This document shows, one piece after another, positions 1-54,395 of a stretch of 54,395 nt of DNA (its first letter is position 1; each line of letters begins with the position of its first letter). A program made the position numbers and the translations under genes. The notes under the pieces were generated by a model. The model saw nothing but the letters and a program-made list of their open reading frames with translations. It had not been told where the DNA came from and did not search any database. This stretch comes from a virus, in the IMG/VR virus record IMGVR_UViG_3300042922_001429, positions 1 to 54,395 of that record; one strand, given 5' to 3'.

Positions 1-303
1 CTATTTTAGTACACTCAATAGGTGTTTGTTCTTTATATCTCCCTCACCGGTTAGTAACCAATGTGCCGAATATCTATACTTAGTTACTAAAAGAGTCAAA
101 TATTTTGGGTGAAATTGACGATGAGGTTCTTTGATTAATTTTTCTAAAGTACGAGGTTCAATTCCATTTTTTTCGCAGAAGTTTTTAAAGTCCGGAGCTA
201 ACCCTTCAGATATAATTTGATAAACAGCAAAAAAGAACCTTCTGATCACCGGATATTCTTCAGGTATCTTTTCTGCATCAATCTGGCGTTGTGTTTTTTT
301 CAT
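1..303 (-). CDS. small XRE/phage-repressor-like HTH protein
   Basis: A 100-residue protein read from the ATG at 303; a longer frame runs upstream, but this start directly overlaps the stop of the preceding gene (TAATG) and follows A-rich sequence. The second half resembles a small helix-turn-helix fold (NFCEKNGIEPRTLEKLIKEP) followed by SAHWLLTGEGD, an ending common in phage XRE-type repressors at the DNA-binding domain boundary. There is no peptidase domain, so it may be a Cro-like or accessory regulator. It is last in a leftward group of three genes. Its stop codon is the first codon of the window, so if the element is circular the integrase start would follow at once. Function is inferred from the HTH-like segment only. 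Confidence 0.65.
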   Translation of the reverse strand: MKKTQRQIDAEKIPEEYPVIRRFFFAVYQIISEGLAPDFKNFCEKNGIEPRTLEKLIKEPHRQFHPKYLTLLVTKYRYSAHWLLTGEGDIKNKHLLSVLK

Positions 304-773
304 TATTTCTGTTTTTCTGGATTTACATCGCCAAATAAAGTAAACCAATTAAAAAAATCTAAAAATGGCATAGCAACAATTTTAGAACTTTCATTATTCT
401 GAAAAATCACAGATACATGCCTTTCAGGTATGTTGCCCAAATAATTTACTGTTATTATATAGTCGCCTGATTTAAATTCTTTCTCAGTAACATCTTTTTT
501 TTCGAAGTCATCAAATACGGATTTGAAAAACAGATACATTGTTTCAGGAGTTTCATTAAGAACTACAGAAACATGATTTTTAAGATATTGATATTTGTTA
601 TCATTAAAAGAAATTACATAGAATTTATTATCAACTAAATCAAGTGTGACCTTTGAGTTGTTTAAATCCGATTTTGCAGAGCCAATCTCTTTTCTATTTA
701 CAGGAACCTCGGTCATCTGGCTTTTAGCAAAAAAAATAAAAACACAAAAAACGAGACTTAAATAATTTTTCAT
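303..773 (-). CDS. putative secreted protein, unknown function
   Basis: A 156-residue protein with an N-terminal signal peptide: MKN, a hydrophobic core of about 12 residues, then AKSQ as a likely cleavage region. The mature part is polar with alternating beta-like segments (KVTLDLVDNKFYVISF, DYIITVNYL, RHVSVIF) and no recognised catalytic motif. It probably acts in the periplasm or at the surface. Its start is 3 bases from the stop of the upstream small membrane gene and its stop overlaps the next ATG, so the three leftward genes look like one operon. Family not recognised; a lysogenic-conversion role is possible but not shown. Confidence 0.65.
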   Translation of the reverse strand: MKNYLSLVFCVFIFFAKSQMTEVPVNRKEIGSAKSDLNNSKVTLDLVDNKFYVISFNDNKYQYLKNHVSVVLNETPETMYLFFKSVFDDFEKKDVTEKEFKSGDYIITVNYLGNIPERHVSVIFQNNESSKIVAMPFLDFFNWFTLFGDVNPEKQK

Positions 774-776
774 AAT

Positions 777-941
777 TTATTCTTTTGAATTTTTTAATGT
801 TGATTTAGCTATAATCTCAAGATAATATTCGCTTTGCTTCATAGCGTCTTTTACGGAAGTTCTCACAATATAATAAGTAGTAATGCTTCCTACAAACAAT
901 CCGATGATTGCAATAATTATGAGCGGGTAAATTTGATTCAT
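777..941 (-). CDS. small single-pass membrane protein
   Basis: A 54-residue protein starting MNQIYP, with one strong transmembrane helix (residues about 5-24, rich in I, L and G) and a charged C-terminal tail. A start 20 codons upstream is possible, but the ATG at 941 is preceded by the usual A/T-rich flavobacterial leader, and the upstream start would lie very close to the predicted transcription start. First gene of the leftward operon driven from the candidate promoter at 1007-1014. No family recognised; small membrane proteins next to secreted proteins in lysogeny regions are often superinfection or conversion factors, which is speculation here. Confidence 0.55.
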   Translation of the reverse strand: MNQIYPLIIIAIIGLFVGSITTYYIVRTSVKDAMKQSEYYLEIIAKSTLKNSKE

Positions 942-1006
942 CTTAAAATATTTAGATTCACTTATGAATTTGTTTTGTTGAATACATGTAACATAAAACA
1001 ACGAAG

Positions 1007-1014
1007 CAAAATTA
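1007..1014 (-). promoter_or_regulatory. leftward -7 element TAATTTTG
   Basis: The minus strand reads TAATTTTG, an exact match to the Bacteroidota -7 consensus TAnnTTTG, followed by GCTTCGTTGTTTT. The same initially transcribed sequence follows the other leftward -7 box at 2796-2803. No clear -33 TTG is visible. It would drive the three-gene leftward operon starting at 941. Confidence 0.5.
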
Positions 1015-1152
1015 AATAAAAATTGAATTATTAAAATATTTATTTATCCGTATAAATACGGAATCTTCATTTATTTTTGTTTTTTAGTACTTTTAGTTTT
1101 GAATTATTAATATATTAGCACCAGAATATAACAACTTTGTTTTGTAATTAAG

Positions 1153-1160
1153 TATTTTTG
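1153..1160 (+). promoter_or_regulatory. rightward -7 element TATTTTTG
   Basis: TATTTTTG matches TAnnTTTG and lies 24 bases before the lipoprotein start at 1185. The nearest TTG upstream (1137-1139) gives a spacer of only 13 bases, so the -33 match is poor. A plausible promoter for the lipoprotein and membrane protein cassette. Confidence 0.35.
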
Positions 1161-1184
1161 TTAAGAATTCAAAAATAAAATTCT

Positions 1185-1493
1185 ATGAAAGCAAAAGTAA
1201 TATTTTTAAGCGCAGTGAGTGCTGTGGTTGTTTATTCATGCACAACTGAAAGAGATGAATATATTAAAGAAAATCCGACTGAGAATCAAAAAATTGAACA
1301 GTTGGAAATGAAAAAACTAAAACAAATTAAGCCAGGAAATACTCAAGCAAACAAAACGGCAAGTGATACTATAATTGCAACTCCGCCAGCTTCACCACAA
1401 AGTGGTTTTGAACTTGATCCTGGTTTTGAAATAAACCCTAATCCTGATCCAAATGAAGGCGACGACCCAAAGAACGTACCTCCTAGAAAATAA
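1185..1493 (+). CDS. small lipoprotein with Pro/Asp-rich tail
   Basis: A 102-residue predicted lipoprotein: basic start, hydrophobic stretch, lipobox VYSC with the acylated Cys at about residue 19, then a polar chain. The C-terminal third is rich in Pro, Asp, Asn and Glu (DPGFEINPNPDPNEGDDP), typical of low-complexity flavobacterial lipoproteins. It is probably in the outer membrane. It is preceded by a candidate promoter and overlaps the start of the next gene by about 40 bases. A lysogenic-conversion (moron) gene is the simplest reading; no family function is known to me. Confidence 0.65.
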   Translation: MKAKVIFLSAVSAVVVYSCTTERDEYIKENPTENQKIEQLEMKKLKQIKPGNTQANKTASDTIIATPPASPQSGFELDPGFEINPNPDPNEGDDPKNVPPRK

Positions 1494-1995
1494 ATTAAAA
1501 AAATCCAAAACTACACTTTATGGGTCGTTATTACTCTTAATATCGGCCTTCTTGCCATGTATTGATGTATTACTCAAAATAATATATCCTCCAATGGCTG
1601 AAATGAAAGATTCTCGTGATGTTTTTGTAACTGTTGACATCTGGCTAACTACATTATATCTATCTCCAGCAATTATTATTTTGGCTACAACATTAAAACC
1701 ACACCCTAAGCTTTATTTCTTTCCGTTCTTTACTTTTTTTTACACTGCTATTGTTTATTTCGCTCCGATACTAGGCTACAAAATTGACTTTTTGCGCTTC
1801 AATAGTTGGATGGCTATTGTAGGGGCTGTTGTTTGTTCGGTTCTATATATGCTTCTCCTGAAATACATTAGATTACATACGCTAGAAGAAAATTCTCATG
1901 AATTGATGTTGCAGGATATGAAAGAAGAGTATAATAAATTAAGAGAAGAAAATCAAAAATTAAAGTCACAAATAAACACACAAAATAAAAACTAA
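1453..1995 (+). CDS. multi-pass membrane protein with C-terminal coiled coil
   Basis: A 180-residue protein with about four transmembrane helices (residues about 22-45, 62-82, 87-105 and 117-138), followed by a charged heptad-like C-terminus (EEYNKLREENQKLKSQINTQ) expected to form a cytoplasmic coiled coil. The called ATG lies inside the upstream lipoprotein gene; no better ATG exists before the first helix, so the overlap may be real translational coupling. Family not recognised. The arrangement lipoprotein, membrane protein, small protein suggests a self-contained conversion or exclusion cassette inside the lysogeny region. Confidence 0.55.
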   Translation: MKATTQRTYLLENKLKKSKTTLYGSLLLLISAFLPCIDVLLKIIYPPMAEMKDSRDVFVTVDIWLTTLYLSPAIIILATTLKPHPKLYFFPFFTFFYTAIVYFAPILGYKIDFLRFNSWMAIVGAVVCSVLYMLLLKYIRLHTLEENSHELMLQDMKEEYNKLREENQKLKSQINTQNKN

Positions 1996-1996
1996 T

Positions 1997-2239
1997 ATGA
2001 ATGACCAGGAATATTTAATGCTGAAAAAAATGATTGAAAAAAATAGACGGCTTTTCAAAAAAGAAATTATCGACTACGATGAGTATTTTGAGAACCACAA
2101 TATGCTGATGGAAAAAATAAAAGATTCTATTTTACTAATGAATAATTGTGATATTTCATTTCTCGCTGCAATCGATTTAGATGACTGTTTAGAGAAGTAT
2201 CGAAAAGGAATTATGATTGTAAAATTTAATATGAATTAA
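1997..2239 (+). CDS. small hypothetical protein
   Basis: An 80-residue, mostly helical, acidic/basic mixed protein (MNDQEYLMLKKMIEKNRRL at the N-terminus). It starts one base after the stop of the membrane protein gene, so it is likely co-transcribed and coupled. It has no membrane segment and no recognised domain. It ends at the bidirectional terminator shared with the convergent repressor gene. Confidence 0.55.
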   Translation: MNDQEYLMLKKMIEKNRRLFKKEIIDYDEYFENHNMLMEKIKDSILLMNNCDISFLAAIDLDDCLEKYRKGIMIVKFNMN

Positions 2240-2267
2240 AAAAGGAAAACTTATTTGTTTTCCTTTT
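2240..2267. terminator. bidirectional terminator between convergent genes
   Basis: A perfect 11-bp stem, AAAAGGAAAAC paired with GTTTTCCTTTT around a 6-base loop, flanked by A and T runs. It lies at the stop of the rightward small gene and overlaps the last codons of the leftward repressor, so it can end both transcripts. Confidence 0.8.
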
Positions 2268-2685
2268 GTTTTTTATTAGCTCCAACAAATTCCATTACAG
2301 GCTGTAGAGATAAATCTATATAGTCAATAATAATATTCTTATGGTCCTTATTATCCATTCTATGTTGGGCAAGCTCTTCAATTATTCTATTGTTTTGATC
2401 AAAAATCATCTTAAGCTTTTCTTCTATTGATAAAGAGTAGAAATCTATATCAATTTTTTTTTCTAATTTTTTTTCCACTGACAAAACTCCAGTATAGAGA
2501 TATTCTTTTGTGGTAGTCAGTATTTTAGCAATTGTATCTAATTTTAGATCATCAGGCTTTGTAATATCCTCAATCCAATTCTTTAATGTGGTTGGGTGCA
2601 TTTTAGCTTCTCTAGCAAGGGAATTCTTATTATATCCGCTAGAAATCATTCTTTCCTCCAGGCGTTTACCAAATGTCATATTCAT
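2251..2685 (-). CDS. XRE-family lysogeny repressor, no peptidase domain
   Basis: A 144-residue DNA-binding protein. Residues about 5-60 form an XRE HTH (FGKRLEERMISSGYNKNSLA, then HPTTLKNWIED, then PDDLKLDTIAKIL), and a predicted coiled-coil C-terminus (SIEEKLKMIFDQNNRIIEEL) probably mediates oligomerisation. The start is either the ATG at 2685 or the one two codons later. It is transcribed away from the early operon, with two identical palindromes upstream, the layout of a CI-type master repressor. It lacks the S24 self-cleaving domain, so induction must go through another route such as an antirepressor or the separate UmuD-like protein at 50190. Repressor role is inferred from position and fold. 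Confidence 0.8.
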   Translation of the reverse strand: MNMTFGKRLEERMISSGYNKNSLAREAKMHPTTLKNWIEDITKPDDLKLDTIAKILTTTKEYLYTGVLSVEKKLEKKIDIDFYSLSIEEKLKMIFDQNNRIIEELAQHRMDNKDHKNIIIDYIDLSLQPVMEFVGANKKQKENK

Positions 2686-2723
2686 AGTTATTTACTTTAT
2701 CTATCAAATAATAGAAAAAATCA

Positions 2724-2737
2724 ATCTAATATTAGAT
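2724..2737. promoter_or_regulatory. operator copy 1, ATCTAATATTAGAT
   Basis: A perfect 14-bp palindrome, identical to the one at 2754-2767, with centres exactly 30 bp apart (about three helical turns, so both sites face the same side). Lies in the leader between the repressor start and the early promoter. Probable repressor binding site. Confidence 0.75.
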
Positions 2738-2744
2738 ATAATTC

Positions 2745-2776
2745 TTGTTTTGTATCTAATATTAGATATATATTTG
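2745..2776 (+). promoter_or_regulatory. early rightward promoter
   Basis: TATATTTG at 2769-2776 is a perfect -7 element, with TTG at 2745-2747 (21-base spacer) or 2750-2752 (16-base spacer) as the -33 element. Operator copy 2 fills the spacer, so bound repressor would exclude RNA polymerase. Drives the rightward early operon from 2871. Confidence 0.7.
2754..2767. promoter_or_regulatory. operator copy 2, ATCTAATATTAGAT
   Basis: Second perfect copy of the 14-bp palindrome; symmetry extends one more base pair on each side (2753-2768). It lies between the -33 and -7 elements of the rightward early promoter. Confidence 0.75.
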
Positions 2777-2795
2777 TCTCAACAAAACAACGAAG

Positions 2796-2803
2796 CAAAT
2801 ATA
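2796..2803 (-). promoter_or_regulatory. leftward -7 element TATATTTG for the repressor
   Basis: The minus strand reads TATATTTG followed by CTTCGTTGTTTT. Transcription would begin near 2789 and run left through both operators into the repressor gene, with a leader of about 100 bases. The initiation region faces that of the rightward promoter (start expected near 2783), so the two promoters oppose each other. No convincing -33 TTG is seen. Confidence 0.5.
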
Positions 2804-2870
2804 AACAAAAGATTTAAAATTGTTTTTACTGTTAACCTTAATTATTTATAACGAAAAAAAATAAATCAAT

Positions 2871-3146
2871 ATGAAATTCAATCATGAAGAAACTATTAGC
2901 CAAGAGTTAGTTGCTTATTTCAAGGAATACACTACAGAACTAGATGTTGCTAAAGCATGTGAAAAACATTCTGTTGGATTTCACACTTTGAGAAGGCTCA
3001 GGTTAGGAGAAACACCTGTTTCAAACGAAAAAAATGAAAAAGCTTTGATAGGACTTATGAAGTTAGCAATAAAGAATGCTGACGATAAAATTGGAAAAGC
3101 TGAAAAATGTAAAAAAGATGTTCAGAAAATACTTGATTTAGTATGA
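2871..3146 (+). CDS. first early gene, small HTH-like protein
   Basis: A 91-residue protein. Residues about 23-60 could form a helix-turn-helix (LDVAKACEKHSVGFHTLRRL), followed by a basic helix. It is the first gene after the early promoter, directly opposite the repressor, the position of Cro or an early activator in many temperate phages. Its last codons overlap the next ATG (ATGA), indicating coupling. Cro-like function is inference from position; the sequence match to known HTH families is weak. Confidence 0.6.
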   Translation: MKFNHEETISQELVAYFKEYTTELDVAKACEKHSVGFHTLRRLRLGETPVSNEKNEKALIGLMKLAIKNADDKIGKAEKCKKDVQKILDLV

Positions 3147-3274
3147 AAACGAAAGCTAAAAAAAAGATTGAAAAAGGGATTTTCGAAGGTTTCTCTAAAG
3201 ATTTTAAAGACTTCGTACTTCTCTGTGTAAAAGAGACTAAAGAAGAAATTTCACTTCAAAATAATATAAGATGA
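3143..3274 (+). CDS. very small coupled protein
   Basis: A 43-residue basic reading frame beginning MKTKAKKKIEKGIFEG. Its ATG overlaps the previous stop as ATGA and its own stop overlaps the next start as ATGA, so the three genes form a contiguous translationally coupled chain. The amphipathic middle (FSKDFKDFVLLCV) suggests a single helix. No family recognised. The coupling on both sides is the main evidence that it is real. Confidence 0.5.
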   Translation: MKTKAKKKIEKGIFEGFSKDFKDFVLLCVKETKEEISLQNNIR

Positions 3275-3492
3275 GCGCACTGGAGAAAGAGATACAGGCT
3301 CTTAGGATGAAGCAAAGTCGGATCGAAAAGAAACAGCGAGAAGATAATGCAGAAGTCTGGGACAGGATATCACAACTAGAGTTATTAACGAAAGCAGAGG
3401 AGAGCGGAGTGGATGCCGCAAAACAACTTTCTCCAGCCGTTCAACTTTTAGCAAATCAGGCAGCCAGACGAAGAGGCTGGAAAAATCAATAA
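3271..3492 (+). CDS. small coiled-coil hypothetical protein
   Basis: A 73-residue protein, mostly one long charged helix (MSALEKEIQALRMKQSRIEK) with heptad-like spacing and a C-terminus ending RRRGWKNQ. It overlaps the previous gene by ATGA. No domain recognised; a small early phage adaptor or host-takeover protein is possible. Confidence 0.55.
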   Translation: MSALEKEIQALRMKQSRIEKKQREDNAEVWDRISQLELLTKAEESGVDAAKQLSPAVQLLANQAARRRGWKNQ

Positions 3493-3508
3493 AACAAAAA
3501 TCAATATC

Positions 3509-3679
3509 ATGAAAAAAGTATTAAACACAATTCTGATCATCAATACAATTTATGTGTTAGCATGTTCAGAAAATCAGGATCTGACAGTTTTCTTTCTTCC
3601 AGCTGATATTTATCTGGTTGCGGGATTTCTGAGAATTAATGTAAGAAAGTTTAATTCAATTTTAAATATAGAAAAATGA
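3509..3679 (+). CDS. small two-helix membrane peptide
   Basis: A 56-residue frame, MKKVLNTILIINTIYVLACS then a polar linker and a second hydrophobic segment (TVFFLPADIYLVAGFLRI). Two membrane helices, or a lipoprotein-like N-terminus ending LACS followed by one helix, both fit. Its stop overlaps the next ATG (ATGA). Unknown function. Confidence 0.45.
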   Translation: MKKVLNTILIINTIYVLACSENQDLTVFFLPADIYLVAGFLRINVRKFNSILNIEK

Positions 3680-3819
3680 ATATTAGAATTGAAAACATAG
3701 GGGGCATTTGGTACTGCAACGGAAAGAGATTAGGATATGACATTTTATCTCATGCAGAAATCACCGCAATAAATGAATTTATGAAAGAATTCAAAGACAC
3801 TCAAAATCAAAACCCTTAA
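3676..3819 (+). CDS. very small hypothetical protein
   Basis: A 47-residue frame beginning MNIRIENIGGIWYCNGKRLG, with a predicted beta hairpin at the N-terminus and an amphipathic helix after residue 25. It overlaps the upstream gene by ATGA and ends 2 bases before the next ATG. The context of tightly packed small early genes supports it. No family recognised. Confidence 0.45.
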   Translation: MNIRIENIGGIWYCNGKRLGYDILSHAEITAINEFMKEFKDTQNQNP

Positions 3820-3821
3820 AA

Positions 3822-4040
3822 ATGTCCGGATTGAACTATGGGAAAACCTTCAGAAGATTTTGTGCTGAACAGTTCCCAAACGAAGAAGGAGTTTTCTTCA
3901 GTAAAGTTTCAAATAAATGGGTTGTTCGAATTGCGAATCTTGAAAATGACAAAAGAATAAAACCATTTAGATCAGTAGTGCAATTCGATAAAGAGGAAGA
4001 AGCTCAGGACAAATTTAGAGAGATCAAAAATCAAAAATAA
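3822..4040 (+). CDS. small hypothetical protein, possibly DNA-binding
   Basis: A 72-residue protein with alternating beta-like strands (GVFFSKVSNKWVVRIAN) and an amphipathic C-terminal helix (EEEAQDKFREIKNQ). The pattern of three strands and a helix with a conserved-looking KWVVRI resembles small AP2-like DNA-binding folds, but this is a shape argument only. It lies just upstream of the recombination genes. Confidence 0.5.
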   Translation: MSGLNYGKTFRRFCAEQFPNEEGVFFSKVSNKWVVRIANLENDKRIKPFRSVVQFDKEEEAQDKFREIKNQK

Positions 4041-4061
4041 TAATCAGAAAAATATTTCACA

Positions 4062-6074
4062 ATGAATAACAAAGTCACACTTAGAAAGCTTTCCCTGTTA
4101 AACTTCAAAGGGATTAAGAATTTAACCATTGATTTCGATAACAATACGAATATCTATGGAGATAATGGTACCGGTAAAACATCAGTATTCGATGCGTTTA
4201 CCTGGTTGCTTTTCGGTAAAGATTCTACAGACAGAAAAGATTTCGAACTGAAGACTTTAGATAGTAATAATGAAGTGATTCCTAAGATCGATCATGAAGT
4301 TTCTGCTGAGATCGAAGTGAATGGAGAGCTGACAACTTTAAAAAGAGTTTTCCGTGAGAAGTGGGTTAAAACAAAAGGTGCTTTGGAATCTGAGTTTTCA
4401 GGAAACGAAACTCTGTACTATTGGAACGAAGTGCCTTTGTCAATGAAGGAATATGGAAATAAAGTTTCTGAAATTCTTGACGAGAAAGTTTTCAAGCTTA
4501 TTACTTCTCCAACGGCTTTCAATTCTTTGAAATGGCAAGATAGAAGAGATGTTTTGGTGAAAATTGCCGGAGATATTTCTGACGCTGATTTAGCTGAAGG
4601 TAATGAGGAATATATTCAGTTAGTTTCTCAACTGACTAATAAGACTCTTGACGAATACAAAAAGCAGATTGCTGCAACCATCAAAAAAGCAAAGGATGAT
4701 ATCAAAATGATCCCTACCAGAATTGATGAGGTTGACAGAAGTAAGCCGGAGGCTGTTGATGCTGATAATATCTATGCTACAATCGCTTACAAAGAAGAGG
4801 AGATTCAGAACATCGATAATCAATTAACTGATCGTTCAGCGGCTTTTGATGAAGTTATCAACAAAAGAAATGCTAACCAGGACGAGATCTTTAAATTAAG
4901 AACTAAGATCAATACAATCAACTTCGAAATAGCTGAAAAAGCTAAAAACGAAGCGAAATCCGGAGATTCTAAAGCCGATCAAATCCAGAAGCAGATCAAC
5001 GATAAAAAATCGAATGAACTTCAACCTGCAGAACAAAAACTGATCAGATTAAAATCTGAAAAATTAACTCTTGAAACTTCAATTTCTTCTTATGAAAAAA
5101 CTATTCAGGATAAAAGAGAATTGTGGAATGTTGAGAATGCTAAAAACTTTGTATTCTCAGACGATAATGCAGTTTGTCCTTGCTGCGAGAGACCGCTTGA
5201 TGCGTCGACGGTAGAAAATCAGAAAGCTGAATTACAAACCAAATTCAATACTAATATAAAAGGTATTCTTGATGGTATCAATGCAGAAGGTAAAGCAATT
5301 TCCGATAAAAAAGCGAATGCTGTATCTGAATTATCTGAGGTAAATACCAGAATTGCAAGCGGTGAAGCTTTCATCAAAGAAACTACAGAAACAATATCAG
5401 TTTTAGAGTCTGAATTGAAAACTGCAAAATCAGAAGCAACCACTACAGTATCTGTGGATGATCTTATTGCAAAATATACTTCTGAAAGTTCTGAACTATT
5501 CACTCTGAAAGAGCAGGTAGGAATATTGGAAGCTAAAACTTTCGAACTTCCAGACCCGAATGATCAAAATGATCTGAGAACTCAAAAGCAAACTATCAAT
5601 TCTGAGATTCAAGTTTTGAGAAATTCTCTTCAAGCTAATTATCAAATTCAGACAGCAAACAACCGTATCGCTGAACTTCAAAAAGAAGAATCGATGCTCG
5701 CTCAGGCAATCGCTGATATTGAGAAAACTCAGTACACTATTGACAACTTCATAAAGCTTAAAGTAGATACAATCGAAGATAGAATCAATGAGAAATTCTC
5801 ATTCGTAAAATTCAGATTGTTTGAAAAGCAGATTAACGGTGCGTTGATCGAATGTTGTGATGCTCTTGTCAATGGAGTTCCTATTTCCGACGCGAACACC
5901 GCTTCAAGAATCAATGCAGGAATAGATATTATCAATACGCTTTGCGAGTTCTACAATGTATCTGCTCCGATCATTATCGACAATAGAGAATCAGTTGTAA
6001 AACTTATCGAAAGCCCTTCACAAATCGTCAATCTGTTCGTATCACCAGACGATAAAAAATTAAGAATAGCATAA
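4062..6074 (+). CDS. SbcC/Rad50-like AAA ATPase with zinc hook
   Basis: A 670-residue SMC-type ATPase. Residues 1-60 carry the N-terminal ABC half with LSLLNFKGIKNLTIDF and Walker A GDNGTGKTS (33-41). Long heptad-rich coiled coils follow, interrupted near residue 372 by CPCCERPLD, a CxxC zinc hook as in Rad50/SbcC. The C-terminal half has a Walker B-like IIIDNRES near residue 640. It is shorter than bacterial SbcC (about 1000 residues) and no SbcD-type phosphoesterase is encoded nearby. Its position just before RecT points to DNA end processing for phage recombination. Its last base overlaps the next start. Confidence 0.85.
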   Translation: MNNKVTLRKLSLLNFKGIKNLTIDFDNNTNIYGDNGTGKTSVFDAFTWLLFGKDSTDRKDFELKTLDSNNEVIPKIDHEVSAEIEVNGELTTLKRVFREKWVKTKGALESEFSGNETLYYWNEVPLSMKEYGNKVSEILDEKVFKLITSPTAFNSLKWQDRRDVLVKIAGDISDADLAEGNEEYIQLVSQLTNKTLDEYKKQIAATIKKAKDDIKMIPTRIDEVDRSKPEAVDADNIYATIAYKEEEIQNIDNQLTDRSAAFDEVINKRNANQDEIFKLRTKINTINFEIAEKAKNEAKSGDSKADQIQKQINDKKSNELQPAEQKLIRLKSEKLTLETSISSYEKTIQDKRELWNVENAKNFVFSDDNAVCPCCERPLDASTVENQKAELQTKFNTNIKGILDGINAEGKAISDKKANAVSELSEVNTRIASGEAFIKETTETISVLESELKTAKSEATTTVSVDDLIAKYTSESSELFTLKEQVGILEAKTFELPDPNDQNDLRTQKQTINSEIQVLRNSLQANYQIQTANNRIAELQKEESMLAQAIADIEKTQYTIDNFIKLKVDTIEDRINEKFSFVKFRLFEKQINGALIECCDALVNGVPISDANTASRINAGIDIINTLCEFYNVSAPIIIDNRESVVKLIESPSQIVNLFVSPDDKKLRIA

Positions 6075-6222
6075 TGGCAGATCAAGAATATATCGAGCAC
6101 GAAGATGATCCTAAACCTAAGGTGGATGGATGTATGAAGGTGGAGACGATGCTTATTATGAAGCCTTGAAAAATTGGATTAATAGACAGGAACAACTAAA
6201 AATAGAAAACGAAAATCAATAA
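6074..6222 (+). pseudogene. small early gene with apparent -1 frame break
   Basis: The ATG at 6074 overlaps the upstream stop (TAATG) and opens MADQEYIEHEDDPKPKVDG, then that frame soon ends at 6169 in unlikely sequence. From about 6125 the -1 frame reads on convincingly (WMYEGGDDAYYEALKNWINR) to a TAA at 6220-6222, 11 bases before recT. Together they make a normal small acidic protein of about 50 residues. Either one base was lost, or a frameshift is used, or the two parts are separate tiny ORFs (the second could start at the ATG at 6130). No standard slippery heptamer is present. Confidence 0.4.
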
Positions 6223-6233
6223 AATATAAAATC

Positions 6234-7115
6234 ATGTCAAACGAAAACAACACACAATTAGCAAACGTAAAAAAGGATATTTCAGCTCAAGTATTAGCAA
6301 AAGTAGATGCTTTTCAAGCTGCAGGAGAATTAAGGATTCCTGAAAACTACTCACCTGAAAACGCTTTAAAGTCAGCATATCTATTGTTAAGCGAACAAAA
6401 AAACAGTCAGGGTAAAATGGTTCTTGAAGTATGTACGAAAGAATCAATTGCAAATGCTCTTTTAAAAATGGTAGTCTGGGGATTATCTCCAATGAAAAAG
6501 CAATGTGACTTTATCCCTTACGGCGATAAGCTTGATTGCTCGATAGAATACACCGGAAACATCGTTTTAGCAAAAAGATTTGGAGGATTGAAAGATATCA
6601 AAGCAAAAGCGATTTTCAAAGAAGATCAATTTGAATTCGAGGTAAATCCGGAAACAGGTAAATCAAGAGTTTTAGCTCATAAACAAACTCTTGAAAGTTT
6701 AGGAAGTAAAGATGTTGTCGGAGCTTATGCAATCCTAGATATGCAAGATGGAAGCAAGGATGTTGAAATTATGAGTATGGCTCAGATCAGAGATTCTTGG
6801 AATCAGGGAGCGATGAAAGGTAATTCTCCAGCACACAAAAATTTTCCTGATCAAATGGCCATGAAAACTGTAATTAACAGAGCTTGTAAATTATTAGTGA
6901 GAGGTTCTGATGATGCTGTGCTTTATGAAAATGAAGATAGACAGGTTTCATCCGATAGAGTTTCAGAAGATGTAAAGCAGGATGTAAAAGAGAATGCCAA
7001 TAAAGAAGAGATTGGATTCGCTGATATCGAAGATGCTAAGTATGAAGAGGTAAAGGATGAAGCTTCGCCGGTAGCTGCTGAATCAGAATTAGAAACCGCT
7101 GGACCATCTTTCTAA
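6234..7115 (+). CDS. recT: RecT-family single-strand annealing recombinase
   Basis: A 293-residue protein with the RecT core across residues about 10-235: a helical N-terminus, SIANALLKMVVWGLSPMKKQ followed by CDFIPYGDKLDCSIEYTGNI, then KNFPDQMAMKTVINRACKLL before a disordered acidic tail (about 240-293). RecT anneals complementary single strands during phage recombination and concatemer formation. No RecE or YqaJ-type exonuclease lies beside it; the flanking SbcC-like ATPase and MBL-fold enzyme are candidates for that job. The acidic tail could bind a host single-strand binding protein partner. Stop and next start overlap (TAATG). Confidence 0.9.
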   Translation: MSNENNTQLANVKKDISAQVLAKVDAFQAAGELRIPENYSPENALKSAYLLLSEQKNSQGKMVLEVCTKESIANALLKMVVWGLSPMKKQCDFIPYGDKLDCSIEYTGNIVLAKRFGGLKDIKAKAIFKEDQFEFEVNPETGKSRVLAHKQTLESLGSKDVVGAYAILDMQDGSKDVEIMSMAQIRDSWNQGAMKGNSPAHKNFPDQMAMKTVINRACKLLVRGSDDAVLYENEDRQVSSDRVSEDVKQDVKENANKEEIGFADIEDAKYEEVKDEASPVAAESELETAGPSF

Positions 7116-7372
7116 TGGATATCTCTCACAAATTAGAATATGTCGAAGGTGACTTTGATACAGTCACTGGAGAATTAGTTGCAGTTCAAAATCCAAAATA
7201 CGGATCAGTAACTCTCTGTTTCAGAGCGAATATGAATATCACTTTTGCTGAGGTTAAACTTCACTCTCGTGATTTGGCTATAGATGCTGATGCGGTTCTT
7301 GATAGTGCTTACAATCTTGCGAAGGAGATTGCTCGAAGATTTAATGAATTCCCACAAGAATTAAGGAAATGA
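7115..7372 (+). CDS. small hypothetical recombination-module protein
   Basis: An 85-residue protein with N-terminal strands (LEYVEGDFDTVTGELVAVQN) and a C-terminal helix (LDSAYNLAKEIARRFNEF). It is coupled at both ends: TAATG with recT and a 4-base overlap with the MBL-fold gene. This suggests a role in the same recombination complex, but no domain is recognised. Confidence 0.6.
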   Translation: MDISHKLEYVEGDFDTVTGELVAVQNPKYGSVTLCFRANMNITFAEVKLHSRDLAIDADAVLDSAYNLAKEIARRFNEFPQELRK

Positions 7373-8106
7373 AACTGAAAGTATTAGGATCAGGATCTAA
7401 AGGAAACGCTTATCTCCTCGAAAATGAGGAGGAAGCTCTCCTGATCGAGTGCGGAGTGAATATCATGGATATTAAAAAAGCGATTGATTTCAAAGTGAAT
7501 AAAATCTCTGGATGCTTAGTTACTCATGAACATGGCGATCACGCAAAGAGTATCAATGAAGTTTTAGGATCCGGAATCAATGTTTATGCTACTGCAGGAA
7601 CTTTCCAAAACTCAACTTCAAAAAATACAGTAAGCTCCAGAAAGGTTGTGATTCCACAGAAAGGACAATTTAAAGTCGGAAACTTCAATGTGATTTCCTT
7701 TCCTACAATTCATGATGTTGCTGAACCTTGCGGATTCCTTATTAATCACAAAGATTGCGGAACGGTGCTTTTTCTTACTGATACGGTTTATTGTCCTTAC
7801 ACCTTCAAAGGTTTAAACAATATCATTATCGAAGCGAATTACGATGCTAATATCATCAATGAAAAGTTAGGAGATAAGAAGTTTTTGAGAGACAGGATTT
7901 ACAACTCTCACATGAGTATTGATACGTGTATGGATTTTCTTTTAGCAAATGATCTTTCACGGGTAAATAACATCGTTTTGATTCACTTATCTGATAGTAA
8001 CTCACATGAGATAAACTTCGCAAAGAAAGTCTCAGGAATTACCGGAAAAGAAGTTCACACCGCAAACGGACGAATGACAATAGGATTCAATAAGACACCA
8101 TTTTAA
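7369..8106 (+). CDS. MBL-fold metallo-hydrolase, probable phage nuclease
   Basis: A 245-residue metallo-beta-lactamase fold enzyme. The N-terminus LKVLGSGSKGNAYLLENEEE and the metal motif THEHGDH (H53, H55, D57, H58) are typical of the YycJ/WalJ-like branch, with further ligands expected at ATIHDV-like, LTDT and IHLSDSN segments. Phage members of this family often sit next to recT and are suspected DNA exonucleases replacing RecE. Here it is in the same coupled cluster as RecT and an SbcC-like ATPase, which supports a DNA-processing role. Nuclease activity is inferred from family and neighbours. Confidence 0.82.
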   Translation: MKLKVLGSGSKGNAYLLENEEEALLIECGVNIMDIKKAIDFKVNKISGCLVTHEHGDHAKSINEVLGSGINVYATAGTFQNSTSKNTVSSRKVVIPQKGQFKVGNFNVISFPTIHDVAEPCGFLINHKDCGTVLFLTDTVYCPYTFKGLNNIIIEANYDANIINEKLGDKKFLRDRIYNSHMSIDTCMDFLLANDLSRVNNIVLIHLSDSNSHEINFAKKVSGITGKEVHTANGRMTIGFNKTPF

Positions 8107-8117
8107 AATGTAGAAAA

Positions 8118-8564
8118 ATGATTTTCGACTTATCCAACCCAACCATGAAACAGAGAGCAATTAGGAGAATTAAACATCTTTTTGAGAAAAATGCCAAGAT
8201 TGAGGTTTTGGAAAAGAAGAAAAACAGGACCTACTCGCAGAATAATTATCTGCATTTGATTCTTAGTCACTACGCTTTAGAATACGGTGATACACTCGCA
8301 GAAATTAAGCTTGAACACTTCAAAAAGAAAGTCAATCCGGATATCTTCAAAACGACTCACGTCAACCGAATTACCGGAGAAGAAAGAGAAGACTGGAGAA
8401 GTTCAGCTAATTTAAATACAGAAGAGTTTTCGCTTGCCACTGAGAGATTCAGAAACTACTCAGCTCAGACTTTAGGACTTTACCTTCCGGAACCTAAAGA
8501 TCTTATCCACCTGGAAGAAATCAAAAACAAAATCGAACAACACGAGAGTCGAATTTATTTATAA
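8118..8564 (+). CDS. NinB/Orf-like recombination protein
   Basis: A 148-residue protein. The segment KNRTYSQNNYLHLILSHYAL resembles the NinB/Orf family pattern (K-R-S-x-x-Q-N-x-Y in a helical context), followed by a basic middle and a helical C-terminus (LATERFRNYSAQTLGLYLPE). NinB/Orf proteins bind single-stranded DNA and help load recombinase at gaps. It lies between the RecT/MBL cluster and replication genes. The assignment rests on this segment and on context, so it is tentative. Confidence 0.55.
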   Translation: MIFDLSNPTMKQRAIRRIKHLFEKNAKIEVLEKKKNRTYSQNNYLHLILSHYALEYGDTLAEIKLEHFKKKVNPDIFKTTHVNRITGEEREDWRSSANLNTEEFSLATERFRNYSAQTLGLYLPEPKDLIHLEEIKNKIEQHESRIYL

Positions 8565-8576
8565 AACAATTACAAA

Positions 8577-9578
8577 ATGAAAATCATAGCACACAGAATA
8601 GGTAACAAGATCAACGGTGAAGGAATATCTTTTTCTAATGAAGAACTACAGTTGGATGAGAATATGTCCGAACTGCTTCAAAATTACTTTTTAAGCGCAT
8701 TTAAAAGCGAAGAAACTTATCAGTTTTACAGTGATTCTTATCTTGAAAACAATCCTGTATTCAAAGCTTCATCTGGGATTTTCGATAACAATTTAGAATT
8801 ATTGGCATGGTCCAAAAATTTAGGTAGGTTATTGTATGATGCTGCTGAAAATCCTAGAGTTCAAGGCGGTGAATTGTTCATCGTATTCTTCCAAGCTGAA
8901 AACGAAACTGAAGTTGATAAAATTGGAATTTTCAAAACTGAGAAAAGAGAATCTTTCTTAAAGATTTTTCCACATGATGAAACAATGGATCTGGAAAAAG
9001 ATCAAGGAATTAGTTTAGCCAAAATCGACAAAGCTGCTTTAATCTTCAATAAAGACAAAGAAACCGGATATGTTCTTTCTGTAGTTGATAATAACAAAAA
9101 CGGTGATATGTATTACTGGTTTGAAGATTTTCTGAAAGTAAGACAGAGAGAGGATGATTACTTCCATACTCAGGAATCATTATCAATCTACAAGGATTAT
9201 TTCACAAAACAACTTCCTCAGGAATTTGAAGTGTCAAAAGTTGATCAGGCTGATTTCTTAAATAACACTCTTAATTTTTTCAAGGAAAAAGAACAATTTA
9301 AACTAGATGATTTCGCTGCTGAGGTTTTGAAAGATGAGCATGTAATCGAAAGCTTCAACAATTTCAAAACTGATTATGAGCAGGATATGCAGATTAATGT
9401 TTCTGAGGAATTTCCAATCTCAGCAGCTGCAGTTAAAAAGTCTCAACGTCATTTCAAATCCATTATCAAACTTGATAAGAATTTTCACATCTACGTTCAC
9501 GGTGATCGTAAAATGATCTCACAAGGTCAAGACGATAAAGGTAAATTCTACATGATCTACTACGATAAGGAGATATAA
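8577..9578 (+). CDS. 37-kDa nucleoid-associated protein (NdpA/YejK family)
   Basis: A 333-residue protein that looks like the nucleoid-associated family along its whole length: the N-terminal region with YFLSAFKSEETYQFYSD, the central GGELFIVFFQ and KAALIFNKDKETGYVLSVVD, and a C-terminal basic region (KKSQRHFKSIIKLDKNFHIY). Bacterial YejK binds the nucleoid; phage copies may organise replicating DNA or interfere with host chromosome functions. It sits in the recombination and replication module, between the NinB-like and HNH genes. Confidence 0.8.
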   Translation: MKIIAHRIGNKINGEGISFSNEELQLDENMSELLQNYFLSAFKSEETYQFYSDSYLENNPVFKASSGIFDNNLELLAWSKNLGRLLYDAAENPRVQGGELFIVFFQAENETEVDKIGIFKTEKRESFLKIFPHDETMDLEKDQGISLAKIDKAALIFNKDKETGYVLSVVDNNKNGDMYYWFEDFLKVRQREDDYFHTQESLSIYKDYFTKQLPQEFEVSKVDQADFLNNTLNFFKEKEQFKLDDFAAEVLKDEHVIESFNNFKTDYEQDMQINVSEEFPISAAAVKKSQRHFKSIIKLDKNFHIYVHGDRKMISQGQDDKGKFYMIYYDKEI

Positions 9579-9579
9579 A

Positions 9580-9846
9580 ATGGAAAAGCATACGAAAGTA
9601 TACACTGAGTACTTTCCTTCTCATTCGGGGTTCTATCACTGCGAGATTTGTAAAAATCCTGCAACTGAAATTCATCACATAAAAAGAAGATCGGAATTCG
9701 GGAGCAAAACAAAAGATCAGCAAGATAAAATTGAGAATCTTATCGCACTGTGTAGAACCTGCCATGAGAAAGCACACGCAAATATTTTCACCAAAGAGTT
9801 TTTAAATGAAACTCACCAAAAAACAATGAAAATCTATGAAAGTTAA
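9580..9846 (+). CDS. small HNH-family zinc protein
   Basis: An 88-residue protein with the HNH core: C21-x2-C24, H32-H33 (the catalytic-type ATEIHHIKRRSE segment), N53 in ENLIALC, and C58-x2-C61-H62. The four Cys form the usual structural zinc site and the ALCRTCHEKAH ending is characteristic. It may be a DNA nickase acting in replication or recombination; the family also includes terminase-associated HNH proteins, but this one is far from the terminase genes. It overlaps the next gene by 11 bases. Confidence 0.78.
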   Translation: MEKHTKVYTEYFPSHSGFYHCEICKNPATEIHHIKRRSEFGSKTKDQQDKIENLIALCRTCHEKAHANIFTKEFLNETHQKTMKIYES

Positions 9847-10051
9847 AGATTTAGAAATAGACCAAGAAGTTATCATCAACGTAACCCCATACAAATACAA
9901 AGGTATACAGAAGGTGAAATTTTCTACAGGACCAGAGCAAAAGCATGTTTTCGAGGCTGATTTAGGTAATAGGTATGATTACAAATACTTTGATCTTCCG
10001 GTGGGAAATAAGGAACTGAAAGAGGTTGAAGATAAGTTGGAATTGAAATAA
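9836..10051 (+). CDS. small hypothetical protein
   Basis: A 71-residue protein with a predicted small beta-barrel-like pattern (DQEVIINVTPYKYKGIQKVK) ending in a charged helix. It overlaps the HNH gene by 11 bases and precedes the replication initiator by 11 bases. No family recognised. Confidence 0.5.
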   Translation: MKVKDLEIDQEVIINVTPYKYKGIQKVKFSTGPEQKHVFEADLGNRYDYKYFDLPVGNKELKEVEDKLELK

Positions 10052-10062
10052 AACTAAAAAAA

Positions 10063-10767
10063 ATGCCTAACAGAATATTAAGAGACTGGACAGATAGCTT
10101 CCTCATAGATGATTTGGATGTGAATGCTGAACGTTTTTTTGTAAGGCTGATAATGAAGGTCGATGATTATGGCCGTTTTTACTCTGATACTAGATTGTTA
10201 AAATCAAATCTGTTTCCGCTTAAAACCGATATACGAGAAACTGATATCGCCCGATGGCTCACTGCGTGTGAAAAGTCCGGTCTTATTACTGTCTACACTA
10301 TCGCTAACAAAAGCTACTTACAGATCAAAAATTTCAAACAACAGTTAAGACAAAAAACCGAAAAATACCCGCCACCATTAGAAATTACAAAGGATGATGT
10401 TAACATGCATAGCAGATGCATAGCAGATGATACGCTATTGCACACTAGAAACGAAGTAGAAACCGAAACAGAAGTAGAAAAGAAAGAGAGTGTTGTCGTT
10501 CCGACTCAAACATCAAAAATTAAATCTTTCAAAGTTTTCACTAAAGACGATTTCAAAAATTCTATTGCAGAAAATGCTAAAGGCTTTGAAAAGGAAATGC
10601 TAAACAAATTCTATCAGTACTGGACTGAACCATCTCCAAGTGGTAAAATGAGATTTCAACTTGAGAAAACATGGGAGACAGCTAGAAGGTTAAACAACTG
10701 GAGAAGTAGAGAGAAAGGGATATTGCCCGCGGAATCTTCGACAATGATAAAACGTAAACGATTATGA
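10063..10767 (+). CDS. phage replication initiator or helicase-loader-like protein
   Basis: A 234-residue protein. The N-terminal winged-helix-like domain (NRILRDWTDSFLIDDLDVNA, then FFVRLIMKVDDYGRF and ARWLTACEKSGLI) is common in replisome organisers next to dnaB. A low-complexity Glu/Thr/Val linker follows, then a C-terminal domain with FYQYWTEPSPSGKMRFQLEK and TWETARRLNNWRSRE, typical of DnaD-like or loader-binding regions. It overlaps the dnaB start by 4 bases. Tandem 11-bp repeats inside the linker-coding region may mark the replication origin. Likely role: recognise the origin and load DnaB. Confidence 0.75.
   Translation: MPNRILRDWTDSFLIDDLDVNAERFFVRLIMKVDDYGRFYSDTRLLKSNLFPLKTDIRETDIARWLTACEKSGLITVYTIANKSYLQIKNFKQQLRQKTEKYPPPLEITKDDVNMHSRCIADDTLLHTRNEVETETEVEKKESVVVPTQTSKIKSFKVFTKDDFKNSIAENAKGFEKEMLNKFYQYWTEPSPSGKMRFQLEKTWETARRLNNWRSREKGILPAESSTMIKRKRL
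10405..10435 (+). repeat. iteron-like tandem repeats inside the initiator gene
   Basis: Two perfect head-to-tail copies of ATGCATAGCAG (10405-10415 and 10416-10426) followed by a diverged third start (ATGATACGC). The repeat unit of 11 bp matches one helical turn. Lambda-like phages place origin iterons inside the initiator gene in the same way. Candidate origin of replication. Confidence 0.5.
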
Positions 10768-12200
10768 ATCAGGTAAACAATTTAAAGCCATCAGGAGTAA
10801 GTATGGGATTAGTTCCGCCGCAAGCGCTTGATGTTGAAAGGTTAGTAATTGGAACTTGTTTGATTGATGCAAAGGGTTTAAAGCAGGTTTACAAGATCAT
10901 CGGAGAAAATGAAGATGTTTTTTACGATCCAAAGCATAGAGAGATTTACAGAGCAATGTGTTTTATTCTTTCAAAAAACAATCCTGTCGATTTAATGACT
11001 GTTATCATGCAACTGAAAAAGACAGGTGATCTTGAAAGATGCGGAGGTGATCATTACGTTATTGAGCTTACCATGGGTATCAGTTCTTCTGCTCACATAG
11101 AATATCATGTGAGAATTGTTTGGGAGGCTTATTTGAAAAGAAAAATCATTGAGATGTCCTCTCTGATGATGAAAAGAGCTTATGATTCATCGGTTGATGT
11201 TTTTGAGGTTCTGGATGATACAGAAAAGCAAATAGGAATGATCAACGGTTACTTATCAGGTCAGAAAGCAATCAAATCGTTTTTTGATGTTCATCAGGAA
11301 TTCCTCAGTTATGTAAAAGCCGAAACGGTTCCGGGAGTTCCGATACCATTCAGGAAGTTACAGGAAGAAAATCAAGGGTGGCAAAATTCAGATTTGATAA
11401 TTATTGCAGCCAGACCTGCTATGGGAAAAACAGCGCTTGCATTGGAGCTTGGAAAGCATGCCGCAAAAAATGATTTTCCGATTCATTTCTTCTCACTTGA
11501 GATGGCTAACATCCAATTGCACAAAAGAATTGTTTCAAATGAGTTGAATATTTCATCAAACAGCATTAGGAAGAAAAGGTTCACAGACGAAGATTTAGAA
11601 AAACTTTTCATCAGTGACAAATTTGAAAAACTGCCATTTTATTATGATGATTCTCTTTTTCTCTGGGAAGAAATTAAAGCCAGAGCTCGCCAGGTATGCG
11701 AAGAAAAGAAAACAAAAATGATCATCATTGACTACTTGCAGCTGATTGATACGAAAAGAAAATTTTCAACAATCGACAGAGTAACTTTTGTTTCAAGAGA
11801 ATTGAAAATGCTTGCTAAGGAATTAAATGTTCCGGTGATCGCTTTATCACAATTGAGTAGGGAAGTGGAGAAAAGACCAGGTAAGAAACCACAACTCTCA
11901 GACCTTAGAGAATCCGGAGCTATAGAGCAGGATGCAGATATTATAATTTTCCCATACAGACCGGAATATTACGGTATTACAACATGGGCAGATGAAGAAG
12001 GTGAACCTTCAACAGAAGGTCAGGCAATGCTTATCACTGCGAAAAACCGCCATTGCGGAGACAGTGAAGTTATCATTGGTTGGCAAGCAGATTATCAAAG
12101 ATTTCATGATTTAAACAATCCTTACTATGAAAATACCAGAGTCACAGCAACCGCAACGCTCGGAGAAGCTTTCGGAGACAAAGATGATATGCCATTCTAA
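10764..12200 (+). CDS. dnaB: replicative DNA helicase DnaB
   Basis: A 478-residue hexameric helicase. The N-terminal domain begins PPQALDVERLVIGTCLIDAK; the RecA-like C-terminal domain has Walker A ARPAMGKT (216-223), FSLEMANIQL, Walker B IIIDYLQL (about 320-327), and the motif LSQLSREVEKRP followed by LRESGAIEQDAD. The usual DnaB length and full motif set indicate a functional enzyme. It follows the loader-like gene with a 4-base overlap. Encoding its own helicase and loader suggests the phage builds its own replisome entry while using the host polymerase. Confidence 0.95.
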   Translation: MNQVNNLKPSGVSMGLVPPQALDVERLVIGTCLIDAKGLKQVYKIIGENEDVFYDPKHREIYRAMCFILSKNNPVDLMTVIMQLKKTGDLERCGGDHYVIELTMGISSSAHIEYHVRIVWEAYLKRKIIEMSSLMMKRAYDSSVDVFEVLDDTEKQIGMINGYLSGQKAIKSFFDVHQEFLSYVKAETVPGVPIPFRKLQEENQGWQNSDLIIIAARPAMGKTALALELGKHAAKNDFPIHFFSLEMANIQLHKRIVSNELNISSNSIRKKRFTDEDLEKLFISDKFEKLPFYYDDSLFLWEEIKARARQVCEEKKTKMIIIDYLQLIDTKRKFSTIDRVTFVSRELKMLAKELNVPVIALSQLSREVEKRPGKKPQLSDLRESGAIEQDADIIIFPYRPEYYGITTWADEEGEPSTEGQAMLITAKNRHCGDSEVIIGWQADYQRFHDLNNPYYENTRVTATATLGEAFGDKDDMPF

Positions 12201-12204
12201 TCCA

Positions 12205-12324
12205 ATGGAATTGATTGAAAAATTAGCAGAACAAAAAACTGAATGGTTGAAGGATTTCAAGGAAACCTATCAGGCAAACAGAGAAGAGAAGAAACGGATT
12301 TATAAACTGGATAAATTAAAATGA
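12205..12324 (+). CDS. very small helical protein
   Basis: A 39-residue frame starting at the ATG 5 bases after the dnaB stop (MELIEKLAEQKTEWLKDFKE); the open frame extends further upstream but only inside dnaB. It is highly charged and helical, and its end overlaps the nuclease start by 4 bases, which supports translation. Possibly a small accessory protein of the helicase or nuclease; no family recognised. Confidence 0.45.
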   Translation: MELIEKLAEQKTEWLKDFKETYQANREEKKRIYKLDKLK

Positions 12325-12758
12325 CCTGGAGTAAAGCACTTCTCCAAAAATTGGAAAAAGAAGGGAGAGTAAAGAAAGTTGATTTTCCAAAAGAACCGAA
12401 AAACAAAGTTGTCATTCCCAAAGAGATCGGAAAATATAAACTTCACATAATCTCGGTTTTGGAAAGATCAGGATTAAAAATTCAAGAAGAATATCAATTT
12501 GATGAGGTCCGAAAGTTCCGGTTCGACTGGGCGATTGAAAAATATAGAATAGCGATTGAATTTGAAGGAATAATAAGTGAGAAAAGCCGTCATACTACCA
12601 TAGAAGGGTTTTCTAAGGATTGTGTAAAATATAATCTCGCTCAATGCAATGGATGGACAGTGCTGCGATACACGGTGTTAAATTATAAAAATATTGAATC
12701 TGATTTAAAAAAAATTATAGACTATGAACGAAAATTGGAAAGAAGTGAAAGGTTTTGA
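12321..12758 (+). CDS. PD-(D/E)XK phage nuclease with exchanged C-terminus
   Basis: A 145-residue nuclease-fold protein. RKFRFDWAIEKYRIAIEFEG (about 65-83) supplies the metal-binding D69 and E80/E82, followed by SRHTTIEGF, the CVKYNLAQCNGW helix and VLRYT (114-118), the signature of small phage restriction-endonuclease-like nucleases found near dnaB. Likely roles are recombination intermediate processing or mismatch-type nicking. The last 30 residues are followed by a homing endonuclease gene, and a second alternative C-terminus lies beyond that gene (13257-13331), so the present tail came with the inserted element. The active-site core is intact. Confidence 0.75.
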   Translation: MTWSKALLQKLEKEGRVKKVDFPKEPKNKVVIPKEIGKYKLHIISVLERSGLKIQEEYQFDEVRKFRFDWAIEKYRIAIEFEGIISEKSRHTTIEGFSKDCVKYNLAQCNGWTVLRYTVLNYKNIESDLKKIIDYERKLERSERF

Positions 12759-13263
12759 GGGTTTTTATGAAGTTTCTGAAACTGGAATTGTTAGAACAGT
12801 AGAAAGGGTTTCTAACCGAAAGTCAAAACTTGGAAATCCGTCATCAATTGTAATAAAAAGTAAGGTGAAACTAGCAAATTTATCAAAGGTGGGATATTTA
12901 ACAATTGCTTTAGTGAAGGAAAATAAAACATACACAACATATCTTCACAGAATCATCGCAGAAGCCTTTGTTGATAGGAAAAAAGATGAGAAATACGTAG
13001 TAAATCATATTAATGGAATCAAGACTGACAATAGAATTGAAAATCTTGAATGGGTTACATCTTCCCAAAATAATATTCACGCCTTAGATAAAAATTTAAG
13101 AAGAACTAGAAAAGATGTTGATGAAGCATTTGTGAATTCTGTAATGGAATTAAAAAACAAGAATTTAACAAATAAAAATATTGCTGAATTGTTAAACTCT
13201 ACCGAAAATAGAGTTCAGGGAATTACAAGTGAGAGAACTTATAAAAGAATTAGAAAGTCGTAA
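12724..13263 (+). CDS. NUMOD4-HNH homing endonuclease
   Basis: A 179-residue homing endonuclease. Residues 4-26 form a NUMOD4 motif (NWKEVKGFEGFYEVSETG, then RT). The HNH core is YLHRIIAEAF (H75), VVNHINGIKTDNRIENLEWV (N94, H95, N103, N107), followed by a C-terminal helix-turn-helix-like DNA-binding module (LTNKNIAELLNSTENRVQGI). It starts inside the 3' end of the nuclease gene and ends exactly in the orphaned copy of that gene's original tail. Such enzymes cut the unoccupied allele and spread by recombination. A selfish insert in the early operon. Confidence 0.88.
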   Translation: MNENWKEVKGFEGFYEVSETGIVRTVERVSNRKSKLGNPSSIVIKSKVKLANLSKVGYLTIALVKENKTYTTYLHRIIAEAFVDRKKDEKYVVNHINGIKTDNRIENLEWVTSSQNNIHALDKNLRRTRKDVDEAFVNSVMELKNKNLTNKNIAELLNSTENRVQGITSERTYKRIRKS

Positions 13264-13331
13264 GATACACAGCTGATAATTACCTAGAGATAGAAAACGA
13301 TTTAAAACTATTAATTGAAAAAGTAAAATGA
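13257..13331 (+). pseudogene. orphaned original C-terminus of the nuclease gene
   Basis: A 25-codon remnant read in its own frame: VVRYTADNYLEIENDLKLLI, then EKVK and a TGA. It aligns position by position with the tail now carried by the nuclease (VLRYTVLNYKNIESDLKKII). The TGA at 13329-13331 overlaps the helicase-methyltransferase ATG at 13328 as ATGA, the coupling used elsewhere in this operon. It begins inside the last codons of the homing endonuclease, so the insertion boundary is the VLRYT codons. It has no start of its own and is presumably untranslated. Confidence 0.75.
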
Positions 13332-15514
13332 GATACGAAGAATTTTTAAACAGCAAATCACGAAAGATTATTGAATCTGGTTTTGATATATCCTCCGAAA
13401 GCTTAAATCCTAACATGTTCGATTTTCAAAGATATATTGTTTGCAACGCATTAAAAAAAGGAAAATTTGCAATTTTTGCAGATTGTGGCCTAGGGAAAAC
13501 ATTGATGCAGCTTGAATTTGCGCATCAGGTAACTATTTACACACAGAAACCAGTGCTAATCCTTTGTCCATTGGCGGTATCGGGACAAACTATTAAAGAA
13601 GGTGAAAAATTCGGCATTGATGTTTATAAATTTGATTTTGAATGTCTGCCAAAAAATAATAAACCGGATATTTTTATTATCAATTACGAGCAGCTGGAAA
13701 AGATTGATACTTCTATTTTTTCTGGAGTTGTATTAGATGAAAGTTCAATTCTAAAAAATTTCACAGGTTCTTACAGAAATCTGATTATCTCAAATTTTGA
13801 AAACACAGAATATAAGTTAGCGTGTACTGCTACACCATCCCCTAATGACGAATTAGAGATAGGAAACCATGCGGAATTTCTCAATGTAATGACATCAATG
13901 GATATGCGAGCTGTGTTTTTTACCACTGATAAGGAAATAATAAAAGGAAACAAATACAGACTTAAAAACCATGCTAAAAATGAGTTTTATGCCTGGATAA
14001 ACAGTTGGGCGGTGATGATTTCAAAACCTTCTGATTTAGGATTTACGGCAAAAGGATATGATTTACCAGAATTAAACTTTTTTGAAAAGCAAATACAAAC
14101 AGAAAAGAAAGAAAACGGAAAGCTTTTCAATGATTTCTCTATATCTGCTACTCAGTTTAATTCGGAATTGAGAATCACAAAAGTTCAACGGATTGATGAA
14201 GTTGCATCAATTGTAAATTCTTCAAATGAAAATTTTATTATCTGGATAAAGCAAAATGAAGAAGGTGAACTGCTAAGGTCTTTAATTCCAGATGCCATAG
14301 AAGTGAAAGGCTCTGATACTCCAGAATTTAAAGAAAAACACCTACTTGGTTTCGCTAGAAATGAATTTCGTGTTTTAATAACTAAAACAAAAATTGCTCA
14401 ATTCGGATTGAATTATCAGAATTGCAGAAATCAAGTATTTGCATCATTAGATTTTTCATTTGAAGGACTTTATCAAGCAATTAGAAGAAGTTACAGATTT
14501 GGCCAGAAACAGTCAGTAAACATCTTTTTAATAACAACTGATACAATGCAAAACGTGATTGACAACATTAAAGAAAAAGAACAAAAATTTATAGACATGC
14601 AAGAAGGAATTATAAAAAACATGAATTATTTACAAGATGATTCAAATGAGATAAAAAGAGAAAGAGTTGTTACAGATTGGTTTACGCTTATGAACGGTGA
14701 TTGTGTTGCGGAGACAAAAAAGCTGGAGGAAAACTCAATTGATTATTCTTTTTTCAGTCCACCTTTCGGAGCGTTATATGTTTTCTCAAATGATCCTAAG
14801 GACATGAGCAATGTAGCGAATGATGAAGAATTTATGCAACATTTTAAATATCTCATAATTGAGCTTTTCAGAGTTTTGAAACCTGGTTGTTTATGTTCGT
14901 TGCATATTATGCAATCAACTACATTGCTGGGTAAAGATGGATTTTATTCAATAAAAGATTTCAGAGGTGAATTGATAAGAGCTTTTCAATCTGAAGGTTT
15001 TTATTTCCACGCTGAAAATATGATTAGAAAGGATCCTAAAACTGCAGCAATCAGAACGAAAAACAGACAATTGATGCACGGAACCACTAAAGTAGACTCT
15101 TCGATTGTAAGACCTGGTTTAGCGGACTTTATTATCACATTCAAAAAGCCAGGAAAGAGAGAAGTCCCAGTACAAAACAATATCCCTTTTGATTTGTGGT
15201 GTAAAATCGCTGAGCCAGTATGGATTGATGTTGAAGAAGGTGATACACTTGAATTTAGAAGCGCAAAAGACCATAAGGATGAAAGACATCTGACGCCTAC
15301 CCAACTAACCCCTATAAAATGGTGCTACATGATGTGGGTAAACAAAGGAGAAACTGTTTTCAGTCCTTTTTCAGGTATTGCTTCTGAAGGTGTAGTAGCA
15401 ATCGAAAATGGAATGAAATACAAAGGTGTTGAGTTGAAAAACTCTTACTTCGATGTTTCCATTAAAAATTTAAATAATGCAGTTGAGAGTAAGAAGCAAC
15501 TTACTTTGTTTTAA
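13328..15514 (+). CDS. SF2 helicase fused to DNA methyltransferase
   Basis: A 728-residue two-part enzyme. The N-terminal half is a SNF2/DEAD-like helicase: Walker A DCGLGKT (52-58), LDESS (136-140), ACTATPSPND (165-174) and motif VI QAIRRSYRFGQ (383-393). The C-terminal half is a beta-class amino-methyltransferase: catalytic SPPFG (477-481) and, near residue 680, the AdoMet site FSPFSGIASEGVVAIENG. Proteins of this type in phages probably modify phage DNA against host restriction, the motor acting in translocation or target search. It is coupled to the ancestral end of the nuclease gene. Specificity cannot be read from sequence. Confidence 0.85.
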   Translation: MRYEEFLNSKSRKIIESGFDISSESLNPNMFDFQRYIVCNALKKGKFAIFADCGLGKTLMQLEFAHQVTIYTQKPVLILCPLAVSGQTIKEGEKFGIDVYKFDFECLPKNNKPDIFIINYEQLEKIDTSIFSGVVLDESSILKNFTGSYRNLIISNFENTEYKLACTATPSPNDELEIGNHAEFLNVMTSMDMRAVFFTTDKEIIKGNKYRLKNHAKNEFYAWINSWAVMISKPSDLGFTAKGYDLPELNFFEKQIQTEKKENGKLFNDFSISATQFNSELRITKVQRIDEVASIVNSSNENFIIWIKQNEEGELLRSLIPDAIEVKGSDTPEFKEKHLLGFARNEFRVLITKTKIAQFGLNYQNCRNQVFASLDFSFEGLYQAIRRSYRFGQKQSVNIFLITTDTMQNVIDNIKEKEQKFIDMQEGIIKNMNYLQDDSNEIKRERVVTDWFTLMNGDCVAETKKLEENSIDYSFFSPPFGALYVFSNDPKDMSNVANDEEFMQHFKYLIIELFRVLKPGCLCSLHIMQSTTLLGKDGFYSIKDFRGELIRAFQSEGFYFHAENMIRKDPKTAAIRTKNRQLMHGTTKVDSSIVRPGLADFIITFKKPGKREVPVQNNIPFDLWCKIAEPVWIDVEEGDTLEFRSAKDHKDERHLTPTQLTPIKWCYMMWVNKGETVFSPFSGIASEGVVAIENGMKYKGVELKNSYFDVSIKNLNNAVESKKQLTLF

Positions 15515-15554
15515 AAATAGATTACAGTCAATAACACAGATTAAATAAAAGAAT

Positions 15555-15740
15555 ATGAAACAAAGAATCCAGCTCGACAATCCAACACACCGGAATAAAG
15601 TCAGAGATAAAATAGAAGCTGATGCAGCACTCGCAAAAGCTAAGAAAAATCAAGGTGTAATAAAGTTTCTCCCAAAAGGAGTAAGCAGTGATTTTAAAAA
15701 GAAAATCAAAACAGATACGGAAAGCAGTAACGAAGATTAA
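15555..15740 (+). CDS. small basic hypothetical protein
   Basis: A 61-residue Lys-rich protein (KNQGVIKFLPKGVSSDFKKK) with a helical Ala/Lys N-terminal half. It may bind nucleic acid, judging only by its charge. It lies in the early operon 40 bases after the methyltransferase fusion. No family recognised. Confidence 0.45.
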   Translation: MKQRIQLDNPTHRNKVRDKIEADAALAKAKKNQGVIKFLPKGVSSDFKKKIKTDTESSNED

Positions 15741-15761
15741 AACATAAAAATAATTTTAAAA

Positions 15762-15983
15762 ATGGAAATAGAACTAATAATTATCGGTATAATTGTAATT
15801 TTGGTTTTTGTTGGTTTTGAATACACCTCAATAAAAGGTTACAAGAGAATTATAACAAAGCAGGAAAAGATTATTAACGAGCAAAGCGATTTTATCAAAG
15901 TTCTCGAAAGAGATTATGATATCGTGATAAAAAAACAATTTGAAAACATTAGAAATAAAATCAATGGAAAAGAACAATTTTAA
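15762..15983 (+). CDS. single-pass membrane protein with coiled-coil tail
   Basis: A 73-residue protein: an N-terminal membrane helix (residues about 3-22, IELIIIGIIVILVFVGF-like) followed by a charged heptad-like cytoplasmic tail. The architecture resembles small phage membrane-anchored accessory proteins. It overlaps the next gene's start. Function unknown. Confidence 0.5.
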   Translation: MEIELIIIGIIVILVFVGFEYTSIKGYKRIITKQEKIINEQSDFIKVLERDYDIVIKKQFENIRNKINGKEQF

Positions 15984-16227
15984 CTTTTACGAATTTCTCA
16001 AAGAAAAAGGATACGAAAAAGAAGTAGTGAGAGAAAGAAGCGGCATAACCTTCGCTTCCAATTATCAAAAAGAACTCTCTCCACAAACTTGGAACGCCAT
16101 CACAATCCATAAAAATAAAACCTTTTCGGCAGCATCTCCGGTAACTGGATTAATCTACAAAGAACAGATTCAGCCGACTACAGTCGAAGAAGCTCAAGCA
16201 ATACTTGACGTGATCGAGAAACTATAA
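15964..16227 (+). CDS. hypothetical protein, last gene of the early operon
   Basis: An 87-residue protein taken from the ATG at 15964 (MEKNNFNFYEFLKEKGYEK); an ATG 8 codons upstream inside the previous gene is less likely. A helical N-terminus is followed by a beta-rich middle (FASNYQKELSPQTWNAITIH) and a helix (VEEAQAILDVIEKL). It precedes the regulatory palindrome and promoter of the next unit. No family recognised. Confidence 0.5.
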   Translation: MEKNNFNFYEFLKEKGYEKEVVRERSGITFASNYQKELSPQTWNAITIHKNKTFSAASPVTGLIYKEQIQPTTVEEAQAILDVIEKL

Positions 16228-16244
16228 AAAAATTTAAAATTATT

Positions 16245-16261
16245 TACACCTATTGGGTGTA
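16245..16261. promoter_or_regulatory. palindrome copy A, TACACCTATTGGGTGTA
   Basis: A 6-bp inverted repeat, TACACC and GGTGTA, around TATTG. The same 17 bases occur at 29966-29982. Here it covers the position of the -33 element of the promoter whose -7 box is at 16279 (TTG at 16253-16255, 23-base spacer), just before a small DnaA-domain-like gene. Probable operator for a phage regulator. Confidence 0.65.
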
Positions 16262-16278
16262 TATTAAAAATAATTATT

Positions 16279-16286
16279 TATATTTG
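16279..16286 (+). promoter_or_regulatory. -7 element TATATTTG of the 16312 gene
   Basis: Perfect TAnnTTTG match, 25 bases before the ATG at 16312. The -33 TTG falls inside the palindrome at 16245-16261. This gives the regulator gene its own promoter separate from the early operon. Confidence 0.65.
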
Positions 16287-16311
16287 TATCTACGAAAGCA
16301 TTGATTTGTAG

Positions 16312-16605
16312 ATGTCTAAAGAAGTTCTTTTAAAAGTATGTAAAATCGTTTCCGCAGAGTTCGGAATTTTTCCTAAGGAGATGCGAGAAAAGTCAAGATT
16401 GCAGAATATAGTTTTTGCAAGAATGATCCTCACAAACGTCTGTAGGTTAAAATTCAAGATTAAGCAAAATGAAATTGCGGAGTTTTTTAAACAGAGCCAA
16501 CCTAACATCAATATCTACATCAGGAAGTTTGAAACAGAACTGAAATTCAATACTGAGTTCAGAAAGAAGTATGAGGTAGTTACCAAAAAGGTAAATAAAA
16601 AATAA
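16312..16605 (+). CDS. small DnaA domain IV-like regulator
   Basis: A 97-residue all-helical protein resembling the C-terminal DNA-binding domain of DnaA: SRLQNIVFARMILTNVCR corresponds to the long helix with R-x-x-A, KIKQNEIAEFFKQSQPNINI to the helix-turn-helix, followed by the IRKFETEL helix. The DnaA signature DHSTV is replaced by SQPNI, so specificity differs. There is no ATPase domain. Its promoter contains a palindrome whose half-sites (TACACC) resemble the 3' part of a DnaA box (TNCACA), and the same palindrome lies before the late operon. I infer an autoregulated late-gene regulator. Confidence 0.6.
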   Translation: MSKEVLLKVCKIVSAEFGIFPKEMREKSRLQNIVFARMILTNVCRLKFKIKQNEIAEFFKQSQPNINIYIRKFETELKFNTEFRKKYEVVTKKVNKK

Positions 16606-16696
16606 AGCACTTACGAAAGGGATTCAATTCAAAATAGTATTAATCGTTACTAAGTTTCAAAGAGAACCCCAATCAGCGAAGTTGTTTAAGTGCTTT
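16604..16696. repeat. 10-bp inverted repeat spanning convergent gene ends
   Basis: AAAGCACTTA (16604-16613) pairs perfectly with TAAGTGCTTT (16687-16696), followed by a T-rich run on the right and preceded by an A-rich run on the left. Inside are GGG/CCC and TAGTA/TACTA complements. Both arms touch the stop codons of the convergent genes. It could be a bidirectional terminator with a large branched loop or a small structured RNA. Confidence 0.5.
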
Positions 16697-16882
16697 TTAT
16701 TTTTTTGATTCAATCAGGTTGAGAAGTCGTTCACAAGATTCAATACAATAGTATTTAGTTGCAGAACTTCCATCGGAAACGACAAGATTACAGCTATTAT
16801 CATCAACTGGAGCTATTGAGATAATGTAGTTAACATTAACATAGACGAAGTAATCTGTTGAAAGATTTAGTTTTAAAAACAT
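16697..16882 (-). CDS. small FlbD-like beta protein
   Basis: A 61-residue protein whose pattern (VYVNVNYIISIAPVDDNSCN, then a second strand pair and a short helix LLNLIESKK) resembles the small FlbD-like family found in phages and flagellar operons, a two-layer fold with the motif V-N-x-x-Y-I-x-x-I. A relative lies at 21667. It is a lone leftward gene between rightward units. Function of phage members is unknown. Confidence 0.55.
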   Translation of the reverse strand: MFLKLNLSTDYFVYVNVNYIISIAPVDDNSCNLVVSDGSSATKYYCIESCERLLNLIESKK

Positions 16883-16906
16883 GATTTTAGTTTTTTAGGT
16901 TAATCT

Positions 16907-16914
16907 CAAAGGTA
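16907..16914 (-). promoter_or_regulatory. leftward -7 element TACCTTTG
   Basis: The minus strand reads TACCTTTG, a TAnnTTTG match, 25 bases before the ATG at 16882. The possible -33 TTG (16929-16931) is only 14 bases away, so the -33 match is weak. Confidence 0.4.
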
Positions 16915-17058
16915 GTGAATATTAAAGACAAGGAAATATTTTTCATATTATATTTTGTGATTTGGTCAACTAGCCTGGTGAAAGCTGGGTTAGTTTTTAA
17001 AGAAAAGAGTAAGCCGAAAATCTCAAGAGTAGGCAACATTAAAACAATATTTATTTTT

Positions 17059-17484
17059 ATGAGAAAGCTATTATTTTTCGTTCTTATCAGTGCCATGAGT
17101 CTAGTTTTATTTTCTTGCAGCAATGAAACATCAAGTGTTACACCGGAACAACCAACACTTGAAAAATTACAAAAAATTCAAGCAAAAGAAGGAGAAGAAT
17201 TAACTCCTGAAAGTGAAAAAGCTTTAATTGATGAAGCTTTGGCATTTGTTGAAAGATCAAATATCAACAATGAAGATGAGCCACAAACTGAAATCCAAAG
17301 AATTCTTTGTCATACTAAATATGGAGCAACTCACGGTCACGCTTGTGTTTGGGAGCAGGGATTTTTAGTAAATGTAGAATGGCAGCCAAGTAGTATTTAT
17401 CAAAACCCTGATGGATACTGGAACGTGCCGCCTAATCCAAGTTTAAGTTATTCTGGTACTGTTGTGACAAAATGCAATTGTTAA
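17059..17484 (+). CDS. lipoprotein, possible conversion gene
   Basis: A 141-residue lipoprotein from the ATG at 17059; the frame is open further upstream, but this start gives a clean signal (MRKLLFFVLISAMSLVLFSC) with the acylated Cys at residue 20. The mature chain is acidic first (residues 25-80), then a C-terminal domain rich in Cys, His, Trp and Gly (CHTKYGATHGHACVWEQGF and KCNC at the end), which may be disulfide-bonded or metal-binding. It stands alone between a leftward gene and a terminator, as conversion genes often do. Family not recognised. Confidence 0.6.
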   Translation: MRKLLFFVLISAMSLVLFSCSNETSSVTPEQPTLEKLQKIQAKEGEELTPESEKALIDEALAFVERSNINNEDEPQTEIQRILCHTKYGATHGHACVWEQGFLVNVEWQPSSIYQNPDGYWNVPPNPSLSYSGTVVTKCNC

Positions 17485-17491
17485 AAAAACG

Positions 17492-17517
17492 AACTGCATC
17501 TCGATGATGCAGTTTTT
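17492..17517 (+). terminator. intrinsic terminator after the lipoprotein gene
   Basis: AACTGCATC and GATGCAGTT form a perfect 9-bp stem around TCGAT, followed by a T run. It ends 4 bases before the tRNA cluster. Confidence 0.85.
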
Positions 17518-17521
17518 AAAA

Positions 17522-17594
17522 GGTCTTTTAGCTCAGTTGGTAGAGCGCCACGCTCATAACGTGGATGTCGTAGGTTCGAATCCTGCAAGGACCA
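17522..17594 (+). tRNA. tRNA-Met (anticodon CAT)
   Basis: A full cloverleaf: 7-bp acceptor stem GGTCTTT with AAGGACC (one G-U), D arm GCTC/GAGC, anticodon stem CCACG/CGTGG with loop CTCATAA (CAT at 17555-17557), variable ATGTC, T arm GTAGG/CCTGC with TTCGAAT, discriminator A. CCA is not encoded. A CAT anticodon could also be an Ile tRNA with modified C; elongator Met is the default call. Confidence 0.92.
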
Positions 17595-17705
17595 CAACCT
17601 GTTGAATGTCTATCTGAATTGGGGGTGATACATGATAGAGTCCGAGGAACCCTCCACCGTGTCGGGTTGTTGAGAAAAGGCTGACAGCTGGAAAGACAGC
17701 AAATT
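17595..17705 (+). ncRNA. structured inter-tRNA RNA, possible pseudoknot
   Basis: The 111 bases between the two tRNAs have high internal complementarity. TCTATC (17609-17614) pairs with GATAGA (17634-17639), and GGGGGT in its loop (17621-17626) can pair with ACCCTC (17649-17654), an H-type pseudoknot. ACAACCT (17594-17600) can close it with GGGTTGT (17664-17670). A further AGCTG/CAGC hairpin follows at 17687-17700. No T-loop TTCGAAT is present, so it is not an ordinary tRNA. No class recognised. Confidence 0.4.
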
Positions 17706-17777
17706 GTCAAGTTGCCCGAGAGGAAAGGGAGTTGGTTGCAACCCAAATGTCCAACGGTTCGAATCCGTTACTTGACT
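17706..17777 (+). tRNA. tRNA-Cys (anticodon GCA)
   Basis: Acceptor stem GTCAAGT with ACTTGAC, D arm CCC/GGG, anticodon stem GTTGG/CCAAA (outer pair mismatched) with loop TTGCAAC giving GCA at 17738-17740, variable TGTCC, T arm AACGG/CCGTT with loop TTCGAAT. The discriminator is T, the base expected for tRNA-Cys. CCA is not encoded. The weak outer anticodon-stem pair makes it slightly atypical, as often seen in phage tRNAs. Confidence 0.85.
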
Positions 17778-17852
17778 CAATGCAGATTAGCTACCGGAAA
17801 TTGCGTCTGTATGATTCTCATGTTTAATTGAGTTTTCATGGTTATTAGTTTT

Positions 17853-17884
17853 ACCCGACTGGCGTATTGTCGGTCGGGTTTTTA
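17853..17884 (+). terminator. terminator of the tRNA cluster
   Basis: ACCCGAC pairs with GTCGGGT around a 13-base loop and is followed by a T run. The spacer between tRNA-Cys and this stem (17778-17852) holds ACTCAAT/ATTGAGT and CAGA/TCTG complements but no gene that I can support. Confidence 0.8.
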
Positions 17885-17894
17885 AATTTTAGAG

Positions 17895-18518
17895 ATGACA
17901 GAAAAATTAATCCAAAAAGCACTTTTACACAACTTTCACTCTCACCAGTATAAGTTTACAAACGTGTATTACTTCCAAAACGAAAGTGATTGGTTAAGTT
18001 TTCTCCCATCAGGATTTTGTTATGAGGTTGAGGTTAAGATTAGCCGTGCCGACTTCAGAAAAGATTTCGCAAAATCAAGACATGAAATCCATACTAAAAA
18101 CAATGAAGGTTCAAAATATTATGTAGAGAGAAATGGCCCTGAAATGATTCATCAGCCATCATGGAAATTATGTAAAGCTTTCCCCGAATTAATTGAGTCT
18201 AGAGAATACCGAAGCTACAGCCGCCGTTCAAGCATGGATATGGAAGTGAGCTATTACATGAATGTTTCATCTAAAATAGATATCAGAGAAGTCAAAAACG
18301 AAAGCTTACCTAACAAGTTCTTTTACGCAGTTCCTGAGGGATTGGTAACTAGAGAAGAAGTTCCGGATTATGCAGGACTGCTTTATATCAAACCAGATAT
18401 GACGGTTCAGAAAGTGAAAGATGGAAAGTTCATTCACAAAGATAAATTGAGACCTGAAAAGGTTTTCCAGAAAACATATAACTCATACGAGAGAAAATTG
18501 TACGAGAGTCTGAGATAA
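17895..18518 (+). CDS. PD-(D/E)XK nuclease-like protein (MmcB-related)
   Basis: A 207-residue protein with a nuclease-fold core: CYEVEVKISRADFRKDF (E-x-K at about residues 46-50), then a basic segment, then PNKFFYAVPEGLV and EVPDYAGLLYI, which in this family form the last strands of the restriction-endonuclease-like fold. Related phage proteins are annotated as MmcB-like DNA repair or VRR-type nucleases. It is the first gene of the packaging module, so it might assist genome processing. Catalytic competence depends on an upstream acidic residue that I cannot place with certainty. Confidence 0.65.
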   Translation: MTEKLIQKALLHNFHSHQYKFTNVYYFQNESDWLSFLPSGFCYEVEVKISRADFRKDFAKSRHEIHTKNNEGSKYYVERNGPEMIHQPSWKLCKAFPELIESREYRSYSRRSSMDMEVSYYMNVSSKIDIREVKNESLPNKFFYAVPEGLVTREEVPDYAGLLYIKPDMTVQKVKDGKFIHKDKLRPEKVFQKTYNSYERKLYESLR

Positions 18519-18519
18519 A

Positions 18520-19365
18520 ATGCAAAAGAAAGAAACTCCTAAAACTCCGATTAAGAAACCAACCACTCCAAAAAAGGCCGTGGCTAAAACCGTTAAGGTA
18601 CCAACGAAACAAACGGCAGTTAAAGCTGAGGTAAGTGCTGAGGTTGAGAAACATGTTACACCGAAAAGAACTCCCAGATCTACGGCTGTAAAAGTTAAGG
18701 TTGCACCGGTGGTAAAGAATCCACCAGTAAAAACCACAACTCGAAAAACTCCGGTTAAGAGAATTCCAGCAAAAGCTAAAGTAGTTGTCAAAGCTCCTGT
18801 AAAAAAACCAACCTCATCAGCGATAAAACCAGCAGCAAAGAAAGTTCTAAACGTTCCGGTAAAGCCAGCAACAAAACCCGATGATAAAAGGATCGGAAAT
18901 AACTTCTGGATGAATAGAGCGAAGCATGGAAGAGAAAAGCTTTTCGCTACACCTAAACTGCTATGGGATGCAGCTTCCGAATACTTCAACTATATTAAAG
19001 AAAATCCGCTTTATGAAACTAAGGTCTTTCAGTTTCAAGGAACAATCGTAACCAAAGAAGTTCCGATCATGCGAGCCATGACCATGAGAGAACTTTGTTT
19101 TTATCTCAATTGTAATGAGACTTACTTCCGACAATTTAAAGCAAACCTCGCTGATGATGAGAAAGATTTTTCCTCGGTCATTGAGGATATCGAGACGATT
19201 GTGTACACTCAGAAATTCCAAGGAGCTGCCGGAAATCTCCTCAACGCAAACATTATAGCCCGTGATCTCGGACTTACAGACAAGAAAGATGTTTCGTCAA
19301 ACGGTGAAACTATAAGCTTTGCCACCTTCTTAATGCAATCGTCAGACGATGAAGAAACAAAATAA
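18520..19365 (+). CDS. terminase small subunit with histone H1-like tail
   Basis: A 281-residue protein in two parts. Residues 1 to about 122 are a disordered Lys/Pro/Ala/Val/Thr-rich tail with repeated KTP, KKP and PVKK units, like bacterial or eukaryotic H1 tails. Residues about 125-265 match phage small-terminase (DNA-packaging gp3-like) proteins: GREKLFATPKLLWDAASEYF, MRAMTMRELCFYLNCNETYF and GAAGNLLNANIIARDLGL. The small subunit recognises phage DNA and regulates the large subunit. The tail is an unusual addition and would bind DNA without specificity. It starts 1 base after the previous stop. Confidence 0.78.
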   Translation: MQKKETPKTPIKKPTTPKKAVAKTVKVPTKQTAVKAEVSAEVEKHVTPKRTPRSTAVKVKVAPVVKNPPVKTTTRKTPVKRIPAKAKVVVKAPVKKPTSSAIKPAAKKVLNVPVKPATKPDDKRIGNNFWMNRAKHGREKLFATPKLLWDAASEYFNYIKENPLYETKVFQFQGTIVTKEVPIMRAMTMRELCFYLNCNETYFRQFKANLADDEKDFSSVIEDIETIVYTQKFQGAAGNLLNANIIARDLGLTDKKDVSSNGETISFATFLMQSSDDEETK

Positions 19366-19377
19366 ATAAAATATACC

Positions 19378-19749
19378 ATGGAAAACACATTAGAAGAAAA
19401 CGAAAATTACGGAAAAGCAACAATAGGTTTTGGTACACCTGAACAGAAGGAATTAAATATTGTGGAATTTCTTCAGGCAGAATATAAAGACAATCGTTTA
19501 ATGTCTGTAGTAATGTTAGAGGATGAATCTTTTATATTTTCGGTTGAAAATCCTGTATCATCAGGCAGGGCTCCACATCAAAGTATGAGATTAGGCAAAG
19601 AATCAGCAATTGGAATGCTTTCTACAATTCTTTTGTACTTCAATGCTAAATTAGGTGAAGAGGGAATGCAAGAAGCAATTAAAGAAGCGTCTGTAAGGAA
19701 TGAGATAAACTATTCGACTTCAAAGAATTTCAAATTAAAGTCTGAGTAA
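19378..19749 (+). CDS. hypothetical protein between terminase genes
   Basis: A 123-residue acidic protein with central strands (LMSVVMLEDESFIFSVENP) and a helical region (KESAIGMLSTILLYFNAKLG). It sits between the small and large terminase genes, with 3 bases to the latter. The family is not recognised; a packaging accessory role is possible from position only. Confidence 0.6.
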   Translation: MENTLEENENYGKATIGFGTPEQKELNIVEFLQAEYKDNRLMSVVMLEDESFIFSVENPVSSGRAPHQSMRLGKESAIGMLSTILLYFNAKLGEEGMQEAIKEASVRNEINYSTSKNFKLKSE

Positions 19750-19752
19750 AAA

Positions 19753-21306
19753 GTGAACAATAAAGACATCCAACAGAAGGGAATTCAGAAAATGAATGAA
19801 TGGAGAGCGGACTGGAATAAGTTCGCTTATGATGTTTTGAAGGCTAGGCTCGATCCGGAACAACAGGCTATTTTACATTCAGTTCAGCATAACTCCAGAA
19901 CTTCTGTATGTTCAGGAACTGCAAGAGGTAAAGACTTTCTTTCTGCCGTTGCTGCAATGTGTTTCATGTATATGACTCCAAAATGGAGAGGGAAGGAGTT
20001 GATTCATAATACTAAAGTTGCTATGACGGCTCCGACAGGTAGACAGGTTGAAAACATCATGCAACCCGAAATCTCAAGGCTTTACAATAACGCTTTATCT
20101 CAAGGAATTCAATTGCCTGGTCGATTGGTTTCAAATGATATCAGAACGGATGTTGACGAATGGTTTTTGACAGGGTTTAAAGCTGATGATAGTACTCATG
20201 AAGCTTGGTCTGGATTTCACGCTGTAAATACCATGTTTGTTGTCACAGAGGCAACAGGTTTATCAGAATCAACCTTTGTAGCAATTGAAGGAAACTTACA
20301 GGGAAATTCAAGGATTCTTATTGTTTTTAATCCGAATGTATCTGTCGGTTATGCAGCAAAGTCTCAGAAGGGAGATCGTTGGATTAAGTTCAGATTAAAT
20401 TCTTTGAATGCGCCAAATGTTGTTGAGAAAAGAGAAGTTATTCCCGGTCAAGTAGATTACAATTGGGTAAAAGATAAAATTGATAACTGGTGTACCATCA
20501 TCAACGAAAACGATATCAAAGAGTCAGAAGATGATTTCGAGTTTGAAAATGTTTGGTACCGACCTAACGATACTTTTAGGATTAAAGTTCTAGGAAAGTT
20601 CCCGAAAGTATCTGAAGATACTCTTATTCCTGAACAATGGATTGAGAAAGCAAATCAACGATGGACCGAATACCAGAAAACAAATAAAAAAGCTCACAAA
20701 AAGCATCATCAGGTCTTAGGGTCTGATATTGCCGGGATGGGACGTGATAATACAGTTAATTGCCCTCGTTACGGAAATTATGTTGAGAAATTCATTATAA
20801 AACACGCAGGAGGTAAGGCGAATCACATGCAGGAGGCTGGAAACATCTCCAATATTTTAAACTCAGACAGCAATGCAACAGCTTCCATAGATACCATCGG
20901 AGAAGGTGCCGGAGTTTATTCGAGATTGGTAGAGTTAGGCTTCGAAAAGCGTGTTATTTCATGTAAATATTCAGCTAAACCAGAATTCAGAGGTCGTGAA
21001 TTGAAAGACAGCACTGATCAGTATTCTTTCCTGAATATGAGAGCTTATCTATTCTGGTCCGTTCGTGAATGGCTGGATCCGGAGAATGGTCATGAGGCTA
21101 TGTTGCCGCCAAATGATGCTTTCATGGAAGAAGCAACTGAGATCAAATGGTTTTTCCGTTCCGATGGAAAGATTCAGATGGAAAAGAAAGAAGATATTAA
21201 GAAGCGATTGAGTAGGTCAACCGACTTATTTGATGCTCTTGCAAATACATTTTATCCAATACCTCCAAAAGTGAATCCTAACGGCTTTTCGGGTATTCTT
21301 TGGTAA
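19753..21306 (+). CDS. terL: terminase large subunit
   Basis: A 517-residue packaging motor and nuclease. It uses a GTG start, 3 bases after the previous stop; no ATG fits before the first conserved helix. ATPase part: Walker A variant SGTARGKD (54-61) and Walker B VVTEATG (163-169, with T-E in place of D-E). Nuclease part (RNase H-like): LGSDIAGMGRDN with D325, TASIDTIGEG, and the last acidic residue in STDLFDALAN (D491 or D494). Length and motif order are those of phage TerL. Stop and next ATG overlap (TAATG). Confidence 0.92.
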   Translation: MNNKDIQQKGIQKMNEWRADWNKFAYDVLKARLDPEQQAILHSVQHNSRTSVCSGTARGKDFLSAVAAMCFMYMTPKWRGKELIHNTKVAMTAPTGRQVENIMQPEISRLYNNALSQGIQLPGRLVSNDIRTDVDEWFLTGFKADDSTHEAWSGFHAVNTMFVVTEATGLSESTFVAIEGNLQGNSRILIVFNPNVSVGYAAKSQKGDRWIKFRLNSLNAPNVVEKREVIPGQVDYNWVKDKIDNWCTIINENDIKESEDDFEFENVWYRPNDTFRIKVLGKFPKVSEDTLIPEQWIEKANQRWTEYQKTNKKAHKKHHQVLGSDIAGMGRDNTVNCPRYGNYVEKFIIKHAGGKANHMQEAGNISNILNSDSNATASIDTIGEGAGVYSRLVELGFEKRVISCKYSAKPEFRGRELKDSTDQYSFLNMRAYLFWSVREWLDPENGHEAMLPPNDAFMEEATEIKWFFRSDGKIQMEKKEDIKKRLSRSTDLFDALANTFYPIPPKVNPNGFSGILW

Positions 21307-21653
21307 TGATAGATTTGAATTACATATTGTCATTGACTAAGGAAGAATTAGATTCTTTGCCTTACGATGTTTTGAAGTGGGAATGCTGCTGCAAAGATTG
21401 TAATCGTGGAACAACTGTAAGAGATTATGCTATCGCTCCATATTATATTTTAAATAGAAATGGAAAAGCTATAAACAAAAACCCTTCAAAATACTGGATG
21501 GATACTTCGAAAATAGTCTGGTTATGTGGGAAACATTTTGCAATCATGAAGCGGTGCGGATTTGATTATATCCTATCAAAGTATTTTGATAAAGCAACGG
21601 ATCCGGAAGGAGTTATGAAAAAAGTAAATCAGGGAATTGAAAAATTAAAATAA
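21306..21653 (+). CDS. Cys-rich hypothetical protein
   Basis: A 115-residue protein from the ATG that overlaps the terL stop. It contains KWECCCKDCNRG and later VWLCGKHF, a possible four-ligand zinc site (Cys-Cys...Cys-His). Helical elsewhere. The location between terL and portal suggests a role in packaging or DNA entry, but the family is not recognised. Confidence 0.6.
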   Translation: MIDLNYILSLTKEELDSLPYDVLKWECCCKDCNRGTTVRDYAIAPYYILNRNGKAINKNPSKYWMDTSKIVWLCGKHFAIMKRCGFDYILSKYFDKATDPEGVMKKVNQGIEKLK

Positions 21654-21666
21654 AAAATAAAATACG

Positions 21667-21849
21667 ATGATTGAATTTAGAGATAAAAGTGGAAATCCTG
21701 TAACAATAAATATAAAATATGTCGTGGCTATTTATTGTGATAGTGAGATTATTCTTACCACGGGTGATAGAATTCAAATTGATATGGCATATGATCAATT
21801 AAAAGCCATAATCCTAAGCTCAACAGCAATGATAAATAAAGCATCATGA
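21667..21849 (+). CDS. small FlbD-like beta protein
   Basis: A 60-residue protein, MIEFRDKSGNPVTINIKYVV then AIYCDSEIILTTGDRIQI and a C-terminal helix, close in layout to the FlbD-like family and to the leftward gene at 16697. It ends by overlapping the portal start by 4 bases. Function unknown. Confidence 0.55.
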   Translation: MIEFRDKSGNPVTINIKYVVAIYCDSEIILTTGDRIQIDMAYDQLKAIILSSTAMINKAS

Positions 21850-23258
21850 ACATACAAGAAATTACAGAACAATCCGGGATTCAGGAACAAATCGACATTT
21901 TAAAGGTAGATCGATCTGCAAAACCAAAGATTGAAGATATTAAAAAAGAGTGGAAGGTTTCGGAGCACCGAACCATCACGGATAAAACCTTTCTTCCGGA
22001 TAAGGAAATTAAGGATGAATCTGGTAAGGTTTTAAGGGTAAAACCTGTAAATAGAATAGCAATACCGGTTCAAAAGTATATAGTTGGTAGCGCTGTTTCC
22101 TTTGGTTTTGGGAATAACGTACAGATTAAATCAAATGCTGAAGAGGGATCTCAAGAAGAAGTTGTCGAAAAAGCTATTGAAAGAATTCTTTACGAGAATA
22201 AAACCAATATCAAGAACCGACAGATTGCCCGGGAACTTTATCGATCAACTGAAATCGCTGAATATTGGTATTATCAGAAAGTAGATAGTCATGAAGATTA
22301 CGGATTTCCATGTAATTTTAGAATCAAACTAAAGCTTTTTGTTCCATGGAAGAATGATATTCTTTATCCAATGTTTGACGAATATGATAATATGGTTGCT
22401 TTCTCCCGTGGCTTTTCTTTGGTCGACAAACAGAAAAAGGTTATCGAATATTTTGAAACTTTCACTGATACTGATGTAAAGCGTTTCAAAAAAGAAGATT
22501 CAGGATGGGTTGAAGATGTGATCGAAGGAATTGGAAAGAATGTGATCGAGAAAATCCCGGTTGTTTATGCTTCGCAGGAAGAAACAGAATGGGAAGATGT
22601 AAAATTCGATATCGAACGTCTTGAGTTGATCTTCTCCCGACATGCTGAGATCAATGATTATCACGCATCACCAATGATCTTCATAACTGGTACTGTTAAT
22701 TCTATGCCACAAGCCGGAGAAGCTAATAAAGCAGCTCAAGGAGATATCGGATCTGATATGAAAGTAATATCATGGGAATCAGCTCCAGAGTCTTTAAAAC
22801 TGGAGATTGAAACGAGACTTGAAAACATTCATAAGTTTACTAAAACACCTGATTTATTTAGACAGGTTAAAGGAATGTCACAAATCTCAGGGATCATGCT
22901 TAAAATGCTTTTCATGGATGCTCACTTAAAGGTTATGGAGAAAAATGAGATCTGGGATGATTACTTTCAACGTCGATTCAATATCCTAAAAAGCTATGTT
23001 GGAAAGCTTTTAAATACTAAATTAGCTGATGCAGCCAACAAATTAGAGCTTGAACCGGTGATCAAACCTTTCATGATTCAAGACACTAAAGAGTGGGTTG
23101 AAACTCTCATGACAGCGAACGGAAATCAACCTTTATTATCTCAAGAATATTCTGCTGAGCTTTCTACGTTGGCTCCGAAAGAAGATTGGTTGATTCTGGA
23201 AGCTGAGCAGGAAAAAAAGAAAACCGAGAGTCAATTTGCTAATCCTGTAGAGTTATGA
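21846..23258 (+). CDS. portal protein (SPP1 gp6-like)
   Basis: A 470-residue protein with portal features: an N-terminal arm, KPVNRIAIPVQKYIVGSAVS, the stem and wing region with IPVVYASQEETEWEDVKFDI and FDIERLELIFSRHAEINDYH, then the long crown helices (LKLEIETRLENIHKFTKTPD and FRQVKGMSQISGIMLKMLF). It forms the dodecameric ring at the packaging vertex through which DNA passes. Position after terminase and before the gp7-like protein is the standard order. It overlaps the next gene by 4 bases. Confidence 0.88.
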   Translation: MNIQEITEQSGIQEQIDILKVDRSAKPKIEDIKKEWKVSEHRTITDKTFLPDKEIKDESGKVLRVKPVNRIAIPVQKYIVGSAVSFGFGNNVQIKSNAEEGSQEEVVEKAIERILYENKTNIKNRQIARELYRSTEIAEYWYYQKVDSHEDYGFPCNFRIKLKLFVPWKNDILYPMFDEYDNMVAFSRGFSLVDKQKKVIEYFETFTDTDVKRFKKEDSGWVEDVIEGIGKNVIEKIPVVYASQEETEWEDVKFDIERLELIFSRHAEINDYHASPMIFITGTVNSMPQAGEANKAAQGDIGSDMKVISWESAPESLKLEIETRLENIHKFTKTPDLFRQVKGMSQISGIMLKMLFMDAHLKVMEKNEIWDDYFQRRFNILKSYVGKLLNTKLADAANKLELEPVIKPFMIQDTKEWVETLMTANGNQPLLSQEYSAELSTLAPKEDWLILEAEQEKKKTESQFANPVEL

Positions 23259-23467
23259 TTACAATAATTGCTGAGGTTCCGCCAGGCGAATCAGTGGAAC
23301 GAGCTTTTGAAGAAACTATTCGCATTTCTAAAATACTTAATTGTAAAGTGAGATTTATATTTAATGATTTGGAGTGTATTTCACATCCAAACGGATCATC
23401 TACAAAGGGTCGTGATAATTATCTTCTAGCTTGTAAAAACAAAAGTGATACAGTTTATTCAATATGA
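23255..23467 (+). CDS. small hypothetical protein
   Basis: A 70-residue protein, MITIIAEVPPGESVERAFEE, with a beta-alpha-beta pattern (strand, helix with ERAFEETIRIS, strand CKVRFIFND). It overlaps both neighbours by 4 bases. No family recognised; likely a small head-module accessory. Confidence 0.5.
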   Translation: MITIIAEVPPGESVERAFEETIRISKILNCKVRFIFNDLECISHPNGSSTKGRDNYLLACKNKSDTVYSI

Positions 23468-23850
23468 TAAAATTCTCAATTAGACTTTCCGTTTACAAAA
23501 CTACCATCGATGTTGTTATCGGTGGTACTGAAGATGAGCGAAAAGCGTTTCTGTCGAAATTCTATGAGTACAATAATGTGATGTACATCATTGAAGAAAC
23601 TCAATGTCACGATGCTACAACCGTACTTCATCATAAGACTGGTGATATCATAATTATGATGAATGAAAGTCCAAAAACAAGCAACTTCTGGATGAGTATT
23701 TTAGTTCATGAAACCTCACATGCTACAAGAAAGATTTTAGGAGCAATTCACACTCCACATGTTGAAGAAACAGAAGAAGTCTACGTATATCTACAGCAGT
23801 TTATTTTTGAAGAAATCCTAAACAATTTAGATAATGGCCAATCTGCATGA
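23464..23850 (+). CDS. HExxH putative zinc metalloprotease
   Basis: A 128-residue protein with MSILVHETSHATRKIL, a classic HExxH zinc site (H82, E83, H86), preceded by a beta sheet (TGDIIIMMNES) and followed by a helix with acidic residues (EETEEVYVYLQQF) that could supply the third ligand. Such small metallopeptidase-like proteins are common in phage head modules. It may process a structural protein or may be catalytically silent. It lies between portal and gp7-like genes, overlapping both. Confidence 0.65.
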   Translation: MIKFSIRLSVYKTTIDVVIGGTEDERKAFLSKFYEYNNVMYIIEETQCHDATTVLHHKTGDIIIMMNESPKTSNFWMSILVHETSHATRKILGAIHTPHVEETEEVYVYLQQFIFEEILNNLDNGQSA

Positions 23851-24886
23851 TGATAGCTTTGATTTAAATCATTTTAACCGAAATGAATACAACGTCGGTA
23901 GAATAAAAGTATTTTACCGAAATGTTATTGAAGATATTGTGAGATTGATTTCTTTAGGTCGTATTGATGTAACAAAACTGTTTTCTTTCAAAGACTATCC
24001 GGATCTCAAAAGATCAGTCGATATGCTTTTTGAGCAGTTCACAAAGAATGTATCAATCGAAATGAATACTCAAATCGAGAAAAGCTGGAAGTATGGGGAA
24101 AAGAAACAAGCCGACCTCGTAAACAGAGTAGCATCAAAATTAGATCTTCCTACACAAAAGGTCAAAGAATACCTCAATCCAAATACAGAAGCTTTAAAGG
24201 CGTTTAGAAACCGTAAATCTGATGGTCTTAATTTATCAGATCGAGTTTGGAAGTTATCCAACCAATTTAAAAAAGAAATTGAGTTAGGTTTAGATCTTGG
24301 AATAGGTGAGGGAAAGTCTGCTGCCAAACTTGCAAGAGAATTAAAATCAAATCTTACAGAACCTGATCGATTGTTTCGCAGGATCCGTGATAAGCATGGA
24401 AATTTAATTTTATCTCAGAATGCAAAAGCTTATAATCCCGGACAAGGTGTTTACAGATCTTCTTACAAAAACGCTGAACGTTTAACCAGGACCGAAAACA
24501 ATATAGCTTATCACGAAGCTAACTTTCAAAAGATGCAGCAGTTTGATTTTGTGAAGGGAATCAGAATTAAACTATCTAATAATCCAAATCATTGCCCTTT
24601 CTGCGAAGCAATGGCGGGGGAATATCCGAAAGACTTTAAGTTCTGGGGCTGGCATCCTCAATGCAGATGTACGGTAATAACTATCTTGAAGACTTGGGCG
24701 GAAATGGAAAAGGATAATGAAAGAATATTCGCAGGATTAAAACCTTTAGAACCTGCAGATGTAATTACTAAACTTCCTGATCAGTTTACTTCTTGGATTA
24801 CCGAGAATAAGCAGAAAATTCAAAATGCTAAATCTAAACCTTATTTCATACTGAATAATCAAGAAAAAGTTAGCCATCTTTTGTAG
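23834..24886 (+). CDS. head morphogenesis protein (SPP1 gp7-like)
   Basis: A 350-residue minor head protein. The C-terminal signature is clear: RTENNIAYHEANFQKMQQFD, then NNPNHCPFCEAMAG and FWGWHPQCRCTVITIL, the Cys-containing motif of the gp7/MuF family. The N-terminal half is helical and binds the portal in relatives. It overlaps the preceding gene by 17 bases. Its stop lies inside a terminator stem that closes this operon, after which the accessory island begins. Confidence 0.88.
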   Translation: MANLHDDSFDLNHFNRNEYNVGRIKVFYRNVIEDIVRLISLGRIDVTKLFSFKDYPDLKRSVDMLFEQFTKNVSIEMNTQIEKSWKYGEKKQADLVNRVASKLDLPTQKVKEYLNPNTEALKAFRNRKSDGLNLSDRVWKLSNQFKKEIELGLDLGIGEGKSAAKLARELKSNLTEPDRLFRRIRDKHGNLILSQNAKAYNPGQGVYRSSYKNAERLTRTENNIAYHEANFQKMQQFDFVKGIRIKLSNNPNHCPFCEAMAGEYPKDFKFWGWHPQCRCTVITILKTWAEMEKDNERIFAGLKPLEPADVITKLPDQFTSWITENKQKIQNAKSKPYFILNNQEKVSHLL

Positions 24887-24897
24887 ATGGCTTTTTT
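24872..24897 (+). terminator. terminator overlapping the gp7-like gene end
   Basis: AGCCATC and GATGGCT form a 7-bp stem around TTTTGTA, followed by six T. The TAG stop at 24884-24886 is within the hairpin. It separates the portal operon from the accessory island. Bases 24898-25150 downstream are very AT-rich and I see no gene in them. Confidence 0.85.
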
Positions 24898-25150
24898 GAT
24901 TATTTCTATAAAATAAGCAAATGAAACTTTTAAATTGAAAAAAAAGAAAGTAACTAACAATTGTCGTTCTTTTATTAATTACGATAATAACTTTACTATA
25001 AATTCATTAAATTTGAGTATCTCTTTGTAATTAAAAGTGTGAAACTAGTTCGATGAAAAATAAAAATATAAAATGAATACTTTGTGATGGTTAGTTAATA
25101 TAATAGAAAAAAATAGAATTCTCAGAAGTTTAATTTAAAAATTAATGCTT

Positions 25151-25181
25151 TTGCAAATGAAATATGTTATAATTATCTTTG
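25151..25181 (+). promoter_or_regulatory. promoter of the candidate small RNA
   Basis: TTG at 25151-25153 and TATCTTTG at 25174-25181 with a 20-base spacer: one of the best consensus promoters in the window. No ORF follows before the terminator at 25301-25349. Confidence 0.7.
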
Positions 25182-25187
25182 TTAAAG

Positions 25188-25349
25188 GACGGTTGCATTA
25201 AAATGCACGTCTGATTGATAGAAGCGTTGGTTAATTGTTTGGAAATAAGCAATTTACGGTAAAAATGGTGAGGCTGAAATCTTAGTATCTTTGTATAATA
25301 AAAAAATATCCTTCGGAATATTTGGCGATAGTCGTGAAGGATATTTTTT
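25188..25349 (+). ncRNA. candidate small RNA, about 160 bases
   Basis: Between a strong promoter and a strong terminator lies about 110 bases with no credible ORF but clear folding: GAC, then TGCAT/ATGCA, then GTC near 25188-25212 form a hairpin. A second -7-like TATCTTTG occurs at 25286-25293 without a good -33. The unit is independent of flanking genes. It might be a regulatory RNA of the island; I cannot assign a class. Confidence 0.5.
25301..25349 (+). terminator. 14-bp perfect-stem terminator
   Basis: AAAAAATATCCTTC (25301-25314) pairs without mismatch with GAAGGATATTTTTT (25336-25349), giving a stem with a built-in T run. Confidence 0.8.
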
Positions 25350-25416
25350 GTAAACGAATAAATTAAAAGCTTATGTAAAAGAAAAATACAAATCCGAAAT
25401 TAGATAAAGTAACTCT

Positions 25417-25430
25417 GTGTTCCGGAACAC
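25417..25430. promoter_or_regulatory. 14-bp palindrome GTGTTCCGGAACAC
   Basis: A perfect palindrome 51 bases before the small ORF at 25482, flanked by AACTCT and GGGGTT, which could also pair (two G-U) to form a two-part RNA stem in the leader. Either an operator or a leader hairpin. Confidence 0.4.
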
Positions 25431-25481
25431 CATGGGAGGGGTTCTTATATCAAATAAATTAAATAATTAAAAATTAATAAA

Positions 25482-25649
25482 ATGATAAATAGCATTATCA
25501 ACATGTACACGTATGTACAAAAATCAATTAAAAAATTTCTAAAATCTAATTTTATGAAAAAACTTAAATCACTTTTAAAATCACCAGAACTCAAAATTAC
25601 TGTCGAACTGGTAAAACTAATAGCTTACTTGATTAATTTCTTTCTCTAA
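25482..25649 (+). CDS. small membrane-active peptide
   Basis: A 55-residue frame, MINSIINMYTYVQKSIKKFL with a basic amphipathic first half, then KSPELKITVELVKLIAYLIN and FFL as a hydrophobic C-terminal helix. An alternative start is the ATG at 25554 (31 residues). It has a typical A-rich leader, and a GC-rich terminator follows at 25759. The size and composition resemble toxic or signalling membrane peptides; a type I toxin is possible but unproven. Confidence 0.4.
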   Translation: MINSIINMYTYVQKSIKKFLKSNFMKKLKSLLKSPELKITVELVKLIAYLINFFL

Positions 25650-25758
25650 GCTTTTTGTCGTATTTCTTTAAGCGCGAACTAAAAGAATTACGCTATTGTG
25701 TAACACAAAATTATATATAATATAATTATTACGCAAACTTTTTCAAATAATCTTCACT

Positions 25759-25786
25759 GCCCCGGTAAATCGGGGCTTTATTTTTT
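25759..25786 (+). terminator. intrinsic terminator
   Basis: GCCCCG and CGGGGC around GTAAAT, followed by TTTATTTTTT. It insulates the small peptide unit from the DUF6602-like gene. Between 25650 and 25758 there is only AT-rich sequence with one short inverted repeat (TTGTGT-A-ACACAA at 25696-25708). Confidence 0.88.
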
Positions 25787-25822
25787 AGGTATACTAGGTA
25801 ATGCATGATCTTTATGGTAAAC

Positions 25823-25850
25823 TTTGATAGTGGCTTTTTTGTTATATTTG
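25823..25850 (+). promoter_or_regulatory. promoter of the DUF6602-like gene
   Basis: TTTG at 25823-25826 and TATATTTG at 25843-25850 with a 16-base spacer. Transcription should start only about 8 bases before the ATG at 25865, so the message is nearly leaderless. Confidence 0.65.
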
Positions 25851-25864
25851 TGGAAAAGCTAACC

Positions 25865-26746
25865 ATGAAGAAATTTCATTTTAGAGATGCTATAGAAATA
25901 ATTGTAGACGAAATTAATGATGCGAAAAAGAAATCTAGTAAATTTCATAGAGCATCTAATATAAATGAGAGCGGAATTGAAGTAGAAGCTATAATCCGCA
26001 ATAAGTTAAGTTTGTTTTTGCCGGAACGATATTTGGTTAAACAAGGGCAAATTATCGACGAACTTGGTAATGTTAGTAATCAATTTGATATTATAATTTT
26101 TGATAGGTTGAATACGCCTAAATTTTTCGAGTCTACTAACGGAACAGTTTATTATCCCATAGAGTCAGTTTTGGCAATTGGTGAAATCAAAAAAACACTA
26201 AAACAAGAACATACTGAGCAATTTGCTCGAAATTTGGTGCATTTTAGAGATATCATGAAAAGGAATTTAGTTGAAAATACATTTCATGGAATATCTGCTT
26301 TAAATGCAGATATTAGAGATGTTTTAAGATTTGATATAGATCAGAGATACAAAAACCCGCTATACACTTTTATTTTTGCTATTGATGGAGATTTAAAAAA
26401 GACAGTCGTCGGTGAGCCTATTGAATATTTTTGTAATGATATATTAATTTTGAATGATGGATATAGAATGCATGGTTCAATGATTGATGGTAAATTTAGG
26501 GAATTAGTTGCTGATGATCAGAATAAAATCAATGAAATTTTAGATTACAGAAGTTCTCCAGTTGATGTGTTATCAATATTTTTAAATAGATTAATGAAGC
26601 ATCTAAATAAATGTCATATAGATCCTTTTTCTATTTCAAATTATATATCTGAAGGTAAAGAATTAATGCTCGACAACTCGAAACTAACTAGATATGATAT
26701 ATCAAGTCATCGAACTCTTGAGGAATTTAAAAAAGATATAAAATGA
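25865..26746 (+). CDS. DUF6602-like PD-(D/E)XK nuclease-fold protein
   Basis: A 293-residue protein read from the ATG at 25865, because the promoter leaves no room for the ATG at 25805. The first 110 residues match the DUF6602 pattern: GIEVEAIIRNKL (E39/E41), LPERYLVKQGQIIDELGNVS, FDIIIFD (D75, D80) and VLAIGEIKKTL (E107, K109), together a PD-(D/E)XK active site. The C-terminal part is helical and of unknown role. Its own promoter and flanking terminator mark it as a moron expressed from the prophage. DUF6602-type nucleases are suspected in phage defence; that function is inferred here. Confidence 0.7.
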   Translation: MKKFHFRDAIEIIVDEINDAKKKSSKFHRASNINESGIEVEAIIRNKLSLFLPERYLVKQGQIIDELGNVSNQFDIIIFDRLNTPKFFESTNGTVYYPIESVLAIGEIKKTLKQEHTEQFARNLVHFRDIMKRNLVENTFHGISALNADIRDVLRFDIDQRYKNPLYTFIFAIDGDLKKTVVGEPIEYFCNDILILNDGYRMHGSMIDGKFRELVADDQNKINEILDYRSSPVDVLSIFLNRLMKHLNKCHIDPFSISNYISEGKELMLDNSKLTRYDISSHRTLEEFKKDIK

Positions 26747-26773
26747 TCATAAATTCATAAAGTTTTACCACTA

Positions 26774-27037
26774 TTAGGTATTTTCAAATTCAAAAGTCTC
26801 TTTCAATAACTCATAAGCTTCTTTTGCCTTTAATCCGGCAGCAAGAGCATTAATAAATCTTTCTTCGTATTCTTGAGGAATCAGCATGAAATAATCTTCG
26901 TTTGTGGAAAGATCTTCGTCACTGCTCACCACTCTAATATAATGATAATTATTGCTCTGATCTCCATATAATTCGATAAATTTAAGGATCGAATGTTTAG
27001 CTTCATCATTATTCTTATTTAACTCGTAATTATCCAT
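26774..27037 (-). CDS. small acidic hypothetical protein
   Basis: An 87-residue acidic protein (MDNYELNKNNDEAKHSILKF; HYIRVVSSDEDLSTNEDYFM), with an alpha-beta pattern. Last gene of the leftward accessory group, convergent with the DUF6602-like gene. It is 5 bases from its upstream neighbour. No family recognised. Confidence 0.55.
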   Translation of the reverse strand: MDNYELNKNNDEAKHSILKFIELYGDQSNNYHYIRVVSSDEDLSTNEDYFMLIPQEYEERFINALAAGLKAKEAYELLKETFEFENT

Positions 27038-27042
27038 AATTT

Positions 27043-27258
27043 CTATTTATTATTCAAAACCTCTTCTTTTTTCACTATACAAAACTTTGTTCTGTATTCA
27101 TCACCAGGATTTAGACTTTGCTGATATAAAGTTTGTCTGGCCACACCGACTTGTTCGGAGGTGAACATATTGTAAATAGCTGTAATTGAGCTGAAAAAGA
27201 AATCAGCTTTACCTTCTATTGGTTCGTGAAGTTTAACGTGGTAGATTATTCTCGGCAT
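27043..27258 (-). CDS. small phage protein with HTH-like segment
   Basis: A 71-residue protein with FFFSSITAIYNMFTSEQVGV then ARQTLYQQSL, a pattern shared with short phage and plasmid proteins of Bacteroidota that read H-Y-F-G-S-x-x-A-I-Y and E-Q-x-G-x then L-Y, probably a helix-turn-helix-like unit. Ends KFCIVKKEEVLNNK. Three bases separate it from the preceding Api92-like gene. Function unknown. Confidence 0.55.
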   Translation of the reverse strand: MPRIIYHVKLHEPIEGKADFFFSSITAIYNMFTSEQVGVARQTLYQQSLNPGDEYRTKFCIVKKEEVLNNK

Positions 27259-27261
27259 AAT

Positions 27262-27957
27262 TTATTCTTCGATATAAACATAAGCACCATCTTCCAAATT
27301 GTAATATTCTTTATCATCAGGTCTTAATTTAAAAGACAATTCATAAGCATCAAGCGTTCCACCTTCAGGTTCTTTTTTTGTTAGAACTTCACCATTTTTA
27401 AAACTGTAAGAAGCGCAATTATATCCAGTATCTTCATCTGCATATTCGTAATCAATTTGCACATCGGGAATTTGTGAGCTCATAATTCTCATTAATTCAG
27501 GAACTCCGCTCCAAGCAGTAATGAAAGTAAAAGTATCTTCGCTTTCTTTTACGTTTTCCGTGCTATTCCATTTTGTGCCCCAATATTTTATATTCCATAT
27601 TCTCCACCAATTTGGAGATTTTTCAGCTTCTCCTTGATTAGGCAAATCATAGTAAGCATCATCTTTTGGAGGTTTTATTATTTTCTCGAAATCTGGAAAA
27701 TGTTCCATAATTGGTGTGATTTCAACAGTCCAATCATCAGGTAATCCAATAACTGCTTTTTCTTTTCTTCTTGTGAATTCATTCGATATTTCGTCAAGCC
27801 ATCCATATTCACCCGTTTTATCATTTTTGAAGATAAGTAGTCCATCATACGATTTCCTAAAAGTGGATGGATAATGAGTGTTGTATTTATCGAAAACTTC
27901 GCTAACCTGCTCAGCTGTACCGATAATTGTAATTCTATTTTTAATGTAGTTAGGCAT
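27262..27957 (-). CDS. Api92/DUF1281-like ferredoxin-fold protein
   Basis: A 231-residue protein with the Api92-like hallmarks: N-terminal MPNYIKNRITIIGTAEQVSE, then WWRIWNIKYWGTKWNSTE and FTFITAWSGVPELMRIMS. These belong to a ferredoxin-like domain family widespread in phages and plasmids, with no established biochemistry. The C-terminal 60 residues are acidic and beta-rich. It is the largest gene of the leftward accessory group. Confidence 0.75.
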   Translation of the reverse strand: MPNYIKNRITIIGTAEQVSEVFDKYNTHYPSTFRKSYDGLLIFKNDKTGEYGWLDEISNEFTRRKEKAVIGLPDDWTVEITPIMEHFPDFEKIIKPPKDDAYYDLPNQGEAEKSPNWWRIWNIKYWGTKWNSTENVKESEDTFTFITAWSGVPELMRIMSSQIPDVQIDYEYADEDTGYNCASYSFKNGEVLTKKEPEGGTLDAYELSFKLRPDDKEYYNLEDGAYVYIEE

Positions 27958-27988
27958 ATTTATTTTTTATAAAGTTAATATTTCACTT

Positions 27989-28378
27989 CTAAACTTCGCT
28001 CACCCATTTTAGCAAACAGTTTCCGTAATAATTATCAATTCTAAAAACCATCAATCTATTTTCATCAAAAACAGCGAGAAATAATCCTTTTAGATCGCCT
28101 GTGATTTCAACATAAGCGAATTGCAAACTTTTGTCACTAGAACCGGAGCAAACAGTCTGATAATTGATATTTTCGGGCAGTTCCTGATTCCTGATAATCT
28201 TCATTACAATAGCAGTTTCATTATCATTTGCTAATTGCAAATTATTTCTTCCTTCCGAACCTTTTTTAGCCTCGAAATTAACCTTGATCTGGTATTCAGG
28301 ATTGAAGTATTCACCATCTCTCTCATCCGTGCAGGATGTGAAGAGAATTAATGTAAGTAAAAGTATTAGTGTTTTCAT
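27989..28378 (-). CDS. lipoprotein of unknown function
   Basis: A 129-residue lipoprotein with the signal MKTLILLLTLILFTSC and the acylated Cys at residue 16, followed by TDERDGEY. The mature domain is beta-rich (YQIKVNFEAKKG, TAIVMKIIRNQEL, LFLAVFDENRLMVFRIDNYY). It is divergent from the small gene at 28443 and upstream of the Api92-like gene. A surface-acting conversion factor is possible; no family recognised. Confidence 0.6.
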   Translation of the reverse strand: MKTLILLLTLILFTSCTDERDGEYFNPEYQIKVNFEAKKGSEGRNNLQLANDNETAIVMKIIRNQELPENINYQTVCSGSSDKSLQFAYVEITGDLKGLFLAVFDENRLMVFRIDNYYGNCLLKWVSEV

Positions 28379-28442
28379 AAAGTTATTTTGTAGTATTAAA
28401 AATTATTCTTATCTATGTGATCTAACCATAAAAATTTAAATT

Positions 28443-28676
28443 ATGCCAAAGAATGCTCAAGATCAAGTAGTCTGTATTAATCAAGGAACATCTATTAATT
28501 CAGGTAGCAGCGTACATACTATGCAAAAAATGGAAGGTAACGGAATGCTTCCTAGGAGAGATAAGGATACTGACGGTGTACCATTTTTAAATCCTACTAA
28601 GGGTATTGCAACAGATATGTATATTTGTACTAATTGTAAGTATATTGAACTTTATATTAACCCTGAAGTAATGTAA
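28443..28676 (+). CDS. small CxxC protein
   Basis: A 77-residue protein with a C-terminal MYICTNCKYIELYI, a single CxxC knuckle, and a polar N-terminus. The only rightward gene inside the leftward accessory block, followed directly by its own terminator. It may be a small zinc-ribbon-like protein. No function known. Confidence 0.5.
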   Translation: MPKNAQDQVVCINQGTSINSGSSVHTMQKMEGNGMLPRRDKDTDGVPFLNPTKGIATDMYICTNCKYIELYINPEVM

Positions 28677-28691
28677 AATTTAAATATTAAC

Positions 28692-28714
28692 AGCCTACAT
28701 TATTGTAGGCTTTC
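28692..28714 (+). terminator. intrinsic terminator
   Basis: AGCCTACA and TGTAGGCT form a perfect 8-bp stem around TTAT, followed by TTT. Ends the 28443 gene. Confidence 0.8.
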
Positions 28715-28735
28715 TTATTTCTAAAAATTAAAAAC

Positions 28736-28879
28736 CACATTCTGGAGGGTGTTAGTGAATTTAATCAACGGCTTGTCAGTATTTGCTCCTTTCCCTTGCC
28801 GAATTATGATTAGCCAATATTTGAGCTTTACTTATCGTTTCACGTTTACGCTAGCTTCTTACCTTTATATCAGAATGTG
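28736..28879 (-). ncRNA. candidate structured RNA bounded by 9-bp inverted repeat
   Basis: CACATTCTG (28736-28744) and CAGAATGTG (28871-28879) are perfect complements enclosing 126 bases with no ORF. Read leftward, the second arm is followed by GTTTTTAATTTTT, a terminator-like run, so the minus strand is preferred. The interior holds purine-rich stretches and further partial complements. It fills the gap between two convergent genes. Class unknown; a long-stem terminator is the main alternative. Confidence 0.4.
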
Positions 28880-28892
28880 ATTGATTTTTATT

Positions 28893-29156
28893 TTAGTTTA
28901 ATTCGAAAAGATGAAATACTAATCCACCATCATAAAGTTGATAAGTTCCGATGTAATTTGATGGATTATCAGGTAAGTGATTTCCGGTACCAACAACAAA
29001 AAAAGATCTTTTTTTTATTACGTTTTCTGTTTCAACTTTTGCCCAAATACAAGGAACTCCATTCTGTACCTGCACGCATAAAACTTCTGCTAATTCTGGC
29101 ATTTCGATTTCTTGCAAATCAGTGGTTTTCAATTGATATTTAAAAATACTTTTCAT
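28893..29156 (-). CDS. DUF7352-like phage protein
   Basis: An 87-residue beta-rich protein that follows a common small phage family: MKSIFKYQLKTTDLQEIEMP, then VLCVQVQNGVPCIWAKVE, FFVVGTGNHL and YIGTYQLYDGGLVFHLFE. The family is widespread in phages, usually in early or accessory regions, without known function. Third gene of the leftward accessory group. Confidence 0.72.
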   Translation of the reverse strand: MKSIFKYQLKTTDLQEIEMPELAEVLCVQVQNGVPCIWAKVETENVIKKRSFFVVGTGNHLPDNPSNYIGTYQLYDGGLVFHLFELN

Positions 29157-29162
29157 TTTAAT

Positions 29163-29600
29163 TTATTTTTCAAATTCCCACAGACTCAGCTTTCCTTTTA
29201 CGTTTAGGATTGGCTCATCATATAGAACCGCATTTTTTAAAACCCAGTTATAAATAGGCTTCATTCCTTCGTTTAGAACCCCATCTTCTTGATACGGACT
29301 GAATTCTGATTTCTCTGCCCAAATACTCTCATGATTGATCACACAATCAATGATGTCAACTTCACCGATGATAGCGGAACGTAAATTTGAATAAGCAATC
29401 AAATCATTTTGTTCTCGTAATGTCAGACTGTTCCAATATTCTGCAGGTATAATCTCAGAATACTTTCCTTTGGTTATTTGTCCAGATGCATGAATATAAA
29501 TCCTTCCACGGAAATTAGTTTTCCAGGTTCTATTTTCGATATTTTTCACTCCGTGAGCTATAAGTGATGCCCAAGGCTGTTTTATTGATAATGTTTTCAC
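29163..29600 (-). CDS. ASCH-domain protein
   Basis: A 145-residue PUA-like ASCH protein: MKTLSIKQPWASLIAHGVKN followed by IENRTWKTNFRGRIYIHASG, the typical start with W-A-x-x-I and N-R-x-W, then a G-E-V-D-I-I-D-C strand and a final WEF motif. ASCH domains bind RNA or modified nucleosides, and some have nucleotide-processing roles. Here it lies among accessory genes and could act on RNA or modified DNA bases; this is inference. It overlaps the preceding gene by 4 bases. Confidence 0.82.
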   Translation of the reverse strand: MKTLSIKQPWASLIAHGVKNIENRTWKTNFRGRIYIHASGQITKGKYSEIIPAEYWNSLTLREQNDLIAYSNLRSAIIGEVDIIDCVINHESIWAEKSEFSPYQEDGVLNEGMKPIYNWVLKNAVLYDEPILNVKGKLSLWEFEK

Positions 29601-29857
29601 GATAAAGTTGTTTTTTCAGCATTATCAAATTCTTCATGTCCAGGACATCCACCGCCAAAAGGATCAAATCCGATGCATTTGCTGCTTGTCGGCATAAGTT
29701 TATGCCCAAGTGCTTGCAGTCTGGCAATCTCCGCTCTTGCCTCGGCATCGGATAATGTTTTTCCATTATCATCTTCCATGATATTAATCTTCTTTCTCTT
29801 GTAGTTTCTTAGTAATCCTTCCAGATTTACGCTCATGTGGTGAATTGTTCTTTTCAT
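29597..29857 (-). CDS. small phage protein with Gly/Cys motif
   Basis: An 86-residue protein with a basic N-terminus, a helix (TLSDAEARAEIARLQALG) and a terminal CIGFDPFGGGCPGHE motif with two Cys and a His that could bind a metal. First gene of the leftward accessory operon, reading from the promoter at 29948-29955. It overlaps the ASCH gene by 4 bases. No function known. Confidence 0.55.
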   Translation of the reverse strand: MKRTIHHMSVNLEGLLRNYKRKKINIMEDDNGKTLSDAEARAEIARLQALGHKLMPTSSKCIGFDPFGGGCPGHEEFDNAEKTTLS

Positions 29858-29947
29858 AAAAAGTTATTTAAGTTTTAAGCGATAAAAAACCGCCTTTTGT
29901 TTTATCGATATGATTGATTTAAAACGCATATCTATTTCATTACTTGA

Positions 29948-29955
29948 CAAAGGTA
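29948..29955 (-). promoter_or_regulatory. leftward -7 element TACCTTTG
   Basis: The minus strand reads TACCTTTG, matching TAnnTTTG, about 90 bases before the first leftward accessory gene. Palindrome copy B begins 10 bases upstream of it in reading direction. No TTG at the expected -33 place. Confidence 0.5.
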
Positions 29956-29965
29956 TAAAAAATAA

Positions 29966-29982
29966 TACACCTATTGGGTGTA
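29966..29982. promoter_or_regulatory. palindrome copy B, TACACCTATTGGGTGTA
   Basis: Identical over 17 bases to the palindrome at 16245-16261. It sits between the leftward -7 box (29948-29955) and the rightward -7 box (29991-29998), 10 and 8 bases from them, so one bound protein could control the accessory and late operons together. Confidence 0.65.
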
Positions 29983-29990
29983 TTTATGAT

Positions 29991-29998
29991 TATTTTTG
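29991..29998 (+). promoter_or_regulatory. late operon -7 element TATTTTTG
   Basis: TATTTTTG matches TAnnTTTG, 21 bases before the scaffold-like gene at 30020. The only upstream TTG lies in the palindrome with a 14-base spacer, too short for a constitutive promoter, which fits a promoter needing an activator. Confidence 0.55.
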
Positions 29999-30019
29999 AG
30001 TTTTAAAATAAAAATCAAA

Positions 30020-30628
30020 ATGATTAACCCAATTGTAAAAAAACATTTCCTAAAAAATGGGCTTTCTGAAAAGGCGTTACAGGGATTATCTGATTCTATT
30101 ACGGGTTCACTTGGTGAAAACGCAACTGATGAAGAAATAACTGCTCAATGTGTGGTTTTTGAACCGCTTGCCAAAACTTTCCAATCAGAGATTGATGCGA
30201 GAGTAACTGCTGCAACTAAAAAGAAAGAACAAGAAGGAAAAACTGTTGAAGGGGCTACTACAGAACCTGCAACTGAACCAGGTAAAGATGCCGATCCTTT
30301 GCTTTTGGCTATTCAAGAACTTTCTAAAACTGTAAAGGGCTTGCAAACTGAAAAAGCTGTAGAAACAAACAATCAAAAAGTAATTAACGGATTAAAAGCT
30401 CTAAAAATGACTGATAAGGAAATCGAATCTGTTATGCTCGGAAGAAGCTTTGAAGCCGAAGATGGAATTGAAGAGTTTGTTGCTAAACAAGGTGAGTATT
30501 ACTCTGAAATCTTACAAACAAGAACAGAAGCAGCTGCCGGAGAAGGATATGTTGCTCCAAGTTCAGTTGGGAATCAAAACCAAGCTCAGAAGAAAGCAGA
30601 TGTTGAAGCTTTCAATAAAACTTTCTAA
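30020..30628 (+). CDS. putative scaffolding protein
   Basis: A 202-residue protein from the ATG at 30020; an upstream TTG is open but lies on the promoter. It has a helical N-terminus, an Ala/Thr/Glu/Pro-rich linker (about residues 75-95), a coiled-coil segment (PLLLAIQELSKTVKGLQTEK) and a C-terminal part ending AQKKADVEAFNKTF. A charged helical protein just before decoration and capsid genes is the usual scaffold position. First gene of the late operon. Assignment by position and composition. Confidence 0.65.
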   Translation: MINPIVKKHFLKNGLSEKALQGLSDSITGSLGENATDEEITAQCVVFEPLAKTFQSEIDARVTAATKKKEQEGKTVEGATTEPATEPGKDADPLLLAIQELSKTVKGLQTEKAVETNNQKVINGLKALKMTDKEIESVMLGRSFEAEDGIEEFVAKQGEYYSEILQTRTEAAAGEGYVAPSSVGNQNQAQKKADVEAFNKTF

Positions 30629-30655
30629 GAGCATTAACAACCTAACAAAAACAAA

Positions 30656-31027
30656 ATGGGATATTTAGAGCCTAAATCTACAAGCGGATCAAGAACGATC
30701 CCGATTTTCCAAAAAGTTTTGGAAACTGCTAGAGGTGGTTTTACTCTCGATGCTACAGGCCTCACTGCTAATCAAACTATTCCGGCAGGAACTCCTATCG
30801 CATTTGATGAAGAAACCAGAAAAGCGAAAAAAGCAACATTAACAGGTACCGCTCCCAATCAAACTACAGATGCAAAAGGTCTTTTGTATACTGATGTTGT
30901 GATTGAAGATAACGCTCCTATCGATGTAGTTCTTAGAGGGACTGTATACGTAAGAAGAGTAGCTGCAGGGATCGACCCTGTTCACAGAAAAGCCATGCCG
31001 CTAATCATTTTCTCTGAATCTCGATAA
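30656..31027 (+). CDS. head decoration-like protein
   Basis: A 123-residue beta-rich protein (GFTLDATGLTANQTIPAGTP; PIDVVLRGTVYVRRVAAGID). The small beta-tulip-like pattern with I-P-A-G-T-P-I-x-F-D and V-x-L-R-G-T-V-Y resembles capsid decoration proteins (lambda gpD functional class) in this gene position. It would stabilise the expanded capsid. Family match is by pattern, not certain. Confidence 0.65.
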   Translation: MGYLEPKSTSGSRTIPIFQKVLETARGGFTLDATGLTANQTIPAGTPIAFDEETRKAKKATLTGTAPNQTTDAKGLLYTDVVIEDNAPIDVVLRGTVYVRRVAAGIDPVHRKAMPLIIFSESR

Positions 31028-31047
31028 TCTCCTAAAAAATTTAAAAA

Positions 31048-32157
31048 ATGGCAAAAGAAACAACCGTTTTTGGAAGCGTCGTAGATCAAGAGACGTTACA
31101 ATTGATGATCGATACGAGATTAGAGAAATTTAATACTCCTTGGTACTCAAAATACTTTGATTTTGCATTACCGCAAGTTTCACTTACCTACAGCTCAGTC
31201 TTAGGAAACTCAGTTATTACTCCAGCTGCATCTTATGTGACTAGAGATGGCGAAACTCCCTTGAGAAGCCGTGAAACTTTAGCATCTATCAATGGAAAGA
31301 TTCCACCAATTAAGGTGATGAGAGATCTTGACGAAGAGCAGTATCGTAACTACAAAGTTTTGCAGGAAATGAAAGCCATTACCGATCAAAACAAAAAGAA
31401 TCAAGCTTTAAAATTGATCTGGGATGACATGAAATATGTTGCCGAAGCAGTTGATAAAAGACTTGACTTTACGGTAGCGGAAATGGTTTCAACTGGTAAA
31501 ATTACAATCACTGAAGATAACAACCCGGATGGTATTGTTGTCGGCGAAGTTGATTTGCAGATGCCTGATGAAAATAGAGTGAATGCAGATGTGGCATGGT
31601 CTAGTACTGCGACTTCAAAACCTATCACAGATATCGTTAATCTAGTAAATGAAGCTTCTGCAAGAGGTATTTCATTTGCGAAAATGTTGATCGATAAAGG
31701 CACTTTGCTAAACTTTATGCAGTCTAAAGAAGTGAAAGATACAGTAGGAACTTTCTTCGGTCTTTCATCTGCTGCAAGAAGTTCTCAGACAGCTCCATTG
31801 ACAACTGACAGAATCAACGAATATATGACAGCTGCAGAGTTGCCGGTATTCGAGATTGCTGATATCAGAATTCCAATTGAGAAAGATGGTACCTCTACGA
31901 TCTTCAAACCTTTCGAAGCCACAAATGTTGCTTTCATTCCTGATGGAAAGTTAGGAGAGATTAAAAACGCTCTCGCTATGGAAGAAATGGAGCCTGTAAA
32001 GAACGTAATCTACACAACAAAAGGTAGAACGTTGATTTCTAAATGGAATCAAAACGAGCCTTTCAAAGAGTGGACAAAAGCAGAATTGAACGCATTCCCG
32101 GTAGTGAATACTATCAAATATATCTATTTGTTGAGCACAAGTAAATCATTCGACTAA
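31048..32157 (+). CDS. major capsid protein
   Basis: A 369-residue protein with features of the phage major capsid protein E class: N-terminal region with WYSKYFDFALPQVSLTYSSV, DGETPLRSRETLASINGKIP, KVMRDLDEEQYRNYKVL, a helical spine (DMKYVAEAVDKRLDFTVAEM), then FIPDGKLGEIKNALAMEEME and the C-terminal WTKAELNAFPVVNTIKYIYL. Expected HK97-type fold. It follows the scaffold and decoration genes and is followed by connector genes, the normal head order. Confidence 0.88.
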   Translation: MAKETTVFGSVVDQETLQLMIDTRLEKFNTPWYSKYFDFALPQVSLTYSSVLGNSVITPAASYVTRDGETPLRSRETLASINGKIPPIKVMRDLDEEQYRNYKVLQEMKAITDQNKKNQALKLIWDDMKYVAEAVDKRLDFTVAEMVSTGKITITEDNNPDGIVVGEVDLQMPDENRVNADVAWSSTATSKPITDIVNLVNEASARGISFAKMLIDKGTLLNFMQSKEVKDTVGTFFGLSSAARSSQTAPLTTDRINEYMTAAELPVFEIADIRIPIEKDGTSTIFKPFEATNVAFIPDGKLGEIKNALAMEEMEPVKNVIYTTKGRTLISKWNQNEPFKEWTKAELNAFPVVNTIKYIYLLSTSKSFD

Positions 32158-32159
32158 AA

Positions 32160-32486
32160 ATGCCAATAACTAATAAGGATTATTTCCAAAGCAGACTTAA
32201 ACGATTGTCAATCACTATGAGTGATGAAGATCTTGAAGTGTTTTTTGTTTCAAAACAAATTACCGGAACAAGCGATCTTACTAAACCTGATGATATGGAT
32301 AAGGCTTTCATGGAGATAGTCCTTGAGTTATTGATAACGCCTGATATTTCTGAAGATGATTATTCCATCAAATACGATAGAAAAGCTTTAGAGAGTTGGT
32401 ACGCAATGGAATGCACCAGATTAGGAATCGAAAACCTTTTAAATAAGGGTAAGGTTCAGGTAAAAGACATTAGTTCATTAGCATGA
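32160..32486 (+). CDS. head-tail connector protein
   Basis: A 108-residue helical protein (MPITNKDYFQSRLKRLSITM; AFMEIVLELLITPDISEDDY; LGIENLLNKGKVQVKDISSL) with the shape and position of DUF6706-like or gp6-like adaptors that attach below the portal. It starts 2 bases after the capsid stop and overlaps the next gene by 4 bases. Assignment by position and pattern. Confidence 0.65.
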   Translation: MPITNKDYFQSRLKRLSITMSDEDLEVFFVSKQITGTSDLTKPDDMDKAFMEIVLELLITPDISEDDYSIKYDRKALESWYAMECTRLGIENLLNKGKVQVKDISSLA

Positions 32487-32803
32487 AACAATATCCTTAT
32501 GATCTTTATGTGGTTACAAATGGCGAAGGCGGAGTTGATGAAAATGGCTTTCCTATTCCATCAGAATCGGTAGAAGCTTTTCACTGTAAATGCAGAGAAA
32601 GAGCTGCTGGATCCGGAAATATTGTAGCAACTGAATCAGGTGAGATTATAAATTATGCTTCTAAAGTTGTAATGCCTTTAGGTACTCCGAAAATAGAAGC
32701 TAATTCAAAGATCATCATCAAACATGGAGAAAAGATTATTCTTTCGGGAAATGTAATCAGATTCTCAGATTCTCCACAATTACACTGTAGGTTATGGGTG
32801 TAG
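32483..32803 (+). CDS. head closure or minor capsid protein
   Basis: A 106-residue beta-rich protein (YPYDLYVVTNGEGGVDENGF; HCKCRERAAGSGNIVATESG; SKIIIKHGEKIILSGNVIRF). The layout of a small beta barrel after the connector is that of head-closure (stopper) proteins. It overlaps both neighbours. Function by position. Confidence 0.6.
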   Translation: MKQYPYDLYVVTNGEGGVDENGFPIPSESVEAFHCKCRERAAGSGNIVATESGEIINYASKVVMPLGTPKIEANSKIIIKHGEKIILSGNVIRFSDSPQLHCRLWV

Positions 32804-33273
32804 AGCCGAAATTCAACATGTCAGACATCAATAGTTATCTCCAGAAACGCTTAGATACTTTAGATGGTCTGATGATCAGAAACCTCAACTTGTTGGGGAT
32901 GGAATGTGTGAATTTGGCAAAGAGCCTTGACACTTACACTGACAGAACTGGAAATCTAAGAAACTCGATCGGATATGTTGTCATAAAGCATGGAAATGTA
33001 GTCAGTTCAGTTTTTGAAGAAGGTAAGCGAGGTCCTGATTTCGATTCTAAGGAAGTTCCAGGAGAAAGAGTGGGAGAGATCTTCGCTAAATCATTAGCTA
33101 AAGATTTTAAAAACGGATATGCGGTGATTGTCGTTGCCGGGATGGAATACGCAAGTTATATCGAAGATGTCAAACATTTAGATGTTATCGCTCCAGCTCA
33201 AGCATTCGCACAAACAAGAATTAATCAGATTGCACAAAGCATTGTCAATTCAATGAGAGCAGCTAAATGGTAA
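32794..33273 (+). CDS. HK97 gp10-like tail completion protein
   Basis: A 159-residue protein with the gp10-like pattern: a helical N-terminus, YTDRTGNLRNSIGYVVIKHG (the T-G-N-L-R-x-S-I signature), then a beta sheet (YAVIVVAGMEYASYIEDV) and a C-terminal helix. This family joins head and tail. A second start at the Met near residue 9 is possible. It overlaps both neighbours. Confidence 0.78.
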   Translation: MGVEPKFNMSDINSYLQKRLDTLDGLMIRNLNLLGMECVNLAKSLDTYTDRTGNLRNSIGYVVIKHGNVVSSVFEEGKRGPDFDSKEVPGERVGEIFAKSLAKDFKNGYAVIVVAGMEYASYIEDVKHLDVIAPAQAFAQTRINQIAQSIVNSMRAAKW

Positions 33274-33665
33274 CAACTTTCGAACTAAAATCAATCGTCT
33301 ACAATCTAGTAAAAGTTTCCGCTTTCAAAACTATTTTGAATGGAGATATCTACATTGATGAAAGGCCATTGAATTCAGATAAGAATGATATTGTTATTGG
33401 GGCGCTTTCGATTCCAAATGAGGTTTTAATGCCTTCTACTGTTTTGATAAATATCTACGCAAAAAACATCAAATCAGGAACTACTGACGTACCAAATTTG
33501 GCGGTCCTAAATAATGCTACAAAACTTATCATGCCTTTGGTAGATGAGATCTATCTGGAAAGCAAAAAAACTTATCTGGAAATAGAATACCAGAGAGATT
33601 ACAAAGTTGACGGAGCTAATGAAAGGGTTTCTGTCATTCGATTAAAAACAAGAACAATTAATTAA
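33267..33665 (+). CDS. tail terminator-like protein
   Basis: A 132-residue alpha-beta protein (FELKSIVYNLVKVSAFKTIL; NDIVIGALSIPNEVLMPSTV; VLINIYAKNI; LEIEYQRDYKV; SVIRLKTRTIN). Position between the gp10-like protein and the tail tube, together with this strand pattern, matches tail terminators that cap the tail tube. It starts inside the end of the previous gene. Confidence 0.62.
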   Translation: MVTTFELKSIVYNLVKVSAFKTILNGDIYIDERPLNSDKNDIVIGALSIPNEVLMPSTVLINIYAKNIKSGTTDVPNLAVLNNATKLIMPLVDEIYLESKKTYLEIEYQRDYKVDGANERVSVIRLKTRTIN

Positions 33666-33678
33666 TAATAAATACAAA

Positions 33679-34179
33679 ATGGCTTGGACATTCGGTGTAA
33701 AAAGAATCCTATCAGGCGACAAAGCTGTCGATGGAGGTATGGGAACCGTGCTTACAGAGCACGATGAACATTTGAAAGGAACGGTAGTTCTTGAAACTAC
33801 AGACGAAACAATTAACTGGGTAGAAACTGAAGAAAAAGGAAAAAGAATCGCTATCGGTCAAAACGATGCTGAAACTACTTTGACTTTTGAAATTGCCAAT
33901 CCTTCTTTGGAAACACAGGCTTACTATTTAGGTGGTGAGGTTGTGACAACGTCAGGGAAGAAAAGCTACGCTGTACCAGCTCAGAGAGAAATCATCGAAA
34001 AATCATTCACCCTTGAAACAAAAGTAGGATATGATATCGATGTAACTAACGGGAAAGTGATGGCAACTCCAATCGGAGGTACGGTAGGAACTGAAGGTGT
34101 ATTAACAATGAAAGTTGTTGTTACCGTACAGGCTCCGGAGAAAGAAGGCGAAGATGCTTTGGTCTACAGAGAGAAATAA
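33679..34179 (+). CDS. major tail tube protein
   Basis: A 166-residue beta-rich protein (SGDKAVDGGMGTVLTEHDEH; GTVVLETTDETINWVETEEK; DAETTLTFEIANPSLETQAY), typical of siphophage tail tube subunits, which stack as hexameric rings around the tape measure. It is followed by a strong terminator hairpin, which would let tube protein be made in excess of downstream genes. Confidence 0.78.
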   Translation: MAWTFGVKRILSGDKAVDGGMGTVLTEHDEHLKGTVVLETTDETINWVETEEKGKRIAIGQNDAETTLTFEIANPSLETQAYYLGGEVVTTSGKKSYAVPAQREIIEKSFTLETKVGYDIDVTNGKVMATPIGGTVGTEGVLTMKVVVTVQAPEKEGEDALVYREK

Positions 34180-34201
34180 ACCTGATTACTAAATTAAATG
34201 C

Positions 34202-34233
34202 AAATCCGTCTGCATTTCTGTAGACGGATTTTT
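34202..34233 (+). terminator. partial terminator inside the late operon
   Basis: AAATCCGTCT and AGACGGATTT form a perfect 10-bp stem around GCATTTCTGT, then TTC. It lies between the tail tube gene and the chaperone gene in the same direction, so it probably attenuates rather than stops late transcription. Confidence 0.8.
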
Positions 34234-34239
34234 CTTAAA

Positions 34240-34755
34240 ATGGAATTACAAGAAGATACATTTCAAAAGTTCGTTGACGAAAGTCTGACTAAAGAACAAC
34301 AGGAAGAAAAAGAAGCTGATCTCTTAATTGAGAAGGGTTTTTTCTTCAATGTCGGAAAAAGAGAAATCCATATTAAGCCTCTGGTTTTTGGAACGATCAC
34401 TCAAGCAAATAAACATGCTGTAAATCTCAAGATCAACATTTTAAGCGATGATAATACATCAGTTTTCAAAGAGGTTGATCGAAATGTTGATCCCTTAATG
34501 AAATTCATAGCAGTGTGTGTGCTTCATAAAAAGTGGAAGATTAAACTTTTTTCAGTATTACTAGCAAAGTATCTGAAGTGGAAATTAAGTCCACAAATAG
34601 CCTTAAAAATTACACTGGCGATTCTTCAAATGTATGATATCGCAAATTTTATAACCTCTATCAGGTTAATCGGACAAACGACAATAACGAGTCCGAAGGA
34701 GACCAGTCTGGTAGATGGGAAAATACCGGTCTCAAATCCATCTATGGAACAGTAG
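34240..34755 (+). CDS. tail assembly chaperone (gpG-like)
   Basis: A 171-residue helical protein from the ATG at 34240, just after the attenuator. It lies between the tail tube and tape measure genes, the fixed place of the gpG/gpGT chaperone pair, which coats the tape measure protein during tail assembly. The canonical slippery heptamer A AAT TTT at 34644-34650 is in the correct phase, so some ribosomes should shift to the -1 frame and make a 244-residue fusion with the following frame. The 0-frame tail after the slip site is short and polar. Confidence 0.78.
   Translation: MELQEDTFQKFVDESLTKEQQEEKEADLLIEKGFFFNVGKREIHIKPLVFGTITQANKHAVNLKINILSDDNTSVFKEVDRNVDPLMKFIAVCVLHKKWKIKLFSVLLAKYLKWKLSPQIALKITLAILQMYDIANFITSIRLIGQTTITSPKETSLVDGKIPVSNPSMEQ
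34644..34650 (+). other. -1 frameshift slippery site A AAT TTT
   Basis: The heptamer fits X XXY YYZ with codons AAT TTT in the chaperone frame. The -1 frame is closed by a TGA at 34635-34637 and open from 34638 to 34973, so the overlap begins just before the slip site. After slippage, reading continues YNLYQVNRTND and onward into the downstream frame. Confidence 0.78.
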
Positions 34756-34763
34756 GATTTGCA

Positions 34764-34973
34764 ATGAAAACTCTAAAAATTTCCTACAAAGAAATAATGT
34801 GGGAGATTCCGTGGGGAACAGTTTTACGAATGTTATCTGACCTACCAAATCAGAAATACATAGACAATAAATCAGAAGATAAGACGAAGGAAGAAACCAA
34901 AGAGCTTACACCTCAGAATAATGCAGACTTCGCAAAACATATACAAGAGCTTAATAAGCGAAATATAAAATAA
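34764..34973 (+). CDS. downstream part of the frameshifted chaperone (gpT-like)
   Basis: A 69-residue frame if read from its first ATG, but the same frame is open without a stop from 34638 and reads sensibly upstream (SGRWENTGLKSIYGTVGFAM before the Met). It is therefore best seen as the C-terminal 107 residues of a -1 frameshift product starting at 34240. The domain (LKISYKEIMWEIPWGTVLRM) would bind the tape measure protein and link it to the tube. A charged low-complexity tail follows. Its stop overlaps the tape measure ATG (TAATG). Confidence 0.7.
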   Translation: MKTLKISYKEIMWEIPWGTVLRMLSDLPNQKYIDNKSEDKTKEETKELTPQNNADFAKHIQELNKRNIK

Positions 34974-37900
34974 TGAATCAGGGAGCTTTACATTTCGATG
35001 CGCTTTTATCCGTTAATAATTTTGATGCCGGTATTGCCCGTATCAAAAGCGGTATCCGTGAAGCTTCTGGAGTAGCAAAAAGAGAAGCTGAATCAATGGA
35101 TTCGGCTTTCCGTAATTTAGGTACTGCCATCGGTGGTTACTTTTCAGCTCAAACCCTATTCTCATTTACTAAAGAACTTATCAATGTAAGAGGTGAATTC
35201 CAGAAAACGGAAATCGCATTCTCTACAATGCTCGGTAGTGCTGATAAGGCTAAGGTGTTAATGGGGGATATGGTTAAGTTAGCAGCTAATACACCATTCT
35301 CATTACAAGATGTATCGAAAGGAGCGAAACAGTTACTTGCATTCCAGGTTCCAGCTAAAGATCTTCTTGAAACTTTAACAAGAATCGGAAACATATCTGC
35401 CGGGGTTTCAGTTCCGATTGATAGAATTATTCTTGCTTATGGTCAGGTAAAAGCTGCCGGAAGATTGATGGGAACTGAAATGCGACAGTTTACCGAAGCA
35501 GGTATTCCAATGTATGCTGAATTAGCCAAAGTTCTAAAGGTTGATGAAACAGCCATAAAAGGAATGGTTGAGGCCGGTAAAGTTGGATTCAAAGATGTTG
35601 AACAGGTGATCAAAAACCTTACAAATGAAGGAGGAATGTTTTTCGAGTTGATGGAAAAACAATCCAAATCAATGTCCGGTAGAGTTTCCAACCTAGGTGA
35701 TCAGTGGGACCAAATGCTCAATAAAATAGGTCAGGCAAATGAAGGGATTTTATATGATGGAATAGAAGGATTAACGCATTTAATTGAGCATTATCAGGAG
35801 TTATTCGAAATGATTAAAACTCTTGTTTTATCCTATGGGGCTTACAAAGCTGCAATTATGGTAACCTCAGCAGCTCAATCCTTGGCTAATAAAACTCTAG
35901 CTACTGAAATAGGTCTTCTATCTTTTTCAGAGAGAATGAAATTAGGTCGTGCGCTTGTTACTCAGAGACAAACTATCGCAACCTTAGCGGAAACTCAAGC
36001 AGAAAAAGCTTCTCTATCCGCAAAATACGCAACGCTTCAAGCTGAGGTTGCGATATTGGCTACTAAAAAACAAAAGGCAGTTGCTTTGGGTATTGAAAGA
36101 GCTCAAGCTGTTGGAAATGCTCAAGTTCAGCTTGCTTTGGCTCAAGCGGAATTAAGATCTATTCAAGCGAACGGAACCGCCAGAGAAGTTTTGATCGCTA
36201 CGAAAAATGTCGAGAAAGCTCAAAATACTGTTATTGCTGCTCAGGAATCTGCTTCCATTGCAAGAACCGCCGCACTAGCTGCCGGAACAAAATTTTATGC
36301 AGTTCAGAAAGAATTGCAAGTTACCGCCACCGCATTATCTGCCGCCGCTACAGATGTAGAAACAGCATCGGAAGCCGCCAACGTTGCCGCAAAAACAGCA
36401 AATGCAATTGCAACTCAACGATTGACAGTTGCTCAATTAGCTCAGACCGTTGCCATGAATGCCGCCGCAAGAGCTGCAGCATTTCTAAATGCTACTTTAT
36501 TCGCAAACCCCTACGCATTAGCTACAGCTTTAATTGTGGCTTTAGGTTATGCAATTTATAAATACAATACAGCCTTAACCGTTGCTGAAGAATCTCAGAA
36601 ACGTATGAATGATGATGCTGCCAATCAAATTGCAACTTTGACTGAGCAAGAAGCGAAAATCAAGGCATTAATAAAAGTTGTTGAAGATCAAACCTCATCA
36701 GAAGACACGAAAGCCGCCGCATATAAACGAATTGCATTACTAACAAATGGCAGATTAGATCAATTAGATGCAGAAGCTGTAAAAACCGGTAAAGCTACCG
36801 GAATGCTTCAGAAATATATTGAGATGCTAAAGTTAGAGGCTGAGGCTAAAAGATACGTTAATGAATTAGGTAGGCTTGAAACTGATACTGAAAATCTTAA
36901 AAACAATCGTAACAACTTCGGTATCGGTGATATGTGGGATGACTTCACCGATTTTGATAGTAGTTTTGATTGGAATTTAAAAGATCGAAAAAAAGAAAGA
37001 GTTGATCGAATAGTCAAAGATAAAGAAGCTGAGAAAAAAGAGATCCAGAAAAAACTAGATGATCTTGCAAAAAGAGGTGTAAATATTACAGAAACCGAAA
37101 TCACAGAAGATAAATCTCCAGCTAAAAAAGGTTGGGCGCAAAAAATTAAAGCTCAGATTGATGAGTTGGAGGCTGCCGCTGATAGCGCACCAACAAGAGC
37201 TGCTTACCAGAAGATCAGAGATAAAATTAAAAAGCTTCAAGAATTATTAAATCCTAAAAAAGAAAAATCAGAAGGTCAGCTGGCTGAAATACTTCCTTTA
37301 GGATCCATTAAAGAACTTCAACAAAGAGCTTCTTTAATTTCTGAAGCAATTGACGTAGCAGTAAATGGTCAGGTGAAACTTCGTAAGCTTGATAAATTCG
37401 GTAAGGATAAAGATAAAAAAGGAAATCCATATTTAACGGGTGAAACAGTAAGTCTTGAAGAAGCGTACAAGAGTCGTGAGGCAATCGAAAACAAGATCAC
37501 ATCCCTTCAGTATAAATCTTTTCAAGAGCGTATTGATGAATCTGAAAGACAGTGGAATAACTATTATAAAATATCTGAATTTTATGGTAAAGAAACTGCT
37601 GACACTCAATATAAAGATCTTTTCAAAGGTGCTAAAAATTATTTAGAATATTTAGAAAAGCAGGAACAAGCATTAAAAAACAAAGCAGAATCCGGGCAAA
37701 TTCTAACCGAAGAAGATAAGAAAAACATTGTATTTCTTCAAGATAAGATTTCAGATCTAAACGGAACAGAAACTCCTTTTGAAAACTTTAAAAAAGGAAT
37801 TGATGATGCTCTAAAATCATTGCCGTCATTAGTTGATCAGATTGAATATTTAGAAAAAGCTGAAAATGATGCATTTTCAAAATCAGGAAGTAATTCTAAT

Positions 37901-39742
37901 CCATTTTTATCAGAAAGAAAATATTTTGAAGATCGTAAAAGAGAGGTTTTACAGCAACAAAAAGAACTTTATACTTCCTTCATTCAAGAACAACAAACTT
38001 TTGAAGAAAAGAAAACTCAAATAGAGTCTAAATATGAAGATTTCCGGAAGAGAATAAGTGAAGGGAAATTCACAGATTCTGAAAGATTAAGATTGTTGGA
38101 TTCTGCAGGTAAAGCCGAAGCTAAAGAATATAGGGAAGCTTTTATGTCTGTTTTTGAAAAAACTGATTTATTCGAAAAAGCCTTTGGAAATATAGATGCT
38201 TTAACAAAAAAAGAGATTTCGTTACTTCTTCCACAATTGGAAGCGAAAATGCAGGAGCTAATCAACTTAGACGCTCCTACCGCTGAGGTTGAGAAATTTA
38301 GAGAAAAAATTGAAGGTTTAAGAAATCTTACAACAGGCTCAGGATCAATTAACAGTCTTATTAAAAGCTTCAAGGAGTTACGGAAAAAAATCAGAGAAGG
38401 AACAGCAACTCAAGAAGATTTCAGTAGGCTCAATGAACATATCCAACGAACAAAATTTTATACAGATTTAGCAGTTAATTCAGCAAAAGAACTTGCTGCA
38501 GCATTTGGTCTTGATGGAGCTGGCGGTCCTTTTGAAAAATTTGGAAAGGACCTAACACAAACTCTGGAAGGGTTAGTAAATGCCTTAGTAGGTTATTTTT
38601 CTGGAAATATTCAGCAGATGGTTGGAGGTATAGCTCAGATGGTTGTTGGTGTTGTGAAAATGCTATCTACTGCAGGTGATGGTAAAAAAGAGAAAGGTAT
38701 CAGAGAATGGAAAAGAGCTGTTGATGAATTGAAGTTTGCATATGAAGAATTGCAAATGGTGATTGAAAAAACAGCAGGAGAAGGTCAGTTGGCTATGCAG
38801 AGAGATCTAATTGCCAACTTAAAAGAACAGCAGAGAATCCTCTATGATATGCGTTCTAAAGAAGCTTCCAAAAAGAAAGTCGATCAAGAGAAAATAGCTG
38901 GATTTACTGAACAAATAAATGATATAAATCTTCAAATCCAAACTTTAATTGATGATTTTCAAAAAAGTATTACTACAACGGATTTTAAAGACTTCTCTCA
39001 AAAAATCGCTGATGCCCTAATTGATGCATTTGGAAAAGGAGAAGACGCTGCAGCCGCTTTTGATAAGGTTGTAGATGATGTAATGAGAAATGCTGTTGCA
39101 AATGCATTAAGAATTAAAATTCTAGAACCTGCTGTAAAAAGTATGGTTGATAATCTTTATCAATCAATGGGTTATGGTGGTCAGTCTGGAGCAACAGCTG
39201 AACAAGCTGCAGCCCTAAAGGCTTATCAAGATCAGATTGCTGACATTGAAAAAAAACTGCCTACCGCAAATAGTTTAGTAGCCGCTAATTTGAATTCTAC
39301 TAAAAATTATTTGCTTGAAAAAATAAAAATACTTCAACAACAGATTGCTTCAAATTCAGTTTCTGGATCCTTTGATGGTCTTACAGAAGAAGAAAGAGAG
39401 AAAATCAAAGCTTTAGGACTTACGGCAATGCAGCAGTATACAGCTGCGCTTCAACAATATGAGGATTTATTTGGTGGTGCTGCTGAAAATGCTCAGGGAT
39501 TAAAAGGAGACATTAAAGGAATTACAGAAAAGACCGCCGGAACATTAGAAGCGCAATTTAATGCAGTGAGGATAAATATTGTAGCGATGTTGAAAATATA
39601 CCAGGCTAACCAAACAATATTTAAAAATCAGCTTTTAGTTCAAAGTCAAATTGAGATTAACACCAGACCGTTGAAAGCAATTTTGAAAGAAATAACAGAA
39701 TTGAATTCCAAAGTCAAAAAAAACCTAGCAGGAGTGCCATAA
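34973..39742 (+). CDS. tape measure protein
   Basis: A 1589-residue protein, the longest in the window. The N-terminal region (FRNLGTAIGGYFSAQTLFSF; FSTMLGSADKAKVLMGDMVK; TPFSLQDVSKGAKQLLAFQV; GTEMRQFTEAGIPMYAELAK) is the tape-measure tail-length domain. Long Ala/Gln/Lys coiled coils follow, with hydrophobic membrane-spanning stretches near residues 500-530 (ALATALIVALGYAIYKY) and 1205-1225. At about 0.15 nm per residue the tail would be near 240 nm. No peptidase or lysozyme domain was noticed. Length and lack of sheath genes indicate a siphovirus. Confidence 0.92.
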   Translation: MNQGALHFDALLSVNNFDAGIARIKSGIREASGVAKREAESMDSAFRNLGTAIGGYFSAQTLFSFTKELINVRGEFQKTEIAFSTMLGSADKAKVLMGDMVKLAANTPFSLQDVSKGAKQLLAFQVPAKDLLETLTRIGNISAGVSVPIDRIILAYGQVKAAGRLMGTEMRQFTEAGIPMYAELAKVLKVDETAIKGMVEAGKVGFKDVEQVIKNLTNEGGMFFELMEKQSKSMSGRVSNLGDQWDQMLNKIGQANEGILYDGIEGLTHLIEHYQELFEMIKTLVLSYGAYKAAIMVTSAAQSLANKTLATEIGLLSFSERMKLGRALVTQRQTIATLAETQAEKASLSAKYATLQAEVAILATKKQKAVALGIERAQAVGNAQVQLALAQAELRSIQANGTAREVLIATKNVEKAQNTVIAAQESASIARTAALAAGTKFYAVQKELQVTATALSAAATDVETASEAANVAAKTANAIATQRLTVAQLAQTVAMNAAARAAAFLNATLFANPYALATALIVALGYAIYKYNTALTVAEESQKRMNDDAANQIATLTEQEAKIKALIKVVEDQTSSEDTKAAAYKRIALLTNGRLDQLDAEAVKTGKATGMLQKYIEMLKLEAEAKRYVNELGRLETDTENLKNNRNNFGIGDMWDDFTDFDSSFDWNLKDRKKERVDRIVKDKEAEKKEIQKKLDDLAKRGVNITETEITEDKSPAKKGWAQKIKAQIDELEAAADSAPTRAAYQKIRDKIKKLQELLNPKKEKSEGQLAEILPLGSIKELQQRASLISEAIDVAVNGQVKLRKLDKFGKDKDKKGNPYLTGETVSLEEAYKSREAIENKITSLQYKSFQERIDESERQWNNYYKISEFYGKETADTQYKDLFKGAKNYLEYLEKQEQALKNKAESGQILTEEDKKNIVFLQDKISDLNGTETPFENFKKGIDDALKSLPSLVDQIEYLEKAENDAFSKSGSNSNPFLSERKYFEDRKREVLQQQKELYTSFIQEQQTFEEKKTQIESKYEDFRKRISEGKFTDSERLRLLDSAGKAEAKEYREAFMSVFEKTDLFEKAFGNIDALTKKEISLLLPQLEAKMQELINLDAPTAEVEKFREKIEGLRNLTTGSGSINSLIKSFKELRKKIREGTATQEDFSRLNEHIQRTKFYTDLAVNSAKELAAAFGLDGAGGPFEKFGKDLTQTLEGLVNALVGYFSGNIQQMVGGIAQMVVGVVKMLSTAGDGKKEKGIREWKRAVDELKFAYEELQMVIEKTAGEGQLAMQRDLIANLKEQQRILYDMRSKEASKKKVDQEKIAGFTEQINDINLQIQTLIDDFQKSITTTDFKDFSQKIADALIDAFGKGEDAAAAFDKVVDDVMRNAVANALRIKILEPAVKSMVDNLYQSMGYGGQSGATAEQAAALKAYQDQIADIEKKLPTANSLVAANLNSTKNYLLEKIKILQQQIASNSVSGSFDGLTEEEREKIKALGLTAMQQYTAALQQYEDLFGGAAENAQGLKGDIKGITEKTAGTLEAQFNAVRINIVAMLKIYQANQTIFKNQLLVQSQIEINTRPLKAILKEITELNSKVKKNLAGVP

Positions 39743-40233
39743 TGGAAACAAAAAATATTTTAAGCTTAGCAAAAAAGCATGATTTATGTAAACCATGGCA
39801 GGAGAAAATGAAAAAAGATTCTTCTCTTAAAAATCTATGCAATATGTATTTCGAAGGCGATGATTGGAGTATGGAAAATGATTTTCCGGATTTGAAAGTT
39901 CTTCGAGAATTTAAAGGGAAATCGGACATCTATGGACTTCATACAGATTATGAAGGAACCAAAGAAAATGAGCTAGAAGCAGCTTATTTCGGAGAAAGTA
40001 AAGTTCGGTTAAGTTATGATAGTTATTCAGTTGGAAAATTGATTTTAAGGCATCAAACTAAGGCTAAAATTAAAGCATCTGGAAACGCTAGATTATTCAT
40101 CAACATTCTTGATAACGCAGAGGTTGAAATAGAATGTTTGAATCAATCTTCAGTAAGTGTTTTCTGTTATGATAATCACAATGTAAAAAGCATTGGAAAT
40201 GTAAAAGTTCAAACATCAACTTTTAAAAAATGA
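39742..40233 (+). CDS. tail-module protein of unknown function
   Basis: A 163-residue protein. N-terminal helix, then a long run of short strands (KVRLSYDSYSVGKLILRHQT; AKIKASGNARLFINILDNAE; VEIECLNQSSVSVFCYDNHN), suggesting a small beta-solenoid such as found in tail appendages. It overlaps the tape measure stop by one base (TAATG) and the distal-tail gene by 4 bases. Family not recognised. Confidence 0.62.
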   Translation: METKNILSLAKKHDLCKPWQEKMKKDSSLKNLCNMYFEGDDWSMENDFPDLKVLREFKGKSDIYGLHTDYEGTKENELEAAYFGESKVRLSYDSYSVGKLILRHQTKAKIKASGNARLFINILDNAEVEIECLNQSSVSVFCYDNHNVKSIGNVKVQTSTFKK

Positions 40234-41249
40234 TTGAAGTAGAGTATTTTGTCAATTATAAAAACTTTCGTGATTTCGAAGTTTACGTTTCTGATTCTAT
40301 AGGCGTCGCTGATGCTTTGGAAAGAAAAGCCGTGCAGTCTTATGATTGGGCAGAATATCACGGAACCTCTCCGAATCTAAGAAATGTAAAATTCAAGGAA
40401 AGAAAGATTGAATTGAAATGTTTTGTTGATGGTGAGAACTGGGAGGTTATGTTGGCTAATTTTCACGCCTTTAAAGATCAGTTTGCAAGGTCTGGAACTC
40501 AGAGACTTCATATTGTTCCTTTTGAGTTTAAAACTTTAGCTTATGAAGTTTACATGCAGGAAGATATTTCTTTAGAAAAAACATTCAGAAAAGGTCGAAT
40601 GGTCGGGATATTTTCAATAAACCTCATCGAATCAAATCCGATTAAAACTGTTTTAAAAACATCTCTTGATAAGTTCAAACTTTCCTACGAATCGACTACT
40701 GAAACAGAATTATTCTTTGGCGACGGAACAAAACAAACCGCAAGAGGAGATGTAAACTTCACGAAAAACTATGAATCACCATCTTATGAAAGTTCCGGGA
40801 TAAACATGATTTCAGTAAGCGGTGTAAATGCAGATTTCTACGAAGCATACACAATACCAACCGTTGAAACATTTTTCAGGTTTTCGGTTGATGTAAATAT
40901 TACGGCTGCGAAAGATTTACTTCTTTTTGTAATAGGTAGAAAACCCGACAATACTTACCAAGTGATTGCAATGTCTGAAATCATCAACGGTAAAACCGGA
41001 TATAATACTCTTGAAGCTTTTTCAGAATTAAATATGTCTGATTATGGCAAATTCATCTACAAGGTTTTAGATGATGAAGGAAATGAAGTTGCGGTAATGA
41101 CTTATAGTAATGCAAAAATTGAGACAGCGGAAATAATAGGCGAATGGGTTGACATGATTGGAAAAGAGAAAATCATCATCATCGCCGGAAATATCGAAGA
41201 AATTAAAAATTTACAAACCGAAGCTGAAATTCTTTGGGATAAAATCTAA
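40230..41249 (+). CDS. distal tail protein (Dit-like)
   Basis: A 339-residue protein with an N-terminal domain like Dit proteins: KNFRDFEVYVSDSIGVADAL, KFKERKIELKCFVDGENWEV, MLANFHAFKDQFARSGTQRL and a following HIVPFEFKTLAYEVYM. Dit forms the hub ring after the tail tube. The C-terminal half is a beta sandwich of carbohydrate-binding type (FYEAYTIPTVETFFRFSVDV). The order tape measure, Dit, fibre is normal for siphophages. Confidence 0.68.
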   Translation: MIEVEYFVNYKNFRDFEVYVSDSIGVADALERKAVQSYDWAEYHGTSPNLRNVKFKERKIELKCFVDGENWEVMLANFHAFKDQFARSGTQRLHIVPFEFKTLAYEVYMQEDISLEKTFRKGRMVGIFSINLIESNPIKTVLKTSLDKFKLSYESTTETELFFGDGTKQTARGDVNFTKNYESPSYESSGINMISVSGVNADFYEAYTIPTVETFFRFSVDVNITAAKDLLLFVIGRKPDNTYQVIAMSEIINGKTGYNTLEAFSELNMSDYGKFIYKVLDDEGNEVAVMTYSNAKIETAEIIGEWVDMIGKEKIIIIAGNIEEIKNLQTEAEILWDKI

Positions 41250-41264
41250 AAAAAATAAATTACA

Positions 41265-43877
41265 ATGCCAGATTTAGATCAAATTAATATCAATATTACG
41301 GATACTATACCGCCTGAAAACTTCGCAACGATTGATAAAAATTCATTAGTTGGTACTGTGTACACAAAAGCTCAGGATAACGAATGGAGATCAGAAGTAG
41401 AATCAATGGTACAATCGGGGATTAAAGGCGTAGCTAAACCGAATACACCTTATGATCCAATTACCAATCCATATCCTACACCTTGGGTTACTGGTAATTC
41501 TCCATTATACGAAAAGTATGATGTTAATCTTCCGGGTACTTATATGAATTTCCGAGATGTAAACGATGAAGATATTGTAGTCACTCAGACAGATTTAGAT
41601 TTGAATGAGGTGCAAATTTGGGTTAAAAACGGGGTTTCTGAGAAGATTTTAAAAGCAATGCCTCAAGCTTCTGTAAATATTAGAAAATGGGAAGATTTAC
41701 AGCCTTCAGATTTCCCACTAAATGAAGGAAGTCAGGTAATTTACGAAAATGCACAATGGATGGTAGATGAAGGTAAAACATCCTTATCTACTGATTTACC
41801 AAGTGAAGATTCTTTGATTTGGATTGCTATTGGTGGTACGGGTTCAAAAGTAGAAAATTTAGAAAAAGCAGCGAGATCATTTTTATCAGGAGCAACAACG
41901 GAAGATGTTTTGTATAATTCCACAAATGCAACTGCTGGAAGTTTAAAGGATGATGGTACCGTAACAAATCAGGGCACAGATGCTTATAATAAGGTTATTA
42001 ATATCGATTTGGCGAATGCCATACACGTGCAAATAAAATGTTATCCTATTCAGTCAGATTTTTCGGAATATGCTATGTTTGTAGGTGTGCGCGCCAACGG
42101 CGACAAAGTGGAATTATTACCTACGCAGCCGAATAATTCAATATTTGGGACTTGGGAGTTTGACGTAACTAATTTTATAAGTGGAAAAGTATGCTATAAT
42201 TACACTTTTGGCGAGTCCACGACTTTAGTTACAGTTACTAAACCAGCTTACGGCGCAAAAGAAGATGCGATAAAATTATACGTGGATGATAGCACGGCGG
42301 ACATTAAAAAATCTTTAGACTATTTTTTAAAGCAATATGAGTATACTAATCCTGTATTTGCAGATATAAACACAAGACAACCAGGGGCGCTAAGAAATGA
42401 TAATATTGTTTTGTATGACCCACAAACCGCAATCACTTTGTATACTATACTCAATGTGCCGACTAATGGGCGAAAAAAATTAGAATATAACGCCGTAAGA
42501 CCTCGTCAAACAGTAGGTAACAATACTTTGACATATCCGACCATTGTCGGCAAGCGTGCAGATAATTCTTTACAAATACTTTTACCCGCAAGCATTATTA
42601 CTAATAATGAGCCTCAGATAAATAATGAGATAGATGTACAAAATTTTGTTAGCGTATCGATATGTTATTCAGTTTTAAGCGACTCGCCTACGTTTAGATT
42701 ATATGATGAAAAATATATATCTGTTTCACTTAACAATGTTAAATCATATATCGATTCAATAACCATAATGACAAGATCCTCTATTGATTTATATTCAAAA
42801 GGTCTTCGAGAAAGTAATACAATTGAACAAAACACAACTATTTTTAACAATGCTTTTACTGAGGCGAAAGCCATGCGAAAGCATTTAATTGCTCCTGAAG
42901 GTATATATCCATTAGCTAACGTGCAGATGAAAGCAGGTGTTAATTTATTAGGACAAGATAATAAAACGATTTTTAGAAATAACACCGCAACACCGACATT
43001 TGTATTAACTCAAGCAGAGTCACAAACTTACATAGAAGTCAATCAGTTACCATTAGCCGCAGAATTTTGCAACCAGGGTGTAGAGATAGGGCATTTTATA
43101 ATAAGCGGTGCTGGTGTTGCTACTAAAGGCATGGTTTTAAACAATATGGCGTCTAGCACATTTGAAAGAATTTACATGACTGGTTTCACTGACGTATGTT
43201 TAGACATGAAGGGAGTTTTAGCAAGTAATTTCAACGACTGTCAATTTATAAAGTCAGCTAATGGTATGCGTGGAACTATATCTGATAACGGGTTGTATTG
43301 GGCAAATCACATGAATTTTACTAATTGTAAACTAAGTTATGTCAGTGGTTTAGCTGTTGATTGGTCATATGGCGCGGGAGTATTTTTTACAGGTTGTGAT
43401 TTTTCGGCGATAGGCTCAGCAGGGAATTTAAATACTGGTGTTTTCAAGTTACGCAATATGTCGCAGGAAAATACACAGTATGGTATAACAGGCATAGATT
43501 TAGCACTTAAAAATACGTGGTCTGAGCAATTGTACGGGGGCTTTTATATTGATGTAGAGGCTTGTAATGGTAGAACCTTAATAAGTGATTCTAATATATT
43601 AAAATCATATAATGTAGGTGATATGGCTAAAGGAATATTGAACAAAGGGTGTAAAGTATCTGTTTTATACTCAACAATTAGAGGCTTCGGAATAGATACT
43701 TCTAATAGTGGAATAACTAAAGTTATAGATTCTACTATTGAAAGCCATGCAGAAACAACGGGCGGAAAATATATTGTTGTAGACGTTGAGGAAGTTTATT
43801 TAACACAAGCTCAATACGATGCACTTTCAACTGCTGAAAAGAATAATGGTAATAAATATTTCATTCAAACACCTTAA
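41265..43877 (+). CDS. tail fibre with beta-helix receptor domain
   Basis: An 870-residue tail protein. The N-terminal ~205 residues (DLDQININITDTIPPENFAT onward, with a WEDLQPSDFPLNEGSQVIYE attachment motif) probably anchor it to the virion. The middle is beta-rich, and residues about 520-850 form a right-handed beta-helix like pectate-lyase or tailspike folds (FERIYMTGFTDVCLDMKGVL; NFTNCKLSYVSGLAVDWSYG). The end (YLTQAQYDALSTAEKNNGNK then YFI) is a common fibre tip repeat. The part after residue 205 looks compositionally foreign. Likely receptor-binding protein. Confidence 0.82.
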   Translation: MPDLDQININITDTIPPENFATIDKNSLVGTVYTKAQDNEWRSEVESMVQSGIKGVAKPNTPYDPITNPYPTPWVTGNSPLYEKYDVNLPGTYMNFRDVNDEDIVVTQTDLDLNEVQIWVKNGVSEKILKAMPQASVNIRKWEDLQPSDFPLNEGSQVIYENAQWMVDEGKTSLSTDLPSEDSLIWIAIGGTGSKVENLEKAARSFLSGATTEDVLYNSTNATAGSLKDDGTVTNQGTDAYNKVINIDLANAIHVQIKCYPIQSDFSEYAMFVGVRANGDKVELLPTQPNNSIFGTWEFDVTNFISGKVCYNYTFGESTTLVTVTKPAYGAKEDAIKLYVDDSTADIKKSLDYFLKQYEYTNPVFADINTRQPGALRNDNIVLYDPQTAITLYTILNVPTNGRKKLEYNAVRPRQTVGNNTLTYPTIVGKRADNSLQILLPASIITNNEPQINNEIDVQNFVSVSICYSVLSDSPTFRLYDEKYISVSLNNVKSYIDSITIMTRSSIDLYSKGLRESNTIEQNTTIFNNAFTEAKAMRKHLIAPEGIYPLANVQMKAGVNLLGQDNKTIFRNNTATPTFVLTQAESQTYIEVNQLPLAAEFCNQGVEIGHFIISGAGVATKGMVLNNMASSTFERIYMTGFTDVCLDMKGVLASNFNDCQFIKSANGMRGTISDNGLYWANHMNFTNCKLSYVSGLAVDWSYGAGVFFTGCDFSAIGSAGNLNTGVFKLRNMSQENTQYGITGIDLALKNTWSEQLYGGFYIDVEACNGRTLISDSNILKSYNVGDMAKGILNKGCKVSVLYSTIRGFGIDTSNSGITKVIDSTIESHAETTGGKYIVVDVEEVYLTQAQYDALSTAEKNNGNKYFIQTP

Positions 43878-43880
43878 GTT

Positions 43881-44597
43881 ATGTTTCACAACGGAAATAA
43901 ATATGACAAAGTTTTTCACAATGGTAATCTTTACAATAAAGCTTATCAAAATGGAAATTTGATTTTAGGGAGCAATACGCCCGTAGACCCAAATTTAATT
44001 CTTGATATTCCTTTCCAAAATAGCATATCGAATATTTCGCCTAATGGTTTAGCAATGGTTGCAGCGAGTACGTCACCTGTTTTTGTTGCAGGAAGAAAGG
44101 GCACAGATTATTGCGCTTATTTCAATGGAACAAGATCAATAAAAACAAATGGGGACTTAAATTTAAATTCAAACAAGGTTACGATGTCTGTATGGTACAA
44201 GCCAGCTAATTTGGTAGGTAAACAAATTCTTTGTGAGTTGTCCGATAATTCTGATTCTAGAAATGCGTTTAATAATTATTCAATTTCCAATGTTTTCTAT
44301 TGTAATGACAATCTAACAACGGGCACGTCTAGGCTGGTTTATAGTTCGTCCTTAGTAGTAGGTACTTGGGTTCACATCGTTGCGGTTATTGAAAGAGGTG
44401 TTAGTGCTAGAATATATATTAATGGCGTTTTAGCCTCTTCAACGGGCGATAATCTTACGGGTAATTTTGGGGCATTTCCTATTTTCATTGGCATGAGGGG
44501 CGGAACTACACTTGGGCTTATAGGATATATGCAAGAATTGAAATTATACAATAAAGCTTTAACACAGGCAGAAATAACTAGTTTGTATAATTTGTAA
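43881..44597 (+). CDS. LamG/concanavalin-like tail tip protein
   Basis: A 238-residue protein. Residues 1-30 hold three short repeats (FHNGNKYDKV, FHNGNLYNKA, YQNGNLILGS). Residues about 50-238 form a LamG-like beta sandwich: DIPFQNSISN, YFNGTRSIKT, VTMSVWYKPA, WVHIVAVIERGVSARIYING and IGYMQELKLYNKALTQAEI. Such domains bind host polysaccharides. Placed 3 bases after the fibre gene, it is likely a second receptor or glycan-binding component of the tail. Confidence 0.82.
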   Translation: MFHNGNKYDKVFHNGNLYNKAYQNGNLILGSNTPVDPNLILDIPFQNSISNISPNGLAMVAASTSPVFVAGRKGTDYCAYFNGTRSIKTNGDLNLNSNKVTMSVWYKPANLVGKQILCELSDNSDSRNAFNNYSISNVFYCNDNLTTGTSRLVYSSSLVVGTWVHIVAVIERGVSARIYINGVLASSTGDNLTGNFGAFPIFIGMRGGTTLGLIGYMQELKLYNKALTQAEITSLYNL

Positions 44598-44599
44598 AT

Positions 44600-45703
44600 C
44601 TATTTAAAATGTTTATCTCTTAATTTCATAAACGGAAGTTCTACAAATTTATAAATGAGTGTAGCTATCATAAAAGAAAGAATCCAGAAAGATAAATATT
44701 TAATATAGAAAGGTTTTTCAAATCCTATTCTATTTAAGAATAAAGCTTGTAAAGGTGTTGAATTAACAAGATATAAGGAATAGCTGATTAGGCTGGTAAA
44801 TGTGACTCCAGTTATTATCAATTTTGATTTAGGTAGTTTCATTTCAAATAAAAATGGCAGGGTTAAAAATACTCCGAAAGAATTAAGAGAAAATGAAAAA
44901 ACAGTTTGAAATAACGTTGAATAACTTATTGTAAGATCAAAAATCCGTAATGAAATTAAAATCAAAATTCCAATGAACAATTTCAATTTTTTTAGATGAA
45001 AAAATATTTGCCCGTAATAATGTCTTAGAAAAGCGGCAAGAACACCAAACATGATGCTGTCTAATCGCAATAAAGTAACTGAGCGGAAGACTTTATCCCA
45101 TTCTGAAATATTATTTGAAATTGGATAGTTGTAAAATCTTATTAAACGTAGAATAGGACAAACGATCAAGAAAAATATGATTACTAATAAAAACGCTTTT
45201 TCTTTATTTTTTATAAAAAAAAATGAAATTAATGTAAATATTGGGAGTAATAAATAAAACCATTCCTCAATGCTAAGAGACCATGCTTCAGGATATAGAT
45301 AAGAATCAAATTCTGTGAAGTTTTGAATAAATAGAAAATGATTTAATGTTTTAAAAGAATCTAATTCATTATAAGTAATAAAATGTAAAATGCATACAAT
45401 AGTTAAAACAAAGAAATAGGCCGGAAGAGTGCGCATCCATCTTCTTATCCAAAATTTGAATACGGTTTTTGAAAGATTATTTTTTTCATAGGTGCGAATA
45501 AATATCCCGCCAATTAGAAAACCACTTAGGACAAAGAATAATAATACACCATCAAGATATAAAAATGAGTTTATTTTTTTTAGTGGCAGTGAAAGTTGAT
45601 AAGAACCATGATTTATAAGAACAAAAAAAATAGCAAAAAAACGCAGAAGATCTAAACCAAAATTTCTGCTTTCGGGAATTTCAATGGTAAAAAGTTTTTT
45701 CAT
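44600..45703 (-). CDS. acyltransferase 3 family membrane protein
   Basis: A 367-residue membrane acyltransferase from the ATG at 45703; an open frame continues upstream but only over the next gene. About ten transmembrane helices. Family motifs: FGLDLLRFFAIFFVLINHGS (with the conserved R and H), DGVLLFFVLSGFLIGG, FWIRRWMRTLPAYF and AWSLSIEEWFYLLLPIF. Relatives O-acetylate surface polysaccharides. It is antisense to the late operon and inserted between the tail tip and hub genes, so it is a conversion gene that may alter host glycans and block superinfection. Confidence 0.9.
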   Translation of the reverse strand: MKKLFTIEIPESRNFGLDLLRFFAIFFVLINHGSYQLSLPLKKINSFLYLDGVLLFFVLSGFLIGGIFIRTYEKNNLSKTVFKFWIRRWMRTLPAYFFVLTIVCILHFITYNELDSFKTLNHFLFIQNFTEFDSYLYPEAWSLSIEEWFYLLLPIFTLISFFFIKNKEKAFLLVIIFFLIVCPILRLIRFYNYPISNNISEWDKVFRSVTLLRLDSIMFGVLAAFLRHYYGQIFFHLKKLKLFIGILILISLRIFDLTISYSTLFQTVFSFSLNSFGVFLTLPFLFEMKLPKSKLIITGVTFTSLISYSLYLVNSTPLQALFLNRIGFEKPFYIKYLSFWILSFMIATLIYKFVELPFMKLRDKHFK

Positions 45704-45718
45704 CGTCTTTTGATTAAT

Positions 45719-45726
45719 GCGAAAAT
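45719..45726 (-). promoter_or_regulatory. possible leftward -7 element of the acyltransferase
   Basis: The minus strand reads TATTTTCG, one base from TAnnTTTG, 16 bases before the acyltransferase ATG. It overlaps the leader of the rightward hub gene. Confidence 0.3.
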
Positions 45727-45737
45727 AAGAAAATAAA

Positions 45738-48470
45738 ATGAACAATATAACTCTATACAGAAACAGCTCACCTCTTTTCAATTTAGTTGAAAGAGGGAAG
45801 CGTTCTGTTGAATCGGCAGCAATTAGCAGAGCAATGCTTTCAGATGATACGCTAACTATCCGAATGACATCAAGTTCTGTTTTGGATATTAAAATCAATG
45901 ACTACTTTGTTTTGTTCGGTTCAATTTACCGATTGAATGCTTTACCGAACGTTAACAAAATTAGTGATACAGAATATGAATATGATATTGTAGCTGAGGG
46001 ATTAATGTATGATATGAAGCGTTGTAAATACTTCAACGCTGACGGAACTGGTCAAAAATTCAATTTAGAATTTCCATTAATCGGAACTATTGAAACATTT
46101 TTGATTTGCCTTAAAAACAATATGCAGAGGCTTTCTTTAGATTGGGAAATTGGGAAGTTTACGAATTCAGAAACGAAAACAATTACTTTCGGTGATGATT
46201 CTTGTCTTTCTGCTTTACAGAAAATTTGTGATGAATTTAAAACAGATTTCTGGATTAAGATTGAAAACGATAAAATCGTAATCCACACCGGAGACTTTGG
46301 GCGAAAACTACCTATTAAATTTGAGTACGGAAAAGGGAAAGGATTGTATTCTTTGAACCGTTCAAACGTTGATGATAATGATATTATCAATAGGCTTTAC
46401 GTTTTGGGAGGTACCGAAAACATTCCCAATGGTTACAGAAATTTTTCAACAAACTTATTGCTTCCGGATTCAGATTTCATTGAAGATCAAAACCTCATCG
46501 CAGGATTCGGATTAAAAGAAGGATCAATTACTTTCGATGATATCTACCCAAAAAGAACGGGAAAAATTACCGCTTTAGGAGATACAAAATTCAAGTTTGT
46601 TGATTCTGGGATGGATTTCGATTTGAATGCAAAAGAATCGGATGGAGTAACAACTAAATATCTGATTGCAGGAACATCGGCGAAAGTCAGCATGAAAACA
46701 GGACCACTTGCAGGTTATGAATTTGAAATCAAAAAAGGTGGTTATAATCATTCAACTAAAACTTTTGAAATTATACCATTCACAAATGATTCCGGGCAAA
46801 AGTTCCCTGATGTAGATTCTGAAGCTTTTCAATTTGCTTTAGGTGACGAATATGTGATTTTAGATATCGTCATGCCTCAGACTTATATTGATAATGCTGA
46901 AAACGAATTATTGGTAAAAGGATTAGAGCAATTTGAACTTCATAAAAACGCAAAGGTTTCTTATGATCTGGAAGTAGATCCGACTTACATGGAAAAAATA
47001 GGAATCGGAAACTTTGATATCGGTGATTATGTGACAGTAGTAGATCAGCCTTTAGGCATTAATAAAATGCTTAGAATAAATTCTACAAACGTGACTTTTA
47101 TTGAAAATGGAATTTATAATCCTTACAAATATAAAGTTGTAATTGCAGATTCCTACGAGATCAATTACGCTTCACAAGTGATTTTGGATATCAAAACAAT
47201 TAAGAATGTTCTTTCTATTACCAACCTTGGAAATATCAACTATTCAAAATTAGGATTAAAAACCACACAGGAACTTCAGAACCTAACATTTGATACTGAT
47301 AATTATTTCTGGCCAGAGAATATAAAACCCGAATCAATCGAAACAAATATGCTTTCCGTTGGTGCGAAATCTCAGCAGGTAAGCTGCTCGGTAGTTTTTG
47401 AATTGATGGTTGACGGAAATAAAAACAAAGTCAAAGCAAATGCAGGGGTGATCTATTCGCAGACCTTCGATAAGACTTGGAATATCGCAGAAAACACCGT
47501 AGTTCTTACTGATGATGAATTTAGATATGTTTATGCTGTTTGTGATAAGTCCGGAACAGATGCAGTTATTGAATTTACTCAGGAAAAAATCAAGTTTGAT
47601 GATAATGTAAATGATTTCTATTTCTTACTTGGAATACTTCATACGGTAGTTGATGATGTTCGTGTGCTTTCAATTACAATCGGAACTACTACTATAAATG
47701 GGGGGCTTATCCGAACAGGTACCATTTCTTCTTTAGATCTGCAAACTTATTTCAATCTCGATACTGGCGAAATCAAAGGGAAAATTAAATTTTTAAACGG
47801 TTCAGACGGGTTTACATCGATTGATGGTGGATTGCTTATGTCAGAAGTTATTGAAGTGGGTGATGATGGAAACGTGAATGCTTTTGTTTCCGGAAAAACG
47901 GACGTAGGTGATACAACTGGAACGAGTGTAAGATTTGGAGCCGGCGCAGATTATGACGGCAGAAATACAGCTCCTTTCAGGGTTCAAAATAATGGTAAAA
48001 TGATTGCTGAAAATGCCGACATTCAAGGAACCGTTAATGCTGAATCTGGTTATATAGGAGGTGTTAATGGATGGAAGATAACCTCTACAATGCTCACGAG
48101 TACAACAGGAAAATTATTGTTTGGGGATTTTGACAGTTCAGGAAACTTTTTGTCTGGCGTGGCTATTTCTGCGGATAACTACCCTGGAAATCCAAGCTTT
48201 AGAAACCGATTTAAACTCTCTAGTAACATAGTTGGAGGTGGAACCAATAATTATACAGCTGATATTTCTGCAACGGGATCAGGAAATAATAATACCGCAT
48301 TGAGACTTTCAGCTTCTGGTGGTATTGGAAATACAGCTCTTGAAATAATAGAAGGTGGAATTTTGATCGGATCTCAAAGTGGTAAAAGCGTTTTAATTCA
48401 ATATAAAGATACATTTGGCAATGACAAGGCTCTATCTTTTGAAAAAGGGATTCTAGTGGCACATAGTTAA
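45738..48470 (+). CDS. tail hub / minor structural protein
   Basis: A 910-residue tail protein. The N-terminal half (LTIRMTSSSVLDIKINDYFV; SALQKICDEFKTDFWIKIEN; KGKGLYSLNRSNVDDNDIIN; RLYVLGGTENIPNGYRNFST) is typical of gp27-like hub proteins of siphophage baseplates. The middle holds fibronectin-like strands and the C-terminal 200 residues have Gly/Asn-rich collagen-less fibre repeats (YIGGVNGWKITSTMLTSTTG) seen in tail tip proteins. It resumes the tail operon after the antisense acyltransferase. Confidence 0.8.
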   Translation: MNNITLYRNSSPLFNLVERGKRSVESAAISRAMLSDDTLTIRMTSSSVLDIKINDYFVLFGSIYRLNALPNVNKISDTEYEYDIVAEGLMYDMKRCKYFNADGTGQKFNLEFPLIGTIETFLICLKNNMQRLSLDWEIGKFTNSETKTITFGDDSCLSALQKICDEFKTDFWIKIENDKIVIHTGDFGRKLPIKFEYGKGKGLYSLNRSNVDDNDIINRLYVLGGTENIPNGYRNFSTNLLLPDSDFIEDQNLIAGFGLKEGSITFDDIYPKRTGKITALGDTKFKFVDSGMDFDLNAKESDGVTTKYLIAGTSAKVSMKTGPLAGYEFEIKKGGYNHSTKTFEIIPFTNDSGQKFPDVDSEAFQFALGDEYVILDIVMPQTYIDNAENELLVKGLEQFELHKNAKVSYDLEVDPTYMEKIGIGNFDIGDYVTVVDQPLGINKMLRINSTNVTFIENGIYNPYKYKVVIADSYEINYASQVILDIKTIKNVLSITNLGNINYSKLGLKTTQELQNLTFDTDNYFWPENIKPESIETNMLSVGAKSQQVSCSVVFELMVDGNKNKVKANAGVIYSQTFDKTWNIAENTVVLTDDEFRYVYAVCDKSGTDAVIEFTQEKIKFDDNVNDFYFLLGILHTVVDDVRVLSITIGTTTINGGLIRTGTISSLDLQTYFNLDTGEIKGKIKFLNGSDGFTSIDGGLLMSEVIEVGDDGNVNAFVSGKTDVGDTTGTSVRFGAGADYDGRNTAPFRVQNNGKMIAENADIQGTVNAESGYIGGVNGWKITSTMLTSTTGKLLFGDFDSSGNFLSGVAISADNYPGNPSFRNRFKLSSNIVGGGTNNYTADISATGSGNNNTALRLSASGGIGNTALEIIEGGILIGSQSGKSVLIQYKDTFGNDKALSFEKGILVAHS

Positions 48471-48480
48471 TATATTTACA

Positions 48481-49035
48481 ATGAAAACAATTATAAGCAT
48501 TCTCAGATTCGTTCTGAAAAACCTCAACACTATTCATAGTGGAATTGGTGTTGATAAAATATTCGCAACCGTAAAGATAGCTGCTATTCCTGCAATTTTT
48601 GTAACAGTATTTGAAGGATTATCAGAATGGTACATCGTAAATCAGTGGTTTATGATCTTTGTTTTTTACGCCATTGCGATAGATCATATTTTAGGAAGCG
48701 TTGTCCATGCTTTTATAAAGAAAGATTTTACTTTTAAAAAAAATGCAAGTGGTTTTGTTATGAAAATAGGACTTTGCATTGCTGGATATTCTTTATTTAT
48801 AATGATTCATGAGATTTTTAAAGGAATTCCGTTTATAGCCGATTATTTTAAAATACTTATTCAGTTTATAGTTTTTATATGGCCGGCAGGATCCGCAATG
48901 GGTAATATGAGTATTCTTACCGGAGGGAAATTTCCACCAATTGGATGGATGAGAAAGCTGGAAAAGTTCCAGGAGAATTTAGATTTAGATAATTTTAAAA
49001 CAACGAAAGATGAAGATAGCACTGATAATACTTAG
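48481..49035 (+). CDS. putative holin
   Basis: A 184-residue protein with three to four membrane helices (about 30-47, 56-75, 98-116, 126-143) and a charged C-terminal tail (LDNFKTTKDEDSTDNT). The pattern FATVKIAAIPAIFVTVFEGL through GNMSILTGGKFPPIGWMRK resembles the large phage-holin family found in Bacteroidota and Firmicutes phages. It precedes the spanin-like and endolysin genes, overlapping the former by 26 bases, so it would time lysis by opening the inner membrane. Confidence 0.72.
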   Translation: MKTIISILRFVLKNLNTIHSGIGVDKIFATVKIAAIPAIFVTVFEGLSEWYIVNQWFMIFVFYAIAIDHILGSVVHAFIKKDFTFKKNASGFVMKIGLCIAGYSLFIMIHEIFKGIPFIADYFKILIQFIVFIWPAGSAMGNMSILTGGKFPPIGWMRKLEKFQENLDLDNFKTTKDEDSTDNT

Positions 49036-49582
49036 TTTATTCCTGATATCAGGATGTAAGTCAAAAAAGGTTTTAAAAACAAAATCATCAGAATCAGAAA
49101 TGGTTCAGGTAGTTTCTGAAAAAAAGGAAGAAAAGCAAATTGAGAAAGTTGAGCAAAAGCAGGAAACAAAAAAGATTGATCTGGTTGACCAGAAAAAAGA
49201 AAGCCAGACCGAAATTGAAATTAAAGGCAAAGCTGAAACTGATAAACCGATTGAACTCTTCAACATTGAGAACGGTGACACTCTGCAAAGTATTAAAATT
49301 ACCGGGAATGCAGAAGTATCAATCCGAACGAAAACCAATAATTCGGATCAAGTAAAGAAAGAAAATTCAATTTCAGAATCAAATAATAAACTGGAAGAAC
49401 TTGCAAAGAACATTGTCAATGAAAATAACTTGAAGAAAGCAGGAAAACAAATCAATAATTCAGCAAAAGAAGTTACAACCACAACTGGAACATTCTGGAG
49501 TTTTGGACTTATCGCAATATTCGGAGTTGTGGCATTAGTCATTATAGGATTAATAATTTACTTTAAAAAATTTCGAAAATGA
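49010..49582 (+). CDS. putative unimolecular spanin
   Basis: A 190-residue protein with both anchors of a u-spanin: an N-terminal lipoprotein signal (MKIALIILSLFLISGC, acylated Cys16) for the outer membrane and a C-terminal inner-membrane helix (about residues 163-185) ending in KKFRK. The periplasmic part between is long, charged and coiled-coil-like at first (residues 30-70), with a beta-like middle. Spanins fuse inner and outer membranes after the wall is cut. Lying between holin and endolysin genes supports this. It overlaps the endolysin start by 4 bases. Confidence 0.7.
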   Translation: MKIALIILSLFLISGCKSKKVLKTKSSESEMVQVVSEKKEEKQIEKVEQKQETKKIDLVDQKKESQTEIEIKGKAETDKPIELFNIENGDTLQSIKITGNAEVSIRTKTNNSDQVKKENSISESNNKLEELAKNIVNENNLKKAGKQINNSAKEVTTTTGTFWSFGLIAIFGVVALVIIGLIIYFKKFRK

Positions 49583-50016
49583 AAACATCACAAAAAGGAA
49601 TCAATTTAATTTTATCATTTGAAGGATTCAGTTCAAAACCCTATTTGGATTCTGCGGGAATTGCTACAATTGGTTACGGAAATACATATTATCCGGGAGG
49701 CAAAAAAGTAACAATGAAAGATGCTGCAATCAGTAAAGAAAAAGGAGCGGAATTATTTTCACTGATTCTTCCTAATTATGAAAAAATAATAAATGCTAAA
49801 ATCAAAATTAACATTACCCAAAATCAATTTGACGCTCTTGTATCGCATACTTATAACACCGGAGGGTCTGATACTTTATTTTCATTGATCAATAAAAAAG
49901 CAAATTCAGAAACCATTAAAGATTGGTTTACTTCAAGATATATTACTGCTGGCGGTAAAATTTTGAACGGCTTGATAAAGCGTAGAAAGGCAGAAGCCGA
50001 TTTATATTTTAGTTAA
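49579..50016 (+). CDS. endolysin, T4-type lysozyme (GH24)
   Basis: A 145-residue lysozyme. The catalytic triad spacing of T4 lysozyme is exact: E15 (LSFEGFSS), D24 (PYLDSAG) and T30 (IATIGYGNT). The C-terminal helical lobe (TQNQFDALVSHTYNTGGSDT) is normal. No signal peptide is present, so release needs the holin. It cleaves peptidoglycan beta-1,4 bonds. Last gene of the lysis block, followed by two terminators. Confidence 0.92.
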   Translation: MKTSQKGINLILSFEGFSSKPYLDSAGIATIGYGNTYYPGGKKVTMKDAAISKEKGAELFSLILPNYEKIINAKIKINITQNQFDALVSHTYNTGGSDTLFSLINKKANSETIKDWFTSRYITAGGKILNGLIKRRKAEADLYFS

Positions 50017-50019
50017 CGC

Positions 50020-50043
50020 AAAGGTGTCGAATCCGGCACCTTT
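50020..50043 (+). terminator. terminator after the lysis genes (first)
   Basis: AAAGGTG and CACCTTT around TCGAATCCGG, followed by an A run rather than T, so weaker in the rightward direction. Confidence 0.6.
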
Positions 50044-50072
50044 AAAAAAAATGAGATGTATTTTTATCTAGT

Positions 50073-50098
50073 GCCCCACGAGTTGGGGCTTTTTTATT
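50073..50098 (+). terminator. terminator after the lysis genes (second)
   Basis: GCCCCA and TGGGGC around CGAGT, followed by TTTTTT. It closes the late operon. Confidence 0.88.
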
Positions 50099-50149
50099 TT
50101 AATACGTCAAGTTTTGTCGCATTACCTGTTCATTTTTGCTGTGGATAAG

Positions 50150-50171
50150 TTTTAAATATCTATATTTAAAA
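50150..50171. promoter_or_regulatory. 22-bp palindromic operator of the damage-response cassette
   Basis: Two 10-base arms, TTTTAAATAT and ATATTTAAAA, are perfect inverted repeats around CT. The site sits just upstream of the -7 box at 50178-50185, where it would cover the spacer or the -33 region. It differs from the lysogeny operator at 2724. Probable repressor site for the umuD-like and umuC genes. Confidence 0.65.
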
Positions 50172-50177
50172 ACGACA

Positions 50178-50185
50178 TAACTTTG
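50178..50185 (+). promoter_or_regulatory. -7 element TAACTTTG of the umuD-like gene
   Basis: Matches TAnnTTTG. The ATG at 50190 follows only 4 bases after the box, so the expected start point is at or within the first codons. Either transcription starts inside the coding region and a later start is used, or the promoter starts very close to the ATG. No TTG at the -33 place. Confidence 0.5.
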
Positions 50186-50189
50186 CAGA

Positions 50190-50660
50190 ATGGAAGAGGG
50201 TAATTTAGAAATATTTAAGTTAGATAATGCTGAACCGTTGGTTTTGAAGCCTTTAAACGAAAGTTTGAAAGCTGGGGGATATGGTTCGTTTCCTAGTGCT
50301 GCATTAGATTTTCCAGATGATAGCATTGATTTTCTCAAGCTTTTGGTTAAAGATCCTATCACAACTTTTCCGGGGAGAATCTCCGGTGATTCGTTAAAGG
50401 ATATCGGCGTTCTTGATGGCGACTGGTGTCTTATTCAGAAAGGTATTGAAGCAAAACCAAATGATATTGTCGCTGCAATTATTGAAGATCAATTTTTCAT
50501 TAAAAGATTCAAACCCAAATATGAAGAGAATAACAGTTTCAAAGAATTAAAATTAGAATCCGCAAATCCCGATTTCTCAAGTTTCGACATAAATGATGAA
50601 ACTGAATTTTTTCTTTGGGGGGTAGTGACGTGGACTTTTAGAAACTGGCGAAAACTATGA
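50190..50660 (+). CDS. umuD: UmuD-like S24 peptidase
   Basis: A 156-residue UmuD-type protein without a DNA-binding domain. The Ser-Lys dyad is S68 (GRISGDSLKDIG) and K105 (FFIKRF), 37 residues apart exactly as S60 and K97 in UmuD. The expected cleavage site (Cys24-Gly25 in UmuD) aligns with Gly32-Ser33 in GGYGSFPSAALDF, so the scissile pair differs. UmuD, once self-cleaved, partners UmuC as polymerase V. The gene overlaps umuC by 4 bases and has its own operator. It could also act in prophage induction. Confidence 0.82.
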   Translation: MEEGNLEIFKLDNAEPLVLKPLNESLKAGGYGSFPSAALDFPDDSIDFLKLLVKDPITTFPGRISGDSLKDIGVLDGDWCLIQKGIEAKPNDIVAAIIEDQFFIKRFKPKYEENNSFKELKLESANPDFSSFDINDETEFFLWGVVTWTFRNWRKL

Positions 50661-51913
50661 TAGCTTTAATTGATGGAAATAACTTTTACGCATCGTGCGA
50701 ACGAATTTTCCGATATGATTGTCGGGAAAAACCTGTTGTTGTTCTGAGTAATAATGACGGATGTGCAATTGCCCGATCAAATGAAGCGAAAGCTTTGGGA
50801 ATTAAAATGGGTGAGCCATACTTTAAGGTTAAGCACTTTGAAAAATCAGACGGGCTTTTTGTTTTCTCTGCAAACTTTGTTCTTTACGGCGATATCAGCA
50901 ATCGTGTAGTTCAAATCGTAAAGCGTTACTGTAACGATATTGAAGTATATTCGATTGATGAAAGTTTCCTTTTTCTTGATGGATATTCAAATCCGTTACA
51001 GAAAATGAGACAGTTGAGAACAGATGTATTAAAAGGACTTGACTTGCCGACAAGTATTGGTATGGCAGAAACCAAAACCCTTGCAAAAGTAGCCAACAAA
51101 ATAGCAAAAAAATATCATGTGAAAACCGGTTCGGTCTACATGATTGACACTCCCGAAAAAATAGAAGCTGCATTGAAGTGGTTTCCTTTGGAAGATGTAT
51201 GGGGAATAGGTAGACAATATTTTGAACGCTTCAAAAAGTATGGAGCAAAAACAGCTTATGATTTCACACAATTTCCGGATGATTTTCTTCGTGATGAAAT
51301 GGGTGTTTTCGGAGTTCGTATGAAGAAAGAACTTCTTGGCGAACGCCAATATGAAATGACGATTTCAGAGCCTAAAAAAAATATTGCTACTACCAGAACA
51401 TTTGATAAAGGAAATGATAATTACGATTACGTTTCTGAGAGAGTCTCAACTTATGCGTCTGAATGTGCGAGAAAACTTCGTGAGCAGAAATCATGCTGCA
51501 AGCATGTAACGGTTTTTGTTACAACAGATCGCTTTAAGATGGACCAGGTGCAATATTCCAATTCTTTTACGATAACACTTCCAAATCCAAGTAATTCAGC
51601 AATTGAAATTTCAAAATATGCAAAAAAAGCTTTGGATAAAATATTTATTCTGGGATTTAAATACCGAAAAGTCGGAGTAATTACAGGAACCTTTGTTCCG
51701 GATTCCGAAAGAATGACGAGTATGTTTGATGAAGATCTGCATGATCGTCATGCTCCTTTGATGGAATCTATTGATTTTTTAAATAAAAAATTAGGCACAC
51801 AGAAAGTAAAATTGGCATCAATGGATGTTCAGAAAACATGGAAAATGGACCAGAAACATCTTTCTCCAAAATATACAACATCATTTGCCGAATCTATTGT
51901 TTTGAAAGCATAA
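50657..51913 (+). CDS. umuC: UmuC-type Y-family DNA polymerase
   Basis: A 418-residue translesion polymerase: N-terminal MIALIDGNNFYASCERIFRY with the catalytic D6, SNNDGCAIARSNEAKALGIK, then EVYSIDESFLFLDGYSNP (second carboxylate pair), LPTSIGMAETKTLAKVANKI, the helix-hairpin-helix region and the little-finger domain up to the DUF4113-like end (KLGTQKVKLASMDVQKTWKM). Full length and all motifs present. With the UmuD-like subunit it copies damaged DNA. Coupled to the preceding gene by a 4-base overlap. Confidence 0.93.
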   Translation: MIALIDGNNFYASCERIFRYDCREKPVVVLSNNDGCAIARSNEAKALGIKMGEPYFKVKHFEKSDGLFVFSANFVLYGDISNRVVQIVKRYCNDIEVYSIDESFLFLDGYSNPLQKMRQLRTDVLKGLDLPTSIGMAETKTLAKVANKIAKKYHVKTGSVYMIDTPEKIEAALKWFPLEDVWGIGRQYFERFKKYGAKTAYDFTQFPDDFLRDEMGVFGVRMKKELLGERQYEMTISEPKKNIATTRTFDKGNDNYDYVSERVSTYASECARKLREQKSCCKHVTVFVTTDRFKMDQVQYSNSFTITLPNPSNSAIEISKYAKKALDKIFILGFKYRKVGVITGTFVPDSERMTSMFDEDLHDRHAPLMESIDFLNKKLGTQKVKLASMDVQKTWKMDQKHLSPKYTTSFAESIVLKA

Positions 51914-51957
51914 AATAATATAGCACAAATTTTGTAGATTAGTTTTAAACTATAAGT

Positions 51958-52584
51958 ATGTGTTACAACTATAATTCAAAGGGTGTTAATCTCAAAAAGG
52001 CATTACAGGAATTAAATGCGGAAGATTCAGGACAGGAATATATTCTTCGAGATAACGTGAACGCATTTGTAAAACAGGCAGCACCAACAATTCCGGCAAT
52101 AGTAAATCACAACGGAATTATTTTGATCAATACTTATTGGGGAACTCAAGAAAATCCAGATCAGGCAACTAAAGGAAAAAATCTAAAATCAGAAAACACA
52201 CATACATTCTATCGAAATATTGAGCAAAACAGATGCTTAATTCCTGCAAGTTCTTACTACGAACATAAAACAGTTGCCATCAATGGAAAAAAAACACCAT
52301 TAAAAGTAAAGCACGAAATGTTCTGGAAGGATAAAGCACAATTTTATATTGCGGGTTTTTATAATATCTGGTCTGATGGAAATTTGGGCTTCGGTTTGGT
52401 TACAACTTTGCCGAATCCTACTCAGGCAGAAATCCACAATAGAATGATCATAACGATGGATCATGAAATGGGAAGAGAATTCCTTGACAACGCACCAATC
52501 GAAGAGTTTCAGTTTCCGAACTATTCTCCTAATTTGGATTTCAAAAACTTAGAACCGGAGAAAACTCCAATAACACTATTTTAA
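51958..52584 (+). CDS. SRAP / YedK-HMCES family protein
   Basis: A 208-residue protein of the SOS response-associated peptidase family. The N-terminal MCYNYN exposes the catalytic Cys2 after Met removal; IPASSYYEHK carries the conserved Glu, and RMIITMDHEM the conserved His. These proteins crosslink to abasic sites in single-stranded DNA and protect them. Placed 44 bases after umuC, it completes a DNA-damage tolerance cassette. May share its operon or use an unrecognised promoter. Confidence 0.9.
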   Translation: MCYNYNSKGVNLKKALQELNAEDSGQEYILRDNVNAFVKQAAPTIPAIVNHNGIILINTYWGTQENPDQATKGKNLKSENTHTFYRNIEQNRCLIPASSYYEHKTVAINGKKTPLKVKHEMFWKDKAQFYIAGFYNIWSDGNLGFGLVTTLPNPTQAEIHNRMIITMDHEMGREFLDNAPIEEFQFPNYSPNLDFKNLEPEKTPITLF

Positions 52585-52585
52585 T

Positions 52586-52951
52586 ATGACAAAAGAAGAT
52601 ACTTTAACCCTGCTGTATGAAACTGCCGAAGAATTTGCAGGTGAGCCTACATTGTTATTTGAAAATGCCATAGGTTTACTCCAGTATGCTGCAGTTCAAA
52701 AAAATATTGAATTCGACGGATATTTCCGCACAAAATGGGAAATAGAAGCCGATCACCCAATGACATTTGATGACGAATATTTCGAGAATGAAAACCGTAG
52801 TGAGTTGTATGTATATTTAGCAGCCGAAGCAGATCCAGAAATATACGAGTGCTTAGAATATGCATACAATCTAACCCACGATGAAGATTTAAATGAAAAT
52901 ATATTACATCGAGAAATATATACATTACAAGAAAAAGGAGTTAAATTTTAA
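52586..52951 (+). CDS. acidic hypothetical protein
   Basis: A 121-residue acidic helical protein (TLTLLYETAEEFAGEPTLLF; SELYVYLAAEADPEIYECLE). It begins one base after the SRAP stop, so it is co-transcribed. The charge suggests a protein or DNA-mimic partner, but I recognise no family. Confidence 0.55.
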   Translation: MTKEDTLTLLYETAEEFAGEPTLLFENAIGLLQYAAVQKNIEFDGYFRTKWEIEADHPMTFDDEYFENENRSELYVYLAAEADPEIYECLEYAYNLTHDEDLNENILHREIYTLQEKGVKF

Positions 52952-53005
52952 CTGTTTTACGGTTAACCATTTTTTAGAAAATAAAATCATCAATAACTTC
53001 ACACT

Positions 53006-53203
53006 ATGAAAAATATTGATGATAAAATTATACAATTTTTAAAAGATGGACTTACTCAACTTGAAATTTCCATAAAATTACAGGAAGAAAATATTAGACC
53101 AAACAGTTTGAGTTCGGTAGAGAAAAAAATCAAAAACATTAGAGAGTCATACGGAGCTAAAACACTTTTTCATTTAGGGTATATTTTATCTAAAAAGCCC
53201 TGA
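53006..53203 (+). CDS. small LuxR-type HTH protein
   Basis: A 65-residue protein resembling the four-helix DNA-binding domain of LuxR/NarL regulators: DDKIIQFLKDGLTQLEISIK corresponds to the first helices, SVEKKIKNIRESYGAKTLFH to recognition and final helices. No receiver domain. It lies next to the integrase and could control excision or the damage cassette. Its stop codon is inside the following terminator stem. Confidence 0.6.
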   Translation: MKNIDDKIIQFLKDGLTQLEISIKLQEENIRPNSLSSVEKKIKNIRESYGAKTLFHLGYILSKKP

Positions 53204-53225
53204 TTATTCAGGGCTTTGTTTTATT
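53194..53225. terminator. terminator between small HTH gene and integrase
   Basis: AAAGCCCTG and CAGGGCTTT form a perfect 9-bp stem with A run before and T-rich run after, able to work in both directions between convergent genes. Confidence 0.85.
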
Positions 53226-53243
53226 GAATAGTGGCTATCTTGT

Positions 53244-54395
53244 TTAAAAACCAGTTTTTAAATTTTTTTGTTTTTCGAGAAGTTGTTCTTTATAATCGAC
53301 AGCATATATTCTTGTAGTCTTTTGATTGGTATGTCCCAAAGCTTTTTGAGCTTCATCTAAGCCGTATATTGTAGTTATATCATTTGCGAAAGTATGTCGC
53401 AAAACAGACATATCCGCCGCAATACCAAGTTTCTTTTTAACCCATCTACGATACTTATTACTTAATGACCATTCGGTGCATGGAACTTCTCCTGGTACTA
53501 GATCGTTACAAAATAAATATTGATCCTCTTTTTCAGCTTCTGAAAGGACTTCTTTCCAAAGATTGTAAACATTAATATTGATGGGCTTGATAACCTGATG
53601 GTATCTTTTCCCCTTTCTTTCAAAAATTATAAAATACTGTTTTTCCAAAAAAACATCCGAAAGCTTTATATTTCTAAATTCTGTTATTCTAGTTTGAGAA
53701 CAATAATACATTTTTAAAATTCTCCAAAGCTTGTAATTTGAATATTTAAGATCTTCAAATTTTTCTTTATCATCTTTTCTATAGATGGTCCTGATTTTTG
53801 GAGTGTGTGGTTTTTTCTTAATGAAATGTAAGAAATTGTGCTCAAATATTTCTAAGTCAACAAAATAATTAAACAGGATCCCTAAGTAAGTTTTTACTTT
53901 ATTAAAGCGATCATTGGAGTAACCTTTTCCTAAAAGATAATCAAGAATTATTCTTATATCTCTCTTCCTAATTTCTCCTATAGGTTTAATTGTAAGATCA
54001 AGACGGAACGCAGCCTCTGTAACAAGTTTTATTGTATCTTTCATAACTTTGATAGTAGAGGAAACTAAAGTTGATTTTTCAAGTGCTATGTTGAGAGCTT
54101 CGATGAATGGTGTATGTTCGGTTACAAACTCACTTGTCCGTTCAAATTCTTTAGTTATTGGATTGTATCCTTTTTCAAGAAGTTTAATTTCCTCTGAAAT
54201 AAGAAGTTTGGTAAGTTCTTGTTTTTCCTTCAGGGTTTTACATCTATTCATTCCTTTGAACCTGACGGGATAGCCATCCGGATACATTGGAGAGTAAAAT
54301 TTGTAATAAATCTCCCAAGTTTTTTCTAGGTTAGATTTAAGGTTCTTTTCCCAACTGATGGGAGTGACTTTGATTTCTGAATACTGCGTTTTCAT
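53244..54395 (-). CDS. tyrosine-type phage integrase
   Basis: A 383-residue tyrosine recombinase. N-terminal arm-binding and SAM-like core-binding domains (about 85-190), then the catalytic domain with R236 (SQTRITEFRN), K near 262-264, R333-H334 (VLRHTFANDI), H355 (LGHTNQKTT) and the nucleophile Y364 (IYAVDY). The usual His three residues before R333 is Ser330, a substitution tolerated in several families. It integrates and excises the phage genome. Its ATG is the last codon of the window, so its promoter is outside, or at the left end if the element is circular. Full length. Confidence 0.93.
   Translation of the reverse strand: MKTQYSEIKVTPISWEKNLKSNLEKTWEIYYKFYSPMYPDGYPVRFKGMNRCKTLKEKQELTKLLISEEIKLLEKGYNPITKEFERTSEFVTEHTPFIEALNIALEKSTLVSSTIKVMKDTIKLVTEAAFRLDLTIKPIGEIRKRDIRIILDYLLGKGYSNDRFNKVKTYLGILFNYFVDLEIFEHNFLHFIKKKPHTPKIRTIYRKDDKEKFEDLKYSNYKLWRILKMYYCSQTRITEFRNIKLSDVFLEKQYFIIFERKGKRYHQVIKPININVYNLWKEVLSEAEKEDQYLFCNDLVPGEVPCTEWSLSNKYRRWVKKKLGIAADMSVLRHTFANDITTIYGLDEAQKALGHTNQKTTRIYAVDYKEQLLEKQKNLKTGF

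Follow-up and report, generated by a model that had tools for sequence, protein, structure and literature searches.

Homing genes are thought to persist either between genes or hidden within introns and inteins. In T4 mobA/gene 60 and Aeh1 mobE/nrdA, an HNH gene does lie inside a phage coding gene, and the host gene is split into two working pieces. In designs of home-and-rescue drives, the rescue is recoded so that it escapes cutting. A further arrangement is known from fungal mitochondria, where mobile open reading frames replace the C-terminus of atp6, atp9, cox2 and nad3 in Allomyces macrogynus and Glomus sp. (PMC3630166). The insertion sites of the T4 genes are listed in Table 1 of a review (PMC2988022), and tail replacement was not met in the passages retrieved by term searches of that review or of papers on Skunavirus HNH genes (PMC12724721) and phage nucleases (PMC10448857). 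More generally, a term search over literature in which subscription journals are thinly covered returned no phage report of C-terminus replacement.

Here we describe such an arrangement in a 54,395-nt stretch of viral DNA, positions 1-54,395 of IMGVR_UViG_3300042922_001429 (hereafter the window). A first-pass annotation had recognized a nuclease gene, a NUMOD4-HNH gene and an orphan frame whose TGA lies over the ATG of the next gene, and all three are found where it placed them (Table 1). The nuclease reading frame contains WTVLRYTVLNYKNIESDLKKII, then continues as DYERKLERSERF up to a stop at 12756-12758, and it overlaps the start of the HNH gene (12724) by 35 nt. The annotated DLKKII tail is indeed present, but it is not the terminus, as the frame goes 12 codons further. 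The orphan frame reads VVRYTADNYLEIENDLKLLIEKVK and then stop, with its TGA (13329-13331) overlapping the helicase-methyltransferase ATG (13328-13330). Elsewhere, the window carries a second small HNH gene (9580-9846, 88 aa, PF01844) upstream of the replication genes, a tRNA-Met (CAT, 17522-17595), a tRNA-Cys (GCA, 17706-17778) and a match to the DUF805b cis-regulatory RNA (17004-17035, 38.7 bits), the last within an ORF at 16915-17484 and before a lipoprotein-like reading.

Table 1. Features of the nuclease locus in window coordinates; the right edge of the 12560..12723 segment is the HNH start codon.
Feature	Position	Strand	Evidence
Hybrid nuclease gene, 145 aa, MTES_1575/DUF559/VSR-like	12321..12758	+	ORF, invariant columns, family Pfam matches, AlphaFold model
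Nuclease codons 1-80, recipient-type	12321..12559	+	87% identity to insert-free L019, breakpoint, tree 97/94
Putatively imported, co-converted nuclease 3' part including new tail RYTVLNYKNIESDLKKII	12560..12723	+	Identity, tree, AU test
Free-standing NUMOD4-HNH homing-endonuclease gene, 179 aa	12724..13263	+	Pfam NUMOD4/HNH_3, phrog_59, junction comparison
Orphan tail, the original nuclease 3' end, now non-coding	13261..13331	+	Nucleotide match to insert-free relatives
SNF2-like helicase - N6/N4 DNA methyltransferase gene	13328..15514	+	Pfam SNF2-rel, Helicase_C, N6_N4_Mtase

The identity of the orphan is established by relatives that lack the insert. These were obtained from scans of viral and bacterial contigs, the closest lying in Chryseobacterium genomes, as prophages, or in virus records, and the HNH site is empty in L019, L001, L020, L004, L005 and L009/L002. 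It had been predicted that an insert-free nuclease would run directly into the orphan sequence and be coupled to the helicase-methyltransferase gene, and both expectations are borne out. In the relatives, LRYT runs straight into an orphan-type tail: in the 54 nt spanning RYT through LLI, the orphan DNA matches L005 at all 54 positions, L004 at 53, L001 at 52, L020 at 51, and L019 and L009/L002 at 49, while the present tail matches the same insert-free relatives at only 31-33 of 54. With the stop codon included, the orphan and L019 agree at 64 of 69 nt. L001 has no insert, and its nuclease stop and the ATG of the same helicase-methyltransferase gene (MRYEEFLKNK...) overlap; the tail together with the start of this gene is 93.8% identical to the window over 97 nt; the insert-free L003 and L010 share the gene order and the junction. 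An insert-free relative with the present tail was looked for among these relatives, and none was found, the tail KNIESDLKKII occurring in no insert-free relative examined. Thus, as the match to the coding tails of relatives demonstrates, the orphan is the ancestral tail, left behind non-coding. The two tails also resemble each other, as had been claimed, with a protein alignment score of 60, well above chance: this score was reached by one of 1,915 mismatched tail/flank pairs, and that sole pair had a value of 169, the score of a mis-parsed locus (L039). The insertion also looks recent, because 54 nt of the orphan have remained identical to those of a relative.

The nuclease gene upstream of the insert is chimeric. 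Its identity to L019 is 87% up to position 12559 and drops to 55% between that point and RYT, and the segment at 12560-12723 has 55-58% identity to the recipient group and 80% to L003. The max-chi2 breakpoint against L019 lies at 12559 and was matched by none of 2,000 permutations; against five other relatives, breakpoints fall between 12543 and 12572. In a tree of codons 1-80 the window groups with L019, L001, L009, L004 and L005 (support 97/94), and in a tree of codons 81-122 it groups with L003, L011 and L154 (support 100/99). Forcing codons 81-122 into the recipient group was rejected by the AU test (p = 7e-18), as was forcing codons 1-80 into the L003/L011/L154 group (p 0.005). Based on the breakpoint near 12559 and these incongruent trees, the putative imported block is about 12560-13260, comprising 38 nuclease codons, the new tail and the HNH gene, and the reading frame of the hybrid nuclease is intact through its foreign C-terminus. 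Entry at the VLRYT codons, as originally proposed, therefore holds for the insertion point but not for the start of the foreign DNA, which begins about 106 nt upstream (~12559).

L003 and L010 combine the VLNY codons of the present tail with an orphan-type end and lack the insert; therefore, the VLNY allele type is not confined to insert carriers, and we dropped it as a strict mark of HNH carriage. Related TxLNY and TVINY variants are found in distant relatives. Since VLNY occurs without this HNH gene and the nuclease alleles of the family are generally mosaic (e.g., L005), some of the mosaic structure may be older than the insertion. The site codons of the present tail differ from those of recipient-type tails (L001, L005) at 8 of 21 nt; in L003/L010 and in L011 these codons are like the present tail (18 of 21 nt), and the remainder is like the orphan (27 of 33 and 30 of 33 nt, respectively). 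The hybrid tail of the insert-free nuclease in L003 and L010 (positions 4001-4411 in each) may be what was left behind when recombination between the tail copies removed the HNH gene. In Chryseobacterium sp. SSA4.19 (L011:4001-5130), a VLNY-tail nuclease overlaps by 46 nt with a different HNH-like gene downstream, and an orphan tail is lacking; this is an apparent second homing-type gene at the same place.

In the AlphaFold model of the nuclease (mean pLDDT 78.6), the predicted fold is alpha-beta-beta-beta-alpha-beta-alpha, an order of helices and strands that in this model fits a PD-(D/E)XK / VSR-like (EDxHD) nuclease, and the candidate catalytic residues D69, E80, E82 and H91, which occupy invariant columns, are kept in the hybrid. 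The same predicted model places the insertion point within the last core strand (residues 113-117), and the final helix (122-144) is contributed by the tail. Pfam matches to MTES_1575 and DUF559 are weak, the best MTES_1575 match (E 1e-4) being in relatives rather than in the window protein. The best PDB fold match of the predicted model is the catalytic domain of I-Bth0305I (E 0.013, TMt 0.68), and the protein encoded at 12321-12758 matches phrog_9084, annotated as 'homing endonuclease' (E 2.8e-5). Because of these two resemblances, one homing-type nuclease gene may have been invaded by another. A close homologue (E 5.8e-65 or better) is present in two of the 173 Chryseobacterium genomes searched, and this sporadic, accessory distribution lends no support to the suggestion that the insertion spared an essential gene.

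The HNH reading frame has complete NUMOD4 (E 4.6e-10) and HNH_3 (E 1.1e-14) domains, both past the curated Pfam cut-offs, and its protein matches phrog_59 (HNH endonuclease, E 2.6e-40). To the right of the insert there is no co-conversion: the window becomes homologous to insert-free alleles at 13261, so that the HNH stop TAA (13261-13263) is host-gene sequence. A single-sequence search of viral contigs with the HNH protein found no donor allele carrying this gene, and a search of phage DNA gave short HNH matches only. The closest HNH relatives are at most 47% identical over their best segments, and in 320 Weeksellaceae genomes searched with the HNH protein the best identity among the high-scoring matches was 38%.

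The layout of the window locus is repeated in a second prophage and in three further host genes. The second prophage (L040/L154, the same as IMGVR_UViG_2888282617_000002, L320) is from Weeksellaceae and was reached through the search of the 320 genomes followed by a survey of tail duplications. It carries the same nuclease, whose present tail reads RYTVLNYTDFEKDLNGII..., followed through an ATGA overlap by a NUMOD4-HNH gene that is 33% identical to that of the window; behind the HNH gene lies an orphan frame reading DNYLDIESDLKEIVK and then stop, and the right junction is about 12 nt deeper into the nuclease gene than that of the window. In Lactococcus phage phiQ1, a phrog_19907 gene (function unknown) ends in FAPRKRVIFK and overlaps an HNH gene, and the orphan FAPRKRLKCN, also closed by a stop, lies in another frame across the HNH stop. 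The insert-free phages P087, LW33 and AM6 end in FAPRKRLK(C/Y)N and stop, the orphan type; LW33 equals the phiQ1 orphan over the orphan's first stretch, and the identity of the phiQ1 host gene to LW33 falls only in the last 60 nt. A RecB-type exonuclease gene (phrog_2139, L179) has its cysteine-rich end twice, one copy (GEDTKCLMYCPVAQFCP) upstream of the HNH gene and one (GEDTKCDSYCPVSDFCP) downstream (two-tail score 96); this allele is found in several contigs, and insert-free relatives are at 55-75% identity. Finally, in a Chryseobacterium genome (L027), the host gene ends in ITIDLNKSLIFEIL and stop, followed by a frameshifted HNH gene and then by the orphan FNPDKTLIFEIL and stop, and its homologue in L039 ends in TFHPDRTLIFEIL and stop, the orphan type. 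In this locus, the C-terminal part of the HNH gene is the frameshifted part, situated between the imported and the orphan tail (L027:1345-2100), which suggests a degenerate stage of the homing cycle.

In our survey of 129 non-redundant testable NUMOD4/HNH loci, five scored at least 40, where mismatched pairs lead one to expect 0.6. Two of the five, the window and L179, are clear cases, and L246 and L299 are doubtful. The fifth, L039, is an artefact of parsing (minus-strand score 169, with the HNH end set before its start) and was discarded; the matches at L146, L131, L246 and L299 were low-complexity or chance-like and were left uncounted. Our support for phiQ1, L027 and L154, which were recognized below the threshold of 40 or by an earlier survey, comes from their relatives and not from the score. 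A minority of NUMOD4/HNH loci thus show the tail pattern, and most do not. As the same arrangement occurs in four other phage or prophage gene settings, tail replacement seems to be a repeated means by which such genes spread and keep the host gene unbroken.

We propose, with a probability of roughly 0.8, that this locus arose by free-standing homing with co-conversion of a diverged host-gene tail. The NUMOD4-HNH gene would have entered a prophage nuclease gene within the codons (LRYT) for its last core beta-strand, after a cut at or near LRYT that was presumably made by this HNH protein; the cut site is assumed to be the insertion point, although the free-standing enzymes of phage T4 cut hundreds of bases away (PMC2988022). 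Repair would then have used as template a donor allele whose HNH gene lay directly behind a diverged nuclease 3' end, bringing in about 106 nt of upstream donor nuclease, the donor tail and the endonuclease gene. Copying would have ended at the cut on the right, so that the recipient's original tail was left unused and the restored nuclease would end in a full C-terminal helix. The site codons were changed in the process (TACACGGTGTTAAAT for TACACAGCTGATAAT), possibly providing protection from the element's own endonuclease.

A variant of the same homing idea is a one-ended event, in which one end of the cut recipient invaded a donor whose intact nuclease is simply followed by an HNH gene, while microhomology or end joining sealed the other end, such that the tail duplication was made here and is not part of a heritable cassette. 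It accounts well for the right side, where homology begins exactly at 13261 without co-conversion, and L011, with an HNH-like gene behind an intact VLNY-type nuclease and no orphan tail, is the kind of donor it needs. Moreover, the ~12-nt difference between the right junctions of the window and L154 would not be explained by simple copying of a single fixed cassette, and favours some end joining. An inherited habit explains more easily why the anatomy is shared by two prophages, with 33%-identical HNH genes at almost the same site, and by other host genes; however, repeated one-ended events would give the same recurrence. We regard this variant as a serious contender, though on balance the less probable course. 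Some phage HNH homing genes could be natural 'home-and-rescue' drives that recur across unrelated phage genes, the unit being the endonuclease plus an altered, immune rescue tail, with loss through tail recombination yielding hybrid cut-resistant alleles like those of L003/L010; we offer this generalization tentatively, at slightly less than even odds.

Two unequal tails in one place could also be the remains of tandem nuclease copies, if the HNH gene and a deletion had removed most of the second copy and left its 3' end. However, no second copy was noticed beside the nuclease in the relatives read, the orphan starts exactly at the end of the HNH gene, the present nuclease is chimeric with a breakpoint at 12559, and the same anatomy is found in unrelated genes, all of which make this origin highly improbable. 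HNH genes are often carried in introns, and the insert might accordingly be a group I intron or another spliced element, with the orphan tail as the true second exon. Against this, Rfam at gathering thresholds finds no intron in the window, the two tRNAs and the DUF805b element being its only matches, and the insert is an ORF with its own start and stop that consists almost wholly of HNH coding sequence. Because the upstream reading already gives a complete tail, splicing is unnecessary, and we consider this explanation very improbable indeed. That a piece of non-coding DNA resembles the nuclease tail by chance, conceivable for tails of 18-24 residues, is ruled out for practical purposes by the insert-free relatives, with their 54 of 54 nt identity to a coding tail and the kept TGA/ATG junction, and by the mismatched-pair nulls.

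Free-standing homing with tail co-conversion would represent a third way of persistence in phages, in which the element carries a spare, altered end for the gene it strikes, and a natural counterpart to engineered home-and-rescue drives. It would also explain abrupt C-terminal mosaics in phage genes, which could otherwise be mistaken for ordinary recombination. Orphan tails are missed by gene finders, and hence more cases are likely in public genomes.

Among known systems, the fungal mitochondrial ORFs are alike in that a free-standing endonuclease gene lies in a coding gene that is completed by a foreign C-terminus, and in that the native C-terminus stays downstream and resembles that of close relatives (PMC3630166). 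They differ in being mostly LAGLIDADG genes, with one GIY-YIG, in mitochondria, whereas the present elements are NUMOD4-HNH genes in prophages and phages; here, in addition, the HNH start overlaps the restored tail and the host gene supplies the HNH stop. The seg and mob genes of T4 are likewise free-standing HNH or GIY-YIG genes in phage genomes with co-conversion of flanking markers, but they lie between conserved genes and cleave hundreds to thousands of bases away (PMC2988022). In mobA/gene 60 and mobE/nrdA an HNH gene is inserted within a phage coding gene, as here, but in our case a foreign tail makes the upstream piece complete. The engineered HomeR drive shares with the window the logic of a nuclease cassette directed at a gene for which it also brings the rescue (PMC7968924); the window element is, in contrast, natural, protein-only and found in phages, and its immunity through an altered tail is presumed. 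Overall, tail replacement of the fungal mitochondrial kind is seen here in a prophage and phage HNH version, documented by several cases together with their insert-free alleles.
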